Below are positions 1-31,732 of a stretch of DNA of 31,732 bases, piece after piece. The number at the start of each line of letters is the position of its first letter. Position 1 is the first letter of the stretch. Under the pieces are notes generated by a model. That model had not been told where the DNA came from. It made no database searches and was given only the letters and a program-made list of their open reading frames with translations. Origin of the DNA: a virus. Where the stretch lies: positions 1 to 31,732 of IMG/VR virus record IMGVR_UViG_3300035670_000885; one strand, written 5' to 3'. Both the position numbers and the translations under genes were made by a program.

Positions 1-1
1 G

Positions 2-166
2 GATCACTTCATCACTGTGGGCACCACGGGCAACCGCGCCAAGCGCCTCGTCTGGCGCCGGCAGGGCTTCATGCGGCAGCGGCGGATGCAGCGGTTCCGG
101 GGCGACAGCACGGCGCACATCGGCGCGGTTGCGCTGGAAGCCCAGATCGAGCCGCTGAACTACTGA
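2..166 (+). CDS. P22 gp10-like packaged-DNA stabilization protein, C-terminal fragment
   Basis: The window opens inside a reading frame that runs to a TGA at 164-166; about 54 residues are visible. The fragment begins DHFITVGTTGNRAKRLVWRR and is followed by an arginine-rich strand pattern and a VALEAQIEPLNY end. From memory this resembles the C-terminus of phage stabilisation (P22 gp10-like) proteins, which plug the portal/tail channel after packaging. The position just upstream of a needle-like gene and the ejection genes agrees with P22 order. The N-terminal part is outside the window, so the family call rests on a short piece and on context. Confidence 0.55.
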   Translation, partial: DHFITVGTTGNRAKRLVWRRQGFMRQRRMQRFRGDSTAHIGAVALEAQIEPLNY

Positions 167-176
167 GGGCGGGCCT

Positions 177-1022
177 GTGGCTACCAACAAGCTCAACCTC
201 ACCCGCGATCAGCTCGCCACGTTCCTGAAGAACCACGAGCAGATCAAGCAGTTCGAGCGCCTGTTCGCCGACGTGAGCGAACTGGAGCCGACCACGCTGA
301 CGGATCTGTCGATCACAGCCAGCACTGCGGGCCAGCAAGCCGTTTTGGCGCTGGATACGGCCCTGACAACGGCCCAGGAAGCCGCTGTGGCAAGCGCAAG
401 CGCCGAGGCCAAGGCACAGGTAGCGCTGGAGCAAATCGCGGCCCTACAGGCCGATTTAGGCGTCGGGCCTGGCACTGCGGACTTGCGGGCGCTGCTGGCG
501 GATCTGCGCACACAGGTCGAGGGCCTGCAGATGACGCCACCGCCTGTGCCGAAGCGGCGCACGCGCTACGGGCAGTTCTACGACACCACGACGCAGACGG
601 CGGCGCTGACCAGCACTGCGTACCCGATCACGTTCAACAACACCGACATCAGCGACGGCGTGCGTTTGCGCAGCCCCAGCACCAGCGAAGTCGAGGTGGA
701 CACCGAGGGCCTGTACAACTTCCAGGTATCCATCCAGCTTGATTGCACCACAGGATCGAACCGAGAGGTTTGGGTGTGGGTGCGCAAGAACGGCGTTGAC
801 ATTCCAAACTCGGCCTTCTACGTCACGATCCAAAACAACAACTCAGAGTTGCTGCAGGCGTTTAATCTGTTCGCGAACATGAAAGCGGGCGACTATGTGC
901 AGTTTATGTGGGCGGTCGGCAATACCGACGCACAACTGGCAACGTTTGCTGCGTCTGCCTTTGCGCCTGCTGTGCCGTCTATCATCCTGACCGTATCAAA
1001 CAACATCCGAGGTGAGTCATGA
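177..1022 (+). CDS. Putative tail needle / tail fibre protein, coiled coil plus TNF/C1q-like knob
   Basis: 281 residues from a GTG start (177-179), 10 bases after the previous stop. Residues 1-115 are predicted helical and Ala/Leu/Gln-rich with heptad-like spacing, consistent with a trimeric coiled coil. A proline-rich hinge (about 121-128) leads to a C-terminal domain (130-281) of alternating beta strands starting RYGQFYDTTTQT, like the jelly-roll knobs of phage fibres. In P22-like phages the gene between gp10 and the ejection proteins encodes the needle (gp26); the Sf6 needle ends in a TNF-like knob. I infer the same role, plugging the tail and contacting the cell envelope. It could instead be a head or tail fibre. 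It overlaps the next gene by 4 bases (ATGA). Confidence 0.5.
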   Translation: MATNKLNLTRDQLATFLKNHEQIKQFERLFADVSELEPTTLTDLSITASTAGQQAVLALDTALTTAQEAAVASASAEAKAQVALEQIAALQADLGVGPGTADLRALLADLRTQVEGLQMTPPPVPKRRTRYGQFYDTTTQTAALTSTAYPITFNNTDISDGVRLRSPSTSEVEVDTEGLYNFQVSIQLDCTTGSNREVWVWVRKNGVDIPNSAFYVTIQNNNSELLQAFNLFANMKAGDYVQFMWAVGNTDAQLATFAASAFAPAVPSIILTVSNNIRGES

Positions 1023-1357
1023 CCGTCACCGTGAAAACGCTGGTTGCCCCGCTGCAACTGCAGGCATCGCAAACCACTCAGTACACCGCGCCCATCGGCA
1101 CGAAGGCCATCATCGACAAAGCGACGGTCACCAACACCGACACCGCAATCCGCACGTTCAGCGTGAACCTGGTGCAGTCTGGTGGGTCTGCCGGCAATGC
1201 CAACCTGATCATTGACGACCGCGCGGTCCAACCCGGCGAAACGTACCTGTGCCCGGAACTCGTTGGCCACGAACTCGATTCCGGCGCGTTCATCTCCACC
1301 ATCGCGTCGGCCGCCACTGCGCTGACGCTGCGAGTATCTGGCCGGGAGATTACCTGA
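1019..1357 (+). CDS. Small beta-rich virion-associated protein, function unknown
   Basis: 112 residues, start ATG overlapping the previous TGA. The sequence is almost all alternating polar/hydrophobic strands with many Thr, Ser and Val and no cysteine cluster or membrane segment, as expected for a beta-sandwich. Similar small proteins occur beside fibre or tail genes of podoviruses (recollection, not a search). Its position between the needle candidate and ejection genes suggests a structural role such as decoration or fibre attachment. I cannot assign it further. Confidence 0.7.
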   Translation: MTVTVKTLVAPLQLQASQTTQYTAPIGTKAIIDKATVTNTDTAIRTFSVNLVQSGGSAGNANLIIDDRAVQPGETYLCPELVGHELDSGAFISTIASAATALTLRVSGREIT

Positions 1358-1413
1358 TGTGCAACAATGCAGACGCTGAGTTCCAGGCGTCCAGCGGCCA
1401 TTTAGGAGGCTGA
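1357..1413 (+). CDS. Possible 18-residue mini-ORF
   Basis: An ATG at 1357 overlaps the upstream TGA and gives an 18-codon frame ending TGA at 1411-1413, one base before the ATG of the next gene. Its last codons carry the AGGAGG ribosome site of that gene. It may be a translational coupling device rather than a protein gene. The only evidence is the exact fit between two genes. Confidence 0.2.
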   Translation: MCNNADAEFQASSGHLGG

Positions 1414-1414
1414 G

Positions 1415-2182
1415 ATGGACTTTTTCACGACGCTGTTGACGCTGGGCGGGAGCCAGTTGCTTGGCGGCCTGATCCAGGCTGATGCTGCGGAAGAGGCGTC
1501 GCAGATCCAGGCCGGCATGTCGCGCGAAGCGATTGCCGAGCAGCGCCGTCAGTTCGACGCGATCAACCAGATGCTGGCCCCGTATCGGCAGGCTGGCGAG
1601 GTTGCGCTGGGGCGATATGCGCCTTACATCACGGCCGGCGAGCGGGCCTTTGAGCAGCAGGCCGCTTTGGCGGGCCTTAGCGGCCCCGAGGCGCAGCGCG
1701 CAGCACTGGAGGGCATCTCCACCTCTCCCGGCTTCCAAGAAACCGTCAGGCAGGGCGAGGAGGCCCTACTGGCGCGCGCGTCTGCTACGGGTGGGCTGCG
1801 CGGCGGCAACATCCAGCAGGCACTGGCGCAGTTTCGGCCGCAGATGCTTCAGCAGGCGATCGAGCAGACCTACGGCAGGCTTGGTGGTCTTGCGGGCACG
1901 GGTTTGAACCTCACTGGCGGGCTGGTGTCTGGTGGGCAGACTGCGGCCACAGGCGTCGGTGGCGCAGGCCAGACGATGGCCGCGAACATCGGCAACCTGC
2001 TGGCCCAGCAAGGCGCGGCACAGGCGGGCGGTGTGCTGGCTGGTGCTGCGCCGTTTGCGAATCTGGCCGCGCTGCCGGGGCAGTTGGTGGGGATCAACCT
2101 AGCGACGGGCGGATCGCTGTTTGGTGGGGCAAGGGCTCCGGCTTCGACGCCGCCCAGGCCCATCGACAACAGGGGGTACTGA
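1415..2182 (+). CDS. DNA transfer / ejection protein, P22 gp7-like
   Basis: 255 residues with a strong AGGAGG seven bases before the ATG. The N-terminus is short and hydrophobic (FFTTLLTLGGSQLLGGLI), followed by a Gln/Ala/Glu helical segment. Next comes a motif region YRQAGEVALGRYAPYITAGE and a stretch containing ISTSPGFQETVRQGEEALL and ASATGGLRGGN. I know that pattern from proteins annotated as phage DNA transfer/ejection proteins of P22-like podoviruses. The C-terminal third is Gly/Ala-rich and flexible. Such proteins are packaged in the head and ejected to form a conduit across the cell envelope. The two following genes are the probable partners. Confidence 0.75.
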   Translation: MDFFTTLLTLGGSQLLGGLIQADAAEEASQIQAGMSREAIAEQRRQFDAINQMLAPYRQAGEVALGRYAPYITAGERAFEQQAALAGLSGPEAQRAALEGISTSPGFQETVRQGEEALLARASATGGLRGGNIQQALAQFRPQMLQQAIEQTYGRLGGLAGTGLNLTGGLVSGGQTAATGVGGAGQTMAANIGNLLAQQGAAQAGGVLAGAAPFANLAALPGQLVGINLATGGSLFGGARAPASTPPRPIDNRGY

Positions 2183-2183
2183 A

Positions 2184-3530
2184 ATGGTCCAGCCGTACAA
2201 CTACATGGTCCAAGCCCCCAGCGCGTTTGAGTCGCTGGTAAGCGGGCTGAAGATCGGCACTTCGCTGCAGGAGATGGAGGCGCAGCGGCAGCAGCGGATG
2301 CTTCAGCAGCAGGCGATGCAGCAGAAAATGCAAGACGATCGCCGTCGCCAAGAAATGCTCCAAGGCCTGCGGCAAAAGCCGTTTGCGCAGTGGGGCAGCG
2401 ATGATTTGCTGACCGCCGTGGAAACGCTGCCGAAAGAAGGACTGACGTTTCTCCAGCAGCAAATGGCCGCCATGTCTGCCGACGAGCGCAGGTCTCGCGC
2501 CATGGAGATGGGCACGCTTGCGTCGATTGCGCTGTCCGGCAACAAGGACATGCTGGCATCTCAGTTTGATGAGCGTATCGAACTCGCGCCAACGCCCCAG
2601 GCCAAGCAGTCGCTGATGGCGCAAAAGCAGGCCGCACTACTCAATCCCGAAGCGTTTGCAAAGTATGCAACTGGCATATTGCCTGCGCTTGGAGACGAGG
2701 GCAAGAATGTTGCTGAGAATCTACTGAAGGTGCATGGAGGGCTAAAGGCAACTGAACCTTTGTCTCCAGAAGCCAAGCGCAAAGCCGTAGCGGATGCTAT
2801 TCAGGCGGAAGCCGATGCCAAGATTAAGCTCGCAAACGCCCAAACTCAAGCCGAGAGCAATCAAGCAGAACTGGAACTCAAGCGGGCTCAAGCCGCTAAG
2901 GCCCGCGCGGAGTCTGAGGGCCGAGGCACGCCGCTGGTCAATGTCATGCCGCAGTACGGCGCACCTCCCGCCGGCATGCAGAACATCTTCGATGAACAGG
3001 GAAGGCTTGTCGCGCAAAGGCCGATTCCTGAAAGCGAGAAGGACGTCGTATTCCAACGACAGCGCGCGGCCATTGAAACGCTCAGGTCTGTTGGCTATGA
3101 CCCAGAAACGGGCGAAGACGACATTTCAAAAGCGATTGCTGCGTCCACCAGTGGCGGGGCGCAGGCAGACATTGCCGCAGTCATGCGTTACTTTGGCGGG
3201 ACAAGCAAGGGCATGCAAGCAATCAACAAGTTGCAGGCGGCGGCAAGCAGAATCACGACAGAAATACTTGGCGGCCGACTTGGCGCAGGCATTTCAAACA
3301 CCGACCGCGAGTTCATCTTGCAGGGGCTAGGCGACATCGGCAACCCAAGACTGACCGCATCGGAGCGTCTGGCCGGATGGACGTCCGCCAAAAACCGCAT
3401 GGTGCAGATTGGTATCCTGCCTGCTGGAAGTCCAGTTCAACCACAGCAACCAGCCGCGCCTGAAAGTGGCGCCAAGCCAGTAACCGAGATGTCCAATGAA
3501 GAAATCCTGCGGCGACTGGGGGGTCAATGA
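2184..3530 (+). CDS. Second ejection/internal virion protein, P22 gp20-like by position
   Basis: 448 residues from ATG 2184, which lies two bases after the previous stop and has AGGGGG about eight bases upstream; the frame stays open further upstream but that part overlaps the preceding gene. Residues 30-60 are a Gln/Met/Arg-rich helix, and about 200-260 is a Lys/Ala/Glu coiled coil. The C-terminus is a Gln/Pro-rich tail ending in a short helix (NEEILRRLGGQ). It has no enzymatic motif. By order it is the second of three ejection proteins. GC falls noticeably in the central part (about 2640-3400), suggesting mosaic exchange. It shares ATGA with the next gene. Confidence 0.65.
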   Translation: MVQPYNYMVQAPSAFESLVSGLKIGTSLQEMEAQRQQRMLQQQAMQQKMQDDRRRQEMLQGLRQKPFAQWGSDDLLTAVETLPKEGLTFLQQQMAAMSADERRSRAMEMGTLASIALSGNKDMLASQFDERIELAPTPQAKQSLMAQKQAALLNPEAFAKYATGILPALGDEGKNVAENLLKVHGGLKATEPLSPEAKRKAVADAIQAEADAKIKLANAQTQAESNQAELELKRAQAAKARAESEGRGTPLVNVMPQYGAPPAGMQNIFDEQGRLVAQRPIPESEKDVVFQRQRAAIETLRSVGYDPETGEDDISKAIAASTSGGAQADIAAVMRYFGGTSKGMQAINKLQAAASRITTEILGGRLGAGISNTDREFILQGLGDIGNPRLTASERLAGWTSAKNRMVQIGILPAGSPVQPQQPAAPESGAKPVTEMSNEEILRRLGGQ

Positions 3531-6500
3531 TGGATTGGGAACTGATCCTCGAGGCTGAGCGTCGCGGCATCCTGCCCGCTGATAAGGCTGAGTTGCTGTC
3601 CGAGGCGAGGCGTCGCGGATTGGTTCCGAGGCAACCCGCCATTGCGCAGCCTGCGGCGGCTGAGCCGCCCGCCGCGATTGCGGAGCCGACAGCGCCCCGT
3701 CAGCCCGAGCCGACGATCACGCCGACACCGGCAGTGCAACCTGCGGGACAAATCCCAGGTGCTGCGCCTGGCATGCAGGCGCCTGCGGCTGTAACCGACG
3801 TTTCGCGCCCCATGACTCTGCGAGGTAGTGTGGCAGGGGTTACGCGCGGTGCTGCGTTGCCGCTTGCGGGCGCTGCTGCCGGCATGGCAATGGGCGGGCC
3901 TCCGGGCGCGGTGGCTGGTGGGGCCGCTGGAGTGCTTGCGCCTGTGGTTGCCGATCCTCTGATCGACGCGTTCAACCGCATCTTTGGCACGAACCTGCCT
4001 CCAGCATCTCAGGCTTTTCAGGATCTGCTGAGCCGCGTCGGGATCCAGTCTGATCTTGCGCCTGGTGAGCGTTTCGTGCAGGAGGCGACTCAAGGCGTAG
4101 CTGCTGGCGCAACGATTCCCACGCAGGCCGGCAGGATTGCTCAGGCAGTCTCGGCCGGCACGCGAGCGGCGCCAGTGGTGCAGCCTATTGCACGCGCGGT
4201 CGAAGTCTCTGGCATGGGGCCAACTGGCGCGGGCGGCATCCCTGGGCGCGCAGGCATCAGTGCCCGCATGGGTGCTGGCGCAACTGCCGGCATGATCGGT
4301 GCTGCGCCTGTGTCGGAGACGCCCACAGACATTGCGATTGGAGGCGTCACTGGTGCTGTAGCTCCCCCGGTACTAACAGCGCTTGGCGAGGCGGGTAGGG
4401 GCGCAAGCCAACTGGTCAGGACAGTAATTCAGTCTCCTCAGGTAACCGCTGGCCGACAGATATTCCGCGACATTGGCGGAACCGTGGGCTCTGCTGAAAG
4501 AACCATTGAGGCCATTCGCGGCGGATTGCGTGTGCCGACGACTCCAGGGTTCAAGCCGACTTTGCCTGAAATCATTGTTGCCGGTGGCGGAGAGCCGCCC
4601 GTGACGCTATCTGCTCGGGCCGACAGAATCGTCGGCAGTTCGCCAGAAACTGCAAGGCAGGTGGCCACGCTGATGAACGAGCGTATCGGCGCTTTGCAAG
4701 CACAACTGGTGCGTATCAATCAGCAGATTGACCAGCAAGGCGCCGTCTTGCGGCCTGAGGCGCTGGAAAACCTGCGGCAGACGCGCGATGCCATCCTGCG
4801 CAACATTGAGCAAGAGGGTACGGCTGCAGAAGACGCGCTCAGGGCCCTCACCTCAAGGCTTCCGCGCGCCCCCCAGGCGCAGGGCGAAGTGATTGCCGGG
4901 CGGTTGAGGGAACTTGACGAGTTGACCACCAGGGAGCAAGTTGACCCGCGCTATGAGACGGCAAAGCGCTTGGGCGGCGAGGTGGCAAACATCGAGATGA
5001 CAGATATCGCCAGAGCGGTGGAGTCTGTTCTTGGTAAGCCAATACATACGTTTGACCCAACCACAGGGCCAAAAATTGCCCGCATTTTGCAGAAAGTGGT
5101 GCCACAACCCACTTCGCCCGCAGGATCCGTTGTCGATCCGACATCGACAGTGCAGCCGCCCAAAGTGATGGCTACGCTTCGGGTGGCGCACGACATACGA
5201 TCTGCGATTAACAATGAGATGAAAAACGCAGTTCGTGCGCAAGATTTCCAGCGCGAAAGCAGCCTGATGGAGATCAAGCGAGCGATTGACGGCGCAATCG
5301 AATCAGCACCAGCGCTGCCGCAAGAGGCAAAAGACGCGTATCGCGGCGCCAACGAGTATTTTTCGACGGTGTACGCGCCCCGTTTCCGGGAGCGCGAAGC
5401 CGGTCAAGCGCTGGCTGAAACAACATTCGGCCGCACCTACATTGAGCCGCCGCAGATCGTAGATCGCTTTTTTGATGACATCGGGACGGCGCAGCAGTTT
5501 GTGCGCACATTTGCCGGCGATCCGCAGGCATATGAAGCCATGCGCAATGGCATCCTTGGCAAGTTCCGGCTTGCCGTCGTAGACCCCCAGACGCGCATGG
5601 TTGATGCCGGCAGGGCCGCGAAGTTTTTGCAAGACAACCAAGAAGTGCTGGATGTGTTTGAGAACTCCGGTATGCGCGTGCGCTATCAGTTGGAGAACTT
5701 TCAAGCGGCATCGAGACTGACTGGTGAGTATCTGGACAGTCTGAAGGCCCGCATCAAGGGCTTGGGCGAAAAGACCAACGCGCAGTTCATCGACTACATC
5801 CTGTCAGACCCGGCGCGCATGCAGCGCGTGTTGCGGGAAACCGATGCGGACGGGAAAGAGGTCATTCGCGGCATTGTCGCTACCGATCTGAACCGTATGC
5901 TCACCAGAGCGCCCGACGGCGAACCGCTGACAGAGGCCGGCGTGTCTAAGGTCATCTCGTCCATCCTCGACAGCACGGGCAACCTCAAAGGGTCGTACAA
6001 GATGATCCTTGGCGAAGACCTAAGCCGTCAGTTCTTGGACAGGGCGCGCGGTCTGCGGACGCTGATTGCTGTGCAGAAGGAGCCGATGCTTCAGCGCGAA
6101 ACGGCTGTTGCGCCCGCGCTTGAAAAGCTCCGGTACACCCCGGAGCAACTGACGGATCTGCAAGTCGTCATTGATGACATCCGCAGGGCCAAAGCGGTTG
6201 CAAGCGCTGCCGCCGAAGGCAAGAAGTCGCCAGAACCATCAGGCAGGGATGTGTTTGAAGAAGAGGGTCGTGGCGCTCCACTGCGGCCCGACAAGCTCAA
6301 CCTTCTCAACCGTGCATACACGTTCTTCCGAAACACCTACCTGAGCCTGCAAGATCGTGTCAGCCCAAAGGTTGCGGCAGAACTGTCGCACATGATCTAC
6401 AACAACCCTGAGGCGGCCATCAAGGCCCTGCAGGATGAAGTCAGGCGCGCGCAGCGTGTGGCCAAGCCGGCAGGCGTTTCGCGCATCGCGCCCGCTATGA

Positions 6501-6568
6501 GCGGCATCCAATCTGGCGGACTTTCGTCCACAATTCAGCCTGCCGAAGAACCGGAGCCCCAACAATGA
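3527..6568 (+). CDS. Large ejection protein, P22 gp16-like by position
   Basis: 1013 residues; ATG codons at 3527 and 3530 are both usable. The N-terminus holds a repeated charged motif (EAERRGILP then SEARRRGLVP, about residues 9-34), then a Pro/Ala linker. Glycine-zipper hydrophobic segments follow (about 103-140 and 225-265) that could insert in a membrane. The remaining two thirds are long charged helices with coiled-coil character. No lytic transglycosylase or peptidase motif is visible. Size, position and membrane-active segments fit the largest ejected protein of a P22-like ejectosome, moving DNA across the inner membrane. The family call is by context; sequence identity to gp16 is not claimed. 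Confidence 0.65.
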   Translation: MMDWELILEAERRGILPADKAELLSEARRRGLVPRQPAIAQPAAAEPPAAIAEPTAPRQPEPTITPTPAVQPAGQIPGAAPGMQAPAAVTDVSRPMTLRGSVAGVTRGAALPLAGAAAGMAMGGPPGAVAGGAAGVLAPVVADPLIDAFNRIFGTNLPPASQAFQDLLSRVGIQSDLAPGERFVQEATQGVAAGATIPTQAGRIAQAVSAGTRAAPVVQPIARAVEVSGMGPTGAGGIPGRAGISARMGAGATAGMIGAAPVSETPTDIAIGGVTGAVAPPVLTALGEAGRGASQLVRTVIQSPQVTAGRQIFRDIGGTVGSAERTIEAIRGGLRVPTTPGFKPTLPEIIVAGGGEPPVTLSARADRIVGSSPETARQVATLMNERIGALQAQLVRINQQIDQQGAVLRPEALENLRQTRDAILRNIEQEGTAAEDALRALTSRLPRAPQAQGEVIAGRLRELDELTTREQVDPRYETAKRLGGEVANIEMTDIARAVESVLGKPIHTFDPTTGPKIARILQKVVPQPTSPAGSVVDPTSTVQPPKVMATLRVAHDIRSAINNEMKNAVRAQDFQRESSLMEIKRAIDGAIESAPALPQEAKDAYRGANEYFSTVYAPRFREREAGQALAETTFGRTYIEPPQIVDRFFDDIGTAQQFVRTFAGDPQAYEAMRNGILGKFRLAVVDPQTRMVDAGRAAKFLQDNQEVLDVFENSGMRVRYQLENFQAASRLTGEYLDSLKARIKGLGEKTNAQFIDYILSDPARMQRVLRETDADGKEVIRGIVATDLNRMLTRAPDGEPLTEAGVSKVISSILDSTGNLKGSYKMILGEDLSRQFLDRARGLRTLIAVQKEPMLQRETAVAPALEKLRYTPEQLTDLQVVIDDIRRAKAVASAAAEGKKSPEPSGRDVFEEEGRGAPLRPDKLNLLNRAYTFFRNTYLSLQDRVSPKVAAELSHMIYNNPEAAIKALQDEVRRAQRVAKPAGVSRIAPAMSGIQSGGLSSTIQPAEEPEPQQ

Positions 6569-8043
6569 CCGCCCTCAGCATCCAGCCGCCGTTCCCCACG
6601 ATCACCGACACCGACGGCCAGCCGCTGGAAAACGGCTACATCTGGATCGGCACGGCGAACCTGCCGGCGCAGACGACGCCGATCTCGGTGTACTGGGACG
6701 CTGCGCTGACGCAGCCTGCGGCGCAGCCGATCCGCACGCAGGGCGGGTATCCGGTGAACAGCGGCACGCCGGCCAGGCTGTATGTGAACAGCGATTACTC
6801 GATCCTGGTGCAGAACTCGCGGGGAACGACGGTGTATTCGGCTCCGCAGGCGACGGAGCGGTATTCCGACCCCGTGATTTCTGGCGTGGATTCGTCGGAG
6901 GTGACGTTCCTCCAAGCCGGCTCCGGAGCCGTCGTCCGCACTGCGCAGAGCAAGATGCGGGATGTGGTGAGTGTGAAGGACTTCGGGGCGGTGGGCGACG
7001 GGGTTGCGGATGATACGGTGGCGATTCAGAACGCGATGGACGCATCAAGCGGGGTTCATCTGCCGGCCGGCACCTACAAAATCAGCTCATCGCTTCAGAT
7101 GAATGACAACAACTTCGTATTCGGCGAAGGGCGCGGGTCGGAAATTTTGGCAACCCACAACGGCGCGGTTTTCAAGGGCAAAAACGTCACATTGGCAAGC
7201 GGGACCAATGTGCGCAGATTTAGCGGAGGTGGTAGCAATCTCAAAATTTATGGTCCCGGCACGGCGGCGGGGGCAAGTATCGGACTAGACATGCGCGGCT
7301 GCACCATGTTCAAGTGGTCTAATGTGCTGATTCAAAACATCAACACTGGCGTGATTCATGGAGATGGGTATTCAAGCTACTACAACGAGTATGTTGGCGT
7401 GGATATCAGCACGGTAGTGTATGGCTACTACAACGACGCATTGGGCAATGAAAACATGGTTGTGGGCGGCCGAGTGAACGATTGCACATACGGCACCCGC
7501 GATGCAGACAATAGCCACAACAAGTATGTGGGCGTTGCGATCGAAGTGTTCAGTAACATTGGGCACTTGGTAAGTGCTCCAGCCGCGCAGCAAATTCAGT
7601 TCCTATGCTCGCGTCTGGAAAATGTGCCCACATCTGGAATAGGAATTTCAATTGATGCCACTGCTCAAGACACGCAGGTTCTTTCGCCGCAATTTATTGG
7701 GTTGACGACCGACATTGCCGATAGCGGAATTAGATCAAACATTGTCGCTTCGGAGTATTGGAAGTTTAGTGGCGGGGCTCGAGTGAGAACGCATTTGCGA
7801 GTCACGCAAAGCATAGACTTTCCAAGTATTCCAGCGCAGACCTCAAGCGATCAACTTGTGACGATAAGCGGCGCGCTGGCCACAGATTCCGTGTTTGTTA
7901 CGCCAGACGCCACTATTGGTGCTGATCTTATTGCCAATGCAATTCCGGCTTCCGGTGGCGTTTACGTGCGACTGGCAAACATCTCTGGCGGGGCAATTGA
8001 CCCGCCTGCGTTGACTTTCACGATTGATATTTGGCGGCATTGA
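6565..8043 (+). CDS. Tailspike with P22-type head-binding domain and pectate-lyase-like beta helix
   Basis: 492 residues, ATG overlapping the upstream TGA by ATGA. Residues 1-100 resemble the P22 tailspike head-binding domain (PPFPTITDTDGQPLENGYIWIG and RLYVNSDYSILVQNSRG). Residues 137-158 carry the beta-helix entry motif VKDFGAVGDGVADDT, typical of pectate lyase superfamily spikes. The rest is a right-handed beta-helix-like repeat region with Asn/Gly turns and a compact C-terminal domain. The protein should bind and probably cleave surface polysaccharide. It is shorter than P22 gp9 (666 residues). From about 7070 to the end the DNA is clearly less GC-rich than the head-binding part, a sign of a swapped receptor-binding module. 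Confidence 0.85.
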   Translation: MTALSIQPPFPTITDTDGQPLENGYIWIGTANLPAQTTPISVYWDAALTQPAAQPIRTQGGYPVNSGTPARLYVNSDYSILVQNSRGTTVYSAPQATERYSDPVISGVDSSEVTFLQAGSGAVVRTAQSKMRDVVSVKDFGAVGDGVADDTVAIQNAMDASSGVHLPAGTYKISSSLQMNDNNFVFGEGRGSEILATHNGAVFKGKNVTLASGTNVRRFSGGGSNLKIYGPGTAAGASIGLDMRGCTMFKWSNVLIQNINTGVIHGDGYSSYYNEYVGVDISTVVYGYYNDALGNENMVVGGRVNDCTYGTRDADNSHNKYVGVAIEVFSNIGHLVSAPAAQQIQFLCSRLENVPTSGIGISIDATAQDTQVLSPQFIGLTTDIADSGIRSNIVASEYWKFSGGARVRTHLRVTQSIDFPSIPAQTSSDQLVTISGALATDSVFVTPDATIGADLIANAIPASGGVYVRLANISGGAIDPPALTFTIDIWRH

Positions 8044-8045
8044 AC

Positions 8046-8312
8046 ATGGCCCCCCTTCCCGCCCGCCACATCATCGCCTGGACCCTGCGGCGCACCGGCT
8101 TCGCTGGCGTGTGCCTAGCCCCGTGGGGGATCTACATCCTGCCGGAATATCTACACAGCCAGCGCCTGATCCGGCATGAGCAGGCGCACTGGCGGCAGTG
8201 GCAGAGGATGGGCACGGTGCGGTACTATGCGACCTACCTGTGGCAGGTGCTGCGGTACGGCTACCGCAATGCGCCGATGGAACTGGAAGCCCGAGCGGCG
8301 GAGCAACCATGA
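8046..8312 (+). CDS. Small HExxH protein, putative zinc metallopeptidase
   Basis: 88 residues from ATG 8046, two bases after the tailspike stop; an in-frame ATG at 8031 lies inside the spike gene and is less likely. Residues 44-48 are HEQAH, a zincin-type HExxH motif, preceded by a hydrophobic stretch (about 17-35). It is followed by a conserved-looking Tyr-rich helix (VRYYATYLWQVLRYGYR) and a PMELEARA end that could give a third, glutamate ligand (E79 or E81). Similar short proteins occur in phage lysis modules (recollection). Its substrate is unknown. It overlaps the next gene by ATGA. Confidence 0.6.
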   Translation: MAPLPARHIIAWTLRRTGFAGVCLAPWGIYILPEYLHSQRLIRHEQAHWRQWQRMGTVRYYATYLWQVLRYGYRNAPMELEARAAEQP

Positions 8313-8545
8313 CAGAGATCAACCCCATAGAGTTCGGCGCGCTAAAGGCAGAGCTGGCAGCGCAGCGCCGCGACATCGATCGCATTGTCGTTCGTCTGGA
8401 TGAAATGGCCCAGTCGGTGCAGAAGATCGAGAAAACGCTGTCAGAGGCCCGTGGCGGCTGGAAAGCGCTGGCCTGGGTCAGCGGCATCAGCGGCAGCTTC
8501 GGGGCCGCGATGACATGGGTTGCCAACCACTTGGGGCGGGGATGA
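8309..8545 (+). CDS. Coiled-coil plus C-terminal TM protein, XhlA-like architecture
   Basis: 78 residues from ATG 8309, which overlaps the previous TGA. Residues 8-48 form an amphipathic coiled coil (AELAAQRRDIDRIVVRLDEM), followed by an ARGGWK boundary and one membrane segment (about 52-70, ALAWVSGISGSFGAAMTWVA). This layout is seen in XhlA-type hemolysin/holin-accessory proteins and in many phage lysis cassettes. It may modulate holin timing. No sequence family is assigned with confidence. It overlaps the next gene by ATGA. Confidence 0.65.
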   Translation: MTEINPIEFGALKAELAAQRRDIDRIVVRLDEMAQSVQKIEKTLSEARGGWKALAWVSGISGSFGAAMTWVANHLGRG

Positions 8546-8814
8546 AACACGCAGCACTGGCCCTCCTGATTGCGGCCGGTGCCGCGCAAGCCGACGTCGT
8601 GGCCGTCGCCACGCATGAGAACATCCGCCTGGAACTGCACGACACGGTCGGCCCGTGTCAGGGGCGCGCACTGTGGGCGGTGATCACTGACGGCAACCGC
8701 ACGGTCAGCGGATGCTGGATTCCGCAGCCGCCAGCAGAGATCAGCGTGGCGTGGCTGGACGGCGACTACACGACGTTGCCGATTGCGATCTTCCGAGAGC
8801 CGGAGAAACTATGA
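8542..8814 (+). CDS. Small secreted protein of the lysis cassette, unknown function
   Basis: 90 residues from ATG 8542 (GGGGCGGGG just upstream). The N-terminus is a typical Sec signal peptide (MKHAALALLIAAGAAQA) with a likely cleavage after AQA. The mature part has two cysteines (CQGR and SGCW) that could form a disulfide in the periplasm. It has no lipobox, so it is not an obvious outer-membrane spanin, and no catalytic motif. It sits between the coiled-coil/TM gene and the holins and overlaps the next start by ATGA. Confidence 0.65.
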   Translation: MKHAALALLIAAGAAQADVVAVATHENIRLELHDTVGPCQGRALWAVITDGNRTVSGCWIPQPPAEISVAWLDGDYTTLPIAIFREPEKL

Positions 8815-8981
8815 ACGCAACCATCATCTCGTCGCTGGTGCGACACATCCTGACCGCCGTTTCTGGTGGTTTCGCCGTGAAGTACGGCATCGACGGTGAC
8901 ACGCTGAACGTGATCATCAGCGGAGCGGCCGCGCTTGCTGGCGTCGGCTGGTCGCTGTGGGACAAGAGGGATCGCGCATGA
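8811..8981 (+). CDS. Small holin-type membrane protein
   Basis: 56 residues from ATG 8811, overlapping the previous TGA. It has two short hydrophobic segments (about 6-22 and 32-49) and a charged C-terminus (DKRDRA). The pattern resembles the Pam3-gp28 family of putative phage holins. It would form inner-membrane lesions or regulate the larger holin-like protein encoded directly downstream. It overlaps that gene by 4 bases. Confidence 0.6.
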   Translation: MNATIISSLVRHILTAVSGGFAVKYGIDGDTLNVIISGAAALAGVGWSLWDKRDRA

Positions 8982-9382
8982 ACCCGCTGTTTATGGGTCC
9001 GCTGCTGGAGGTGGGCAAGACGCTGCTGGATCGCTTCATCCCCGACCCGGAGAAGAAGCGCCAGGCCGAGGCAGAGTTTCTGTCGATGGCCATGCAGGGC
9101 GAACTGAAGCAGGTCATCGCGCAGTTGGAGATCAACGCCAAGGAAGCCACGCATCCGTCAGTGTGGGTGGCGGGCTGGCGTCCGTTCGTCGGCTGGACGG
9201 GCGGCCTGGGCCTGCTGTATGCCACACTGGGGCAACCAGTGCTGACTTGGGTGGGCCTGATCCACGGCTGGCCTGCGCCGCCGACGGTGGAGACGGATCT
9301 TTTGTGGGTGGTGCTGTCCGGGATGCTCGGCATCGGTGGTCTGAGGACCTACGAGAAGGCCAAGGGAGTGGCGACGAAATGA
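8978..9382 (+). CDS. Holin-like protein, 3-TM GTA-holin type
   Basis: 134 residues from ATG 8978. A cytoplasmic-looking helical start (LLDRFIPDPEKKRQAEAEF) is followed by EATHPSVWVAGWRPFVGWTG, then three hydrophobic segments (about 58-75, 80-95 and 105-122) and a basic tail. The ATHPSVWVAGWRP region matches my memory of the three-TM holin family described for gene-transfer-agent release. It likely permits endolysin release or activation. It overlaps the endolysin gene by ATGA, so holin and endolysin are translationally coupled. Confidence 0.75.
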   Translation: MNPLFMGPLLEVGKTLLDRFIPDPEKKRQAEAEFLSMAMQGELKQVIAQLEINAKEATHPSVWVAGWRPFVGWTGGLGLLYATLGQPVLTWVGLIHGWPAPPTVETDLLWVVLSGMLGIGGLRTYEKAKGVATK

Positions 9383-9753
9383 CCGACCTTGACTGGAAGC
9401 GCTGGCCGAACTTCCGCAAGGAGGAGTTCAACTGCCGTTGCGGCTGCGGCCGAAACGAGATGCGCGCTGAGTTCCTTGACCGCTTGCAGGCGCTGCGCAC
9501 GGCCTACGGCAAGCCGATGATCATCACTTCGGGCTACCGCTGCCCACAGCACCCCGTGGAGGCCGCCAAGGCTGCGCCAGGCATGCACACCACCGGCCTA
9601 GCCGCCGACATCGGCGTGAGCGGATCTGAGGCGGTGGAAGTGCTGCGGCTAGCGTTTGATGCCGGGTTCCGGGGCGTCGGGGTCCAGCAGAAGGGCAACG
9701 GGCGATTCATTCACGTGGACCTGCGGGAAGTGCCCACGGTGTGGAGTTACTGA
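9379..9753 (+). CDS. Endolysin, M15-type peptidase
   Basis: 124 residues from ATG 9379. The start fits family length, and the upstream in-frame extension overlaps the holin. Expected M15 metal and catalytic residues are visible: H70 in MHTTGLAADI, D77, and H112/D114 in FIHVDL. An N-terminal CRCGCG cluster (19-24) and ITSGYRCPQHP agree with the Peptidase_M15_3 group. The enzyme should cut the peptide stem of peptidoglycan. It has no signal peptide, so export would depend on the holins. It is the last gene of the late + strand run and converges with the - strand operon. Confidence 0.85.
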   Translation: MTDLDWKRWPNFRKEEFNCRCGCGRNEMRAEFLDRLQALRTAYGKPMIITSGYRCPQHPVEAAKAAPGMHTTGLAADIGVSGSEAVEVLRLAFDAGFRGVGVQQKGNGRFIHVDLREVPTVWSY

Positions 9754-9885
9754 GGGCGTAAGATGCACCGTCTCTCGCGTTGAGAAGCGGTGCATGTTGG
9801 CGCACTCATAGCGACGTGCGGTGTGGTGTTTGCGCGCTCTGGTCTCCAGCACGCGCGTCCAGACGCCGCAGAGTGGGCATTTCAT
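9649..9885 (-). CDS. Zinc-ribbon-like small protein (NrdR-type N-terminus)
   Basis: 78 residues from ATG 9885. The N-terminus MKCPLCGVWTRVLETR followed by RRYECANMHRFSTRETV resembles the zinc ribbon of NrdR-like regulators and small phage proteins. Only three of the usual four cysteines are present (C3, C6, C34), with N35-M36-H37 where CxxCGK would be. The C-terminal half reads through 105 bases antisense to the endolysin gene and probably has no domain. Binding of nucleic acid is possible but unproven. Confidence 0.5.
   Translation of the reverse strand: MKCPLCGVWTRVLETRARKHHTARRYECANMHRFSTRETVHLTPSVTPHRGHFPQVHVNESPVALLLDPDAPEPGIKR
9763..9795. terminator. Hairpin at the convergence point, possible bidirectional terminator
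   Basis: An 8-bp perfect stem, ATGCACCG (9763-9770) with CGGTGCAT (9788-9795), and an inner TCTC/GAGA pairing lie just after the endolysin stop. There is no U-tract on either strand and the hairpin falls inside the - strand zinc-ribbon frame, so termination is only a possibility. Confidence 0.3.
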
Positions 9886-10048
9886 GTGCTGATTGTGTAG
9901 GGATACGCATCTCGCACGGCACGCCTTCCAGTTCCCACGGGCCTGTCCATGTCTGCCGCTCATGCGGCGGGTCGGTGTAGCGGCGGCAGGTGTTGCACTC
10001 GGCGGCACCGTAGCCCAGGCAGCGGGCGACGTCGGCGGGGAGGGTCAT
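9806..10048 (-). CDS. Small cysteine-containing early protein
   Basis: 80 residues from ATG 10048 (GGAG-like AGATAGC upstream, weak). The N-terminus TLPADVARCLGYGAAECNTCRRYTDPP has a Cys spacing (C10, C18, C21) typical of small phage proteins with a PADVARC start. The last 27 residues overlap the following zinc-ribbon gene in another frame, so the C-terminus may be unconstrained. Function is unknown. It overlaps the gene upstream by a few bases, as expected in this operon. Confidence 0.5.
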   Translation of the reverse strand: MTLPADVARCLGYGAAECNTCRRYTDPPHERQTWTGPWELEGVPCEMRIPTQSAHEMPTLRRLDARAGDQSAQTPHRTSL

Positions 10049-10049
10049 G

Positions 10050-10295
10050 CTATCTCCCAACCCGATGCGCCAACTCCGCCTTGAGGTAGCCCGCGAAGAA
10101 GGCCTCGGCAAGCTCCCACGACGGGAAGCGCTCAAGACATACGTCCTTCGCAAACACCGTGTTGTCAGGCGCGGCGTACAGATAAATCTCCCCAGCCACG
10201 TAACGGTTGCCGTTCTCTCGCAACTCAAACCCGCACTCCTTGGCGAGTCGGAAGCAGTTGTCGATCTGGATCTTGATGGCGAATGGTCCGTTCAT
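10050..10295 (-). CDS. Small early protein, unknown function
   Basis: 81 residues from ATG 10295, preceded by AGGAGCAAGAC. The protein is soluble, mixed alpha/beta by composition, with a central strand-rich part (YVAGEIYLYAAPDNTVF) and a helical C-terminus (WELAEAFFAGYLKAELAHR). No known motif is recognised. Its stop lies next to the start of the downstream gene and its ATG overlaps the upstream TGA, which supports it as a member of the - strand operon. Confidence 0.7.
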   Translation of the reverse strand: MNGPFAIKIQIDNCFRLAKECGFELRENGNRYVAGEIYLYAAPDNTVFAKDVCLERFPSWELAEAFFAGYLKAELAHRVGR

Positions 10296-10531
10296 GTCTT
10301 GCTCCTGTGTTCCTCAAGAGCGGTGTTGATGATGTAGAGTAGGTCGTCCACGTTACCGCCCTGTAGCGTTTCGCGGATCATATCCAGCGCCCCGGCGAGC
10401 TTGACGTTCGCTGAGCGAAGTCGGCGCAGTTCGGCTGCGGCTTCCGCACAAATTGGCATTCCATAGTTACCAACGCCGTCTTGTCCCAGTCTTTCAAGAC
10501 GATGCAACAGGGCTTCGGGTTGGTCAATCAT
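10292..10531 (-). CDS. Small helical early protein
   Basis: 79 residues from ATG 10531 with GGAGAGGAATC just upstream; the frame is open further upstream but lacks a ribosome site there. It is almost entirely helical, with Leu/Ala/Arg heptads (AEAAAELRRLRSANVKLAGALDMI) that suggest a short coiled coil. Function is unknown. It overlaps the upstream gene's stop. Confidence 0.7.
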   Translation of the reverse strand: MIDQPEALLHRLERLGQDGVGNYGMPICAEAAAELRRLRSANVKLAGALDMIRETLQGGNVDDLLYIINTALEEHRSKT

Positions 10532-10664
10532 GATTCCTCTCCTTCCACCCAATTTCCATATTCAACCAGCCGATGCCGATCCAAAAACCGTGCAGGTCGT
10601 CTCGCCCGAACCCAAGTGCTGGCCACACCAAGCAGTGCGGTTGGTTTCGCTCAAAGTACATCAT
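10524..10664 (-). CDS. Small aromatic-rich early protein
   Basis: 46 residues from ATG 10664 (or 10661), with AAGGAGAAAAACGC upstream. The sequence is rich in Trp, Phe, Tyr and Gly (CLVWPALGFGRDDLHGFWIG). No family is recognised. The start overlaps the TGA of the upstream gene and the stop overlaps the next ATG, which argues that it is translated. Confidence 0.55.
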   Translation of the reverse strand: MMYFERNQPHCLVWPALGFGRDDLHGFWIGIGWLNMEIGWKERNHD

Positions 10665-11338
10665 GCGTTTTTCTCCTTCAGCTTGGCCTCGACGGCGCGG
10701 GCGAAAACCAGATTCCACCCACCCTGCTGCCCGGGCGTCTCAATGCCCATGCGTCGAATCTCCTTATCCGTCAACCCCTGCCACTCTCGGCGGAATGGGT
10801 GGGTGTAGAGAGGCTCCCACCCAAGTGCCAGTGCCCTATCTGCTGGCGGCATGTTCTCCGCATGTCCGAGCAAGTAGTGGAGCTTGTGAATCCATGCCAC
10901 CGGCTCCTGCTCCTCCTGCGCCAGCGCAGCCTTAACTGCGGTGATAGCCTTCGCAATCTTCTGCACATCCGCATCCATCGCAGCGTGCCGCTCGGGCCTG
11001 TACCCGGCCATCGCAGCGTGGTACTGCGCCGCTTCAGCCTGCGCAGCGGCGTAGCCGATTTCAAGCGCCTCCAGTATCTGCGGCGGATTGCGACAGCAGT
11101 CGATTACCTCACACACGCCGTCTTCGGCGATGTCGCAGGGGGTTTGTGCAGCCCCATCCAATCCCCGCGCACACACCGCACAGAGCTTGGCACGCTCGCA
11201 GGTTTCGCCGCACTGGTTGCGTGGTTCGGGCTGCGCCAGCGCTTTGCGGAGGGCGACGGCTGCTCGCAGTTGGATGTCAGGGTGTTCAGAGTCCAACGCC
11301 TCCAGCGCCTGCTGGGCGGCTTCGCGTAGGGTGGTCAT
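10661..11338 (-). CDS. Phage early protein with PVAW...PLYTHP module
   Basis: 225 residues from ATG 11338; the longer open frame upstream overlaps the neighbouring gene and is rejected. The N-terminus is a helical repeat-like region (EAAQQALEALDSEHPDI), followed by a cysteine cluster (C43 to C82, eight cysteines). The C-terminal part has EPVAWIHKLHYLL and EPLYTHP (about 145-181), then WQGLTDKEIRRMG. This PVAW/PLYTHP module is very common in early proteins of proteobacterial phages. Its function is not established. The overlap with both neighbours places it in the early operon. Confidence 0.75.
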   Translation of the reverse strand: MTTLREAAQQALEALDSEHPDIQLRAAVALRKALAQPEPRNQCGETCERAKLCAVCARGLDGAAQTPCDIAEDGVCEVIDCCRNPPQILEALEIGYAAAQAEAAQYHAAMAGYRPERHAAMDADVQKIAKAITAVKAALAQEEQEPVAWIHKLHYLLGHAENMPPADRALALGWEPLYTHPFRREWQGLTDKEIRRMGIETPGQQGGWNLVFARAVEAKLKEKNA

Positions 11339-11568
11339 ACCAACACCTCCGCAATCACCAGCCCCAGCAATATCGCCACGGCAGCGATCGCCGTAGCCTG
11401 CACCAGCGCAGACGGCTTCGGCCGAGGCCACAGATCCGGCGTCGGGGTAGACGCCTCGCGGTATGGGCACGCCCGGCCCTGGGCGCACAGGCCGTCGCAG
11501 CATTGGCGGTCACGCAGCACTGTGGGCTCGGTGCCGTCGGTGAACTCGATGTCTCGGTATTGGGTCAT
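11335..11568 (-). CDS. Small protein with cysteine cluster and C-terminal TM segment
   Basis: 77 residues from ATG 11568, with GGAGGAACAGAA just upstream. Residues about 20-35 contain CCDGLCAQGRACPY. Residues 53-75 form one hydrophobic membrane segment (ALVQATAIAAVAILLGLVIA). The cysteine-rich N-terminal domain would lie on one side of the inner membrane. Function is unknown. The stop overlaps the downstream start by 4 bases and the start overlaps the upstream stop. Confidence 0.65.
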   Translation of the reverse strand: MTQYRDIEFTDGTEPTVLRDRQCCDGLCAQGRACPYREASTPTPDLWPRPKPSALVQATAIAAVAILLGLVIAEVLV

Positions 11569-11894
11569 TTCTGTTCCTCCGCTTTGGCGACTGCTGCGCG
11601 GCACGCCGTTTCCGAGTCGCGGCACATTTGCAGGCGCTGGTAGAAGTCGGCCTTGCTGTGGTCGTCTTCTGCCTCGTACCAGGCAATCACCAGCTTTGCC
11701 GCCGCCAACAAATCAGGCGCGGCGGAAATCAGTTGCGCATTTGCTTCATGCTCTGGCTCTCGGCTCTTGTTGATGCTGGCTATGGCCCAGTCGCTCGGTC
11801 GGCCATCAGGCAGCTTGCCGTGATTGGTCACAACTGTGTGCGTCCATTCATCGAATCTGCGATAGTGCCACGGCCCAGGCGTGTGCTTACTCAT
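11565..11894 (-). CDS. Conserved phage early protein (KHTPGPWH / NAQLISAAPDLL type)
   Basis: 109 residues from ATG 11894, which overlaps the TGA of the preceding small gene. It has the hallmark start SKHTPGPWHYRR and the central EANAQLISAAPDLLAAAKLVI seen in a widespread but uncharacterised family of phage and prophage proteins. The rest is helical. No catalytic residues are evident. I infer an early, non-structural role from its operon. Confidence 0.75.
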   Translation of the reverse strand: MSKHTPGPWHYRRFDEWTHTVVTNHGKLPDGRPSDWAIASINKSREPEHEANAQLISAAPDLLAAAKLVIAWYEAEDDHSKADFYQRLQMCRDSETACRAAVAKAEEQK

Positions 11895-12064
11895 ATTCCA
11901 CTCCACCAGATTGCAGCCAGAGTTCCAACAGCCACGCCGATAAACGTAGCCAGCACGATGCGCCCCCAACGGATGCGCGGCGGCGAGCACTCGATGCAGT
12001 ACGGGTGGCGGTGAGGCCACGCTTCAAGCACGGTGCGGGGGTAGCGGCGGGTGGTGGGGGTCAT
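11891..12064 (-). CDS. Small membrane protein, 57 residues
   Basis: Start ATG 12064 overlaps the TGA of the upstream HTH gene, and its own TGA (11891-11893) overlaps the next ATG, so the gene is fitted exactly between neighbours. The N-terminal half is basic with CIEC and a histidine pair. Residues 35-54 form one TM segment (IVLATFIGVAVGTLAAIWW). Function is unknown; a small early inner-membrane protein. Confidence 0.6.
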   Translation of the reverse strand: MTPTTRRYPRTVLEAWPHRHPYCIECSPPRIRWGRIVLATFIGVAVGTLAAIWWSGI

Positions 12065-12240
12065 TTCTGCTGCTCCTTCTCAAACGCCTCGACATCCTTC
12101 AACCAGTAAAACACCTTCAACGGTCCGAGGCGGAACCACTGCGGCCCGATCCCGCGCCGTCGCCAATCCCGCAGGGTCGGCTCGCTCAGGCGCAGGCGCT
12201 TTGCGACCTCTGCGGTCGTCAAACGCACTGGTGTTTCCAT
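12061..12240 (-). CDS. HTH DNA-binding protein, excisionase/MerR-like
   Basis: 59 residues from ATG 12240. The fold pattern TTAEVAKRLRLSEPTLRDWRR (about 8-28) followed by a wing-like GIGPQWFRLGPLKVFYWLKDVEAFE matches HTH_17-type winged helices, used as excisionases or small regulators. Without an integrase nearby, a regulator of the early operon is more likely than an excisionase. The gene overlaps the annealing-protein gene by 1 base and the next gene by 4. Confidence 0.75.
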   Translation of the reverse strand: METPVRLTTAEVAKRLRLSEPTLRDWRRRGIGPQWFRLGPLKVFYWLKDVEAFEKEQQK

Positions 12241-13010
12241 CAGATCACCCCCTCTTCGGCTTCAATGATCTCGGGCTCTTCGCGGGCCTGGCGCTCGCGT
12301 TCCATTTCCTGCTTGATCTCGTCGACGCGCTTCTTGGCGGCCTCGACCACGCGGGTGCGTTCGGCGCCCTTGGGCATGCGCGAGATGTCAGCCCGCAGGA
12401 GTTCCATGCCTTCGATGGTGGCGGTCAGCGAAATGCGCTCCAGAAGCGATTCGACGTCCACGACGACCTCTGCCATTTCCACGGGTGCTGCGGGCGATTC
12501 TGGGGCGTTCTGACGCGCCTGGGGGGCGTTGCGAGCGGGCTCCATATCCTGCACCTCCTCGGGGGTGTAGGTGCCCACAGTCACGCCCGGATAGACCGTG
12601 CGGATGCCCTCGGAGATGCACCTGGCGCGAAGCATGGCGCGCGGGTACTGATTCCACGTCGGGTTCTTGGTCAGGCCGGCACGCTTGGCCATGTCGATCG
12701 TCCAGTCGATCTCGACGCTGCCGCCCTGAGGGTGTGAGAACTCGCCGGCGACACGCTGGTCGGTCATCGACGTCCACTTGACCTTGCCGCCTGCGGCTTG
12801 AAACCGCGCCAGCATGGCGTCCGCCTTGAGCGCGGGGCGACCCTGGATGATGTGGTATTCCTGCACAGCCTTGGCGGGATGCAGGCCCTCGGCTTCGCAG
12901 ATAGCCATCAGCGCGATGGCCTGGTCGCGGGTGCGGACTCCGAAGAGGCCAGATCGGCAGAAAGCGTCTGCGAGTTGCAGTTGCTGTTCGAAAGGTACGA
13001 GTGCGGTCAT
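12240..13010 (-). CDS. RecT-like single-strand annealing protein (candidate)
   Basis: 256 residues from ATG 13010 (GGAGTCAAGC upstream). The core ALMAICEAEGLHPAKAVQEY, IIQGRPALKADAMLARFQAAGG, FSHPQGGSVEIDWTI and YPRAMLRARCISEGIRTVYPG is a pattern I associate with phage proteins annotated as RecT-like recombinases. The C-terminus (about 200-256) is charged and helical, as in annealing proteins. The YqaJ-type exonuclease gene two genes upstream strengthens the call: exonuclease and annealing protein form a two-component recombination system. It would anneal ssDNA during replication-linked recombination. Confidence 0.65.
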   Translation of the reverse strand: MTALVPFEQQLQLADAFCRSGLFGVRTRDQAIALMAICEAEGLHPAKAVQEYHIIQGRPALKADAMLARFQAAGGKVKWTSMTDQRVAGEFSHPQGGSVEIDWTIDMAKRAGLTKNPTWNQYPRAMLRARCISEGIRTVYPGVTVGTYTPEEVQDMEPARNAPQARQNAPESPAAPVEMAEVVVDVESLLERISLTATIEGMELLRADISRMPKGAERTRVVEAAKKRVDEIKQEMERERQAREEPEIIEAEEGVI

Positions 13011-13447
13011 GCTTGACTCCTGTACTTGAGGTTCCAACGCTTAGATGCTTCGTTGGCGCATTGATGGCAAATGCGTCTTCCCTGAGAGTTGACGCCCGTA
13101 TAGAGATGCCCCCTTGGGCAAGCTGTCCTAGTGCGTGCGGGACACTTATGACGCCCCTTTTTCACCATATCTTTTGAATTGTCTGATTTGCTCCCCAAAA
13201 ACAAATGCTGCGGATTGATGCATGTCTTTACGTCGCAGACATGAAGCACGCATGCTCCATTTGGGATGGAGCCTTTGAACGCAACAAATGATGCTCTATG
13301 GGCTCCAACATCTTTGTTGCCAATTTTTAGTTTTCCATATCCAGAGTTTCCAACGCTTTTTGCCCACAGCCAGCATCCGCTCATCGGCTCTGGAGACGCG
13401 CCATCCTGAAGGCGGCGCCGCAGAAGTTCAATTTCACTTGGCATCAT
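13007..13447 (-). CDS. Free-standing HNH endonuclease, probable homing type
   Basis: 146 residues from ATG 13447 (ATG 13444 also possible), with AAGGAAAGG upstream. Residues 66-83 (CVLHVCDVKTCINPQHLF) hold the canonical H69, N78 and H81 of the HNH_3 type. The N-terminal GCWLWAKSVGNSGYGKL segment is the usual DNA-recognition strand region, and a C-terminal zinc cluster is visible (C102, C110, H114, C127, C130). The gene is strikingly AT-rich compared with its neighbours, pointing to recent acquisition. It sits between the annealing protein and the next operon gene and overlaps the former by ATGA. Confidence 0.85.
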   Translation of the reverse strand: MMPSEIELLRRRLQDGASPEPMSGCWLWAKSVGNSGYGKLKIGNKDVGAHRASFVAFKGSIPNGACVLHVCDVKTCINPQHLFLGSKSDNSKDMVKKGRHKCPARTRTACPRGHLYTGVNSQGRRICHQCANEASKRWNLKYRSQA

Positions 13448-13463
13448 TGGCGCCTTTCCTTGT

Positions 13464-13715
13464 TCAGTCAGTCAGGCCTGCGGATTCGTCGGCAGGCGCG
13501 GCTTCGGGCAGGCCCACGGTTTCCACCATGACGCCGGAAGCCATCAGCGAGATGATGTCGTCGTGCGTGGCGGGCGCGATCACGAACTGCGGCGTGACGT
13601 GGCGCAGCACGTCTGCTGCGGTGTAGGCCCGCACCAGTCGCTCGTTGCCCTCCGCGTCCATCACAGTCCAGGCCTTCAAGGTGCGCACATAGGGGCGCTT
13701 CTTCGTATCGCTCAT
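13464..13715 (-). CDS. Small early protein between HNH and exonuclease genes
   Basis: 83 residues from ATG 13715, overlapping the exonuclease TGA (ATGA). The N-terminus is basic (SDTKKRPYVRTLKAW), the middle is mixed (LVRAYTAADVLRHVTPQFVIA) and the C-terminus is acidic. No family is recognised. Coupling to the exonuclease suggests a recombination-related accessory role, which is inference only. Confidence 0.7.
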   Translation of the reverse strand: MSDTKKRPYVRTLKAWTVMDAEGNERLVRAYTAADVLRHVTPQFVIAPATHDDIISLMASGVMVETVGLPEAAPADESAGLTD

Positions 13716-14347
13716 TTCTTGCTTTCCGCGAGACGCCGCAGCGCCTCGACTTGGGTGCCGACCTGCTGCAGGAAAAACGTAACCTTGGCCTCCAGGTCGG
13801 CAATGAAGCTCGGGTCACGTTGGATGCGCTGGACGTGCAACTGCAGCGCCTCAGGCATCCGGGGGTCGAAACTCACGAAATCGCACCACTCCCTCCCTGT
13901 GATCCAGAGCTGCCCCTGCACCTGCGGGATGTGATCCGACGGCATGCCGTTCAGCAGCGTTTCGATATGCACGGCGGTGCTGTATGGGCACTTGATCTCA
14001 ATCAGCCCGTCCCAGTCCACCAGGCCGTCAGGCGAACAGCCTGCCAGCAGGGTGTCGTGGGCCACGAAGCCGGTTTCCTCCACGATGCGGCCGGTGATGC
14101 GCTCGTAGGCTGCGCGGGCTGCGGGCTCCTGCTCGGTGCCCCAGGTCATGGCGGCAGTGGTGTAGCGCTGGATCGGCTGCTGCGTCAGGCGCTCGACCAC
14201 CAGTTCTGTAAGGTAGTCGCGCTGGGCCTGTGCCGGTGCGCCGGATTTCAGCGCGGCGATGACGTCGCGGAACCGGCTGGCCGTGGCCTTGCCCAGGCGG
14301 GCGGCGTACCAGTCTTCAGACCGCTGGGTGGCGGTTTCGAGGATCAT
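13712..14347 (-). CDS. YqaJ-type viral exonuclease/recombinase
   Basis: 211 residues from ATG 14347; the much longer open frame upstream is a shadow of other genes. The start ILETATQRSEDWYAARLGKATASRF is the classic YqaJ N-terminus. PD-(D/E)XK residues are visible: E74 in WGTEQEP, D107 in CSPDGLVDWDG, and E117/K119 in LIEIKCP. Length is normal for lambda-exonuclease-like enzymes. It should digest dsDNA ends 5' to 3' and hand the ssDNA to the annealing protein encoded downstream. It overlaps both neighbours by 4 bases. Confidence 0.9.
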   Translation of the reverse strand: MILETATQRSEDWYAARLGKATASRFRDVIAALKSGAPAQAQRDYLTELVVERLTQQPIQRYTTAAMTWGTEQEPAARAAYERITGRIVEETGFVAHDTLLAGCSPDGLVDWDGLIEIKCPYSTAVHIETLLNGMPSDHIPQVQGQLWITGREWCDFVSFDPRMPEALQLHVQRIQRDPSFIADLEAKVTFFLQQVGTQVEALRRLAESKK

Positions 14348-14520
14348 GCCTCCACCCCCACGTCGCCCTTGATGCGATCCAGCCGCATCTTCAGCAGTTC
14401 GACCTGGAGGCCAGCCTGAGCCCACAGGCGCCCGACTTGTTCGGGCGTCGGGCTGACGGGCATTGTTGAGACCTCGGCCAATATTGCGTAGATCTCCAGC
14501 ATTTGTGACATCGGTAGCAT
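14344..14520 (-). CDS. Small helical early protein
   Basis: 58 residues from ATG 14520, chosen because GAGGGGA lies seven bases upstream; a TTG at 14535 would overlap the previous stop but places the ribosome site inside the gene. It is helical (LEIYAILAEVS and VGRLWAQAGLQVELLKMRLDRIK) with no motif. Its stop overlaps the exonuclease start. Function is unknown. Confidence 0.6.
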   Translation of the reverse strand: MLPMSQMLEIYAILAEVSTMPVSPTPEQVGRLWAQAGLQVELLKMRLDRIKGDVGVEA

Positions 14521-14531
14521 CTGTTTTCCCC

Positions 14532-14957
14532 TCAATAAAAATCCGCGTCGTCGAGATCCTTCTCGGGCGGCTCATAGTTGTCGTAAAGCCGTGAGTCGTA
14601 GATATCCCACGCCTCGTCCTCAATGCGCTGCTCCATCGCAGCGGCAGCGCGGCTGCGCATCTCTTTTGCTGCCGCCACAATCTGCTCGTCAGTGCCGTTG
14701 AACAGAACCACCAGCAGGGCGCGGGTGGAGGCCTTGGGAGCGTCGAGCTTGCTGACGTCGATCGAAACGTCCGGGCCGTTGCCCAACGCCTCGTCCAGCC
14801 ATTCGGCCAGGTCGAGGGCGTGCGAGAACACGCGGACCTGCGCCTCGTCGTAGACCTCCTCGGGGAGGTCGTAGCTCGGGGTGCGCGGGTCGGCCGGGTG
14901 GCCGTAGTAAGGACCATAGTCCTCGTCGTATGCTCCGAAGCGGGGTTCGTGTCGCAT
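14532..14957 (-). CDS. Acidic early protein, first gene of the leftward operon
   Basis: 141 residues from ATG 14957 with AGGAG seven bases upstream. The ends are strongly acidic and Tyr-rich (GAYDEDYGPYYG near the start; PPEKDLDDADFY at the end). A central alpha/beta segment contains LDLAEWLDEALGNGPDVSID and ALLVVLFNGTDEQIVAAAKEM. Overall negative charge is compatible with a DNA-mimic or protein-binding early factor, but that is speculation. It is the first gene after the divergent promoter region. Confidence 0.65.
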   Translation of the reverse strand: MRHEPRFGAYDEDYGPYYGHPADPRTPSYDLPEEVYDEAQVRVFSHALDLAEWLDEALGNGPDVSIDVSKLDAPKASTRALLVVLFNGTDEQIVAAAKEMRSRAAAAMEQRIEDEAWDIYDSRLYDNYEPPEKDLDDADFY

Positions 14958-14989
14958 CTGTCTGCTCCTGTTGTGTTGACGACAGCAAG

Positions 14990-15019
14990 AGTGTATGCCC
15001 ACGCCGACAGCCGCGTCAA
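14990..15019 (-). promoter_or_regulatory. Sigma70-like promoter of the leftward recombination operon
   Basis: On the - strand, TTGACG (15014-15019) and TACACT (14990-14995) are separated by 18 bases and lie about 33 bases upstream of the first gene's ATG. The -35 matches 5 of 6 and the -10 matches 4 of 6 consensus bases. Confidence 0.6.
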
Positions 15020-15058
15020 GCGCAGATTCACCTATGCCCGACAGAAATAGCGGGGATT

Positions 15059-15087
15059 TTGGCGCGGTGCGGAAGCGGGGCTATGAT
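15059..15087 (+). promoter_or_regulatory. Sigma70-like promoter of the rightward replication operon
   Basis: TTGGCG (15059-15064) and TATGAT (15082-15087) with a 17-base spacer lie 27 bases before the ATG at 15115. AGGAG at 15105-15109 gives the ribosome site. It faces away from the - strand promoter, so the roughly 40-base interval between the two -35 boxes is a natural place for an operator. Confidence 0.6.
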
Positions 15088-15114
15088 CGCGTCCCCGGTT
15101 AAACAGGAGCAGAC

Positions 15115-15663
15115 ATGGATGAGATCGACAAGATGCTGGCGCGACTGCCGGCAGACCTGGCGGCGCGCATCAGGCCGCGCGTTGTGCAGGAGGGCGACTG
15201 CCTGATCTGGACCGGCATGAGCAAGCACAAAACGCCCTCGCCGCGCATTTCCCAGACAAGGGCCGACGGCAAGCGCGTCGGCGTGTCGTTGCGGCGCGTG
15301 GTCTATCACGCGGCGAACAAGCGGCCCCTGCAGGGACAGGTCACCAGCAGCTGCGGTCATCCCTGCTGCGTGAACCCTGAGCATCTGATTGCCACCACGC
15401 ACGCGGGTGTGATGCGGATGGCAGTCAAACACGGCAAGATCAACCATGCGCGGCGCTCTGCGCTGGCGGCGGCAGCATCTCGCAAGTCCGTAAGCAAACT
15501 CACCGAGGCCGACGTTCTGCGGATTCGCGCGTCGTCAGAGCCGGCGCGCGTGCTGGCAGAGCAGTTTGGGGTCGACCGCTCAACGATCAACGGCATCCGT
15601 TCCGGCAGGCGGTGGCGTAACCTAGACGTGTGGTCCTCAGTTTTCTGGAGGCTCGCAGCATGA
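15115..15663 (+). CDS. HNH-fold protein with C-terminal HTH; first catalytic His substituted
   Basis: 182 residues from ATG 15115. Residues 76-93 (VTSSCGHPCCVNPEHLIA) align with the HNH_3 core: N87 and H90 are present, but the position of the first catalytic His, two residues before the first core Cys, is S78. Residues 128-167 form an HTH module (KLTEADVLRIRASSEPARVLAEQFGV, then STINGIRSGRRW), a common tail of phage HNH proteins. It is the first gene after the rightward promoter. It may be an active endonuclease using another His (H82), or a DNA-binding regulator derived from one. Its GC content equals its neighbours, unlike the other HNH gene. Confidence 0.7.
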   Translation: MDEIDKMLARLPADLAARIRPRVVQEGDCLIWTGMSKHKTPSPRISQTRADGKRVGVSLRRVVYHAANKRPLQGQVTSSCGHPCCVNPEHLIATTHAGVMRMAVKHGKINHARRSALAAAASRKSVSKLTEADVLRIRASSEPARVLAEQFGVDRSTINGIRSGRRWRNLDVWSSVFWRLAA

Positions 15664-15947
15664 GCGGCGGCAGCATGAATTACATCTACTCCAAGCTGGA
15701 GTACGAGGCGAATTTTCGTCAGGACACACCAGAGCGCAGGGCGTTTGCCAAGCACTTGGAACTGGTGATCAAAGCCTTGCACGACATCGAGTGGGTCGAT
15801 TCTGGCGACTACGGTCCCGGTGATGAGAACAAGGCGATCCGCGCATGCCTGGGCGATGCGGTGATGCTGGCCGCAGTGCTGGAGGCGGCGAAAGAGGCGG
15901 TGGCGACGCTGCAGGCCGAGATCGACAGGGCGGAGGCGAAGCGATGA
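15660..15947 (+). CDS. Conserved small phage protein (SGGSMNYIYSKLEY type)
   Basis: 95 residues from ATG 15660, overlapping the upstream TGA; GGAGG lies upstream. The N-terminal SGGSMNYIYSKLEYEANF and the segment KALHDIEWVDSGDYGPGDE are known to me from uncharacterised phage proteins. The C-terminal third is a helical Ala/Glu-rich segment. It lies in the replication operon. Function is unknown. Confidence 0.7.
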   Translation: MSGGSMNYIYSKLEYEANFRQDTPERRAFAKHLELVIKALHDIEWVDSGDYGPGDENKAIRACLGDAVMLAAVLEAAKEAVATLQAEIDRAEAKR

Positions 15948-16432
15948 GAGGCCGTCGCACGCTACGCGAGGTGATGACCGATCACCAGCGCACCGAGGAC
16001 ACGCTGGCGGCCCTGTGGGGCAAGCCTCGACGGGAACTGCCGATCCCGCCAGAGCCGAAGAAACGCGCCAAGCGCGAACCGCAGCCGGCAGAACAGCGCG
16101 AGCCGTCAGAAGCCGAGATCCTGAGAGCCATCATCCAACTGCTGCACCGTCACCCGCGCGTGGCGCAGTGCTGGAGGCAGAACAGCGGGACGTTTCAGGA
16201 GCGCAACCGGGACGGCAGCGTGCGGTATATCCGCGCCAACACCCAGCGCGGCATGAGCGACATCATGGGCGTGCTGAAGGACGGTCGTACGCTGGCCATC
16301 GAGGTGAAGAGCCGCACCGGGCGCATGAGGCCCGGACAGGAGGAGTTTCTGCAGACCATCCGGCAGGCCGGGGGCGTGGCTGGGGTTTGCCGCAGTGTCG
16401 AGGATGCCGTCAAGCTGCTGGAGGACGCATGA
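15944..16432 (+). CDS. VRR-NUC domain nuclease
   Basis: 162 residues from ATG 15944, overlapping the previous TGA. A basic, Pro-rich N-terminus (1-55) precedes a VRR-NUC domain. The motif QNSGTF is followed by GMSDIMGVLKDGRTLAIEVKS (D106, E120, K122), the PD-(D/E)XK-like active site, then GQEEFLQTIRQAGGVAGVCRS. Such phage nucleases are linked to replication and recombination, possibly resolving branched DNA. The location beside the primase-helicase fits that. The gene overlaps the next by ATGA. Confidence 0.85.
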   Translation: MRGRRTLREVMTDHQRTEDTLAALWGKPRRELPIPPEPKKRAKREPQPAEQREPSEAEILRAIIQLLHRHPRVAQCWRQNSGTFQERNRDGSVRYIRANTQRGMSDIMGVLKDGRTLAIEVKSRTGRMRPGQEEFLQTIRQAGGVAGVCRSVEDAVKLLEDA

Positions 16433-16917
16433 GAAAACGCTCCACCTACCGCCCGCGCGGCATCAACCCAACCGCGCATCTCGTCGCCATCCACGGCGCA
16501 GCCCTACTCAGCAAAGACGACCGCACGGTCTGGGCGCTGGAACTGCGCGGCGCCCTTGACGCAGTGCGCGAGGCGCGGGCCACGCGCCAGCACTGGGATA
16601 CGATCTTCGACAGCGTGAACCTCGCCGAGGAACTCACACGCATGGGTCTGGCATCGGATCCGTCAGGCGTGATCCGTGACGCTCAGCAAGCGTGCGCGGA
16701 CATCATCCAGCGGATGCAGACCACCGGCACGCGGGCGGCGCGGGCGGGCGAACTGGCAGCGCTCTGGGACCTGGAGGCGGCGATGATCGACATCCTAGCC
16801 ACAGTGACCCACGCGGAGCGGTTTCGCGCCGAGGAGCGCATTCGGGCTCGGACGCGGGCGGCGTTAGCTGGGGGGATTCCGGGGGCTATCGTCGTCGAAT
16901 ATCGGGAGACAGCATGA
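16429..16917 (+). CDS. Replication-operon protein, RKRSTYRPRG family
   Basis: 162 residues from ATG 16429. The highly basic start MRKRSTYRPRGINPTAHLV is typical of an uncharacterised phage family (often MRKRSKYRPRG). The body is helical with no catalytic motif. Overlaps with the nuclease upstream and the primase-helicase downstream (ATGA at both ends) suggest coordinated expression and a possible role as a replication accessory or sensor. That role is inferred. Confidence 0.7.
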   Translation: MRKRSTYRPRGINPTAHLVAIHGAALLSKDDRTVWALELRGALDAVREARATRQHWDTIFDSVNLAEELTRMGLASDPSGVIRDAQQACADIIQRMQTTGTRAARAGELAALWDLEAAMIDILATVTHAERFRAEERIRARTRAALAGGIPGAIVVEYRETA

Positions 16918-19250
16918 CAACGAAACTCGACTTCACCGCACTCGCGCAGCGCCTGCTGATCTCTGCCGACACCCTCGTTCCCCAGTGGCTGCGCGACGGG
17001 CGCCGGCGGGGCCATGAGTGGGTCTGTGGCGACCTGGCGGGCGGCGAGGGCGATTCCTGCTCCGTCAACCTTCTGTCCGGCCGGTGGGCCGATTTCGCGA
17101 CCAGCGAACGCGGCGGGGATCTCATCAGCTTGTACGCCGCGATCCACGAGATCACGATGGGCGAAGCCTACCGCGAACTCAGCGACGAGGCGCCCGCCAG
17201 CGACGTGCCCGCCAAGCCTCCGCGCCCAGTGAAACCGCAGCGCGCGGTGATCACGCCAGTGCCCGCAGAGTCTGCCGATTACGACTGCATCCATCCCGTG
17301 CTCGGCGCGCCAAGCCAGCGCTGGACGTATTACGACGGCAACGGGGACGTGCTCGGGTACGTCGCCAGATACGACCCGCCCGACAGCCGTAAGCAGATTA
17401 TCCCGTGGACTTTCGCGGACGACGGCTGGGGCATGGGCCAGTGGCCGGCACCTCGACCGCTCTACCGCCTTCAGGAACTGGAGGCCCGCCACACTGACCC
17501 GGTGCTGATCGTCGAGGGCGAGAAAGCCGCAGACGCAGCGGCAGCGCTGGCAGGCTCGCCTTACGTCTCAACAACGTGGCCCGGTGGTGCGCAGGCACTG
17601 GGGCGGGCTGACTGGCGAGCGCTGCGCGGGCGCAGGGTGCTGCTGTGGCCCGATGCGGACGAGGCGGGCATCGCGGCCATGCAGCGGCTGGGCGAGATCC
17701 TGGCGCCGATCGCCAGCGAGATCAAAATCATCGACGTCAGCGGTCAGCCCGAGGGCTGGGACTGCGCGGACAGCGGCTGGACCCGATGGACGGCTGCGCG
17801 GTCGTGGATCGCGCCGAGAACGAGTGTGCTGCGCGGCCCAGAACCGCCGGCACCGCCACTGGGGCCGAAGCCCGAGGCGGCAGAAACGCAGGCCGCAGAG
17901 AAAGCCGTTCAGGCGCGGGACGTCTCGACGCTGGAGCCGTCGGAGTGGTACGCACGGTGGGCTTACATGATGCCCGATGACAGCTTCTTCGACCTGAAGG
18001 AGCGCACCGAAGTTTCCCGCGCTGCGTTCAGCGCGCTGTACCGCCATCAGCGCTGCACCTCGATCCATCCGGGTGCGAGCGGCGGGGCGCGACGGGTCGA
18101 TGCCGCAGTGAGTTTCGACGAGAACAGGTTAGCGATGGGCGCGAGGATTCTCGCGGGCGCAACCTACGCGCCGGGCGCCGCCAGTCTGTGCGAGCACCAA
18201 GGTCAGGTTTTCGGCAACAAATGGCGCGACGGCAGGCCGAAAATCCTCGACGCGATTGATCCGCAGCCGTGGCTCGATCACGTCGAGCGGCTGATTCCCG
18301 AGGAGTTCGAACGCAATCATCTGCTGGACGCGATGGCGTTCAAGGTCCAGAATCCCGGCGTGAAAATCAATCACGCGCTACTGATCGGTGGCGTGCAAGG
18401 CGCGGGCAAAGACAGCATGATCGCACCGCTCCTGTATGCGATCGGCGGCCAGCACAAACTGAATTGCGCGTCAGTTGAAACCGCAGAATTGCAGCAGCAG
18501 TGGGGATATTATCTCGAAAACGAGGTCATCATCTTCAACGAACTTCGGCAGTCCGAGGCAATTGACCGCAGGGCGCTGGAAAACAGGTTAAAGCCGATCC
18601 TTGCGGCGCCGCCAGAACTGCTGACCGTGCAGCGCAAGATGATGCATCCGATACAGGTGCGCAATCAGGCGCTGGTGCTGGCGATGACCAACTACCGGGA
18701 TGCTATTTCGATTCCGACAGAGGACCGGCGCTGGTTTGTCGTCTGGACGCATGCACCGAGGATGACGCAATCCGAGTCCGAGGAACTGTGGCGCTGGTTC
18801 CACGCGGGCGGGCTCCAGGCCGGGGCGCTGTATCTGCGGCGGCGGGATGTCTCGAAATTCTTGCCGGCAGCAACACCACCTTGGACGGAGGCGAAAAGCA
18901 TCATGGTGAACACCAGCAGATCCGCAGCCGAAGCGTGGCTCATCGAGCGCATCGAAAAGCGAATCGAGGAGTTCCGCTTGGGCCTGCTATCGGGCCCGTG
19001 GCAACCAGTGGTCGACCGCTTGCAGAATCAGGCGCCGACGCATATCCGGCTCAACCTGCAGGCGCTGCAGCATGCGTTGGCCGAGGCCGGGTGGACGGAT
19101 CTCGGCCTGTGCAAAAGCCGCACCTATCAGACTGCGCGCCATATCTGGGCGGCGCCAGACTGGAGCGGCAGCAAATCCGATGCACGGGACGCGACAGAGA
19201 CGCATCTGGCATCGAGGCCGGATGTTCGACCGTTCTATCGCGCCGGCTAA
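16914..19250 (+). CDS. Primase-helicase: TOPRIM domain plus superfamily 3-like ATPase
   Basis: 778 residues from ATG 16914; a longer frame upstream overlaps the previous gene and is rejected. Residues 35-75 look like a decayed primase zinc region (VCGDL...CSVNLLSGRWADFATSERGGDLISLYA) with only part of the cysteines. TOPRIM motifs are VLIVEGEKAADA (E201) and VLLWPDADEAG (D247, D249). The C-terminal ATPase has Walker A GGVQGAGKDS (492-501), Walker B VIIFNE (538-543) and a sensor region MTNYRDAISIPTEDRRWFVV (591-610). It should prime and unwind DNA at the phage fork. No separate polymerase is visible, so the host's is probably used. Confidence 0.85.
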   Translation: MTTKLDFTALAQRLLISADTLVPQWLRDGRRRGHEWVCGDLAGGEGDSCSVNLLSGRWADFATSERGGDLISLYAAIHEITMGEAYRELSDEAPASDVPAKPPRPVKPQRAVITPVPAESADYDCIHPVLGAPSQRWTYYDGNGDVLGYVARYDPPDSRKQIIPWTFADDGWGMGQWPAPRPLYRLQELEARHTDPVLIVEGEKAADAAAALAGSPYVSTTWPGGAQALGRADWRALRGRRVLLWPDADEAGIAAMQRLGEILAPIASEIKIIDVSGQPEGWDCADSGWTRWTAARSWIAPRTSVLRGPEPPAPPLGPKPEAAETQAAEKAVQARDVSTLEPSEWYARWAYMMPDDSFFDLKERTEVSRAAFSALYRHQRCTSIHPGASGGARRVDAAVSFDENRLAMGARILAGATYAPGAASLCEHQGQVFGNKWRDGRPKILDAIDPQPWLDHVERLIPEEFERNHLLDAMAFKVQNPGVKINHALLIGGVQGAGKDSMIAPLLYAIGGQHKLNCASVETAELQQQWGYYLENEVIIFNELRQSEAIDRRALENRLKPILAAPPELLTVQRKMMHPIQVRNQALVLAMTNYRDAISIPTEDRRWFVVWTHAPRMTQSESEELWRWFHAGGLQAGALYLRRRDVSKFLPAATPPWTEAKSIMVNTSRSAAEAWLIERIEKRIEEFRLGLLSGPWQPVVDRLQNQAPTHIRLNLQALQHALAEAGWTDLGLCKSRTYQTARHIWAAPDWSGSKSDARDATETHLASRPDVRPFYRAG

Positions 19251-19284
19251 AAAATAGCCCCGGAGAGCAAGCTCGATCCGGGGC
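19248..19284 (-). terminator. Intrinsic terminator of the leftward accessory operon
   Basis: Read on the - strand, GCCCCGGA (19277-19284) pairs with TCCGGGGC (19257-19264) around an inner GAGC/GCTC stem. It is followed by TATTTTTTA (19248-19256). This is a textbook rho-independent signal for - strand transcripts, placed just after the last - strand gene and overlapping the primase stop codon. Confidence 0.8.
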
Positions 19285-19287
19285 AAA

Positions 19288-19327
19288 CCGGCTCGCGCCG
19301 GAAGGAGGAGACAGCCGCCAAAGCGGC
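19288..19327. other. Two further hairpins between convergent operons
   Basis: CCGGC/GCCGG (19288-19301, loop TCGC) and GCCGC/GCGGC (19314-19327, loop CAAA) follow the terminator. AAGGAGGAGA at 19302-19311 looks like a strong + strand ribosome site, but no start codon follows at useful distance. With the terminator they make three tandem hairpins in an 84-base intergenic stretch. Confidence 0.4.
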
Positions 19328-19334
19328 ACGCGGA

Positions 19335-19397
19335 TTATAGATCGAGCGCCAAGGCGAGCAACAGCGCCAGCAGGATAGCCAGTCCGGCAAGGATCAT
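19335..19397 (-). CDS. 20-residue hydrophobic peptide
   Basis: The frame starts at ATG 19397 with GGAGG seven bases upstream, and the ATG overlaps the TGA of the preceding gene (ATGA). The peptide begins MILAGLAILL, continues as an uninterrupted Leu/Ala helix and ends in Asp-Leu. It is long enough to span a membrane once. It is the last gene before the leftward terminator. Small membrane toxins, holin-like peptides or regulators of host membrane proteins are possible roles; none is shown. Confidence 0.45.
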   Translation of the reverse strand: MILAGLAILLALLLALALDL

Positions 19398-19693
19398 TTC
19401 TCGGCCTCCTGCGGCGTTTTCGGGGCCTGCGGTGGCGTCTCGGGTGACCAGTCCATCATGGCATTCAGCGGCGCCTTGCGCCAGGATCCGAGCGCTGCGC
19501 GTACTGCGCGATCCTCCGCATCGTGCCAGACGGCCACGGGGCGACGGCTGAACAGCCCTCCGGCCATCATGCTGACAACGTGCTTCCAGCATTGGGCGGG
19601 CTCTAGGTCGGCAGCGCGAAACACCGCATCGGCAGCGGCGCGGGCGGTGGATAGCTGATCGGCAGACAGTTCAAGATTTTTGAACGTTAGCAC
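19394..19693 (-). CDS. Small early protein, unknown function
   Basis: 99 residues from a GTG at 19693 with GGAG seven bases upstream (reads LTFKNLELSADQL). The protein is helical (QLSTARAAADAVFRAADLEP) with a Trp-containing core and a Pro-rich tail (SPETPPQAPKTPQEAEK). No motif is recognised. It overlaps the upstream gene's end by 23 bases and the downstream peptide by 4. Confidence 0.6.
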   Translation of the reverse strand: MLTFKNLELSADQLSTARAAADAVFRAADLEPAQCWKHVVSMMAGGLFSRRPVAVWHDAEDRAVRAALGSWRKAPLNAMMDWSPETPPQAPKTPQEAEK

Positions 19694-20102
19694 GGCGAGG
19701 CTCCTTGACGTATTGGACGGCCAAACCGACCCACTGGCGATCAGCGACAACGCAGTGCAGGCGGCGATCGTCGAACAGCACCCAGTTTCCGGGGTAAAGC
19801 CGGACATCATCGTCGGACACCTGCAGGTGCAGCTGTCCTTGCAGCAGCCAGAACATGGCCCGGTAGGCGGGCTTTCGTCGGCCGCGCAGTGCTGGGGCCC
19901 CCTGCCAGTCGTCGCGGTGAGGCTCGACGCTGCGCATTTTCAGGCAGCAGTTCGACGGCAGATGCGGCCGATAGCCGGGGATCCCCGGCAGCAGGTCAGG
20001 CGTGAGGGTGTCCAGCGATTGCATGAACGACGCATCGGCACGCTTGTGCACTGCGCGCAGCAGGGCGGGGTCTGGGACTTGGTGGTCTACGGCTTCGATC
20101 AT
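19671..20102 (-). CDS. Candidate double-stranded beta-helix oxygenase-like protein
   Basis: 143 residues from ATG 20102, overlapping the previous TGA. A helical N-terminus (to about 35) is followed by a strand-rich part. HRD at 62-64 and H116 (DDRRLHCVVADRQWVG) are spaced as the HxD...H metal triad of Fe(II)/2-oxoglutarate oxygenases or cupins. YRAMFWLLQGQLHLQV and LYPGNWVLFDD read as barrel strands. If active it could hydroxylate a nucleobase or protein; no DNA-modification neighbours are seen. The fold call is from pattern only. Confidence 0.4.
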   Translation of the reverse strand: MIEAVDHQVPDPALLRAVHKRADASFMQSLDTLTPDLLPGIPGYRPHLPSNCCLKMRSVEPHRDDWQGAPALRGRRKPAYRAMFWLLQGQLHLQVSDDDVRLYPGNWVLFDDRRLHCVVADRQWVGLAVQYVKEPRRANVQKS

Positions 20103-20395
20103 GCGGCCTCCGTGGCGGCACGGCTCCGCATAAATATTGCCTCGGATCCCGCATACTGTGAAGTCTCGGAACAGAACTCTAAACCTGTGGCGGCCCTGAA
20201 ATATTCCACTGACTTTCTAGCCGCCTCCGCTTCTTCATTGGTTGCGTATCTGCAAGTTTCATAGGATGGCCAATGGATCAGACTTTCCCAATGAGATTCG
20301 GAAATTTTCCTTACCACGGAAAAAGGGTAGGGTTGCGGTCTTGTCATGCAATGAATGACCCACGGTTCAGCGTCGGGATTGATTGGTATTTGCAT
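20099..20395 (-). CDS. Small early protein, AT-richer than neighbours
   Basis: 98 residues from ATG 20395, with GAGGAG upstream. It has an N-terminal strand-rich segment (EPWVIHCMTRPQPYPFSVVRK) and a helix (NEEAEAARKSVEYFRAATGL). No family is recognised. Its GC is visibly lower than that of flanking genes, suggesting separate acquisition. It overlaps the downstream start by ATGA. Confidence 0.6.
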   Translation of the reverse strand: MQIPINPDAEPWVIHCMTRPQPYPFSVVRKISESHWESLIHWPSYETCRYATNEEAEAARKSVEYFRAATGLEFCSETSQYAGSEAIFMRSRAATEAA

Positions 20396-20406
20396 TGTCG
20401 TTCTCC

Positions 20407-20559
20407 TCAAAACAGAGCCGGCTCAATATCCGGCGGCGGCCCCGCAGGAACGCGCACAGGACGCGATCCAGGCGGGAGGCAGGGGTAATCCAGCAGGCGG
20501 GGCGGAAACGGCCACAGGGGCCGATTCTGGGGCTCTGGCGGGGTGTCAGCGGGGGTCAC
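20407..20559 (-). CDS. Proline-rich 50-residue protein
   Basis: The frame starts at GTG 20559, overlapping the TGA of the upstream gene (GTGA), and ends at 20407, eleven bases before the next ATG; its stop lies in that gene's ribosome site. About 17 of 50 residues are proline (PPEPQNRPLWPFPPRLLDY). It is probably unstructured. Exact fit between neighbours is the main support; function is unknown. Confidence 0.45.
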   Translation of the reverse strand: MTPADTPPEPQNRPLWPFPPRLLDYPCLPPGSRPVRVPAGPPPDIEPALF

Positions 20560-21251
20560 GCTTCCGTGCGCCCGTAGCGCTTGGCATTGCGCGCGGCGTT
20601 CGCATCGTGCGCGGCTTTGACGGCGGCATACAGCGGGTGCGAGGGGATAACGCGGATGCGGTCATTGTCAAAATAGTCGACCTGCGTATCGGTGTCGTTT
20701 TGCACGGCGAAGCACTCCCAGACCTTCGCGCTGAAGCCCTCGTAGCCGCGCCCGTAAATCGTGATCGTGCTTTCGGGATAACTGCGCAGGCCGCCGACGC
20801 TGTAAAACACCTTTTGCAGCTTCGCACCCTTCGCATCCTTGATCCCGTTCCAATAAAACAGCGGCGGATCCGTGATCACGCGCGCAGCCTCAGCGGTCTC
20901 GAAATCGGCGCGAGCTTTCGCGGCAGCGATGGCTTCGGCAGCGTCACGCTTGGCCACCAGTGCCGGCAGGTGCGAGACGTCATCGAGCACGTCGTCTAGC
21001 AGCTTGATCCCGATTCCGGGGGCGTCAATGCCGCATTGCTCGATGCCGCGCAACATGCGACCGTCGAACAGGATGACGTCGACTTCACAGTCATCGGCGC
21101 GGATCACGCGCATGATGCCGACGTTTTGCGCCGGCCGCATATTGACCGTGCCGCGCACAGCCACGATAGCGCCGGTGCCGTCAGTGTTGCCGTAGCCGGC
21201 ATTAAACCGCACCAGGCGGCCAACGTGGATCTTTTCGGGGGTCGTGGTCAT
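20556..21251 (-). CDS. Early protein, unknown function
   Basis: 231 residues from ATG 21251 with GGAGTAGACAGACC upstream; a start 14 codons upstream lacks a ribosome site. The N-terminal half looks like a small beta barrel (VGRLVRFNAGYGNTDGTGAIV and VNMRPAQNVGIMRVI). A charged helix (about 108-135) leads to a strand-rich C-terminal half (FYWNGIKDAKGAKLQKVFYSV). No catalytic motif is apparent. It is the largest protein of this - strand accessory region. Confidence 0.7.
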   Translation of the reverse strand: MTTTPEKIHVGRLVRFNAGYGNTDGTGAIVAVRGTVNMRPAQNVGIMRVIRADDCEVDVILFDGRMLRGIEQCGIDAPGIGIKLLDDVLDDVSHLPALVAKRDAAEAIAAAKARADFETAEAARVITDPPLFYWNGIKDAKGAKLQKVFYSVGGLRSYPESTITIYGRGYEGFSAKVWECFAVQNDTDTQVDYFDNDRIRVIPSHPLYAAVKAAHDANAARNAKRYGRTEA

Positions 21252-21275
21252 GGTCTGTCTACTCCTTCGGTTTTC

Positions 21276-21313
21276 TGCGCCACCGTGGCGCATCCCAGAA
21301 CCCCCGGCGGGGG
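21276..21313. other. Two hairpins in a small-gene spacer
   Basis: TGCGCCA/TGGCGCA (21276-21292, loop CCG) and CCCCC/GGGGG (21301-21313, loop GGC) lie between the 21251 start and the next upstream gene's stop. Neither is followed by a clear U-tract. They could slow transcription or protect mRNA ends. Confidence 0.45.
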
Positions 21314-21326
21314 CTCGGCGGATGCG

Positions 21327-21527
21327 TCATGGCATCCGTGCATAGAACCTACCATTGGCTTCGACAATCCTTCGGTCAGTGATTCCGCGCACTGGCGGGC
21401 ATCCGGCCAAACGAACATCGGCGCCTGCGCGCACTGCTGCGCGCTCCTGCGCAGTCAGGCCGGACACTCGGCGAGCGCCCCAATCAGAGCCCCAGCGGGT
21501 GCACGTGGCTTTCGTAGCGTATTGCAT
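21327..21527 (-). CDS. Small basic early protein
   Basis: 66 residues from ATG 21527, with GGAGCGAAGACC upstream. It is Arg/Ala/Gly-rich (WGARRVSGLTAQERAAVRAG) with a net positive charge that would allow nucleic-acid contact. No family is recognised. Confidence 0.55.
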   Translation of the reverse strand: MQYATKATCTRWGSDWGARRVSGLTAQERAAVRAGADVRLAGCPPVRGITDRRIVEANGRFYARMP

Positions 21528-21550
21528 GGTCTTCGCTCCAATCGTCAGTT

Positions 21551-21835
21551 TCAGGCGCGGCGGGCAGCATCGAGGCCCAGCAGATAGGCATGCATGCGGT
21601 TCATCAGGTCACGCGCGGGGATGTGGCCTGTGCTCAGGGGTGACGAAACGCCGCCGCCTTCGTTGACCATGCGGTGCAGTGCGAAGCCGCCGTAGGCGCG
21701 CGACAGGTGGAAGTTTCCGATCTGCGCACGCTGGCGGCCGTCAGCGTCCAGGACGTAAGGCTCTGCGGGCGAGTCGGTCTCGCGGTTGATGCGGGTAATT
21801 ACAGCTTGCAAGTGGGATACGGTAACGCGGTCCAT
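21551..21835 (-). CDS. Conserved small phage protein (IGNFHLSRAYGGFALHRM type)
   Basis: 94 residues from ATG 21835, with GGAGAGACAGACC upstream. The N-terminal helix VTVSHLQAVITRINRET and the core IGNFHLSRAYGGFALHRMVNEGGG match, from memory, a conserved family of uncharacterised proteins in phages of Gram-negative hosts. The C-terminus is helical. Function is unknown; it is an early accessory gene by position. Confidence 0.75.
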   Translation of the reverse strand: MDRVTVSHLQAVITRINRETDSPAEPYVLDADGRQRAQIGNFHLSRAYGGFALHRMVNEGGGVSSPLSTGHIPARDLMNRMHAYLLGLDAARRA

Positions 21836-21855
21836 GGTCTGTCTCTCCAGTGTGT

Positions 21856-21870
21856 GCCCCGGTGCGGGGC
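21856..21870. other. Spacer hairpin
   Basis: GCCCC (21856-21860) pairs with GGGGC (21866-21870) across a 5-base loop, in the 69-base spacer upstream of the gene at 21551-21835. Confidence 0.4.
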
Positions 21871-21904
21871 GGGTTCAGTGTCTTCGGGTAGGCTGACGGC
21901 AGGC

Positions 21905-21994
21905 TTACAGTCCAAGCGCCACCAGGGCGCCCAAAGCGAGCCCCAGCGCGATCGCGAACAGCGCATCGCGCAGGGTGAACGGGGTGTCGTGCAT
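21905..21994 (-). CDS. 29-residue membrane peptide
   Basis: Start ATG 21994 follows AGGAG by five bases, and its ATG overlaps the upstream TGA (TGATG). Residues 8-29 are one hydrophobic helix (LRDALFAIALGLALGALVAL). It is a second tiny membrane peptide in this operon, unrelated in sequence order to the 20-residue one. Function is unknown. Confidence 0.5.
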   Translation of the reverse strand: MHDTPFTLRDALFAIALGLALGALVALGL

Positions 21995-22227
21995 CACTGC
22001 TCCTCGCGCCGCGCTGCGGCATATGCGTCGCCGATCATGTCGGCCATCACCAAGCGGGCTCGGTATTCTGTTTCGTCGCGCCAAGCGGCGCCAATGATGC
22101 AAGCGTCGGCATCCTGCGGCTGTCCGTAGGCCGGGCAAACAGCCCAGCGCGGCGTGTGACGGTCGTCTCGCCACAGGGTCACGCCGCTATCGGCGTGCTC
22201 GTCTACAAGGGTCCAGGTGTCCATCAT
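21994..22227 (-). CDS. Small early protein
   Basis: 77 residues from ATG 22227 (or 22224), with AGGGG upstream. The start MMDTWTLVDEHADSGVTLWRD reads as short beta strands. A CPAYGQPQDADAC segment and a helical C-terminus (EYRARLVMADMIGDAYAAARR) follow. Two cysteines could bind metal only with a partner. ATG overlaps the previous TGA. Function is unknown. Confidence 0.65.
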   Translation of the reverse strand: MMDTWTLVDEHADSGVTLWRDDRHTPRWAVCPAYGQPQDADACIIGAAWRDETEYRARLVMADMIGDAYAAARREEQ

Positions 22228-22451
22228 GCAACCCCTGCGCGCCATTCCAAAATGGCGCGCTCAAGCCGGCACGAGTCCGGACTCGTTCCAAGCCGGAAGG
22301 ATCCTCCAGTCCGGCCGTCACCCCAACCGGACCAGTCCGGCACGGAGTCGCACCGGACCCATACATGCCCGATCCGGTCGACGTCGACCGAATGGGCGTT
22401 CGGGTAAAGGGTCCGGACCTGCGCAAGAAGTCCCTTATCTGTCAGTCTCAT
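22224..22451 (-). CDS. Small early protein encoded by palindrome-dense DNA
   Basis: 75 residues from ATG 22451 with GGAGATGAG upstream. The protein (RLTDKGLLAQVRTLYPNAHS, then Trp/Gly/Asp-rich) has no known motif. The DNA is unusual: two 16-bp perfect palindromes (22271-22286 and 22375-22390) and repeated CCGGAC/GTCCGG units. Confidence 0.6.
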   Translation of the reverse strand: MRLTDKGLLAQVRTLYPNAHSVDVDRIGHVWVRCDSVPDWSGWGDGRTGGSFRLGTSPDSCRLERAILEWRAGVA

Positions 22452-22469
22452 CGTCTCATCTCCAGGTGA

Positions 22470-22485
22470 GCCGGCATCGGCCGGC
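22470..22485. other. Spacer hairpin
   Basis: GCCGGC (22470-22475) and GCCGGC (22480-22485) pair across ATCG in the spacer upstream of the 22451 start. The far end of this spacer resembles the far end of the spacer at 21836-21904. Confidence 0.4.
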
Positions 22486-22519
22486 AGGGATAGTGTCGGG
22501 GGCGGGGCTGACGCGGGGC

Positions 22520-22759
22520 TTACAGAATCGCACCGTATGCGCGCGCGTCAGCATCAAGGAAAACATCGGTGTGGTCTAGGTTCGACCACGCCGGCCGGCC
22601 GTCAACCGCCAGCCCGTGGCAAAAGTCCACCCAGTAGCGCCAGCCAGTGGCCTCGGTCAGATACCGATCGCACATGCGATCGAGCGCTGCAGGGTTGACG
22701 CGGGCAGACACAAAGCGGCGCTCGCCGTCGGGAGTCACTAAGTAATATCCGGGTTTCAT
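22520..22759 (-). CDS. Small early protein
   Basis: 79 residues from ATG 22759, with AGGAGTGATGACAG upstream. The N-terminus KPGYYLVTPDGERRFVSARV reads as two strands, followed by a helix (AALDRMCDRYLTEATG) and an aromatic segment (WRYWVDFCHGLAV). No family is recognised; position suggests early host-interaction function. Confidence 0.65.
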   Translation of the reverse strand: MKPGYYLVTPDGERRFVSARVNPAALDRMCDRYLTEATGWRYWVDFCHGLAVDGRPAWSNLDHTDVFLDADARAYGAIL

Positions 22760-22777
22760 CTGTCATCACTCCTTGAG

Positions 22778-22984
22778 TTAGTAATTCACCACAGCATCGG
22801 TCACCGCGAACGCCGACGGCAGGCCGTCAGCGTAGACCGTGCCATCGGCGCGCACCAGCTTCCAGCCGCGCATTTCCGGCAGCAGCGTCAGCACTTCGCC
22901 ATCGTGCATGCGAATCGTGGTGTCCTTTTCCACGTGTCCGCGCATCGGGTGGAATTCGCCCTGTGTCGTCGTCGTCGGGGTCAT
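22778..22984 (-). CDS. Small early protein
   Basis: 68 residues from ATG 22984; an ATG one codon upstream is also possible, but GGAG is better spaced for this one. The start is Thr-rich (TPTTTTQGEF). The body is strand-rich (MHDGEVLTLLPEMRGWKLVRA and TVYADGLPSAFAVTDAVV), suggesting a small beta domain. Function is unknown. Confidence 0.6.
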   Translation of the reverse strand: MTPTTTTQGEFHPMRGHVEKDTTIRMHDGEVLTLLPEMRGWKLVRADGTVYADGLPSAFAVTDAVVNY

Positions 22985-22996
22985 CATGGTCTCCAA

Positions 22997-23185
22997 TCAA
23001 TCACGTCCAACGTACAGCGCTTCATGCGTCCGATCGGACTGCGGGCGCCGCGCCCACAATTCATCCATGTGCGCGCGCGCCGCTTCCTTGCTCCAGTAAC
23101 CATTGCCAGGCTCGCGCACTCCGTCAACGATCACAACCCAGCGATTACGGCCGTAATCCACGATGGTTTCCATACTCAGCTGCAT
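22997..23185 (-). CDS. Small early protein
   Basis: 62 residues from ATG 23185 with GGAGTGATGAC upstream. A strand pair (METIVDYGRNRWVVIVDGVRE) is followed by a helix (SKEAARAHMDELWARRP). The fold may be a small alpha/beta domain. Function is unknown. Confidence 0.6.
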   Translation of the reverse strand: MQLSMETIVDYGRNRWVVIVDGVREPGNGYWSKEAARAHMDELWARRPQSDRTHEALYVGRD

Positions 23186-23228
23186 GTCATCACTCCTATC
23201 GTTATCGGTGCGTCAACCACACCCGCAG

Positions 23229-23244
23229 GCCCTGCGCGCAGGGC
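23229..23244. other. 16-bp perfect palindrome in a spacer
   Basis: GCCCTGCGCGCAGGGC is self-complementary and can fold with a 6-bp stem and a CGCG loop. It lies in the 71-base spacer upstream of the gene at 22997-23185. Confidence 0.45.
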
Positions 23245-23256
23245 TAGCGGCTGGGG

Positions 23257-23508
23257 TCACTGCCAGTAATCGTGCCCCTCGAGCGGCGTCGACTGCAGGC
23301 ACATCACTGCGCGCAGAGCATCGGCATCGGCAGGTACACGAGAGCGCAGGTAACCCGCAAACGCATCGGCCAGGATCCCCCAGTGTGCCGCGACAGCCTC
23401 GACGGCATCGGCCACATTCATGCACTCACGGCGCACCAAGTAATCGGCCACTACATCAGCAGCGCGCTCGTTCACCATGCGCGCGTGTTCCATTTGCTTC
23501 GGTGTCAC
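23257..23508 (-). CDS. Small helical early protein
   Basis: 83 residues from a GTG at 23508, which directly follows the GAGGGGATACGAC leader. It is helical throughout (KQMEHARMVNERAADVVADY, MNVADAVEAVAAHWGILADAFAGYL) with no motif. Its leader is identical for 16 bases to that of the next gene upstream. Confidence 0.65.
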   Translation of the reverse strand: MTPKQMEHARMVNERAADVVADYLVRRECMNVADAVEAVAAHWGILADAFAGYLRSRVPADADALRAVMCLQSTPLEGHDYWQ

Positions 23509-23519
23509 GTCGTATCCCC

Positions 23520-23768
23520 TCAGCGCACGACAGCGCGCGTGTCAATCAAAACCCAGCCCACAGCGTACGGGTCACCCGTCACGCTGCTAGCGCGTGTCAA
23601 TTCCAGCCCGTCGGCAACCAAGCCGGTGCGAAACCCCAGCTCGGCCCGCAGCGCAGCGCCAGGCTGCACAGACCACAGCGCGCGGCCGTCGGCGTGCTGC
23701 ACCAGCAGCGCGGAGCGCTTAGCCCGCAGTAGCGCCCGCAGGGCGCGGGCGGCTTCCAGTGTCGTCAT
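23520..23768 (-). CDS. Small early protein
   Basis: 82 residues from ATG 23768, preceded by GAGGGGATACGACG. The N-terminal half is an Arg/Ala/Leu helix (TTLEAARALRALLRAKRSAL). The C-terminal half is strand-rich (GLVADGLELTRASSV and YAVGWVLIDTRAVV). The stop TGA is the first part of the next gene's leader. Function is unknown. Confidence 0.65.
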   Translation of the reverse strand: MTTLEAARALRALLRAKRSALLVQHADGRALWSVQPGAALRAELGFRTGLVADGLELTRASSVTGDPYAVGWVLIDTRAVVR

Positions 23769-23787
23769 CGTCGTATCCCCTCAGTGC

Positions 23788-23803
23788 GGGGGCCGGAGCC
23801 CCC
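23788..23803. other. Spacer hairpin
   Basis: GGGGGC (23788-23793) pairs with GCCCCC (23798-23803) around CGGA. It lies just upstream of the leader of the gene at 23520-23768. Confidence 0.45.
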
Positions 23804-23810
23804 AGTGTCG

Positions 23811-24002
23811 TCAACCGCAGATCACCCAGTCACGCTGGCCAGTGATCCCCAGCTCGCGCGCCAGGGCTTCGATCTCGCGCTTATCGCTGGCGCGCATGGC
23901 TGCCCTGTGCGCTGCCGACAAAGTACGGGCCGCCAGGTCGGGCATGCCCAGGGCGACAGCCTTGCGGGCCGTCGCGGCGTCTCTCTGCTGCGTCTTCGTC
24001 AT
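23811..24002 (-). CDS. Small helical basic protein, first gene of the leftward accessory run
   Basis: 63 residues from ATG 24002 with GGAGG six bases upstream. It is wholly helical and Ala/Arg-rich (QQRDAATARKAVALGMPDLA and HRAAMRASDKREIEALAREL), ending GITGQRDWVICG. It could bind nucleic acid but has no HTH signature. It is the promoter-proximal gene of the - strand cluster, next to the repeat region. Confidence 0.6.
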   Translation of the reverse strand: MTKTQQRDAATARKAVALGMPDLAARTLSAAHRAAMRASDKREIEALARELGITGQRDWVICG

Positions 24003-24019
24003 CGTCTGCCTCCAGGTTC

Positions 24020-24078
24020 GGCGCCGGACATCGGCGCCACGGATGCAGTGTCGCGCGGGAACCTTACGTGAACCTTAC
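24020..24078. promoter_or_regulatory. Hairpin and direct repeats upstream of the accessory operon
   Basis: GGCGCC (24020-24025) and GGCGCC (24033-24038) can pair across 7 bases. Two copies of AACCTTAC (24060-24067 and 24071-24078) repeat with an 11-base period, about one helical turn, as a protein-binding site would. No clear -35/-10 pair could be placed here. Confidence 0.35.
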
Positions 24079-24144
24079 AAATTGGGGTCGTGGCAGTGAT
24101 GTTGCTAGTCTGTGGCTTTGCGGTGGCGGTGACGCTTTACTCTG

Positions 24145-24261
24145 CGTGGCAATTGTGGCAATGCCATCAGAAAAGCATTGGGAGGTTTTGGATTGTATAC
24201 AGTATACATAATTATACGTATGTATATATGCTTTTGGGATCGCACTGCCACAATTGCCACG
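24145..24261. repeat. 117-bp symmetric inverted-repeat element with AT-rich core
   Basis: A 16-bp arm (24145-24160) is the perfect reverse complement of 24246-24261. After 10 bases on each side comes a second pair, AAAAGCAT (24171-24178) and ATGCTTTT (24228-24235). The 49-base core is AT-rich and contains GTATAC twice, ATAATTAT and ATACGTAT. Each 16-bp arm holds two GTGGCA units spaced 9 bases apart. The layout resembles an iteron-flanked unwinding element of a replication origin, but could be a large operator or a small mobile palindrome. Confidence 0.6.
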
Positions 24262-24418
24262 GGTGCCACGCCCTTATAAATCAACAACTTAGCGGTGCCT
24301 ATCGGTACCCACGGGACTGCCACGCCGACTGCCACACTTTCCAAGCTGCGCCCGTGGCAAATGTGGCACCGCCACCAGAAAAGCATCTCGGCGTTTTTGG
24401 GACTGCCACACCTGCCAC
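24246..24418. repeat. GTGGCA/TGCCAC iteron cluster and second, degenerate element
   Basis: TGCCAC starts at 24246, 24255 and 24264 (9-base spacing), then 24318 and 24330. GTGGCA starts at 24354 and 24363, and TGCCAC at 24404 and 24413. The segment 24354-24386 repeats the left half of the first element (GTGGCA pair, 10 bases, AAAAGCAT) 208 bases further on. TTTTGGGA then leads to the TGCCAC pair, so this copy has lost its AT-rich core. Confidence 0.6.
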
Positions 24419-24544
24419 GGGACAGCAGCGCCCCGATCGACCCCGACGGACCCTGCAAACCCTGCGCCTACGCGCTGCCGGCAGGACCAGGGCGGACCGG
24501 GACGGGCGCCGAGCGCACCAGGCCGACGGCCGCGGATACGGTAC

Positions 24545-24595
24545 GGGGTAGGGTATCGGTGGGCGGCGGGTCGGGAGCGGGGATAGGGAGGGGGG
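24545..24595 (+). other. G-run tract with G-quadruplex potential
   Basis: Eight runs of three or more G start at 24545, 24551, 24561, 24568, 24573, 24579, 24586 and 24590, separated by 1-7 bases. This satisfies the usual G3+N1-7 pattern more than once. A GGGTATACCC palindrome (24593-24602) closes the tract. Confidence 0.6.
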
Positions 24596-24639
24596 TATAC
24601 CCATCGAAGCGACTCGCGGCGTGAACAAAAGCGGAGCCC

Positions 24640-24726
24640 CCGCACAAAATTTTTTTCCCGCGACGCTTTGGCCTCTCTCCGCACAAATTTTTTTGCATTC
24701 AAAAAAATCGCATTACACTCGCCCGA
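24640..24726 (+). promoter_or_regulatory. Probable terminase promoter giving a leaderless start
   Basis: TACACT (24714-24719) is a -10 candidate with T/A-rich DNA upstream and only a weak -35 (TTTTGC at 17 bases). Six bases separate it from the ATG at 24726, so transcription would start at or next to the A of that ATG. CCGCACAAA followed by a T-run occurs twice upstream (24640-24656 and 24680-24694). Confidence 0.4.
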
Positions 24727-25187
24727 TGTTCCGCGACCTACCGATCCGCGCCCGAGAACTCAAAGCCACCCCTGCGGTGCTGGAGCGCATTTACGAGGGC
24801 GCTCGCCTGGGCCTGAAGGGCGAATCGCTGGCGCTGGCTGCGGGTTTGCTGCCGGAGGAGTTTGCGCGGCTGAAGCTGATGGATCGCACGGCGGAAATTG
24901 CGGAGATGAAAGGCCGCGCCGACAGTGAGATGTCGATGTCCCGCGTGGTGTTCGAGGCCGCAGAGAATGGAGACGCGAAAGCGGCGCTGGAGTTTCTCCG
25001 TCACCGCCACGATTGGGTGGCAAAGCAGCAGGTGCAGGTCGACGTAAGCCAGCAGATCTCGATCACTGCGGCTCTGGAGCAGGCGCAGCGGCGCGTGCAG
25101 GCGATCGAAGATGCGGTGATCGTAGAGCCGAAGTCGCTGGCGCGGGCTGAGCCGCTGGCGCGGGAATCACTGGGGGCTGAGGTGTGA
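24726..25187 (+). CDS. Terminase small subunit
   Basis: 153 residues from ATG 24726; upstream in-frame starts exist but cross the T-rich promoter region. The N-terminal helices (TPAVLERIYEGARLGLKGES, ALAAGLLPEEFARL) form an HTH-like DNA-binding part. The middle contains AENGDAKAALEFLRHRHDWVAKQQVQVDV, a pattern common in phage small terminases. The C-terminus is a coiled coil (QQISITAALEQAQRRVQAIED), consistent with ring assembly. It should recognise the packaging site and recruit the large subunit. No Shine-Dalgarno sequence is visible. Confidence 0.8.
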   Translation: MFRDLPIRARELKATPAVLERIYEGARLGLKGESLALAAGLLPEEFARLKLMDRTAEIAEMKGRADSEMSMSRVVFEAAENGDAKAALEFLRHRHDWVAKQQVQVDVSQQISITAALEQAQRRVQAIEDAVIVEPKSLARAEPLARESLGAEV

Positions 25188-25260
25188 GCCAAACTGAGCC
25201 AATGAAATTTGGCCGATACGCGCCGATTTGAGCCAATATGCGCCGATATACGCCGCTGAC
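25185..25260. repeat. Short repeats between small and large terminase genes
   Basis: TGAGCCAA occurs at 25185, 25195 and 25229, interleaved with GCGCCGAT at 25220 and 25240 and related CCGATA/CGCCG units. The 80-base spacer has no gene. It could be a packaging-site or terminase-binding region, or a translational regulator of the large terminase. Confidence 0.45.
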
Positions 25261-25267
25261 GATATAA

Positions 25268-26803
25268 ATGCAGACCCCGAAATACACCCCGCAGGAAGAG
25301 CAAAACCTGATGGCGCGTATGTGGAGCGCCAAGCTCCGCGACGACCCGGAGGCGTGGGTGATGTTTGCACTGCCGTGGGGGGAACGCGGCACGCCGCTGG
25401 AAAAGCGCACCGGCCCGCGACGCTGGCAGCGGGAGATTCTGCGGAAGATTCGGGATCACATCGCGGCGAACGGCACGCGGGATATGTACGAGGTGATGCG
25501 CCTGGCGGTGGCCTCGGGGCGGGGGATCGGAAAGTCGGCGCTGGTCAGTTGGCTGGTGCTCTGGATGCTGTCGACGCGGATCGGCAGCAGTGTGATTGTG
25601 AGCGCGAACTCAGAGGCGCAGCTCCGCAGCGTGACTTGGGCCGAGATCACGAAGTGGCTCGCGATGATCATGCACTCGCACTGGTTCGAGATCAGCGCCA
25701 CGCGGATCGTGCCGGCGAAGTGGCTGACCGAACTGGTGGAGCGCGACCTGAAGAAGGGCACGCGGTACTGGGGCGCGGAGGGTAAGCTCTGGAGCGAGGA
25801 AAACCCGGATGCCTACGCTGGCGCGCACAACGACGACGGCATGATGGTCGTGTTTGACGAAGCCAGCGGCATCCCGGACAGTATCTGGAGCGTGGCTGCG
25901 GGCTTTTTTACGGAAAACACGCCGCACAGGTTCTGGTGCGCGTTCAGCAACCCACGGCGGAACACGGGGTATTTTTTCGAGTGCTTCCACGCCAAGCGGG
26001 ATTTCTGGGCGTCGGAGAGCATCGACGCTCGCACGGTGGAGGACACCGACAAGGGTGTGTACGAGGCGATCATTGCCGAATACGGCGAGGATTCCCGCGA
26101 GGCCCGCGTCGAGGTGTACGGGCAGTTCCCGTCTGACGGCGACGATCAGTTCATTACGCCAAAGCTGGTGGACGAAGCGATGGCGCGGGAGAAGTGGAAA
26201 GACGCTGACGCGCCGATTGTGCTGGGTGTGGACCCGGCCCGCACTGGGGGCGACTCCACCGTGATTGCGGTACGGCAGGGCAGGGATTTGCTGGCGCTGC
26301 ACCGGTATCGGGGCGATGACACGATGACGGTGGTGGGGCACGTGATTGAGGCGATTGAGCGGTATCGGCCGGCGCTGACGTGCATCGACGAGGGTGGCCT
26401 CGGATATGGGATACTGGACAGGCTGAACGAGCAGCGGTATAAGGTGCGCGGGGTGAATTTCGGGTGGAAGTCCAGCAGGCCAGTGATGTGGGGCAATAAG
26501 CGAGCCGAGATGTGGGGCGCGCTGCGCGACTGGCTGCGCACGGCCTCCGTCACGCCGGACAAGGCGCTGAAGGCAGACCTGACGGGTGTGCGGGCGAAGC
26601 CGGATTCGACGGGGAAGATTTTCCTGGAGTCGAAGAAGGAGATGAAAGCCCGTGGCCTGGCGAGCCCGGACGCGGCCGACGCGATCGCGGTGACGTTTGC
26701 GTTCCCGATCCGATCAGATGCCGATTTCTCCGCGACCCCGAAGTTGTCGGCGTATGCACTGCCGACGGTAAATTACTGGAACGCTGGGCGCGTGGGGGCG
26801 TGA
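25268..26803 (+). CDS. Terminase large subunit
   Basis: 511 residues from ATG 25268 (weak ribosome site). ATPase: Walker A SGRGIGKS (83-90), Walker B MMVVFDE (192-198) with catalytic E198, and coupling motif SNPRRNTG (227-234). Nuclease: D322 in LGVDPARTGGDST, D374 in CIDEGGLG, and D468/D471 in SPDAADAIAV, the RNase H-like acidic triad. Length is normal. It pumps DNA into the prohead through the portal and cuts the concatemer. With circularly permuted gene order, headful packaging is likely but not proven. Confidence 0.93.
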   Translation: MQTPKYTPQEEQNLMARMWSAKLRDDPEAWVMFALPWGERGTPLEKRTGPRRWQREILRKIRDHIAANGTRDMYEVMRLAVASGRGIGKSALVSWLVLWMLSTRIGSSVIVSANSEAQLRSVTWAEITKWLAMIMHSHWFEISATRIVPAKWLTELVERDLKKGTRYWGAEGKLWSEENPDAYAGAHNDDGMMVVFDEASGIPDSIWSVAAGFFTENTPHRFWCAFSNPRRNTGYFFECFHAKRDFWASESIDARTVEDTDKGVYEAIIAEYGEDSREARVEVYGQFPSDGDDQFITPKLVDEAMAREKWKDADAPIVLGVDPARTGGDSTVIAVRQGRDLLALHRYRGDDTMTVVGHVIEAIERYRPALTCIDEGGLGYGILDRLNEQRYKVRGVNFGWKSSRPVMWGNKRAEMWGALRDWLRTASVTPDKALKADLTGVRAKPDSTGKIFLESKKEMKARGLASPDAADAIAVTFAFPIRSDADFSATPKLSAYALPTVNYWNAGRVGA

Positions 26804-26804
26804 G

Positions 26805-27965
26805 ATGGCGACAGGGCTGGAACGAACCGCAGTGAGTCCGCACACGATGCAGGCGGGGCAGGCTGCGCCGCAGCGTCCGTCGCTGGCCCAGACCGCAATG
26901 AACCCGCTGGCCCGCGCCTATCAGCTCTATCAGCAGTATGTCGGCGAGCCGTTTCAGCAGGCCGTTCGCGGCGGCGTGCGCGGATATTTCGGTCTGCCGC
27001 TGATGACGGATGCGTCGTCTGTTGGCCGAGAGGCGTACCGGCAGGGTGAGGCCCTCGGGTTCACGCCTGGCGTCGGTGCGCCGGCCGGGGCGGCGAAAGT
27101 CGCGGCTCAGGCGCTGGGCGCACTGCCGGAAGCGGCGATGTTTATCGGGGCGCTGGCCAAGACGTGGGATGCCGCGTCGAACGCCAAGGCCGTGGAAATG
27201 GAAGCGCGCGGCATAGATCCGCGCACGATCTGGCGAGAGACTGGGAACTGGCGCGGCCCCGACGGCCAATGGCGTCAGGAGATCAGTGACCAACCTGCGC
27301 GTTACGTTGGCGGACAGCCGGGCGATCTTGCTGGGCAAGTGCTGCAGCACCCAGAACTGGCGGCAGCGTATCCTGATGTCATGCAGACGCCGGTCTACAC
27401 AAACCCAGCATCTGACATTTCGTCATTTAGGCAAGATAAAATTGACCTTGGAGTGGCGCAACCTGAGTCTGCAAAATCTGTTTTGTTGCATGAACTGCAG
27501 CATCCTATTCAAGAAAGAGAAGGATTTGCAAAAGGCGGAACTCCTCAAGCGTCAGCAACTCCAATTTCGGCAGCTCTTGAGCTTGACCCGTTGATTGATG
27601 AATACAGGGAACTCTGGAGGTCCTTGCGCGGAAAAGAAAGACCAAAAACGCCTGTTGGCCTTGCCTCAAGAGAAACCGAAATAGAAGATTTTTACGACTC
27701 AGTAAAAGAACTAAAAAACTTAGAGCTTCGCAAGCGTTTTGAGGAAATATTGAACAAAATAGACGTCAAGCGCCAAAATGTTTTTGGTTTTGGCGAAGGC
27801 ACTTTGGCGCAACAGCGCAGCACAGAGGCGTATCGCAAACTTGCTGGAGAGGCTGAGGCTAGGGCGACTCAAGCGCGCATAAATCTTACTCAACAGCAAC
27901 GTCGTGCTTTGTTTCCTGAAGAAAGTTACGACGTTCCATTGAACGAACTTGTCATTCAGCGCTAA
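26805..27965 (+). CDS. Zincin-like protein with HELQH motif, probably virion-associated
   Basis: 386 residues from ATG 26805. The N-terminal part (31-120) has amphipathic helices and Gly/Ala-rich stretches like those of ejected proteins (YQQYVGEPFQQAVRGGVRGYFG). SVLLHELQHPIQEREGFAKGG (225-245) is a zincin motif, with a probable third ligand in YRKLAGEAEAR (E349 or E351). The pattern matches zincin modules of large polyvalent phage proteins. The last 190 residues are encoded by much AT-richer DNA than the first 200, suggesting a fusion or exchange near 27400. It sits between terminase and portal; targets are unknown. Confidence 0.7.
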   Translation: MATGLERTAVSPHTMQAGQAAPQRPSLAQTAMNPLARAYQLYQQYVGEPFQQAVRGGVRGYFGLPLMTDASSVGREAYRQGEALGFTPGVGAPAGAAKVAAQALGALPEAAMFIGALAKTWDAASNAKAVEMEARGIDPRTIWRETGNWRGPDGQWRQEISDQPARYVGGQPGDLAGQVLQHPELAAAYPDVMQTPVYTNPASDISSFRQDKIDLGVAQPESAKSVLLHELQHPIQEREGFAKGGTPQASATPISAALELDPLIDEYRELWRSLRGKERPKTPVGLASRETEIEDFYDSVKELKNLELRKRFEEILNKIDVKRQNVFGFGEGTLAQQRSTEAYRKLAGEAEARATQARINLTQQQRRALFPEESYDVPLNELVIQR

Positions 27966-27979
27966 CACGGAAATCTACT

Positions 27980-30028
27980 ATGGCCCGCATCTCCAATTCA
28001 CAGCGACTGCGTGACACCCACGCCGAAGCACTGCGGCGGTTTGACGAGATTCAGTCGGCGCTGAGAAACGAGCGCCTGCAGTGTCTGCAGGACCGCAGGT
28101 TTTACTCGATTGCCGGAGCGCAGTGGGAGGGTCCGCTGGAACAGCAGTACGAGAACAAGCCGAAGTTCGAGGTGAACAAGGTGGCGTTGGCGGTGCAGCG
28201 CGTGGTCAACGAATACCGGAACAACCGCATCACTGTGGATTTCGTCAGCCGCGACGGCTCGCCTACGGAGATGGCCGACGTGTGCAACAAGCTGTTCCGC
28301 GCCGATGAGCAGGACAGCACGGCGAACGAGGCGTATGACAACGCTTTCGAGGAAGCGGTAGGCGGCGGGTTCGGCGCCTGGCGGCTGAAGGCGGTGTACG
28401 AGGACGACGAAGACCCGGACAACGACAAGCAGCGCATCCGTATCGAGCCGATCTACGACGCCGACACCAGCGTGTATTTCGATCTGCAGGCCAAGCGGCA
28501 AGACAAGGCCGACGCCACGCATGCGTTTGTGCTGTACAGCGTCACGCGCGATGCGTACATCGAGAAATATGGCGACGACCCGACGACGTGGCCGAAAGAG
28601 GTGTACCAGACGTTTTTCGACTGGGATACGCCCGACGTCGTGTATGTCGCGGAGTATTACTGCATCGAAGAGGTCAACGAAAAACAGTTGATCTATCGGT
28701 CGTTGGACGGCACTGAGGAAAAGTATCTCGAAAGCGATTTTGAGAAAGACGAAACCCTCGAGGAAACGCTGGCAGCGATTGGCAGCGAAATGGTGCGCGA
28801 ACGCACGATCCGCAGGAAGCGCGTGCGCAAGTATCTGATGTCTGGCGGCAAGATCCTGAAGGACGACGGGTATATTGCCGGCAAGTGCATTCCGATCGTG
28901 CCGGTGTATGGCAAGCGCTGGTTCGTGGATAACATCGAGCGATGCATGGGTATCGTGCGACTGGCCAAGGATGCGCAGCGGCTGAAGAACATGCAGCTCA
29001 GCAAGCTGGGTGAAATCTCGGCGCTGTCCAGCATCGAAAAACCGATCATGACGCCCGAGCAGGTTGCCGGCCATCAGGTGATGTGGGCCAAGGACAACCT
29101 GGAGAACTACCCGTACCTGCTGGTGAACCCGATCACGGGGCCTGACGGCTCGATGCAGGTGTCCGGCCCGGTGGCTTACACAAAGTCTGCGGCCGTACCG
29201 CCTGCGATGGCTGCGCTGCTGCAGGTGACCGAGCAGGACATCGACGACATCCTAGGCAACCAGCGCGAGGGCGACAAGATCGTCAGCAACATCAGCGGCG
29301 ATGCCGTCGAGATGGTGCAGCAGCGGCTGGAAATGCAGGCGTTCCTGTACATGTCGAACTACGCCAAGGCGGTGCAGCGCTGTGGCGAGATCTGGCTGTC
29401 GATGGCCCGCGATGTGTACGTCGAGCCCAAGCGGAAGATGAAGGGCGTGGACGAGGTGGGCCGCGCGTCGACGATCGAGTTGATGCAGCCCGCGATGGAC
29501 GAAAACGGAGCGCTGACGCACCGCAACGACGTGACGCAGGCCACGCTGGATGTGGTGACGTCGGTGGGTCCGTCGTTTGCGACGCAGAGGGCGGCCACGC
29601 GGCGCACGCTGCTGTCAATGATGCAGTTTGCGCAGGATCCGCAGATCCAGAAGATGTTGCTGGCTGCGCTGATGCAGAACATCGAAGGCGACGGCGTGAA
29701 GGACGTGGCGAAGTTCATGCGCAAGGAAATGGTCGCTGCCGGCGTGATGGAGCCGACGCAGGAAGAAGCGCAGGCGCTGGCCCAGGCCGCGCAGAACCAG
29801 CAGCCGGATCCGAATGTGCTGTACATCCAAGCGGTGTCGGAGAAAGAGCGTGCGCAGGCGCAGAAGGCCCAAGCCGACAGCGTGAACGCGCTGGCCGACG
29901 CGCAGTTGAAGCGCGCGAAGGTGCAGGAAACGCTGGCAAAGATGAGTCTGGACGATCGCCGGATCGTGCTGGACACCATGATGGCGATGAACGAAATGGG
30001 AGCGCAACGTGGCAACGCAGTTCAGTGA
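27980..30028 (+). CDS. Portal protein, P22-like
   Basis: 682 residues from ATG 27980 with GGAAA upstream. The start HAEALRRFDEIQSALRNERL, then YENKPKFEVNKVALAVQRVVNEYRNNR, is the P22-type portal signature. The central wing/stem and crown regions follow, and the C-terminus (about 590-665) is a Gln/Ala-rich coiled coil that may form the barrel. The dodecameric ring at one vertex docks the terminase and later gp4/gp10-like adaptors. The gene overlaps the next by 20 bases. Confidence 0.92.
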   Translation: MARISNSQRLRDTHAEALRRFDEIQSALRNERLQCLQDRRFYSIAGAQWEGPLEQQYENKPKFEVNKVALAVQRVVNEYRNNRITVDFVSRDGSPTEMADVCNKLFRADEQDSTANEAYDNAFEEAVGGGFGAWRLKAVYEDDEDPDNDKQRIRIEPIYDADTSVYFDLQAKRQDKADATHAFVLYSVTRDAYIEKYGDDPTTWPKEVYQTFFDWDTPDVVYVAEYYCIEEVNEKQLIYRSLDGTEEKYLESDFEKDETLEETLAAIGSEMVRERTIRRKRVRKYLMSGGKILKDDGYIAGKCIPIVPVYGKRWFVDNIERCMGIVRLAKDAQRLKNMQLSKLGEISALSSIEKPIMTPEQVAGHQVMWAKDNLENYPYLLVNPITGPDGSMQVSGPVAYTKSAAVPPAMAALLQVTEQDIDDILGNQREGDKIVSNISGDAVEMVQQRLEMQAFLYMSNYAKAVQRCGEIWLSMARDVYVEPKRKMKGVDEVGRASTIELMQPAMDENGALTHRNDVTQATLDVVTSVGPSFATQRAATRRTLLSMMQFAQDPQIQKMLLAALMQNIEGDGVKDVAKFMRKEMVAAGVMEPTQEEAQALAQAAQNQQPDPNVLYIQAVSEKERAQAQKAQADSVNALADAQLKRAKVQETLAKMSLDDRRIVLDTMMAMNEMGAQRGNAVQ

Positions 30029-30887
30029 CATGGCCCTGGGCGGTGAGTCTGGCTTTGCTGCCGGCTACACCCCGATCCGATTCGCCCCGCTGGTTTCGCT
30101 GACGGGGCCGATTCAGGGGCCGGCGACGCCTACCGCGCCAGAGGCGCCGGCTGCGTTGCAGGCTCCGATGTTGAAGCTGCCGCAGGAAAGCGGGTATGAA
30201 GTGCTTGGGAATCCTTTGTTTGAAGGAGATCCCATCGGAACGAGAATGTCCACGCCCGCAGGCCGTCAGGCAGAACTGGCGAATCTGGCCAACGCTGCTG
30301 GGTTTTTGACGTCGCCGTTCAGCGCGATGGCAAATTACGTGCTGACCGGCAGGTCGCCCGCTGAAATGTTTGGCGTCGGAGATTTCCGAGCAGCGCAGGG
30401 GCCGGCGCAGCAGGGTTTACTGGCGCAGGGACAGGGTATTTTTGGGAACGTGCGCGATTTCCTAAGCGGTTTGATGAGCCAAGGCGGTCAGCCCGCAGGC
30501 GCTCCCGCACAGCAAGGCTTTTCGCCAGAGATGGGATTTTCTGTGGCCAATGACGCCTATCAAATGGCGCTGTCAAGCGGCGCAGATGAGCAAGCGGCAA
30601 TGAATGCCGCAAACAGTGCCGCATCGCTGGTGGCGCAGGGTATGGACCCGATTACCGCAGCCACGATTTCCGCGCAGTATGCGGTGGGTGCGGCTGGCCC
30701 GCAAATGCCAGAGATGCCTGCGGCTGCATCTGCTGCGGCTGCGCCTGCGCAAACTTTTGCAATCGGCGACACCGGCGGCAGTTCGATCGGGGATAGTGGA
30801 AACTTTGGTGGCATTTCTGGCGTTACTGAGGGCTTCGGTTCTCCCGGATCTGTGGCTGACGTAAGCGGCGGACAAGCGCCGTACTAA
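30009..30887 (+). CDS. Low-complexity structural protein between portal and scaffold
   Basis: 292 residues from a GTG at 30009, chosen because GGGAG lies six bases upstream; ATG 30030 lacks a ribosome site. The sequence is Ala/Gly/Pro/Gln-rich throughout, with short helical parts (AELANLANAAGFL and AYQMALSSGADEQAAMNAANSA). It ends in a Gly/Ser-rich tail. No family is recognised. It may be a minor virion or assembly protein; composition resembles the ejection proteins upstream. Confidence 0.65.
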   Translation: MATQFSDMALGGESGFAAGYTPIRFAPLVSLTGPIQGPATPTAPEAPAALQAPMLKLPQESGYEVLGNPLFEGDPIGTRMSTPAGRQAELANLANAAGFLTSPFSAMANYVLTGRSPAEMFGVGDFRAAQGPAQQGLLAQGQGIFGNVRDFLSGLMSQGGQPAGAPAQQGFSPEMGFSVANDAYQMALSSGADEQAAMNAANSAASLVAQGMDPITAATISAQYAVGAAGPQMPEMPAAASAAAAPAQTFAIGDTGGSSIGDSGNFGGISGVTEGFGSPGSVADVSGGQAPY

Positions 30888-30927
30888 AGGCAACCGGCCA
30901 GCCTCCAATGGCCGAGATGGAGCATCA

Positions 30928-31732
30928 ATGAGCACAGCAGAAGCAGTCGAAGACGACATCCAGCAAGCACCTGAACTGGAGGTCGAGCAGCCCGAAGCGC
31001 CGCCGGAGCCCGAAGCGGCCTCACCGGAGCCGGAAGAGGTCGTCATTACGATCGGTGACGAGCAGCCGGCGCAGGAAGAGGAGCAGGCCCCCGAGTGGGT
31101 GCGTGACCTGCGGAAAAAAAACCGCGAGGACCAGAAGCGCATCCGCGAACTGGAGGCCAAACTCCAGCAGGTGCAGTCGCCGCAGGCAGCAGTGCCAAAG
31201 CTCGGCGCGAAGCCGAAACTGGAGGACTTCGACTACGACTCCAGCAAATACGAGGCGGCGCTGGACAACTGGTTCAACCAGAAGCGCCAGGTCGATGAGT
31301 TCCAGTCTCGTGTCAAGCAGACCGAGCAGCAGCAGATGCGCCAGTGGCAGGAGAAACTGGAAGGCTACGCTGCGGCCAAACAATCGCTGAAGGTCCGCGA
31401 CTACGAGGACGCAGAGGCCACGGTGCAGGAGGCGCTGAACACCGTCCAGCAGGGCGTGCTGCTGCAAGGCGCGGACAACCCCGCGATGATCGTGTACGCG
31501 CTGGGCAAGAACCCGAGCAAGGCCAAGGAACTCGCGGCCATCTCGGACCCTGTGAAATTTGCATTCGCTGTGGCGAAACTGGAGGCGCAATTGAAAGTCC
31601 AACCTCGCAAAACCCCGCCGCCGCCTGAGTCCAGCGTGCGCGGCACTGCTGCCATCAGCGGAGCCGTGGATTCCAACCTCGACAGACTGCTTGCTGAGGC
31701 CGAGCGCACGGGCGATATGACGAAAGTTAGCG
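30928..31732 (+). CDS. Scaffold protein, 5' part
   Basis: The frame runs from ATG 30928 (GATGGAG upstream) to the window end, 268 codons, without a stop. The N-terminus (1-60) is extremely Glu/Pro-rich. It is followed by coiled coils (LRKKNREDQKRIRELEAKLQQ) and an internal region DYDSSKYEAALDNWFNQKR. Near the end is SSVRGTAAISGAVDSNLDRL, a pattern common to phage scaffold proteins. It should guide coat assembly and be expelled on maturation. An A8 run (31114-31121) lies in the coding frame. Confidence 0.75.
   Translation, partial: MSTAEAVEDDIQQAPELEVEQPEAPPEPEAASPEPEEVVITIGDEQPAQEEEQAPEWVRDLRKKNREDQKRIRELEAKLQQVQSPQAAVPKLGAKPKLEDFDYDSSKYEAALDNWFNQKRQVDEFQSRVKQTEQQQMRQWQEKLEGYAAAKQSLKVRDYEDAEATVQEALNTVQQGVLLQGADNPAMIVYALGKNPSKAKELAAISDPVKFAFAVAKLEAQLKVQPRKTPPPPESSVRGTAAISGAVDSNLDRLLAEAERTGDMTKVS

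Follow-up and report, generated by a model that had tools for sequence, protein, structure and literature searches.

What is the function of a symmetric inverted repeat that surrounds an A+T-rich core in a G+C-rich phage genome? The window, i.e. the whole stretch of DNA analysed here, comprises 31,732 bp (about 62 % G+C) and is a contig from an uncultured phage. The nested inverted repeat at positions 24145–24261 (no strand assigned) consists of perfect 16-bp arms at 24145–24160 (CGTGGCAATTGTGGCA) and 24246–24261, which are exact reverse complements and each carry two GTGGCA iterons, followed inwards by 10-nt gaps (24161–24170 and 24236–24245) and by the pair AAAAGCAT (24171–24178) and ATGCTTTT (24228–24235). 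These enclose a core of 49 nt (24179–24227, no strand assigned, 71 % A+T), proposed as a DNA-unwinding element, which contains the small palindromes GTATAC and TATACGTA and partly coincides with the 49-nt segment of highest A+T content in the window (78 %, starting at 24186). An earlier note on this DNA had described the 16-bp arms, the equal 10-base gaps, the 49-base AT-rich core in a GC-rich genome and the two GTGGCA units with 9-base spacing per arm; every one of these features was present on inspection of the sequence. This was the only perfect 16-bp inverted repeat with a separation of up to 200 bp in the whole window, and none of 200 block-shuffles of the window gave a perfect 16-bp inverted repeat.

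Although the 117-bp element is real, it forms only part of an array of about 330 bp, and the proposed origin spans approximately 24090–24420. The array itself (24090–24418, no strand assigned) comprises 12 GTGGCA hexamers, mostly arranged as pairs 9 bp apart and in both orientations, with five on the plus strand (24090, 24146, 24155, 24354 and 24363) and seven on the minus strand (24246, 24255, 24264, 24318, 24330, 24404 and 24413). The density of the hexamer was 12 in 24040–24440, compared with 0.23 per 400 bp elsewhere, and the array score was 42–50 for stretches covering 24090–24418 compared with 18 or less elsewhere in the window, where array scoring found no second array of comparable score. 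The iteron module recurs in partly degenerate form at 24353–24421 (no strand assigned; repeat families D2, I1, I3 and I6): a copy of the left half (24353–24397, 80 % identical) lies 208 bp downstream, inside the array, and is followed by an opposite iteron pair at 24404–24418. Contigs L087 and L088, which are identical in sequence here, share this array and its 208-bp module spacing, and L086 has a slightly diverged copy.

Small leftward genes extend to 24002 on the left of the array, and the first gene of this leftward operon, identified as an ORF and from relatives, occupies 23811–24002 (minus strand), which places the array between divergent transcription units. To the right follow the terminase small subunit gene terS (24726–25187, plus strand), the first gene right of the origin and a conserved landmark, terL for the terminase large subunit (25268–26803, plus strand), a gene of 682 aa where the portal gene would be expected and more rightward late genes. 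Neither an Rfam search nor a nucleotide search of a phage collection with the origin sequence gave a match.

Relatives were collected by means of TerL, and four further scans brought the set to 113 non-redundant helicase–origin pairs, of which 99 had a clear periodic word and were used for co-variation analysis. These contigs are metagenomic and often fragments; some were found in Burkholderiaceae or Rhodoferax bins, the hosts being uncertain. The comparison with related phages that the earlier note had suggested revealed that the element is kept in its place and layout with a different word: relatives carried an equivalent array at the same place upstream of terS, on both strands and with a 9-bp (in some cases 10-bp) period, built from words such as GTTGTC, ATGGCAG, ATGGGC, AGGGGTAT, ATGGGTCA, GTGGGGTA, TGTGGGCAA and others. 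Even phages with TerL 98 % (L006) and 96 % (L007) identical to that of the window had the words GTTGTCA and GGGGTAT, respectively. Summed over loci, short-range repeats in these regions were most often 9 bp apart. The A+T-rich stretch inside the arrays of relatives had a median A+T content of 78 % over 40 nt, and iterons faced it in 60 of the 99 origins. In the public phage genome MW202483, TTGGTAGTG repeats lie on both sides of an A+T-rich stretch. The motif AAAAGCAT (window positions 24171, 24379 and 24228) was found beside iterons in 11 of the 99 origins and in none after shuffling, and a subgroup of the origins may have it as an accessory motif.

The array scores of the 99 origins, which were selected for having a word so that the comparison describes them rather than giving an unbiased detection rate, had a median of 47, compared with a median of 0 and a maximum of 22.5 for 198 other 1300-bp stretches of the same contigs; block-shuffled origins scored 26 at most. 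Scores were only 0–24, with no clear array, for phage DSL-LC05 and for TerL-related loci that had no match to the helicase, indicating that the array depends on the helicase gene. Contig L164 was assigned to GTGGCA by hand in later tests, its four GTGGCAA copies having fallen under the automatic threshold. Two further kinds of repeat were noted at these loci. MW202483 has a second array beside its TTGGTAGTG origin (28200–28600, about 15 copies of GTAAAC/GTTTACA on both strands), and long unrelated tandem repeats (CGGCGGTC, GCCGTCA and TGACGATCAGC types), which were masked in the analysis, lie between the origin and terS in L036, L040, L025 and G040.

The helicase in question is a VapE/D5/NrS-1-type primase-helicase (16914–19250, plus strand; PHROG DNA primase, Pfam DUF5906), which matched the NrS-1 primase/helicase in a PDB profile search and NrS-1, SaPI5 PriRep1 and D5 by Foldseek. 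It was the sole early protein common to all array-bearing groups, including the group of the window and a polymerase-bearing group. Whereas the earlier note had seen no obvious initiator in this genome, we propose the primase-helicase as the origin-binding initiator, its C-terminal wing co-varying with the iteron word; the HNH/HTH gene of the 15–17 kb region, named in the note as a candidate binder, had no such co-variation support.

Other candidate readers were rejected. TerS was nearly identical in phages with different words: in 162 pairs TerS was at least 95 % identical yet the iterons differed, and wing identity in these pairs was 34 %, compared with 97 % in same-iteron pairs. In a joint model of 93 phages the wing had a coefficient of 0.92 (bootstrap 0.63–1.38), the only one clearly above zero, whilst that of TerS was not different from zero. 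A search of the genes between the helicase and the origin, prompted by a contig that seemed to break the helicase link (G027, below), revealed none that partitioned with the iteron word. A RecB-like exonuclease (371 aa, G028) was swapped between groups and had no homologue in the group of the window.

The gene complement around the helicase varied between the two groups. No DNA polymerase gene was recognized at 10–20 kb in the group of the window, where only RecT-like, YqaJ exonuclease, VRR-NUC and helicase genes were seen, whilst polymerase, SSB-like and RecB-like genes adjoin the helicase in relatives such as L151 (G028; 10579–14400). A protein judged by eye to be sliding-clamp-like (beta subunit) is encoded at 4829–5470 of G027, with homologues in G032, G018 and G022, and in polymerase-bearing relatives this gene belongs to the leftward block that adjoins the origin.

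Close relatives localize the co-variation to a short segment. The helicases of the window and of L163–L166 (word GTTGTC) are 92–94 % identical, and their C-terminal differences concentrate in CKSRTYQTARH as opposed to CASR(A/S)NPGKRH. L168, which otherwise resembles G008 (word ATGGCAG), carries GTTGTC iterons together with the ASR-NPGK wing, as L163–L166 do. In the window, the codons of this wing (GLCKSRTYQTARH), the proposed specificity determinant that would read the iteron, lie at 19104–19142 (plus strand). The AlphaFold model of the C-terminal domain (pLDDT 80–90) has the order helix-strand-helix-helix-strand-loop-strand, and the co-varying residues form the final strand-loop-strand, i.e. 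the wing of a predicted winged helix. The mean pLDDT of the whole helicase model was 64, which limits trust to the helicase core and the C-terminal domain; the isolated C-terminal domain gave no significant PDB fold match by Foldseek.

When segments of the protein were ranked for their ability to predict a shared iteron in the 99 helicase–origin pairs, the wing of about 13 residues came first of about 760 sliding windows, with a partial r of 0.52–0.66 (whole-helicase identity controlled, pairs at least 60 % identical), compared with 0.44–0.48 for the best one that was not in the final third of the C-terminal domain. A first column scan of the whole set had a wing-proximal residue on top but was noisy, and a first scan over all pairs favoured residues 669–684, the wing becoming first once pairs below 60 % identity were dropped. 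Among helicase pairs 88–99.5 % identical, the wing differed at 46–62 % of positions in all 21 pairs with different words but at only 2.8 % on average in the 277 pairs with the same word, whilst the rest of the protein differed by 6.9 and 3.9 %, respectively. Since the wing is nearly invariant in close pairs that share a word, it is not simply hypervariable. These pairs are not independent, and safer evidence comes from four separate contrasts, each with a Fisher p below 1e-4: window versus L163, G008 versus L168, L216 versus L214 and L287 versus L288. The wing was picked after the first of these had been seen; the other three contrasts, the scan and the out-of-sample contig L354 came later.

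L354 has a wing (KSRRHDSKKH) like that of L277 and 12 copies of the L277 iteron, TGTGGAC, whilst its nearest whole protein, that of L276, has a different word, GTGGGT. When the word was predicted from neighbours with a core identity below 0.9, the wing was correct in 70 % of cases, the core in 47 % and a random choice in 15 %. Prediction by the wing fell to 28 % at core identities below 0.7; poor prediction below about 70 % core identity indicates that the code is local rather than universal.

One contig ran against the pattern. G027 (L130) pairs a GTGGGGTA-type helicase wing with ATGGGTCA iterons. Up to about 5.1 kb it matches L249, a contig with a GTGGGGTA-type origin, at 100 % identity; the part that holds its own origin matches L265 (ATGGGTCA type) at about 99 %, and the switch, at about 5100–5700, is abrupt. 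Judged from these identities, G027 looks like a chimeric assembly or a very recent recombinant of two phages that differ in origin word. The close-pair, joint-model and neighbour-prediction tests were run without this contig; one sliding-window scan included it, and the wing was still first there for pairs 60–99 % identical. The co-variation and the predicted structure suggest that the wing of the primase-helicase very probably reads the iteron word.

The earlier note had proposed cumulative GC skew as a check, and here the outcome was split: the minimum lay at the origin in two of seven genomes (G048 and G012) and elsewhere in five. The skew is confounded by divergent transcription and, being inconsistent as well, is weak evidence. 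A match to the integration host factor (IHF) consensus WATCAANNNNTTR at 24279–24291 (plus strand; AATCAACAACTTA) is a possible accessory site; it recurs in L010, but matches occurred in seven of the 99 origins with three expected, and the site was rejected as a conserved part of the origin. No DnaA box (TTATCCACA) with up to two mismatches was found in the origin of the window, and a DnaA-dependent, oriC-like origin was rejected, boxes with up to one mismatch being present in 12 of the 99 origins compared with 16 after shuffling. Some iteron words (TGTGGACAA and TGTGGGCAA, in the origins of L277, L287, L305 and L317) are close to the DnaA box TGTGGATAA, and TGTGGATAA-like copies are mixed into the array of L354 (11981–12720), although DnaA-box-like sites were not enriched overall.

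The position of the array between divergent transcription units and the lack of a consistent skew minimum would also suit a helicase-bound control element, such as an operator or replication-control locus that switches the divergent operons or limits copy number whilst replication starts elsewhere. Iterons bound by initiators often also act in control. The recurrence of the A+T-rich stretch in the arrays of relatives, most of which have iterons facing it, and the uniqueness of the array in the window nevertheless make such an element an unlikely explanation. That the array adjoins terS in all relatives raises the possibility of a packaging site of the pac or cos type read by the small terminase; we consider this very improbable, as arrays with different words accompany nearly identical TerS proteins, the TerS coefficient did not differ from zero and TerL relatives without the helicase have no clear array.

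The earlier note had itself mentioned a large operator or a mobile palindrome. Symmetric repeats between divergent operons would suit a large operator bound by a phage repressor or by the HNH/HTH protein, but homologues of the HNH gene were few among the array-bearing relatives and, in pairs otherwise 94 % identical, the iteron follows a segment of the helicase, so an operator is disfavoured and we give it very little credence. The exact sequence is absent from the closest TerL relatives, as might be expected if it were mobile, or no more than a palindrome, and had no function; these relatives have, however, an equivalent array with another word in the same place and a matching change in the wing, a co-variation that refutes this reading and leaves it scarcely credible.

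The best-supported explanation of the element is therefore an origin that combines iterons with an A+T-rich segment. The replication origin proposed in the earlier note draws this support from the array, its kept layout and place in relatives, its helicase dependence, the linked change of word and helicase wing and the prediction of a winged-helix fold, all computed here; origin activity is a prediction. The element is very likely the core of a phage replication origin, with iterons that would be bound by the C-terminal wing of the helicase in the manner of SaPI and SCCmec Rep proteins. We infer a sequence of physical binding, melting, helicase loading and origin activity in which about a dozen hexamer iterons, mostly in pairs spaced by 9 bp, face the A+T-rich core and the C-terminal winged-helix domain of the primase-helicase would bind these double-stranded iterons, mainly via its wing. 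Helicase hexamers would nucleate on the iterons beside the core, which would melt and admit the helicase, and priming would then start forks between the divergent operons. Iteron word and wing, changing together, would constitute an exchangeable specificity lock.

Short iterons in both orientations (type I; ori and crr) are also bound by the alpha protein of phage P4, a primase-helicase, but P4 differs from the origin of the window in needing two separated sites. The iterons of SaPI origins are short and are recognized by the C-terminal domain of the Rep/PriRep initiator, a D5/Primase_Cterm-type helicase (Ubeda et al., 2007, as described in PMC7581432), and the helicase of the window fold-matches SaPI5 PriRep1. 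In SaPIs rep is immediately followed by the origin, whereas in the window about 5 kb, including a gene block of opposite orientation, separate the helicase gene from the origin downstream of it, and the window belongs to a phage rather than a satellite, with many natural specificities resolved to a wing of about 10 residues. Like the SaPI Rep helicases, the D5-type helicase Cch2 of SCCmec binds iterons via its C-terminal domain, in this case short direct repeats (AAGTG), but its putative origin has only three and there is no co-variation series (PMC7581432). The closest solved helicase by profile and fold is the NrS-1 primase-polymerase/helicase (6k9c), for which two copies of an 8-nt recognition sequence, not an iteron array, form the possible origin (PMC7102993).

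Among unrelated initiators, iteron and DNA-binding domain likewise co-vary and swap as a module in the RepA_N initiator and origin of PLE, together with Odn of ICP1, and origin swaps in PLE tested this module; the initiator family is different, however, the repeats are semi-palindromic and of about 30 bp, and there are two specificity groups (PMC8263062). Geminiviruses have iterons of 5–6 nt at conserved positions, with a word that differs among close relatives and is matched by Rep, but this is an unrelated rolling-circle Rep of plant viruses (PMC12548392).

Given the SaPI and SCCmec Rep precedent, the general mechanism is already known; what is new here is a phage group with many natural specificities localized to one wing, and a limited search of the open-access literature found no report of such wing-localized origin specificities in phages. 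A candidate origin and probable initiator of an uncultured phage group were thus identified from sequence alone, together with about 15 naturally occurring origin words and their matching wings, a series in which some helicases are about 94 % identical and the changes are concentrated in the wing. A further question is why closely related phages should have diverged into so many origin words. One answer, which we advance tentatively and with slightly less than even confidence, is that in this freshwater phage family a wing of about 10 residues, and not the recognition helix, has been rewritten to match at least a dozen words as a natural recognition code for initiation, the orthogonal origin–initiator pairs being driven apart by competition among co-infecting relatives, satellites or origin-directed nucleases. 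The series makes a change of initiator specificity directly testable and could supply mutually compatible replication origins.
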